IMG/VR virus record: IMGVR_UViG_3300003890_000024
Location: 1-21,551 of that record
Direction: 5' to 3' (one strand)
Source: a virus
DNA length: 21,551 nt
In this document: one piece after another, positions 1 through 21,551 of the stretch
Position numbering within the stretch: position 1 is the stretch's first letter
Layout of the letters: the number at the start of each line of letters is the position of its first letter
Position numbers and translations under genes: made by a program
Notes under the pieces: model-generated
What the model was told of the DNA's origin: nothing
Database searches by the model: none
What the model saw: the letters and a program-made list of their open reading frames with translations, nothing else

Positions 1-17
1 ATATAGAAAAATAGCAC

Positions 18-46
18 TTGACTTTGATAAACCATTATACTACAAT
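18..46 (+). promoter_or_regulatory. sigma70-type promoter upstream of the large terminase
   Basis: A TTGACT -35 box (18-23) is followed after exactly 17 bases by a TACAAT -10 box (41-46), each one mismatch from consensus. Transcription would start near 53 and leave an untranslated leader of about 40 bases before the terminase SD. The TTG that opens the reading frame at 18 is the -35 box itself, which argues against a start there. It probably drives the late structural operon, or at least its first genes. Confidence 0.7.
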
Positions 47-95
47 TTCTAGTAAGTATTTTATCACACCATTTTTTCACTATCGGGAGGCTACA

Positions 96-2492
96 ATGCT
101 AATCTTTGATGATTATAACCATCAACCAATTATTCCAAGGCGGGACAGGTCAAATGAAATCAGAAAAATTGCGAAAAAAGTTGCTTATAGGATTCCACCA
201 ATTGACATTGAAAGGATTAACTGGGAAAGAAGGATAGAGTGCAAGCATAGTTTCAAGAAATTCTGCGAAACCTACTTAAAAAGCTCCTTCTATATGAACT
301 GGTCTAAGGACCAGCTTAAGGTGATTGAATTTCTGGAGAAAACATGCAAAGAAGGAGGAATGTATGCTCTCGCAATGCCGCGTGGTGGTGGTAAAACAAC
401 GCTAGTACGAGCAGCAATTCTATGGGTTGCTCTTTATGGGCATAAGCGTTATATAGTGAATATTGGCAGTAAAATTGACATGGCAGTTCAAGGAATTAGC
501 TATATCAAATCGCAGCTTCATAATGAATTACTTAGGGCTGACTTCCCAGAAATTTGGGATGTGCTTGAGAAAGTTGACAATAATAGGTATTATCAATTAC
601 GTGGTTCATATAATGACCATCCAATCTGGGTGCAGAGATTGAATAATTTGATTGTGCTGCCGGCAATCTGCCTTGGGAAAGGAAGTAAAGATAACAAAAT
701 TGTCGAGATGAAAATTGGTAAGATGCCAATTGAAGTGCATCCTGATGAATATGGAGTTGTTCCTCCAGAAAACTATGAAGCAAGCGTTTATTATGAGCAT
801 GATTCAGATTCAGTGAGATATATTCCATCAGCTAATGTATGGTTGGCTAAGAATGCAGGAATCGTGATTAAAGCATTTGGTATTGGAAGTGCTATTCGTG
901 GTGAGAGCATGCCAAATCCGATAACTATGGAGCAAATTCGTCCAGATTTGGTGTTATTGGATGACGTGCAGAAAGATATTATTGCAAGTAATCAAGTTAG
1001 CTGTGAGAATCTTGTGAATTTGATTGATAGTGCAGTGATGGGGCTTTCTGGCCCAGGAAAAAGAATATCAGCAATTATGCCTTGTACAGTGATTAGGAAA
1101 GGGGATGTGAGTAGCGTGTTCTTGGATAGGGAGTTAAAGCCTGAATGGAATGGCCATACGTTCAAAATGGTTGAGCAATGGCCAGCAGGTATCACAGATT
1201 TTGAAATTTCAAATGCAACTGAAGCAGGAAAGCTTTGGTTGCAATATAAGGATTTGAGGCAGCAAAGCCTAAGAGAGTTTGGAGATATTAGGCTTGCGAC
1301 TGAATTCTATTCCCAGAATAGAGAGAAAATGGATGAAGGTTTCGTAGTTAGCTGGGAAGATCGTTATGACCCATCTTTTGAAATTAGCGCTATTCAACAT
1401 GCAATGAACTTGAGATTTTCTCTGAAGGAAGGATTCTTAAGTGAGTATCAAAATCTTGGTCGTGGCTCAGGTTTGATGGTTGGCAATCAATTGAAGGTTG
1501 CTGATCTTGTGAAAAAGCAAACTAATTTGCCAAAGGGATCAATCACTCCAGATTGGAAATTTATTACTGCGTATGTTGATGTGCAAAGTGAAGCATTGTA
1601 TTATGTGGTGTATGCTTGTGATGATTCTTATACCGGAAGTGTGATTGATTATGGTACCTGGCCAGAGATTCCATTCAGCAATTTTAATAAAGCGCAATTA
1701 GAGAAATGGCGACCAATTTCAACAATGTACTTGCAAGACAATCAAAATGCTCCTTATGCAGGAATGGATAGGAGAGGGAACTTGCAAATAAATCTTGAGT
1801 CGAGAATTTATTATGCACTTAGCAAGCTAATTCCAATCTTAAAGAATAAGGAATATTCGTTCAAGCTTAATAATAATATCATGAAAAGTAAGATCAATAG
1901 GATTGGAATTGACGTGAGGTGGGGCAAAGTAAATGACGTGATTAAGCGATGGTTTATGGAGAATAAGCCTTCTGACGTGATTTTGGCTTATGGTCAAGGA
2001 ATTATGCCTTCGCAAAGGCAGCTTGAAGAATATGAAAGAAGGTCAGGATGGTTGTTTGAGCATCAATTATCGCCTGATGTGAAAGAGCCTAAATGGGTGA
2101 TTAAGCCTGGGAATGATGGACTTTGGTATTTAATGATGGACGTGAATAGGCTAAAAGATTTCTTGATGGAAAGACTGGCTTCTCCTCCAGGAAGTGCAGG
2201 AAGCATTAGCCTGTTTGCTGATAAGGAAGAGAATCATTGGATGTTTTGTGAGCAGATTTGCGATAGTGAGTATCCTGAAACTAGGTCTGCAAGAGGGTTG
2301 TTTAAGAATGTGTGGGAAAAGCGCAATGACGGACCGGACAATGATTATCTTGATTGCTTAGTCGGTTGTATTGCATTAGCTGGGACTATGGGAGTAGTGC
2401 TGAAGGTTGGTGATAATTATGAGAAAAAAGAAGTTGTGACGAGGAAATGGAGTGATTATAGGGCTATGAAGCAATTGCATAGAACCGCATAA
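96..2492 (+). CDS. Phage terminase large subunit (ATPase/nuclease packaging motor)
   Basis: 798-residue DNA-packaging motor that cuts concatemeric phage DNA and pumps it through the portal into the prohead. The ATPase half shows a Walker A motif PRGGGKT (residues 95-101, Lys100) and a Walker B motif LVLLDD (285-290). The nuclease half begins near 488 with an AYVDVQ strand (Asp495) and ends with an NDYLDC motif (Asp750, Asp753), as expected for an RNase H-like metal site; the layout suggests the GpA-type terminases that accompany lambda-type portals. The start at 96 is chosen because CGGGAGG sits at 84-90 with ideal spacing; the frame is open back to 18, but that would overlap the promoter. 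No small terminase gene is visible; it may lie upstream of the window. The family call is secure, the subfamily is inferred. Confidence 0.93.
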   Translation: MLIFDDYNHQPIIPRRDRSNEIRKIAKKVAYRIPPIDIERINWERRIECKHSFKKFCETYLKSSFYMNWSKDQLKVIEFLEKTCKEGGMYALAMPRGGGKTTLVRAAILWVALYGHKRYIVNIGSKIDMAVQGISYIKSQLHNELLRADFPEIWDVLEKVDNNRYYQLRGSYNDHPIWVQRLNNLIVLPAICLGKGSKDNKIVEMKIGKMPIEVHPDEYGVVPPENYEASVYYEHDSDSVRYIPSANVWLAKNAGIVIKAFGIGSAIRGESMPNPITMEQIRPDLVLLDDVQKDIIASNQVSCENLVNLIDSAVMGLSGPGKRISAIMPCTVIRKGDVSSVFLDRELKPEWNGHTFKMVEQWPAGITDFEISNATEAGKLWLQYKDLRQQSLREFGDIRLATEFYSQNREKMDEGFVVSWEDRYDPSFEISAIQHAMNLRFSLKEGFLSEYQNLGRGSGLMVGNQLKVADLVKKQTNLPKGSITPDWKFITAYVDVQSEALYYVVYACDDSYTGSVIDYGTWPEIPFSNFNKAQLEKWRPISTMYLQDNQNAPYAGMDRRGNLQINLESRIYYALSKLIPILKNKEYSFKLNNNIMKSKINRIGIDVRWGKVNDVIKRWFMENKPSDVILAYGQGIMPSQRQLEEYERRSGWLFEHQLSPDVKEPKWVIKPGNDGLWYLMMDVNRLKDFLMERLASPPGSAGSISLFADKEENHWMFCEQICDSEYPETRSARGLFKNVWEKRNDGPDNDYLDCLVGCIALAGTMGVVLKVGDNYEKKEVVTRKWSDYRAMKQLHRTA

Positions 2493-2508
2493 TGAGAAAG
2501 GAGAAAAT

Positions 2509-2694
2509 GTGAAATATGAAAAAGCTGAATCCTTTATATGCAGGTATTGCGGTTGCAGGCTTAGTAAAGTTACTCATACTTGGGTGATTGATGCAATTAG
2601 AAGAAGAAAGCGCATAAAAGTGATAAAAAGGAGGAGAGTCTGTAAGCATTGTGGATTGTCATTCACCACGATTGAGTATCAAGTTGATGATTGA
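2509..2694 (+). CDS. Small zinc-ribbon protein (NrdR N-terminus-like)
   Basis: 61-residue basic protein with two CxxC pairs (Cys11/Cys14 and Cys45/Cys48) framing a zinc ribbon. The second half, with a run of Arg/Lys then VCKHCGLSFTTIE, resembles the ribbon at the N-terminus of the NrdR repressor, but the ATP-cone domain of NrdR is absent. It starts with GTG: the ATG two bases upstream runs straight into TGA, and an AAAGGAG SD at 2497-2503 fits the GTG. It lies 16 bases after the terminase. A DNA- or RNA-binding role, perhaps in packaging-site recognition or late regulation, is inference. Confident that it is a real gene; function unknown. Confidence 0.75.
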   Translation: MKYEKAESFICRYCGCRLSKVTHTWVIDAIRRRKRIKVIKRRRVCKHCGLSFTTIEYQVDD

Positions 2695-2890
2695 ATCGAG
2701 GGTTTGTCAAGCAATTTCCTGGAGGAAAAGGGGATCGCGTTAAACGCAATAGGAAGCGATTCTCGGCGTTGTTTTCAAGCAAGGTCTCAGAAGTCGTCCA
2801 AGGTCGAAAGAAGGCCAAGGAAAGCTTCTGGTGCGTTTTAGCGAGGGATTGGGGCGGTCGGTCGGGATTCGATCTGCAAACCGACCGACC
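2693..2890 (+). ncRNA. Candidate structured RNA (G+C-rich multi-hairpin segment)
   Basis: Complementary arms suggest an ordered fold. GAATCG (2693-2698) can pair with CGATTC (2757-2762), enclosing two small hairpins, TTTCC-TGGA-GGAAA (2715-2728) and GCGT-TAA-ACGC (2737-2747). CAGAAG (2788-2793) can pair with CTTCTG (2825-2830). A perfect 10-bp stem, GGTCGGTCGG (2856-2865) with CCGACCGACC (2881-2890), closes a 15-base loop. Terminator-like hairpins follow at 2933 and 2975. A G+C-rich island in an AT-rich genome is a typical sign of functional RNA. No known RNA family is recognised and only the 10-bp stem is strong on its own. Confidence 0.35.
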
Positions 2891-2932
2891 TTGCGACGTG
2901 GGAACCGGTTTTTTCAGAAAAGTTCTTGAACG

Positions 2933-2956
2933 TTGATAGGTTTATCAAAGTTTTTT
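2933..2956 (+). terminator. Weak intrinsic terminator-like hairpin
   Basis: A 6-bp stem TTGATA (2933-2938) / TATCAA (2943-2948) with a GGTT loop is followed by AG and six T (2951-2956). The stem is mostly A-T, so it would be weak alone, but it lies just before a second, better terminator. Confidence 0.4.
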
Positions 2957-2974
2957 GCTTGCTCTTGACAGAGC

Positions 2975-2997
2975 TTCGGGAAATCCCGAAATTTTTT
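2975..2997 (+). terminator. Intrinsic (Rho-independent) terminator
   Basis: The stem TTCGGG (2975-2980) / CCCGAA (2985-2990) has an AAAT loop and is followed by A and six T (2992-2997). It is placed to end transcripts of the terminase/zinc-ribbon genes, or of a small RNA in the preceding G+C-rich stretch, before the next gene at 3132. Confidence 0.6.
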
Positions 2998-3023
2998 GGG
3001 AAGGAGGGAAGGGGGAAGAGGGG
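2998..3023 (+). other. G-quadruplex motif on the + strand
   Basis: Four G-tracts (2998-3000, 3006-3008, 3011-3015, 3020-3023) are separated by loops of 5, 2 and 4 bases, meeting the usual G3+N1-7 rule. More GGG/GGGG tracts follow to about 3057. The stretch has no C on this strand. It could fold in the transcript or in the non-template strand. Confidence 0.5.
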
Positions 3024-3031
3024 ATTATAGG

Positions 3032-3079
3032 GGAGTTAGGGAGTTAGGTGGTTGGGGAATTGAGGAATTAGGTAGTTTT
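3032..3079 (+). repeat. Six degenerate tandem copies of an 8-base G-rich unit
   Basis: The sequence divides into six consecutive 8-mers resembling GGARTTAG: GGAGTTAG twice, then GTGGTTGG, GGAATTGA, GGAATTAG and GTAGTTTT. The period is constant although the copies have diverged. No reading frame of interest crosses it. It directly follows the G-quadruplex motif. Confidence 0.55.
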
Positions 3080-3091
3080 CAAGTCTTGAAA
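3077..3091. promoter_or_regulatory. 15-base perfect palindrome, operator-like
   Basis: TTTCAAG and CTTGAAA flank a central T, giving 7-bp half-sites with twofold symmetry, 40 bases before the next start codon. It could be a repressor-binding site or a short hairpin. No clear promoter boxes overlap it, so the regulatory reading is tentative. Confidence 0.3.
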
Positions 3092-3131
3092 TATTTGCGA
3101 TTTCGGGTGTTTTTTTCCTGGAGAGTTCAGT

Positions 3132-3695
3132 ATGTTAATCCACAATAGAGTTAACCAAGACACACTATTACCGTTATCTGTTCAGATATTATTACCTTCT
3201 GGAGAAGCATATAATCTAGAAGATAATAATATCTCTCTCCAGTTTAAGTTATATTCATTCTCTGGAGAAGAAATAACTACAAGTGGAGTAGTTAATATAC
3301 TTGACTCCAGAAAAGGAATTGTAGAATACAGATGGAATATTAACGATTATAATCACTTTAACACTTTAATATCTATCTCTCCAGGAATTACAAACTATCA
3401 GTATAAAGCATGGTTTATAGTAAATAAATCTGGAGATAAGTATTATTACCCCCAGAATAACGAAGGAATATTAGTTAATGTAATAAATCCTTCTGGTATT
3501 AGCGAATATGAGAGTAGGAATATTGACGATTTATTATTTTCTCCCAGTAAAATTAAGAATTTAGAAGGACAAATAGAAGAAAGATCAGTTAGCGAGTTAA
3601 TAGAAGCAGAGATGTGGAAAGATAGTAAAAAAACAGATAAAGTACCATGGGGTATTAAAATAGCTAGAACAAGACCAAGTTCTACACTTAGCTAA
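3132..3695 (+). CDS. Ig-like / BppU N-terminal-like phage structural protein
   Basis: 187 residues, predicted mostly beta-strand in the first 120. The pattern PLSVQILLPSGEAYNL, then a hydrophobic strand, then GIVEYRW and YKAWFIV...GDKYYYP, matches the N-terminal domain common in upper-baseplate (BppU-type) and related phage attachment proteins. A charged tail follows (about 125-187). GGAG at 3120-3123 serves the ATG. Codon use differs from its neighbours: of 17 Leu codons 12 are TTA and none TTG, while the terminase and portal use TTG heavily, and ATA is frequent for Ile. With the structured region before it, this suggests later acquisition (a moron-like gene). As the gene sits in the head module, a head-decoration or spike role is equally possible. 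Confidence 0.6.
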   Translation: MLIHNRVNQDTLLPLSVQILLPSGEAYNLEDNNISLQFKLYSFSGEEITTSGVVNILDSRKGIVEYRWNINDYNHFNTLISISPGITNYQYKAWFIVNKSGDKYYYPQNNEGILVNVINPSGISEYESRNIDDLLFSPSKIKNLEGQIEERSVSELIEAEMWKDSKKTDKVPWGIKIARTRPSSTLS

Positions 3696-3833
3696 TTAGT
3701 AATTATGCAATAACTATGATTCGCTAACTGTAAAAGTGTAAAACTGGTGAGGATGCAAATACGCAAAGAGTGTGAGAGTAATTCTATAAAATTTGCTCGG
3801 AATAAAATAAGCTATTTCCAAAACAGCAATACA

Positions 3834-3853
3834 AGCTAGCAAGCTAGCTAGCT
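3834..3853 (+). repeat. AGCTAGC repeat/hairpin just before an SD site
   Basis: AGCTAGC (3834-3840) can pair with GCTAGCT (3847-3853) across a 6-base loop; the unit AAGCTAGC also occurs twice in tandem. The stem ends only five bases before the AAGGAG SD (3858-3863) of the next gene, so it could influence that gene's translation. The rest of the 177-base gap (3696-3872) shows no clear promoter. Confidence 0.4.
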
Positions 3854-3872
3854 AACCAAGGAGCTGAAAAAC

Positions 3873-4109
3873 ATGAATGCATATAAGTATGTGCATGCTG
3901 TTAGTGTGACGGTGAATCAATATTTTAGCATTGACAAGATAAAAGCAGATGCTGTTTATGTGGGTGGAGCAGGTAATTTAGCAGTTGAATTACCAAATGG
4001 ACAATCAATAACGTTTAATTCAGTGCCTGCTGGAACTATAATTCCAGTTCAATGTGTGAGAGTGCTTAACACGTCAACAGCAACTAATCTTGTGGCGTTG
4101 TTTTGCTAA
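3873..4109 (+). CDS. Small beta-rich protein, head spike base (RCAP_Rcc01079)-like
   Basis: 78 residues. The core VYVGGAGNLAVELPNG, a TFNSVPAGTIIPV strand and RVLNTSTATNLVAL at the C-terminus match the small all-beta phage family annotated as spike base protein after the Rhodobacter gene transfer agent head spike (my recollection of the family, not a search). It would sit on the capsid surface or at a vertex and hold a fibre or decoration. AAGGAG at 3858-3863 gives a good SD. It ends 14 bases before the portal gene. The family resemblance is good; the structural role is by analogy. Confidence 0.65.
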   Translation: MNAYKYVHAVSVTVNQYFSIDKIKADAVYVGGAGNLAVELPNGQSITFNSVPAGTIIPVQCVRVLNTSTATNLVALFC

Positions 4110-4123
4110 TAAGCGAATAAAAA

Positions 4124-5728
4124 ATGACAACTGAAAATAAAAAGTCAGAACTGGCTGAATTGTACAATAAGTATTTAGCAGCGAGGAGGGATTTGCTGAA
4201 GGCAAGGTATGATGCTGCACAAACGCATTTAGGAAATCAAGAGCATTGGAAGAATGCTGATTTTTACAGTCCAAATGCAGCAGCATCTCCAAATGTAAGG
4301 AGGATTTTGAAAAGTAGGGCAAGGTATGAAGTTGTAGAAAATAATCCATATTTGAAGGGGGTTGTTCTATCAATTGCGAATGATTTTGTAGGAAGTGGGC
4401 CTAAGCTTCAAATAATTGATGAAAGATTCTCTCCAGAAATTAGAAAGAGGGTGCAGTCAAAGTTTGTTGAATGGGCTAAAAATATTGGGTTGAGGGAAAA
4501 GCTTTGGAGATTGGAATTCTCGAAAAGAGTGGATGGAGAGTCGTTCGCGATTGCATTTCAAAATAAACGAACAAAATACCCTATCAAACTAGATTTCTAT
4601 GTCATAGAAAGTGATAGGGTTGGTGGGAACTTGATTGATTTTAAGGCTCCAGAGAAGGGATATGGGGAAATTGATGGTGTGAGGTTTGATGAGTATGAGC
4701 AGCCGATTGAATATTTCATCTTAGATCATCATCCAGGAACTAGTTGGCCATTTCCATCAATGGAATTTAGTAAGGGGTTTGGAAGTGGGAAGTGGGTAAA
4801 GGCGGAATTTGTGTTGCATTGGTTCAGGAAAGATAGGGGATGGCTTAGAGGAATTCCAGAATTAGCCCCATCATTTCCATTGTGTTCATTGTTGCGTCGT
4901 TATACTTTAGCGACAGTGAGAAATGCAGAAGTTAGTGCTGACTTCACAGTTTTGCTTGAATCTCAAAACCCATTAAGTCCAACGCCATTTACTGATGGAC
5001 ATGGGAATTTAATCACTGATGAACCATTTGATGTGTTCCCATTGGAAATGGGAATGTGCATGATACTTCCAAGAGGATATAAACCAAATAAGCTTGATAG
5101 CGTGCCTATTGGATCAGATTTTGATGATTTCGTTGGAGCAATTATACGAGAAATCGTTCGGCCGCTATTAGTGCCTTATAACTTGGCAGTTGGAAGTAGT
5201 AAAGACAGCAATATGAGCAGTAGTGTATTGGATGCAAATCTTTATAAAAGTGCTCAAAACTATGAAAGGATGCATTGCGAAGATAATGTGTTGAACAAGA
5301 TTTTTAGTCTTTGGTGGCAAGAAGCAATGCTTCAAGATGGTTATTTAGAATTGCCTAAGTCATTGAAGGAATTGGATTTCCCTCCAGAAAATAAATGGCG
5401 GTGGGATAACATTGGGATTCTGCATACTGATCCGTCTAAAGTCGCAGATTATTTGACTGTGATGAGGAATAGTGGCTTTATGACGGATAAAGACATACAG
5501 GAAATCTGGTTCAACAGGGACGTTGAAGATTGGAGGCAAGAGATTGCTGAGGATGAGGAATTCCGTATTGAGCAAATGAAGAAAAAGGCGGAAGTCAATA
5601 ATATGTACCAGAAATCTAGTGATGGTGGCAATACTTCAGATAGTAAAAAATCATCCGCTAAAGCTATGAATGGGAGTATGAAAGCATGCCGACTCCGAAA
5701 AAAGGCGAAAGCAAGGATGAGTTTATAA
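4124..5728 (+). CDS. Portal protein (lambda family)
   Basis: 534-residue subunit of the dodecameric ring at the capsid vertex through which DNA is packaged and ejected. The YEVVENNPYLKGVVLSIAND stretch followed by FVGSGPKLQI (about residues 66-95), then WRLEFSKRVDGESFAIAF, and later PYNLAVGSSKD (about 351-361) with a conserved Ser-rich region are typical of the lambda gpB/Phage_portal_2 family. The ATG lacks a clear SD and lies 14 bases after the upstream stop, suggesting translational coupling. The last 43 bases overlap the protease/capsid gene in another frame, so the basic C-terminal tail (RLRKKAKAR) is dual-coded. A strong nested hairpin lies inside the gene at 4578-4620. Confidence 0.92.
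   Translation: MTTENKKSELAELYNKYLAARRDLLKARYDAAQTHLGNQEHWKNADFYSPNAAASPNVRRILKSRARYEVVENNPYLKGVVLSIANDFVGSGPKLQIIDERFSPEIRKRVQSKFVEWAKNIGLREKLWRLEFSKRVDGESFAIAFQNKRTKYPIKLDFYVIESDRVGGNLIDFKAPEKGYGEIDGVRFDEYEQPIEYFILDHHPGTSWPFPSMEFSKGFGSGKWVKAEFVLHWFRKDRGWLRGIPELAPSFPLCSLLRRYTLATVRNAEVSADFTVLLESQNPLSPTPFTDGHGNLITDEPFDVFPLEMGMCMILPRGYKPNKLDSVPIGSDFDDFVGAIIREIVRPLLVPYNLAVGSSKDSNMSSSVLDANLYKSAQNYERMHCEDNVLNKIFSLWWQEAMLQDGYLELPKSLKELDFPPENKWRWDNIGILHTDPSKVADYLTVMRNSGFMTDKDIQEIWFNRDVEDWRQEIAEDEEFRIEQMKKKAEVNNMYQKSSDGGNTSDSKKSSAKAMNGSMKACRLRKKAKARMSL
4578..4620 (+). other. Nested inverted repeat inside the portal gene
   Basis: The outer arms ACCCTATCA (4578-4586) and TGATAGGGT (4612-4620) are a perfect 9-bp match. 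Between them, TTTCTA (4594-4599) pairs with TAGAAA (4605-4610) around a 5-base loop. The transcript could form a 43-base stem-loop with one asymmetric internal loop. Its role is unknown. Confidence 0.5.
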
Positions 5729-8040
5729 GTCGATGCGTGAAGTACGTGATTGATGATGGAACAGCCAGCTCTGTTAAGCAAGCTGTTGCAATTTGCTATA
5801 GCTTGTGGGATAAAAGAAACGTGAGTGGAGCTATGGACAAGAGAATAACAAAAAATGACTATATTGTGTGCTCTTCTAACGCAGAAGTTGCAAGCGGAGA
5901 GAAGGGCGATGAGATTGTGATTGTTGCATATACTGGTACTCAGATGAGGCCAATGGCTTATTCTGAGAATGTTGTTGTTGATCTGAGTGGAGCTGGATTT
6001 AGTAAGTCAGTTATTCCGATCATCATTGATCATGACACAAAATTGAGATTTGGGCATTCAACTGAAAAATATATTCTAAAGGCTGGAGAATCTGTGAAGA
6101 TTGGGAGTAAAGAGTATCATGGTCCTGCTATTGTGATTAAGGCAGTTAAATCTTCAAATATGGGTGTGGCTAAAGGTGTGTTAGATGATATTAAAAATGG
6201 ATTCCCATTCCAAGCGTCGATAGGTGCTTCAGTAGAAGATTATCAATATTTAGAGGAAGAAGAAACTAAAGAAATAAACGGAGCAATCTTCAAAGGGCCA
6301 TTGTATTGGATTAAGAATAGTGTGATTCGTGAAGTTAGTCTGACTGTGCTTGGTGCAGATTCCAACACAAACGTAAGCATTGCAGCAATGCAAAGAGGTG
6401 CCAAGATGACGTTTAATGAATGGCTGAAGAGTGTAGGCATTAACGCAGATACTTTGGATGAGGCTGGTAAGAATCAGCTAAAGGCTGCATACGATGCCTA
6501 TACTGAACTCATTTTGAACGATGTTGGTTCTGGTGGTAATACTAGAACTGGCAATCAAAGTGATGTGAAATCTACTGATGATGTGCTGAAGGAAGAAATC
6601 GCTCGTATTGAGGCAATCAATGCGACTGCTGATGAATTTTCTGATTCGATCAAAAGTTTGGAAGTTGAGATTGATGGTAAGACGAAGAAATTCACGTTGA
6701 ATTCCTTCAAAGCTCATGCCATCAAGAATAAGTGGTCTCCAGAAAAATTTGAATTGGAGTGTCGAAGGGCGATGTATCCGCAAATGAATGGTCCAGCTAT
6801 TCACGTGAAACCTGAAGTGAATTATGATGAATTCTCTGTTAAAGCAGTTGAATGCGCAATCTTGCGTTCAAGTGGTGTGCCTGCTCGTGCAAAAAATCGC
6901 TCTACAGGCAAGGAGTTTGGTTATGAATTGATGTATGATGAGAAGGTTATTGAAGCTTCGTATAGCAAGAAGTATAATGTGAATAATAGTCTGGATAACT
7001 TGTGCCGAATGCAGATCATGGCTGTTGGTAAGCATCCAATTAGCTTTGATCCGAAGGAATTGTTTGCACAAGCCCATGAATCTTGGTTTATGGTGAAAGC
7101 TGGAAGTGCTGCCAGTACTTTCAGTCTGACAAATATTCTTGAAAATGTGATGTATAAGGCTGCTTTGGCATCGTTTGAAGCTGCCGAAACAACGTGGCAA
7201 AATATTTGTGCAACCAGGTCTTTGAATGACTTTAGGCCGCACAATCTATATCGACTCACGTTGAATGGGTCGTTTAAGAAGGTTGGTCCTGATGGTGAAT
7301 TGAAGCATGTCACGATGAGTGATGAGAAATTCACCATTCAGGCTGATACCTATGGTGCGATGATTGCAATTGATCGTCGTACTCAAATTGATGATGATCT
7401 AGGGCTTGTTGTTCAACGAGCACGTGAAATTGGCTCTCTAGCTGCTTTGCGATTGGAAGAGGCTGTGTATGTTACGCTTCTTAGCAATCCTGGTAGCTTC
7501 TATAGTGCTGGTAATAATAATCTGATTAGCGGTAGCACTAGTGCGTTGTCTATTGGAGCTTTGGAAATTGCTCGTAAAAAGTTCCGTGATCAAGTTATCA
7601 ACGGAAAACCTATCAATGTGACGCCTTCTATTTTGCTCGTTGGTACGAGTCTTGAGAATATTGCTGTTAAGCTGTGGAGTCAAGATCGTTATGAAATTGC
7701 TGGTACATCTAGCAGTGTGACAAGGGAGTTTGTGAACAATCAGTTTGTTGGTCTGTATCGTCCAGTTATTTCGCCTTATCTGAATAACACTAGTATCACT
7801 GATCAAGACGGTAAGCCAATTACCGGACAGTCTGATACTCAGTGGTATTTGTTTGCGAATCCAGGTGCTCCTCAAGGAAGTGCGTTGGTTGTTGGTTTCC
7901 TTAATGGGAGAACAACTCCGTTCTTCGATGAAGCAGAAACTAGCTTTAGTGTTCCAGGTGGTATTCAGATGCGTAGCTATTATGATTTTGGTGTTGCTAT
8001 GCATGTTCCGCAGATGTCACTTAAGTCAACTGGTGCTTAA
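5686..8040 (+). CDS. Prohead protease / major capsid protein fusion
   Basis: 784 residues in three parts. Residues 1-45 (MPTPKKGESKDEFISRC ... QAVAICYSLW) form a small helical segment often found at the start of phage maturation proteases. Residues about 60-235 are a prohead protease domain, with IIIDHD (His116) and FPFQASIGAS (Ser178) as likely catalytic residues. A charged scaffold-like stretch (about 240-340) follows. Residues about 380-784 are an HK97/Mu gpT-type major capsid domain, including IQADTYGAMIAIDRR and the REIG...LRLEEAVY helix. The protease would release the capsid domain during maturation. GGGAG at 5672-5676 supports the start, which overlaps the portal gene by 43 bases. The capsid half shifts to CGT/CGA Arg codons, consistent with high expression. 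Such fusions are a known arrangement. Confidence 0.9.
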   Translation: MPTPKKGESKDEFISRCVKYVIDDGTASSVKQAVAICYSLWDKRNVSGAMDKRITKNDYIVCSSNAEVASGEKGDEIVIVAYTGTQMRPMAYSENVVVDLSGAGFSKSVIPIIIDHDTKLRFGHSTEKYILKAGESVKIGSKEYHGPAIVIKAVKSSNMGVAKGVLDDIKNGFPFQASIGASVEDYQYLEEEETKEINGAIFKGPLYWIKNSVIREVSLTVLGADSNTNVSIAAMQRGAKMTFNEWLKSVGINADTLDEAGKNQLKAAYDAYTELILNDVGSGGNTRTGNQSDVKSTDDVLKEEIARIEAINATADEFSDSIKSLEVEIDGKTKKFTLNSFKAHAIKNKWSPEKFELECRRAMYPQMNGPAIHVKPEVNYDEFSVKAVECAILRSSGVPARAKNRSTGKEFGYELMYDEKVIEASYSKKYNVNNSLDNLCRMQIMAVGKHPISFDPKELFAQAHESWFMVKAGSAASTFSLTNILENVMYKAALASFEAAETTWQNICATRSLNDFRPHNLYRLTLNGSFKKVGPDGELKHVTMSDEKFTIQADTYGAMIAIDRRTQIDDDLGLVVQRAREIGSLAALRLEEAVYVTLLSNPGSFYSAGNNNLISGSTSALSIGALEIARKKFRDQVINGKPINVTPSILLVGTSLENIAVKLWSQDRYEIAGTSSSVTREFVNNQFVGLYRPVISPYLNNTSITDQDGKPITGQSDTQWYLFANPGAPQGSALVVGFLNGRTTPFFDEAETSFSVPGGIQMRSYYDFGVAMHVPQMSLKSTGA

Positions 8041-8057
8041 TAGTTAAGGAAGTGACG

Positions 8058-8336
8058 ATGCTTTTCGACTTGATTAAAAACATTGCTGCTGGAAATGAAG
8101 GCAGTGATGGTTTTATCGCTGTGCATGAAGACGTACTGAAAGCGATGGTCTTGATTAAGAAGAAGAAAGAGTTGAAAGTTGATATAAAGGCTAAGGATTT
8201 AGGTGGTGCTTTGTATCAGATCAATGTGAAAGCACTATGTGAGATTGCTAAGGCTGTAAATGATGATGATCGAAATCTTTTTGAATCTATTAGTTTAGTT
8301 GGTTTGAATGATCTGATCAAATCAAAAGAGCAATAA
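8058..8336 (+). CDS. Small hypothetical protein between capsid and decoration genes
   Basis: 92 residues, acidic and basic stretches mixed, no membrane segment. An N-terminal helix (LFDLIKNIAAGN) is followed by a KKKKELKVDIKAKD strand region and a C-terminal helical half. The start at ATG 8058 is preferred over GTG 8052, because the AAGGA SD (8046-8050) is one base from the GTG but 7 from the ATG. Its place between the capsid and decoration genes suggests a head-assembly or decoration accessory. No family is recognised. Confidence 0.7.
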   Translation: MLFDLIKNIAAGNEGSDGFIAVHEDVLKAMVLIKKKKELKVDIKAKDLGGALYQINVKALCEIAKAVNDDDRNLFESISLVGLNDLIKSKEQ

Positions 8337-8352
8337 ACGATAGGAGGATAAA

Positions 8353-8721
8353 ATGCCAAAAGCCACTTTTTTCCATGGTTATCAGGAACGTATTGATTAC
8401 ACGCCATCTAGTGATGTGCAAAGTGGTGATGTGGTCGTTATTGGGGGTGAAATTGGGGTTGTAACTGACCCGCAAGGAATTAAAGCTGGGAAGCTTGGAA
8501 GTGTTGCGGTTACTGGTATTTTTGATTTGGTGAAAGACGCTGCAACGACATTTAATGTTGGTACAAAGGTTTTTTGGGATACTGTGAATAAAAAGGCAGT
8601 TACTACTGCTGGTGCAAATATCGTGTATGCCGGATATTGCCAGTATGCTGCTGCAAATGGTGATCCAACAGTTAAAACTTATATTAACAAGCTGAATCCA
8701 AATACACTCTCTAGCGTGTAA
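8353..8721 (+). CDS. Capsid decoration protein, DUF2190-like
   Basis: 122 residues, mostly beta. The pattern of an N-terminal HGYQERIDYTP, a SGDVVVIGGEIGVV strand, GKLGSVAVTGIFDLVK and FNVGTKVFWD...KKAVT is characteristic of the DUF2190 family of capsid cement/decoration proteins encoded beside major capsid genes. It would stabilise the expanded capsid. An AGGAGG SD (8342-8347) with 5-base spacing is the strongest in the window, in keeping with a high-copy virion protein. Confidence 0.8.
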   Translation: MPKATFFHGYQERIDYTPSSDVQSGDVVVIGGEIGVVTDPQGIKAGKLGSVAVTGIFDLVKDAATTFNVGTKVFWDTVNKKAVTTAGANIVYAGYCQYAAANGDPTVKTYINKLNPNTLSSV

Positions 8722-8727
8722 TGAAAC

Positions 8728-9096
8728 ATGTACAACTTTAGATCTAGAATGAAGCATATCGGCTCAGTGATGAGTCAAGTTAATAGTGAAATTATCTACT
8801 ATGAAAGGAATGATATAAAGAAAGTGATTAGGGCATCTCCTGTGAGTGTAAATGCAAGTGAATTATCTCCAGGAGATAGTTCAATCACAATGGTTGAATT
8901 ATTTGGTTTCGGTGTGAATAGAAGTGAACTTGGTCCATTGTATCCACCTAGGCACGGAGATGTAATAACTAGGCAGGATGGGAGTATGTATCGAGTAAGT
9001 AATCCGGTGGGCTACTCAACAATCTATCTCCATACCGATGCAGATAGAGATAGATTGGTAGTATTTGCGTCATTAGTCCAAACCAAGGACGCATAA
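8728..9096 (+). CDS. Putative head-tail connector/stopper protein
   Basis: 122 residues, mainly beta after an N-terminal helix (YNFRSRMKHIGSVM). The segment YPPRHGDVITRQDGSMYRVSNP resembles the short beta proteins that follow decoration genes in lambda-like and HK97-like phages and join head to tail. The start at 8728 has no SD and lies 6 bases after the upstream stop; Met8 at 8749 is an alternative. An 11-bp intragenic inverted repeat lies at 9020-9057. The role is inferred from position and size more than from motifs. Confidence 0.6.
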   Translation: MYNFRSRMKHIGSVMSQVNSEIIYYERNDIKKVIRASPVSVNASELSPGDSSITMVELFGFGVNRSELGPLYPPRHGDVITRQDGSMYRVSNPVGYSTIYLHTDADRDRLVVFASLVQTKDA

Positions 9097-9097
9097 T

Positions 9098-9577
9098 ATG
9101 AGCAGGCTTATCTTCTCCAGAGATATGGTTTATGAGGCTATTCATAGGAATAGAAAATTATTGCCAATACAAGAGTTCAAATTGCAAAAGACTTGGTTGC
9201 CTTGGAGGGAATTGTGTGAAATATATGCTGAACCAGCAGGTGCAGTATTTGTAAGCTGTGGTGCTGCTGGTGATGCATTGACATATACACGACATGGATC
9301 ATTTGTTCAAGACGTACCAGTTGATATTAGTTTTAGGGTTGGAATTAAAAATTTCAACGATATAGAAGAAGTGGACAAATATGTGCATTTCCTAGAGAAG
9401 CTCTGGTGGCTTTGTGGGAATGCACCAAGGTTATTAAATGTGCTAGATTATGGTCCAACAAGGATTGAACCGTTAAAAGACCCACAAGGAACGCCAACTA
9501 GTTATACGCTTCAGAAAGAAGCAAATGTGTTTGAATCATATTTCACAGTCCACTACAGAACAATAATGGGAGAATAA
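9098..9577 (+). CDS. Putative tail terminator / tail completion protein
   Basis: 159 residues with mixed alpha/beta pattern. Strands such as VPVDISFRVGIKNF and the closing FESYFTVHYRTI, around a helix (VDKYVHFLEKLWWL), resemble gpU-type tail terminator proteins that cap the tube and dock it to the head. It begins one base after the connector gene stops and ends one base before the tail tube gene, consistent with coupled translation. The order connector-terminator-tube is the usual one. Assignment mostly from context. Confidence 0.5.
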   Translation: MSRLIFSRDMVYEAIHRNRKLLPIQEFKLQKTWLPWRELCEIYAEPAGAVFVSCGAAGDALTYTRHGSFVQDVPVDISFRVGIKNFNDIEEVDKYVHFLEKLWWLCGNAPRLLNVLDYGPTRIEPLKDPQGTPTSYTLQKEANVFESYFTVHYRTIMGE

Positions 9578-9578
9578 C

Positions 9579-10073
9579 ATGAGTGATACTTTTAGCCCGC
9601 GTACCGGGTTTGCAATGAAATTGTATTATGCCACTGGGAATATGAGTAGTCCCACGTGGAATGAAGTTGGTGCCGTTGGTGATGTGAATATTTCTAGTCT
9701 TTCCAGAGGAATGGCAGAGTTAAAACGACGTGGTAGTTACTACACGAAGAACTTGCCTACGTTGTTTGAATCAATCACAGTTGAATTCACAATTCCGTTT
9801 GGTGTTAGTCAAACTGCTTATGACCAAATTCGTGCAGATTTCTTTAGTGGAACTGCTCGATTGTGGGCAGTTATGAGTGGTAATATTACAGTTAGTGGTG
9901 TGCAGGGACTTGTATTGCCTGCTCTTGTCACTCAATTTCCTTGGGATCAACCATTGGAAGATGTGAGTAATCATAATATTCAGCTATCGGTTGCATATCT
10001 GGAAAACAGCTCAGGTCAAGAACTTGACCCGTATTGGTTAGTTGTTGGCTCTAGCACAACTACTACAACATAA
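9579..10073 (+). CDS. Major tail tube protein
   Basis: 164 residues, all-beta. The sequence TFSPRTGFAMKLYYATG, then WNEVGAVGDVNISS, an ESITVEFTIPFG strand and IRADFFSGTARLWAV is typical of lambda gpV/HK97-type tube proteins that stack into the tail tube. It uses CGT/CGA for six of its seven Arg codons, like the capsid gene, fitting high expression. It ends in a short Ser/Thr tail. Lies in the usual place between terminator and chaperone genes, though separated from the chaperones here by an inserted cassette. Confidence 0.75.
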   Translation: MSDTFSPRTGFAMKLYYATGNMSSPTWNEVGAVGDVNISSLSRGMAELKRRGSYYTKNLPTLFESITVEFTIPFGVSQTAYDQIRADFFSGTARLWAVMSGNITVSGVQGLVLPALVTQFPWDQPLEDVSNHNIQLSVAYLENSSGQELDPYWLVVGSSTTTTT

Positions 10074-10085
10074 TGAGGCATTGAA

Positions 10086-10370
10086 ATGATCGTCTATGCG
10101 ACTTTCAAAGCAATAACGGTTGGTGAATTGGTTGATCTGTGTAGGAAAAAGAGGGATCATCCGTTGAGTGCTAGTTATTTGATTGGTTGTGCTGCTCTGC
10201 CTTATGACAAAACAGTATATATTGATGAAGAAGCTTATAGGGCTTTGATCTCTGAGGAAAAAGCTATTGTCAAGAATAAGATTGACAAGGTTGTGATAAA
10301 CGATATCGACACGGGAGAACCCACAGAGGTGAACGCAGTTGTAAAAGTAGTTGAATATCTTGATGGATGA
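10086..10370 (+). CDS. Small hypothetical protein after the tail tube gene
   Basis: 94 residues, soluble, with an N-terminal helix (GELVDLCRKK), a YDKTVYIDEEAYRALI segment and a C-terminal beta region ending VVKVVEYLDG. No motif recognised. A GAGG SD (10074-10077) precedes ATG 10086. Its stop overlaps a possible ATG of the peptidase gene (ATGA at 10367-10370), so the two are probably translationally linked. Could be a tail-assembly accessory. Confidence 0.65.
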   Translation: MIVYATFKAITVGELVDLCRKKRDHPLSASYLIGCAALPYDKTVYIDEEAYRALISEEKAIVKNKIDKVVINDIDTGEPTEVNAVVKVVEYLDG

Positions 10371-10381
10371 AAGGTAAAGCC

Positions 10382-11068
10382 ATGAACAGAAAAGAGGTGT
10401 TATTTATAGTTAGTCTTATTGGTGTGGTTCTATATTATGCCGTTGTCGGTACCAATGAAAAGAACAGCGATGTTCAAAATCAAGTGCAGGAATCTGCGAA
10501 GGTTAAGGTGGTGAGAAAAGATTTGTATGTGTTAAATTCTGATATGTTGGATTTTCCTCCAGAAGTTAGAGCGTGGTATAGAAATCCTGATGGTAGTTGT
10601 GTGCAGTGCAGCATAGGAATGTGTGGTGTTTGGCAAAATACTTTGGAGGCATCTACTTTACTATGGGATAGTCCTTACGGAAGTCGAGTAAGAGGGGGTA
10701 GTGGTCCAAGTAGAGTAGCAAATTATAGTAAGGAACGTGGACTACCCATCTACAACATAACTGGTGAAGGGACATTGGATTGGATGAAATGGGCTATTAG
10801 AAATGGCAGGATGGTTGCTATCGGTGCTGGAGTTGCTCATTTTCAAACATTAGTTTGGATTAGCAACGATCCCTCCGATAAGAAACCATTCAAAGTGTGT
10901 AATAACAATAGCCCTACTAGAATTGATGAATATGATTTTAATTCTTTTATGAGACTGCATCTATCTAGTGGAAGATGGGTAGTTATTATCAAATCGCCCT
11001 CACCACCTGCTATGCCAAAAAATTATGATGAGTGGGTGGTGTACAACAGGTTTGGAGGAGACCTATGA
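10382..11068 (+). CDS. Membrane-anchored papain-like (C39-fold) cysteine peptidase
   Basis: 228 residues. A hydrophobic N-terminal segment (about 6-23, VLFIVSLIGVVLYYAVVG) would anchor it with the rest outside the cytoplasm. The soluble part has the order of a papain-like Cys-His-Asn enzyme: GSCVQCSIGMCGVW (Cys73, Cys76, Cys81; Cys76 the likeliest nucleophile), GAGVAHFQTLVWI (His153) and VCNNNSP (Asn174-176). ATG 10382 is preferred: AAGG (10371-10374) is well spaced, whereas ATG 10367 has no SD and would rely on coupling. Its stop overlaps the next start (ATGA, 11065-11068). Substrate unknown; a processing protease or a cell-wall hydrolase are both possible. A tail-operon location is unusual. 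The fold is inferred from motif order only. Confidence 0.6.
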   Translation: MNRKEVLFIVSLIGVVLYYAVVGTNEKNSDVQNQVQESAKVKVVRKDLYVLNSDMLDFPPEVRAWYRNPDGSCVQCSIGMCGVWQNTLEASTLLWDSPYGSRVRGGSGPSRVANYSKERGLPIYNITGEGTLDWMKWAIRNGRMVAIGAGVAHFQTLVWISNDPSDKKPFKVCNNNSPTRIDEYDFNSFMRLHLSSGRWVVIIKSPSPPAMPKNYDEWVVYNRFGGDL

Positions 11069-12060
11069 GTGCTAAAACGATTAAGATTCTGATGACTTAT
11101 GTCATAACAACCTGTATGTTGTATATGCAACCTCTATTTGCACAAATGCCTGAAGTTGATGCAAATGAGGTTGCCCGTCTTGGAAATATGGTGCAAAGTA
11201 TTGACAAATTTGGAAAAAGCAATACGGAAGTTGACGATCTGTATGTGTTGGCGATGTCAACGCCAGAAAATGACAATGATCGTTGGTATGTGACGTTGAT
11301 TATTAAGAATGGCTGTGTTCATTGTAAAAAGCTGCTAGCAGATTTTGAGAAATTGCCTCTAGCAGCGTTAATTAACGAAACTAAAGGCCCTGACGGAAAG
11401 ACATATAAGCCTTGGGCGCATTTTAATATTTATAATGTGGACGATGGGAGTCAGAGTTGGAGAATTCGTGCCTATCGTATATATGAATATCCAACGATTG
11501 TGATTCAACCTCCAAGAAGCGGTAAATATGGTGATCCACGTAATGTTGTATGGCAGCAAAGTGGGTATGATGGTAATCCAAATAAGTTGATGGAGCGTAT
11601 TCAAAATGGTGTGAAGAATTATTTGAAGCTTATCGCCGAAGCTAATCGAGCAAAAAATAAGGTTGGTGAATATGGTGTTCGCCCTTTTCTGGTGAGTTTG
11701 GTGGGATATTCCCAAGAAGGAGATTTAGATATTGGGAACCCTCCGTTTCCAATAATCAATCCGAGCGACCAAGTACAGCTTCAACCGAAAATAGTCGAGT
11801 GGCCACCGAGCCAAAATCAGAATCAAAATCAGAACCAAAATCAACCACAAGTAAGCCTATCCCAAGTAGTAGTCCTATTGATTCAAGCAGTGATCGCAAT
11901 TCTGAACTCAACAGGATTAGGGAACCTGCTTCTCCTAATTATGGTTATATATTGGACCTTAGAAAGGATCGCACCCCTAACACCAAACCAGATAGACGAC
12001 AAGATTGTAGCTGTCCTAAAGGAGGCACTGGAAAAGAAAGACCAGTCTGGGAAATCCTAA
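11065..12060 (+). CDS. Secreted/membrane thioredoxin-fold protein
   Basis: 331 residues. A signal-like hydrophobic segment (about 7-26, ending LFAQ) is followed by a thioredoxin domain: the strand WYVTLIIKNG leads into CVHC (Cys84-Cys87), and EYPTIVI carries the expected cis-Pro (Pro143). After about 190 comes a linker with (Asn-Gln) repeats (250-260), a hydrophobic transmembrane stretch (about 264-299) and a charged C-terminus. The thioredoxin domain is thus probably outside the cytoplasm and C-terminally anchored. GGAGGAG lies before ATG 11065, which overlaps the peptidase stop. A CxxC protein could keep the neighbouring peptidase Cys reduced or handle disulfides in the Cys-rich tail protein; both are inference. 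The last 262 bases also encode another protein in the -1 frame. Confidence 0.75.
   Translation: MSAKTIKILMTYVITTCMLYMQPLFAQMPEVDANEVARLGNMVQSIDKFGKSNTEVDDLYVLAMSTPENDNDRWYVTLIIKNGCVHCKKLLADFEKLPLAALINETKGPDGKTYKPWAHFNIYNVDDGSQSWRIRAYRIYEYPTIVIQPPRSGKYGDPRNVVWQQSGYDGNPNKLMERIQNGVKNYLKLIAEANRAKNKVGEYGVRPFLVSLVGYSQEGDLDIGNPPFPIINPSDQVQLQPKIVEWPPSQNQNQNQNQNQPQVSLSQVVVLLIQAVIAILNSTGLGNLLLLIMVIYWTLERIAPLTPNQIDDKIVAVLKEALEKKDQSGKS
11682..11688 (+). promoter_or_regulatory. Candidate -1 ribosomal frameshift site C CCT TTT
   Basis: The heptamer is in phase with the thioredoxin frame (codons CCT Pro207, TTT Phe208) and has the X XXY YYZ form. The -1 frame opens at 11670, just upstream, and stays open to 12203. 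A 5-bp hairpin TGGGA-TAT-TCCCA (11702-11714) begins 13 bases downstream. A slip would give a protein of about 379 residues: the thioredoxin domain plus 171 residues ending in a membrane segment. Geometry is suggestive; no homologues were compared. Confidence 0.35.
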
Positions 12061-12203
12061 AGGAAGTAGCAAAAGTATTGTGGTGGTATTTCACAGCACC
12101 AATACAAATCATGAAATTGATTGAAAACATGATGACGATCATTTTGACGTGTTTCATTGTGTGGATGATGGTCAAAATAGTTTTGGCAATCACAAAAAGA
12201 TAA
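11799..12203 (+). CDS. Ser/Pro-rich membrane protein overlapping the thioredoxin gene in the -1 frame
   Basis: 134 residues if GTG at 11799 is the start. The N-terminal 45 residues are hydrophilic and Ser/Pro/Lys-rich; the middle has a CSC motif (CSCPKGG); the C-terminal 40 contain an amphipathic stretch and a strong membrane helix (MMTIILTCFIVWMMVKIVL). It overlaps the thioredoxin gene by 262 bases, then continues 143 bases alone, where the membrane helix is encoded. The GTG has no SD and there is no ATG in the open frame, so it may instead be made by a -1 frameshift at 11682-11688. It is real in that its unique part looks coding and ends at the next intergenic region; its exact start is unresolved. 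Confidence 0.55.
   Translation: MATEPKSESKSEPKSTTSKPIPSSSPIDSSSDRNSELNRIREPASPNYGYILDLRKDRTPNTKPDRRQDCSCPKGGTGKERPVWEILKEVAKVLWWYFTAPIQIMKLIENMMTIILTCFIVWMMVKIVLAITKR
11812..11844 (+). repeat. Hexanucleotide repeat coding Asn-Gln in one frame and Lys/Ser/Glu in the other
   Basis: About five copies of AATCAR. The thioredoxin frame reads them as alternating Asn and Gln; the -1 frame reads KSESKSEPKS-type sequence. Both are flexible hydrophilic linkers, so the repeat is tolerated in two overlapping proteins. Confidence 0.6.
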
Positions 12204-12219
12204 TTGAAAGGGAAGTAAA

Positions 12220-12240
12220 ATGAAGAATTGCGTGATGTAA
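12220..12240 (+). CDS. Possible six-codon leader peptide (MKNCVM)
   Basis: ATG 12220 is preceded by a good SD (AAAGGGAAG, 12207-12215) and runs six codons to TAA. It lies immediately upstream of a hairpin and an intrinsic terminator, the arrangement of a transcription attenuator. It is too short to judge by composition, so the evidence is the SD and the position. It may also be chance. Confidence 0.3.
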   Translation: MKNCVM

Positions 12241-12242
12241 TT

Positions 12243-12251
12243 TGTTATAAT
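12243..12251 (+). promoter_or_regulatory. Extended -10 promoter element (TGTTATAAT)
   Basis: A perfect TATAAT (12246-12251) is preceded by TGT, giving the extended -10 form that can work without a -35 box. No good -35 is present at 17 bases; a TTGCGT lies only 12 bases upstream. Transcription would begin near 12258 and either end at the terminator at 12332 (a small RNA of about 75 bases) or read into the tail chaperone genes. Confidence 0.4.
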
Positions 12252-12288
12252 GGTTGTCTAGGGGCTTCACTAGACCAAGGGTTAAACC
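12252..12288 (+). ncRNA. Structured leader RNA upstream of the terminator
   Basis: GTCTAG (12256-12261) pairs with CTAGAC (12270-12275) around an 8-base loop. The adjacent GGTT (12252-12255) can pair with AACC (12285-12288), adding a second stem. The loop sequence GGCTT (12263-12267) is complementary to AAGCC (12319-12323) in the terminator's 3' arm, so an alternative fold is conceivable. No known riboswitch class is recognised. Confidence 0.35.
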
Positions 12289-12292
12289 GTTC

Positions 12293-12332
12293 GGAAGGCT
12301 TATATTCTAAAAGGATATAAGCCTTTCTTTTT
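12293..12332 (+). terminator. Intrinsic terminator between cassette and tail chaperone genes
   Basis: An 11-bp perfect stem, AAGGCTTATAT (12295-12305) with ATATAAGCCTT (12315-12325), closes a 9-base loop and is followed by TC and five T. G293-C327 and a G-T pair can extend it. It stands in the middle of the structural operon, so late transcription must pass it by read-through, antitermination or a new promoter. Confidence 0.75.
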
Positions 12333-12350
12333 AGATCAAAAGGGGATACG

Positions 12351-12902
12351 ATGACCACTACAATGGAATTTGTTGACAGCTATGGTCGTAAGTGGGATTT
12401 GAAATTGAATATGCTCATTGCAAATAGGATTGAACGAAGTGATTATAAGAGTATTGGTATTGATAAACCAGTAGAAATTCTTAATCTAAGTGATGACTTG
12501 TTGAGAGATATTATCACGAAGCCTAAATTGATGTTTGCGATTATCTGGACTATCGTGCAAGATCAGGTGAAGGAGAAATATATAGCTTGGCAAGCACTTT
12601 CTGATGCCGAGAAAAAATCAGCCAAATCCAAGAAATTGGATGTATGGCCTATTCCTCCAGAGAATGAAGAGGAAAGCCAAAATGAGTTTATCAGTGGAAT
12701 TGATGGGAAGACAATTGACGCTGCTAGGAATGCTTTGATCGAAAGTCTTGCGGATTTTTTCCAAGAGATGAAGAGCGTTTTGTACGAGTTGAAAAATCAG
12801 ATAGAGTTAGTGAGAGAATTGCTAGAGAAGCGGACTCCGAGGCTAAGGGAAAAGATGCGGGAAGAGATGGAGAGAGAACTGGACAAGTTTCTGCAAACCT
12901 AA
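12351..12902 (+). CDS. Tail assembly chaperone (G-like)
   Basis: 183 residues, no Cys, C-terminal half strongly helical and charged. The opening MEFVDSYGRKWDLKLNM (after MTTT) matches the 'F.D..GR.W.L.L' start typical of tail chaperones that precede tape measure genes. AGGGG (12341-12345) lies 5 bases before ATG 12351. The size and the out-of-frame partner downstream match lambda G and G-T. The short form would be the abundant chaperone that coats the tape measure; a minor -1 frameshift product would carry the second domain. Not part of the mature virion if it behaves like lambda gpG. Confidence 0.7.
   Translation: MTTTMEFVDSYGRKWDLKLNMLIANRIERSDYKSIGIDKPVEILNLSDDLLRDIITKPKLMFAIIWTIVQDQVKEKYIAWQALSDAEKKSAKSKKLDVWPIPPENEEESQNEFISGIDGKTIDAARNALIESLADFFQEMKSVLYELKNQIELVRELLEKRTPRLREKMREEMERELDKFLQT
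12755..12761 (+). promoter_or_regulatory. -1 ribosomal frameshift site T TTT TTC in the tail chaperone gene
   Basis: The heptamer is in phase (TTT Phe, TTC Phe) and is the only canonical X XXY YYZ site I found in the stretch where the -1 frame is open (12728-12902). Slipping would read CCA AGA GAT next and continue to 13213, giving a fused protein of about 287 residues, close to the 279 of lambda gpG-T. Frameshifting at this gene pair is well established across long-tailed phages. Confidence 0.65.
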
Positions 12903-12928
12903 GAAGAACGTGGAACACTGTATATTAT

Positions 12929-13213
12929 ATGTGCGGTCAAGTTGGATTGTCATTAGAAGATATGTGGAAAATGAGCTTAAGACAGTTGGTGTTTTATTGG
13001 GATGGTAGAATGAGTTGCATGTGGGACCACACAGCATCAGTTAATCATAGTTTATGGTCTTTGACCAAATTAGTGCACGATATGTTTAGTAAAAGAAAAA
13101 TGCCAAAATTGGACATATCTGATTTTCATCCAATGCTTGAAAAGAAGAAACGAGGTATCTCGATTGACGCGAAGAATATCGGGAAGCTGAAGAGTATCTT
13201 TAACATAAAGTGA
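12929..13213 (+). CDS. Second tail chaperone domain (T-like), expressed by -1 frameshift
   Basis: The visible ATG frame is 94 residues, but that ATG has no SD and the frame is open upstream to 12728, in the -1 register of the preceding gene. The sequence LSLEDMWKMSLRQLVFYWDG is the kind of helical, aromatic-containing domain found in the T portion of gpG-T proteins. It should therefore be read as the C-terminal part of the frameshift product, with the domain core from about 12929 on. It ends 8 bases before the tail completion gene. Confidence 0.65.
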   Translation: MCGQVGLSLEDMWKMSLRQLVFYWDGRMSCMWDHTASVNHSLWSLTKLVHDMFSKRKMPKLDISDFHPMLEKKKRGISIDAKNIGKLKSIFNIK

Positions 13214-13221
13214 GGTGATTT

Positions 13222-13797
13222 ATGCCATATATTGTAAGGTCATTGAGTGGCAGAAGAGTACAAACGAATCTAGGTAGGATTACTGGACGGTTCAAAATTC
13301 GTCCGCATATCAAAATAAATTTGTTGGATAGGAGCGTTATTCGTAGCAATTGGTCAGAGATAGCCTTTGGACCAGTAATGCATCTGGCATTATTGGTTAG
13401 AAAAATAGCCAGAGGAAGCATTAGAAGAAGAAAGAAAAAATATGGAAAACCATCTCCTCCAGGAACTCCGCCGTACTCAAGGAAACCTGGATTAACACCG
13501 CCGATGAAAATGATTTATGCGGTTCCCTATAAGTTTGGTACCGCTGCTATAGTTGGTATGGTTTACTTTCCAGGAAAAGGAAGTACAGATGTTCCAGTAC
13601 CTGGATTGCATGAACATGGTGGTATAACTAAAAGGCGTGCTCTTGTAGTTGTCGGGAAAACGAAGAAAGGAAAAGACAAGACTAAGCGTAAGTGGGTAAT
13701 GGCGAAATATCCTCCACGACCATTTATGGCACCTGCTTTGCTAAAGGCTAAAGCTGCATTCCAGCAAAGAGGAATTAAATTGAGAGGGGTTGCATAA
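13222..13797 (+). CDS. Minor tail / tail completion protein (HK97 gp10- or lambda Z-like)
   Basis: 191 residues, very basic (stretches RRRKKKYGK and KKGKDKTKRK). The C-terminal YPPRPFMAPALLKAK carries the 'RPFM.PAL' signature seen in HK97-gp10-like and phage virion morphogenesis proteins that complete the tail. The Pro-rich segment PSPPGTPPYSRKPG (about 77-90) also fits this family, where 'PGxPP..RTG' is common. GAGGTGAT precedes the ATG. These genes normally lie between connector and tube genes; here it lies just before the tape measure, a modest rearrangement. Confidence 0.65.
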   Translation: MPYIVRSLSGRRVQTNLGRITGRFKIRPHIKINLLDRSVIRSNWSEIAFGPVMHLALLVRKIARGSIRRRKKKYGKPSPPGTPPYSRKPGLTPPMKMIYAVPYKFGTAAIVGMVYFPGKGSTDVPVPGLHEHGGITKRRALVVVGKTKKGKDKTKRKWVMAKYPPRPFMAPALLKAKAAFQQRGIKLRGVA

Positions 13798-13807
13798 GGA
13801 GTTAGCT

Positions 13808-16800
13808 ATGCCTAGTGCAGCAGGTATTAAAGCTGGTAAAGCGTTTATAGTAATTGACGCAATGGATATGACTGCAAGAGCATTTGCAGGCATACGTAAA
13901 AATATTTATAGTCTTGGTAGTACGATGAGTTCGGTTGGGCAATCTATTGCAGTGACTTCTGCACTAATGTTCAGTCCGTTCTCAATTGGAATGCGCAAAT
14001 TTGCAGAGTTTGATGATGCACTACGTAAGTTGGTAGGTAAGTCTACTGGTAAAGTTAAAGATTTGTTGGATATGGAACGTACTGCTCTGATATTGTCGAA
14101 AAATATGGGATTTGGTATTAAAGAAATAGTTGACACTGCTAGAACATTGGTTGAAGGTGGGTTGGAAGGAGATGCATTAAAGAAAGTACTTCCGCAAGTG
14201 TTGCTTTTGGCAAAAGCTGCTGGTGATGCATCGGATCAAATTACAGATTTACGGCATGCAGCAGGAGCAGTTACTGGTATTTTGAATGCATATAGAATGG
14301 ATGTGAGTAGTGCGGCAAGGGTCGTGGATATTTTGGCTAAAGTAGTGAATAAGACCAATATAAATATGGAAGATTTGAATGTGATAGTTGGCTATGCTGC
14401 AACAGTTGCCGCAGAATATCGAGTTAGTCTTGAAGAGTTGATGGCTGTTATGGGCGTATTTCGTGATGTGAATATGGATGCATCAGTAGCTGCCACTGCT
14501 TTCAGGAATATTTTGCTGTATAGTACTAGTAAGTCTGAACTCGATAAATTTAATGAGAAATTAGCCGAATTAACCGGAAAGGTTATTGAGTTTACTGATG
14601 CAAGTGGTAAACTAAAAAGTCCTATTGTGTTTTTGACAGCTATTGGTGAAGTTCTTAAGACAATTGATGATGAAACAGTTAGAGGAGAACTGTTGAGTAA
14701 TTTGTTTGGTACTCGATCTACAGTGCCATCTATGCAGATCGTAAAAAATATTGATAGACTGAGTGAACTGATTGTAGAATTGAGAAATTCTAGTGGTACA
14801 GCAACTAAGATGGCTCAGTTTATGGAGTCTGGTTTTGGTGGTAAATTAAGGAAATTGCTTGGGCAGTTGTCTAGCTTGGTATCTTCTTTCAAAGTCTTGT
14901 CTCCAACATTTGATATGTTCATCATGTTGATTGGCAAGGCTATAACATGGGTGGAGAAGTTTATCTATAAAAACAGGGATTTGGTAAATGTGATTGTACA
15001 ATTAATTGCAATGTCTGGTGTTTTCGGAATTGGGATGATCGTTGTTGGAAAAATCTTGAGGATGGTTGGTATGATTATGACTCCAGTTGCTTATGCACTA
15101 GTGATGTTCAGTAGGACGATTAGCTTTTTATCTCATAGTGCGGTACCGCAAGCAGTGAAGTCATTGAATAGGTTGGGTTCAATGTATTTATTCTTATACC
15201 GTTGGTCGCGTTCGTTAGTTAGGGCCACAGGATCTTTGTCATCATCAATAGTCAAATTGTGGCTAAACGCAACAAATGAAGCACTATCAAATTGGGGAGT
15301 TTTTACTTCGTCTGTAACTAAGAAGGTTAGTCTTGCTTTCAAAGAAGTTGAGGGAGTTGTACAGAAAACGTTTATTGGATGGTCAAGAGTGTTTAGTGGC
15401 AAAATCTTTTCAAATAAATCTATGATAAGACCTATTATTGATCTCAATAAGATGCTAATGAGCACTGGTCATTATAAGGCATTAGCAAATGAATTGAATA
15501 ATATACTTAAAACTTTTAGTAAAATAGATGTGTTATTTACGAACTTGTATCCTAAACGCCCATTTGCAGAAAAAGCAGCCGCTAATTTTCTAGGTGCATT
15601 TGAAAAACATTTGAAATTGGGAATGAAAAACTTACCATTGCGTACTCATCGTTTTGCCAACTTCTTATTTGATAACATATTCAAAATTAGAAATTATGGT
15701 ACTGAAAGATTTGTTAACGACTTTTTGAGTAAGGCACTTAATCATAGTTTGTTAAGAGTCTATAAAGTGGGTACTCGAACTGTTGTGAGACAAGCAAGAA
15801 GTATTCAAAGATATGTAGAAGTACTGGGAGGAGCATTTAAGGCTTTTATTCAAGATTATCAATTAGTAGAATATACAGCTAAAAAAGTTGGTAAGAGGAT
15901 TTTAGTATCAGGTTTAAGATATAGCCATGATGTAGCAAGACTAATTGGAAGTAATCAAAGATTGGTTAGTGTGACAATATTCGGTGTCACACAGTCTGCA
16001 CTTGTTTCTGCTAATGCAGTACAACGTTTATTGAACAGTACAAATAAACCGTTCATGCTGTGGTTGAGATCAACTATGCTCGTAGCAAAACAAGTTGGAT
16101 ATTTGAGGTTCGGCTTAACTGCAATGTTTGGGGCATTAAGAAATTTATTGAATATGGACGTATCAACCTTTTTTGGCGGTATTATGTCATTTTTATGGAC
16201 AATCGCTGGAATTATTATGGCTCCAATCACAGAAGGTGCCAAATTAGTTTGGGATTTAATTAAAAAAGGATGGAATGGTGCATTGGAACTCACTGCAAAA
16301 TTATTTAATTATATTGCTGCTGATCCGATTGGACTGTTGATAAAAGGCATTACGGCAATTGTAGCTGCTTTAATGGTAGTGGTGACTTTAACGGTAATTG
16401 GTGCAGCAGCATGGGGAATTTTGAAAGCAATTGTTATTAAAACGATGGGGATCATAGCTTCATCACTAGCAAGTGTTCCGATATTGTTTGAAAAGATGAT
16501 TGAAGGTGCCTTGCGATTGGGCAAAAGACTAACTACTTTATATTCTACAGTGCATGAGTATGTAAAAGTGGCAATGGATGCCAACAGGTTTGATCTTGCT
16601 GCAAGGTTGATCTCTACAGCAATGAAGATTGCATTTCTTGAAATACGTAATGAAGCATTAGTAACGTTCAGAGGATTTGCTGCTGGGTTCATTGCAACTA
16701 TAATGCTTGTTAAAGAATTGACTAATAAACTAATGAAAATGGGTAGTGTTCTCGTCAAGATTGGTCGTGTAGCCGGATGGCTAATTCCTGATAGTATGGG

Positions 16801-17470
16801 TGGTGGGATGATAAGGCTATTCAATGCTGTTAGTGGATGGTTCCAAGAAACTACGGAAGATACAATAGATAGTCTCAGTGAACGATGGATGAAATTGAAA
16901 CAGCAAGCTGAGAAAGATTTGGCAGCAGGTGACGTTAGGAGAATACAAGAACTTGAAGATGCATATACTGAATTACATAATGTCAAAATGCAAATTCGTG
17001 TGGCAACTGGAAGAAATCCGGAGCTTGAGAAATTAGAACAAGATTTGGCGCTTGGGCTAAATAATGCTGCATCTGAAGGTGTGTATTCTGGGATGCGAGA
17101 TGGTGCTAGACGTGCTATGAGGAGTGAAGTAATTCCTGGATGGAAAGAACTGCCTGAAGAAATTGGTGGTGGAAGAGTTTGGGTCGGTCCTGGTAAAGAA
17201 GCAGCAGTTGCAGAAGCTCGAAGAAAACTAGCAATAGAAGCTAGAAATGCAATCAGACCTGCCCCAAAAACACTTACGTTTGAAAAGATAGATGTTATTA
17301 AGGCAGCAGAAAAATATTCTTCTGAAGCATTTAGATCATTCTATGAGAATATGCTGGTTGAAAAAGATCCAACTGTTGAAAGGTTGGATGTAATTAGTGA
17401 CCATTTAAGAGCAGTTCCTAAGATGGCTGAAGACATAGGTGAAATACGAAGAAGCTTAACTGAAGATTAG
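13808..17470 (+). CDS. Tail tape measure protein (TP901-1 type)
   Basis: 1220 residues. It sets tail length and is ejected during infection. The first 350 residues match the PhageMin_Tail/TP901 core: FAEFDDALRKLVG, then GFGIKEIVDTARTLVEGG, the MDLNVIVGYAATVAAEYRVSLEEL-type region (about 195-218) and VAATAFRNILL. Hydrophobic membrane-like stretches occur at about 395-440, 785-805 and 840-885, as expected for a protein that inserts in the host membrane; the C-terminal 250 residues are helical and charged. ATG 13808 is chosen over TTG 13790 because AAGGAG (13796-13801) is 6 bases before it. At the usual 1.5 angstroms per residue the tail would be roughly 180 nm (inference). Confidence 0.9.
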   Translation: MPSAAGIKAGKAFIVIDAMDMTARAFAGIRKNIYSLGSTMSSVGQSIAVTSALMFSPFSIGMRKFAEFDDALRKLVGKSTGKVKDLLDMERTALILSKNMGFGIKEIVDTARTLVEGGLEGDALKKVLPQVLLLAKAAGDASDQITDLRHAAGAVTGILNAYRMDVSSAARVVDILAKVVNKTNINMEDLNVIVGYAATVAAEYRVSLEELMAVMGVFRDVNMDASVAATAFRNILLYSTSKSELDKFNEKLAELTGKVIEFTDASGKLKSPIVFLTAIGEVLKTIDDETVRGELLSNLFGTRSTVPSMQIVKNIDRLSELIVELRNSSGTATKMAQFMESGFGGKLRKLLGQLSSLVSSFKVLSPTFDMFIMLIGKAITWVEKFIYKNRDLVNVIVQLIAMSGVFGIGMIVVGKILRMVGMIMTPVAYALVMFSRTISFLSHSAVPQAVKSLNRLGSMYLFLYRWSRSLVRATGSLSSSIVKLWLNATNEALSNWGVFTSSVTKKVSLAFKEVEGVVQKTFIGWSRVFSGKIFSNKSMIRPIIDLNKMLMSTGHYKALANELNNILKTFSKIDVLFTNLYPKRPFAEKAAANFLGAFEKHLKLGMKNLPLRTHRFANFLFDNIFKIRNYGTERFVNDFLSKALNHSLLRVYKVGTRTVVRQARSIQRYVEVLGGAFKAFIQDYQLVEYTAKKVGKRILVSGLRYSHDVARLIGSNQRLVSVTIFGVTQSALVSANAVQRLLNSTNKPFMLWLRSTMLVAKQVGYLRFGLTAMFGALRNLLNMDVSTFFGGIMSFLWTIAGIIMAPITEGAKLVWDLIKKGWNGALELTAKLFNYIAADPIGLLIKGITAIVAALMVVVTLTVIGAAAWGILKAIVIKTMGIIASSLASVPILFEKMIEGALRLGKRLTTLYSTVHEYVKVAMDANRFDLAARLISTAMKIAFLEIRNEALVTFRGFAAGFIATIMLVKELTNKLMKMGSVLVKIGRVAGWLIPDSMGGGMIRLFNAVSGWFQETTEDTIDSLSERWMKLKQQAEKDLAAGDVRRIQELEDAYTELHNVKMQIRVATGRNPELEKLEQDLALGLNNAASEGVYSGMRDGARRAMRSEVIPGWKELPEEIGGGRVWVGPGKEAAVAEARRKLAIEARNAIRPAPKTLTFEKIDVIKAAEKYSSEAFRSFYENMLVEKDPTVERLDVISDHLRAVPKMAEDIGEIRRSLTED

Positions 17471-17496
17471 TATGAAGATTAGGGTGAGGACAAGTC

Positions 17497-18417
17497 ATGC
17501 CAAAAATTCTTGGTTTACAAGATGGTGGTGTAGAAGGTTCAAGAGGACTTGTAGTAAAAGATAAATTCTGGAGGCAATCAATTCAATTTACTGAAACGTA
17601 TGTTATTTTGGCGGACGATTTAACTCAGAGTGAAGAAGTCATACTATCAACAACGGGACTACCATCAATTGGGGATGTGGTTGGCGGGGCAATATGCATA
17701 AATAAAAATGCACGAGATATTGGAACCGTAATTCACCCAGTAACAAAAGTACCAACTGCATTATGGGAAGTCACTATAGAATGCAGTTCTGAACTTGATA
17801 CAAATGCTGCAAACGAAGCTCAACAGGATGATGCAACTGAGTTTAGGAAAAGAGAAAGATGGACAAAAGAAGTTATTGAGGAAGTTCGTGGATATGATGC
17901 CTTAGGAAACAAAGTCCAAACACCAACATTTGAACCAATTGAATTCAGTGTACCAAGAACAGTTCCAGTTCTTGAAATTACTAGGTATGAAAGACCACCA
18001 GTTGACCCAATGATTCTATTGAATTATGTTAATAAGGTGAATAAAACAACATTTCGCGGTGCTCCGAAAGGTTGTGCATTGATGGATTCGATTGAGTTTG
18101 AAGAGGAATGGATTAAGAATACTTTGTATATTCGAGCAACTTATGTGATCAAGTTCAAAATCGAACTGGATGCAAATGGTGAAATAAGAAATGTGGAGGG
18201 ATGGAATCTTCCAATATTAGCAGAAAGTCATTTTTATTATCCTCCAACTGTACCATTAAAAGAGCGATCAATAAAAACAAGGGAAAGATTTGCAGATAAG
18301 TCGGGCGCTACAATAAAAATGCCGATAACTAAGGAAGGATATAGAAATTTAGGGCCTCCTCAGTATTTGGATTTCAAACGATATGGCTATGCGAATTTCA
18401 ACGCTCTGAATCTGTAA
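17497..18417 (+). CDS. Putative tail-tip / distal tail protein, family unknown
   Basis: 306 residues, soluble, no membrane segment. Beta-rich ends surround an acidic helical middle (about 105-135, DDATEFRKRERWTKEV). A C-terminal region contains GWNLPILAESHFYYPP (about 241-256), then basic KERSIKTRERFADKS. The stretch TTFRGAPKGCALMDSIEFEEEW (recognisable around 190-211) looks like a conserved core but I cannot name a family. GAGG lies 10 bases before the ATG. Lying directly after the tape measure, where distal tail genes normally are, it is probably a tail-tip component; this is contextual. Confidence 0.6.
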   Translation: MPKILGLQDGGVEGSRGLVVKDKFWRQSIQFTETYVILADDLTQSEEVILSTTGLPSIGDVVGGAICINKNARDIGTVIHPVTKVPTALWEVTIECSSELDTNAANEAQQDDATEFRKRERWTKEVIEEVRGYDALGNKVQTPTFEPIEFSVPRTVPVLEITRYERPPVDPMILLNYVNKVNKTTFRGAPKGCALMDSIEFEEEWIKNTLYIRATYVIKFKIELDANGEIRNVEGWNLPILAESHFYYPPTVPLKERSIKTRERFADKSGATIKMPITKEGYRNLGPPQYLDFKRYGYANFNALNL

Positions 18418-18436
18418 TAATCAAGGGATAGAAGAA

Positions 18437-20407
18437 ATGGCTTTCTTCTCCAGAAAAGAAAAGCGTGAGCTTAAAAAGCTTAGTAGAATTCAACGCACTG
18501 GTAGTACTGGTGTGTTTAGTGGTGATATTGAAGAGGTACGTAGTGGAAACATTTCTTATATAGCATTCACGCTTACTTCAATAAATGCTGCAAGTATTCA
18601 AAATAATAAGGTTGTTCTATCTAATGGCATCTGCACTGTTTGGAAAAGAAAGGCAGAAATTGATGATGGATATTCCGGTCTTCCAGACGAGAAAGCAGCA
18701 GGTACTGAGTTAGTCCCAGATCGTTATGATAATGGAAAGTGCTTCAAAATAAGGGCGTGGAATGCATCAAAGGAAACAATTCCAGCTTGTACATATGTAA
18801 AGGTTGCACAGGATGTTAGTGGTGATTTGTATATAATCGAGGTGTTTGCAACTCAATCCACAACAACTTCTACAACAAAACCATGCAGCAGCAAGAGGTG
18901 TAAGTGGATATGGAATTCGAGTACCAATAAATGGGCGCTGGATAAAAATGAATGCACTACTACTAGCACGTCAACATCAACATCAACTACAAGTAGTGGA
19001 AGTACTACAACAACCGAATATTGCGGCTGCCCAACTACAACAACAAAACCTCCAAAGTGTGAATGTACTTATCCAGATTTTTGTTGTGATAATGGTGAGT
19101 GCGGCCCAACTGAATCTGAAATCTGTACTTATACCAGGTGTTCTAGGAACCCACCAAAGTCAAAAGTAAATTGCAACACAACAACTAGTTCAACAACTAC
19201 TTCGACAAGTACAAGTGAAACCACAACAACTAGCGAACCGACAACCACTCTTGAGCCTACTACAACTTTAGAACCAACAACCACTATTGAACCGACTACA
19301 ACTACGAGTGAACCTACCACAACAAGTAGTGAGCCGACAACTACTACTGATGATGGTACTGAATGTGGTCAATGTGGTTGGAGGTTTAATGCACTAGGTA
19401 GTGTAGAGAATCAATTTAATAATTGTAGAGATGGTTGTTCTTGTCCTTTAGCACATAATGGGAACCCATGTTCAGAAATAGTATTAAATTGTGTAAGACC
19501 TTCAACATCAACTTCACCGTCTCCTTCTTGTAATTATGATTGTAGGTATATATGTGATCCTGCAAGTGGGTGGATACTAGTACAATCCGGTTGTTCGACT
19601 GGATGTGGATGTAAGCCACCAACTGAAGATTGTAGTGAATGTGGTAGCGAAACTTATGTTCATTGTTCATCAATATCTGATGGTGGTGGCGACGGTTCAA
19701 CAACTACTAGTGAAACCACTACAACTAGCGAACCAACAACTACTCTAGAACCTACTACAACTTTAGAACCAACAACCACATCATCATCGACAACTAGTAC
19801 AACTCCAGAATGTCAGGATAAAAAATGTGTTTGGAAATGCAATAATGGTGAGTGGGAGCTAAAGTCGAATCAATGCCCTGAAAATTGTGATTGCTATCAA
19901 CCTAATGAAGGATGTGTTGGAGATTGCACAACCGCCAAAACTGATTGTTTACCTGGTCCAACAACAACAAGTTCATCTACAACTAGTACTACGTGGGCAT
20001 GTTATCAATATAAGTGTGTACCAGTTAATCAACATACTGATCAGGGATGGCTTTATTTTGATGGAATAGCCTGTAGAAGTGTGGCACAGCCACCGTACGG
20101 ATCTTGTGAAGAATTAGGGTGCGGTAATGCTGGTGGTACCTTATGTAGATTTTGTAATGACCCATGTCCAATACCACGTGATATTTTTATTGATAATTTG
20201 TTACAGTATGATCCTAATACAGGTTATACAGGTATACCATGTCGTATACCTCCACCATGTGAACAAACAACTAGTACAACTACTGAATCAACTAGTACAT
20301 CAACTGAACCACCAACCACTGAACCGCCAACTACTCAACCACCAACTACTCAACCACCAACTACTCAACCACCAACTACTCAACCACCATCAACATCAAC
20401 AAGTTAA
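18437..20407 (+). CDS. Large Cys-rich, Thr-rich (mucin-like) modular virion protein
   Basis: 656 residues. Residues 1-140 form a globular domain ending AWNASKETIPACTYVKVAQD...GDLYIIEVF, probably the virion attachment part. The rest alternates Cys-rich modules (about 150-173, 196-246, 310-352, 365-410, 459-504, 522-608) with Thr-rich linkers: TTTLEP/TTTSEP units (261-305, 426-455) and TTQPP units (about 620-652). Four modules share the pattern C-x(2-4)-C-x-[WY]-x-[CWF]; three keep a later W-x-L and three end C-x3-C-x-C. Even spacing of Cys suggests disulfide-bonded knots. There is no signal peptide, so it is likely a virion protein, perhaps a fibre that binds the host surface. AAGGGA is 9 bases before the ATG. 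The next gene is a glycosyltransferase, hinting that the linkers are glycosylated. Confidence 0.75.
   Translation: MAFFSRKEKRELKKLSRIQRTGSTGVFSGDIEEVRSGNISYIAFTLTSINAASIQNNKVVLSNGICTVWKRKAEIDDGYSGLPDEKAAGTELVPDRYDNGKCFKIRAWNASKETIPACTYVKVAQDVSGDLYIIEVFATQSTTTSTTKPCSSKRCKWIWNSSTNKWALDKNECTTTSTSTSTSTTSSGSTTTTEYCGCPTTTTKPPKCECTYPDFCCDNGECGPTESEICTYTRCSRNPPKSKVNCNTTTSSTTTSTSTSETTTTSEPTTTLEPTTTLEPTTTIEPTTTTSEPTTTSSEPTTTTDDGTECGQCGWRFNALGSVENQFNNCRDGCSCPLAHNGNPCSEIVLNCVRPSTSTSPSPSCNYDCRYICDPASGWILVQSGCSTGCGCKPPTEDCSECGSETYVHCSSISDGGGDGSTTTSETTTTSEPTTTLEPTTTLEPTTTSSSTTSTTPECQDKKCVWKCNNGEWELKSNQCPENCDCYQPNEGCVGDCTTAKTDCLPGPTTTSSSTTSTTWACYQYKCVPVNQHTDQGWLYFDGIACRSVAQPPYGSCEELGCGNAGGTLCRFCNDPCPIPRDIFIDNLLQYDPNTGYTGIPCRIPPPCEQTTSTTTESTSTSTEPPTTEPPTTQPPTTQPPTTQPPTTQPPSTSTS
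19210..19350 (+). repeat. Degenerate tandem repeat coding TTTLEP/TTTSEP units
   Basis: About six imperfect copies of an 18-base unit coding Thr-Thr-Thr-x-Glu-Pro in the Cys/Thr-rich gene. A shorter second block lies at about 19700-19790. Synonymous differences between copies show that selection acts on the protein pattern rather than on recent DNA duplication. Confidence 0.6.
20315..20389 (+). repeat. Five tandem copies of a 15-base unit coding TTQPP/TTEPP
   Basis: Four identical copies of ACTACTCAACCACCA (20330-20389) are preceded by one diverged copy (20315-20329). Unlike the other Thr-rich blocks these are identical at DNA level, so recent slippage or recombination is likely and copy number may vary between relatives. 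They form the C-terminal Pro/Thr tail of the protein. Confidence 0.8.
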
Positions 20408-20460
20408 TAATTGGTATTGAAAGATATGACGAAACATATGAACAAAATAAGGAGATGACG

Positions 20461-21551
20461 ATGAGACTTACAATCGGAATGGCAACGTATGATGATTTCG
20501 ATGGAGCATATTTCACGATCCAAGCACTTCGTCTTTATCATCAAGAAGTGATGGATCGAGTAGAAATTATTGTTATTGATAATAATCCGAACTCTTCATC
20601 TAGTAAGTATTTGGAGAATTTCGTGGTCAATTGGGCACACGGAAAATATGTTCCATTTAATGAAGTGACTGGTACGACTGTACCTAGGGATAAAGTCTTT
20701 GAATATGCACAAACTGAAGCTGTAATGTGTGTTGATAGTCATGTAATGATCTGGCCAGGAGCGATTAAAAAGCTGCTCAATTATTATGAGAGTAATCCAG
20801 ACACTAAAAATTTGTATTCTGGCCCATTAGTGTATGATGATTTGACAACGTATTCCACGCATTTTAACAATGTGTGGAGGAGTGAGATGTTGGGAATATG
20901 GGGAACTGCGTGGAAGTGTGACGAGAATTGCGACTTCATATTCACAACGATCCCATCTACTGAAAATATTGAAAGTATTGTGACGTTGGATATGAGGCAT
21001 AAACCTTTGGACAAGTGTCCTAAGTGCGGTAAGAAATATCCTGGGTTACTTGATGCAAGAAAGTTGCATAACACGCTAGCATCTATTGGATGCAAGGTGT
21101 ATGGGGAAATAAATGACAATCCATTTTCCATCCCAGGAATGGGATTAGGCCTTTTCACAGCATTGAAAAAGAACTGGTTAGGATTCAATCCTAACTTTAG
21201 AGGGTTTGGTGGAGAGGAGATGTATATCCATGAAAAATATAGGATGAATGGTGGTGATTGTATTTGTTTGCCGTTCTTAAGATGGGTCCATAGGTTTGCG
21301 AGACCAGCAGGTGTGCCTTATGTAAAGCATTTGACTGTGTGGAATAAAGTTAGGAATTATGTGATTGGTAGGCAAGAACTTGGCCTTAAAGTCGATGATA
21401 TCTATGCTCATTTCAAGGAGAGGATGCCTAAACATGAATGGGATTATCTTCTTGAAGATCCAATTGGACACACGTTTTTACCGTCGCATGTTGGAGCAAG
21501 TACTGTTCAAAATCCAGGTAGGCCACAACCAAGGGCAAGTGCTGATTATAA
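20461..21551 (+). CDS. GT-A glycosyltransferase with DSH motif (partial, runs off the window)
   Basis: 363 codons visible without a stop. The N-terminus MRLTIGMATYDDFDG with a first strand ending VIDNN (about residue 40) is the nucleotide-binding start of a GT-A fold (family 2-like). VMCVDSHVMIWPG places Asp92-Ser93-His94 where GT-A enzymes bind the metal; DSH is the form known in polypeptide GalNAc-transferases (GT27). Further on, GFGGEEMYIHEKYRMNGGD (about 248-266) and LPFLRWVHRF resemble their WGGE...SFR...CGG and C-terminal VGH segments. Two Cys pairs (153/157, 186/189) in the middle suggest a zinc-binding insert. AAGGAG (20449-20454) favours ATG 20461 over 20455. It follows the mucin-like gene by 53 bases. 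Sugar and acceptor are not known. Confidence 0.85.
   Translation, partial: MRLTIGMATYDDFDGAYFTIQALRLYHQEVMDRVEIIVIDNNPNSSSSKYLENFVVNWAHGKYVPFNEVTGTTVPRDKVFEYAQTEAVMCVDSHVMIWPGAIKKLLNYYESNPDTKNLYSGPLVYDDLTTYSTHFNNVWRSEMLGIWGTAWKCDENCDFIFTTIPSTENIESIVTLDMRHKPLDKCPKCGKKYPGLLDARKLHNTLASIGCKVYGEINDNPFSIPGMGLGLFTALKKNWLGFNPNFRGFGGEEMYIHEKYRMNGGDCICLPFLRWVHRFARPAGVPYVKHLTVWNKVRNYVIGRQELGLKVDDIYAHFKERMPKHEWDYLLEDPIGHTFLPSHVGASTVQNPGRPQPRASADY

Follow-up and report, generated by a model that had tools for sequence, protein, structure and literature searches.

A mucin-like protein gene and a GalNAc-transferase-like enzyme gene in a phage tail module: a probable O-glycosylation cassette

A Thr-rich gene and a glycosyltransferase gene at the tail-tip end of a phage fragment

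We analysed a stretch of 21,551 nucleotides (hereafter the window; IMG/VR record IMGVR_UViG_3300003890_000024), which is a fragment of an uncultured tailed phage with the gene order terminase, portal, capsid, tail genes, tape measure, and tail-tip region. A 50.5-kb contig behind loci L002 and L283 overlaps it over nearly the full window length (~99.96-99.98% identity). An initial annotation of the window had described a Thr-rich gene followed by the gene of a GalNAc-transferase-like enzyme and proposed that the latter glycosylates the linkers of its neighbour; both genes lie at the coordinates it gave and adjoin each other. The features are:

9579-10073, + strand: putative tail-tube protein (identity inferred from gene order), with the C-terminus SSTTTTT, a possible second acceptor
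10056-10070, + strand: Thr tag of the putative tail-tube protein
13790-17470, + strand: tape-measure protein (PF10145, E = 1.6e-30; phrog_28, E = 1.3e-41), which puts the gene pair in the tail module
18437-20407, + strand: mucin-like putative acceptor protein, 656 aa, with an N-terminal domain, Cys-rich modules, and Thr/Ser/Pro linkers
18437-18856, + strand: N-terminal beta-rich domain (residues 1-140, AlphaFold2), presumed to serve virion attachment
18884-18955, + strand: first Cys-rich segment, partial, CSSKRCKWIWNSSTNKWALDKNEC, from alignment with partner proteins
19154-19366, + strand: longest Thr/Ser/Pro linker, with TTTLEP, TTTIEP, and TTTSEP repeats
19364-19492, + strand: Cys-rich module CGQCGWRF...CSEIVLNC
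19529-19666, + strand: Cys-rich module CNYDCRYIC...YVHC
19667-19825, + strand: Thr/Ser/Pro linker, with TTTSEP and TTTLEP repeats
19811-19948, + strand: Cys-rich module CQDKKCVWKC...KTDC
20249-20404, + strand: C-terminal Thr/Pro tail with four copies of TTQPP
20455-21551, + strand: GT-A glycosyltransferase, GalNAc-transferase-like (first 365 residues; the window end cuts the gene)
20734-20742, + strand: DSH metal-binding motif, D94 and H96 (D and H invariant in 34 relatives)
21205-21291, + strand: FGGEE...WVH segment, aligned with GalNAc-T10; its last residue, H279, is the third putative metal ligand

The Thr-rich linkers proved real: the 656-aa protein contains 127 Thr, 74 Ser, 56 Pro, and 51 Cys, and seven long Thr/Ser/Pro tracts alternate with Cys-rich modules that had gone unmentioned before. 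The Thr codons are mixed (ACT 62, ACA 49, ACC 12, ACG 4), which speaks against a simple repeat at the DNA level as the origin of the Thr tracts. The window protein differs from that in L002 by a single insertion, with four copies of TTQPP in the former and eight in the latter; TTQPP is a length-variable tandem repeat, and assembly collapse is possible. The protein thus shares with mucins PTS-like linkers, Cys-rich modules between the tracts, and a variable-number repeat. It matched no family in Pfam (above cut-off), PHROG, or NCBIfam. The model of the N-terminal domain is confident at residues of about 40-70 and 100-140 (overall pLDDT 69), and a comparison of this domain with the PDB returned nothing significant, the best matches being small beta-barrels (E > 0.01).

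Fold and motifs of the enzyme

The neighbouring gene does encode a GT-A enzyme, as proposed, but it is incomplete in the window; the complete enzyme, in L002 (L002:10001-11896), has 631 aa. Glycos_transf_2 matches both the window part (E = 3.4e-10) and the complete enzyme (E = 8e-10), whose GT-A domain precedes a methyltransferase-like domain and a Cys-rich C-terminus assigned to DUF6171 (E = 6.5e-9). The catalytic domain begins at about residue 5, leaving no N-terminal membrane anchor, and no membrane segment is apparent anywhere in the 631 aa. The DSH and GGEE...H motifs noted earlier are present, and none of the residues D94, H96, E254, E255, W277, H279, R280, and F281 varies among 34 divergent relatives.

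We searched the PDB with an AlphaFold2 model of the complete enzyme (mean pLDDT 86.5) by Foldseek, and the best 50 matches listed were all polypeptide GalNAc-transferases of GT27 (best GalNAc-T2, E = 1.8e-12), and not the unrelated GT2 enzymes that would have spoken against the earlier proposal. Their sources are human, mouse, Drosophila, and Toxoplasma. In absolute terms, TM-scores to GT27 were low (about 0.3-0.35); the query, to which they are normalised, has two domains, and a match confined largely to the GT domain would give such values. A profile search of the PDB returned GalNAc-T10 (E = 1.1e-5), with DxH and GGE among the roughly 178 positions covered; the GT-A enzyme 6h1j scored slightly better (E = 2.5e-6) over the first (N-terminal) half only. 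Fold matches in BFVD include a Che8 glycosyltransferase and phage proteins named 'Glycosyltransferase, GlcNAc'. The GT60 'GlcNAc' family (PF11397) also has a DxH-type GT-A fold; the window enzyme gave no Pfam match to it.

The GT27 reading therefore stands for the catalytic fold, DxH, the GGE segment, and the distal His, but not for the ricin-type (ricin-B) lectin domain and the N-terminal membrane anchor of GT27 enzymes. In their place, the window enzyme, predicted to be cytoplasmic, has the methyltransferase-like domain and the DUF6171-like Cys-rich tail. Since lectin domain and anchor are absent, we regard the enzyme as GT27-like rather than as a member of GT27. We did not adopt GalNAc as the sugar, because neither sugar nor linkage can be inferred from sequence.

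Methyltransf_24 matches the second domain in L003 (E = 2e-6) and L011 (E = 7e-6), with E = 0.05 in L002. The Gly-rich SAM-binding motif is kept as EFGVRxGVST in L003 and L011 only and reads E[FI][TS]xR[RK]ES[ST] in most of the family. This change makes methylation by the window phage doubtful; we set it aside as an activity of its enzyme, and the domain is probably non-catalytic there.

Pairing of the enzyme with Thr-rich proteins

We collected 114 relatives of the enzyme from IMG/VR (80 kept) and 112 from GTDB genomes (80 kept), and scored an ORF as Thr-rich when 12 or more of 30 residues were Thr. In a quickly built tree of 99 dereplicated GT domains, which has many weak forks, GT-methyltransferase (GT-MT) phage proteins, the window enzyme among them, share one clade with planctomycete and Chloroflexota genome loci; GT-only phage proteins form a clade of their own, and a bacterial group is likewise separate. 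A Thr-rich ORF lies within ~1.5 kb of the enzyme in all 14 dereplicated GT-MT members; in 12/14 it is on the same strand and within 1 kb, and in L005 and L026 one gene lies between the two. These ORFs mostly have the same Cys beads and adjoin tail genes. The GT-only clade has a same-strand Thr-rich neighbour in 2/21 (2-3/21; Fisher's test of 12/14 against 2/21, P = 8e-6), so that a GT fold alone does not imply a Thr-rich acceptor. The co-occurrence anticipated by the initial annotation thus holds in the GT-MT clade and beside many bacterial relatives, and fails in the GT-only clade. Over all dereplicated loci, 40/90 enzymes have a Thr-rich neighbour, compared with 15.3 +/- 3.0 when the enzyme is placed randomly in its own loci, and none of 2000 random placements gave more than 26.

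The tape-measure gene lies 2-4 kb 5' of the Thr-rich ORF in 8/10 GT-MT members tested, and this synteny suggests that the 656-aa protein is tail-associated or in the virion. A model of the Cys-rich module, built from partner proteins and run on all ORFs of about 160 loci, matched solely the phage-clade Thr-rich ORF (1-8 matches per partner protein; 1-7 copies each at a strict cut-off), and gave one match in the control set. One enzyme-free contig, L246, has a Cys module; it ends inside the module gene and so speaks neither for nor against the pairing. A search for close relatives without the enzyme, through conserved phage genes (capsid and the post-tape-measure protein), recovered near-identical contigs only, and 50,697 annotated phage records contained no relative of either the Thr-rich protein or the enzyme.

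Among bacterial relatives, a Thr-rich neighbour is found in 21/55 on the same strand and in 25/55 on either strand, more than half having no Thr-rich ORF at the threshold used (12 Thr in 30). The density of Thr-rich ORFs is 0.275 per kb inside 1 kb of the enzyme and 0-0.046 farther out. The bacterial partners have no sequence kinship with the phage Thr-rich protein; several start with a twin-arginine (Tat) signal (TIGR01409 above cut-off in L106 and L113) and continue into Thr-rich tails such as TTTAAPTTTAAP, and some bacterial relatives have a Ser-rich neighbour instead (e.g., SSSSSYFF in L118). An additional domain, HprK-related-kinase or PqqD-like, is frequent in the bacterial enzymes. The phyla with partners are Pseudomonadota, Thermodesulfobacteriota, Actinomycetota, Acidobacteriota, Planctomycetota, Chloroflexota, Thermomicrobiota, Verrucomicrobiota, Bacteroidota, and Fraseribacteriota; many of the genomes are MAGs, and some loci are prophages or possibly so. 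Cultured environmental bacteria with the pair include Chthoniobacter flavus Ellin428, Desulfofustis glycolicus DSM 9705, and Oricola indica JL-62.

The initial annotation had pointed to Thr residues followed closely by Pro, and this spacing is borne out: across dereplicated partners, Thr has Pro at +3 about 3.5 times as often as in shuffles, a stronger excess than in Thr-rich proteins without the enzyme. We counted TxxP (Thr, exactly two non-Thr residues, Pro) 75 times in phage partners (20.6 expected), 72 times in bacterial partners (20.3 expected), and 90 times in enzyme-free poly-Thr phage proteins (50 expected), raw counts that are inflated by repeats within proteins. TxxP is the commonest spacing in 21/40 partners and in 13/57 controls (P = 0.0046), a comparison between sets that differ in composition because the controls were picked by a run of ten Thr codons. 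The preference agrees with a GalNAc-transferase-like specificity, without amounting to proof.

Proposed function, rival readings, and precedents

We have come to regard the gene pair as an O-glycosylation cassette of the phage, with the mucin-like tail protein as its substrate; this is the best explanation of the sequence, fold similarity, gene pairing, motif enrichment, and synteny, and we give it a probability of roughly 0.78. The gene at 18437 would encode a tail-associated protein in which a presumed attachment domain precedes Cys-rich beads on Thr/Ser/Pro linkers, and the gene at 20455 a soluble, metal-dependent GT-A enzyme with an architecture like that of polypeptide GalNAc-transferases. 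In the infected cell, the enzyme would use a nucleotide sugar as donor and attach a single sugar, which could be GalNAc, GlcNAc, or another, to linker Thr/Ser, favouring Thr with Pro at +3, and the Thr tag at the C-terminus of the tail tube may serve as a second acceptor. The tail tip would as a result be surrounded by a bottle-brush coat that is stiff, hydrophilic, and resistant to proteases. Catalysis, sugar, virion location, and role are predictions, and while fold and co-occurrence support the earlier proposal that the linkers are glycosylated by the neighbour, we infer the transfer itself.

The linkers might alternatively be unmodified flexible spacers, with the glycosyltransferase targeting something else, e.g., host surface polysaccharide or phage DNA, and the two genes sharing the tail operon by chance or for common timing. 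Phage glycosyltransferases acting on DNA or host surfaces are known (PMC12619734), and the GT-only phage relatives mostly lack Thr-rich neighbours. In the reverse direction, an enzyme of the window family is nearby in 3/98 phage loci with a poly-Thr ORF (2/39 with at least 1.5 kb of flank on both sides), so the enzyme predicts a Thr-rich partner whereas a Thr-rich protein does not predict the enzyme. The 95/98 poly-Thr ORFs without it, which indicate that Thr-rich virion proteins can do without the enzyme, speak for the spacer reading. However, every GT-MT member has the pairing, many bacterial phyla show it again with Thr-rich proteins of unrelated sequence, and it depends sharply on distance; the enzyme resembles enzymes with protein acceptors, and TxxP is enriched in the partners. 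We therefore consider the spacer explanation unlikely.

Another rival is that the enzyme O-glycosylates virion proteins in general and acts mainly on Thr tags of abundant subunits, e.g., the tail tube, as in mycobacteriophages, with the neighbour as one, perhaps minor, acceptor among several. Thr-tagged tail-tube-like proteins occur in the window, in L288 (a homologue with 48% identity and the C-terminus WTTTTTTT), and in L010 (TTTTTTLAP), L013 (TTTTTTTTPAP), and L026 (TSTTTTPAP); PMC12619734, citing Freeman 2023, places mycobacteriophage glycans on capsid and tail-tube C-termini, and the Che8 enzyme is among the BFVD matches. On the other hand, no such tag was found in the available upstream sequence of L003, L004, L011, and L029, whereas the large Thr-rich neighbour is never missing, and we hold a general role of this kind to be quite improbable. 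That the enzyme is inactive as a transferase, the Thr-rich tract being a docking or chaperone partner, seems very improbable: the loss of the Gly-rich SAM motif in most members does indicate that parts of the protein are degenerate, and PqqD-like recognition domains occur in bacterial relatives, but every putative catalytic GT residue is invariant in the 34 divergent relatives.

For the cassette reading, the closest functional precedents are the PgfS-Cnm pair and mycobacteriophage virion glycosylation. In Streptococcus mutans, the glycosyltransferase PgfS is needed to modify Cnm, a protein with a Thr-rich region, and the modification guards against proteolysis (PMC5856776); as in the window, the GT-A gene lies directly 3' of the gene of the Thr-rich protein. 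PgfS, however, sits in the membrane and has PgfM1, PgfE, and PgfM2 as partners, whereas the phage enzyme is followed, in L002, by sulfotransferase and GT2 genes; by NCBIfam, the similarity of the window enzyme to PgfS is weak (E = 0.0017). The virions of mycobacteriophages Che8, Corndog, and Myrna are glycosylated (Freeman 2023, cited in PMC12363180 and PMC12619734), and phage-encoded glycosyltransferases there modify virion proteins, including tail-tube C-termini, with a shielding role; a mucin-like partner gene is not described in the available parts of PMC12363180 and PMC12619734. In GT27 and its mucin acceptors, the acceptor is Thr/Pro-rich with Pro at +3, as in the window pair. A search of open-access papers turned up neither a phage pair of mucin-like protein and GT nor a prokaryotic GT27-like pair.

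If the cassette reading is true, the mucin-like coat is the product of the phages' own enzymes and would bear on adsorption, protease resistance, and surface adhesion, and the enzyme family would supply soluble cytoplasmic initiators of protein O-glycosylation, amenable to study in E. coli, as well as a testable GT27 counterpart outside eukaryotes. It would also offer a candidate function for Thr-rich proteins adjoining such enzymes in bacterial genomes. The wider claim, that prokaryotes and phages own a widespread mucin-type O-glycosylation in which a GalNAc-transferase-like enzyme has a dedicated Thr-rich acceptor, both in phage tails and next to Tat-secreted proteins of about ten bacterial phyla, is in our judgement evenly poised; if true, eukaryotic mucin-type glycosylation would have its enzyme fold and the logic of its acceptors in common with a prokaryotic system that is either older or parallel.

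The genes 3' of the enzyme suggest further elaboration of the first sugar. In L002, a Sulfotransfer_2 protein (L002:11898-12578, E = 4.2e-12) is followed by a second GT2 (E = 1.3e-8), and these would probably extend or modify the first sugar in the complete virus. The gene set varies between relatives: L004 repeats the order seen in L002 (Sulfotransfer_2, E = 3.7e-24; GT2, E = 8e-11), and L029 has a separate methyltransferase (E = 6.6e-13).

Domain architecture of the enzyme and its relatives

The GalNAc-transferase-like enzyme, complete in the near-identical contig L002, carries a methyltransferase-like domain (L002:11093-11653) in which the SAM Gly motif is replaced, in most members, by a conserved E[FI][TS]xR[RK]ES[ST]; this new motif possibly reflects a new function. 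Relatives in the GT-only phage clade (L017-L081), which lack this domain, are short (~283 aa), and their neighbors are conserved acidic or Lys-rich ORFs, not Thr-rich ones.

Among bacterial relatives, the GT is fused to HprK-related-kinase-A or PqqD-like domains (L136, L144, L141, L134, and L098), and some of the Thr-rich ORFs adjoining bacterial GT genes have a PqqD-like N-terminus (L090 and L113). PqqD-like domains are of the RiPP recognition type. Together, these fusions and partners possibly represent a peptide-tailoring system of its own.

A further GT-family gene (L299, G015:20760-21635) adjoins a poly-Thr ORF, with one TAG counted within the match; recoding, a pseudogene, or a match extending beyond the stop codon are all possible.

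Genes downstream of the enzyme

L002:11898-13494, sulfotransferase and second GT2, directly 3′ of the enzyme gene
L002:13591-15938, past this cassette, gene products weakly similar to BppU_N and Mtd_N (receptor-binding or tropism proteins)

The order of sulfotransferase and second GT2 is repeated in phage locus L004, and the arrangement after the enzyme gene in L083 looks similar.

Other proteins encoded in the window

The protein encoded at window 10367-11068, with a hydrophobic N-terminal segment and a Cys...His pattern, looks by eye like a C39-type cysteine peptidase, a putative reading for which database support was nil. The protein at window 11032-12060 contains a CVHC motif and is weakly similar to thioredoxin/PDI (E 0.14-0.18); it could bear on the disulfides of the 51-Cys tail protein of the same phage.
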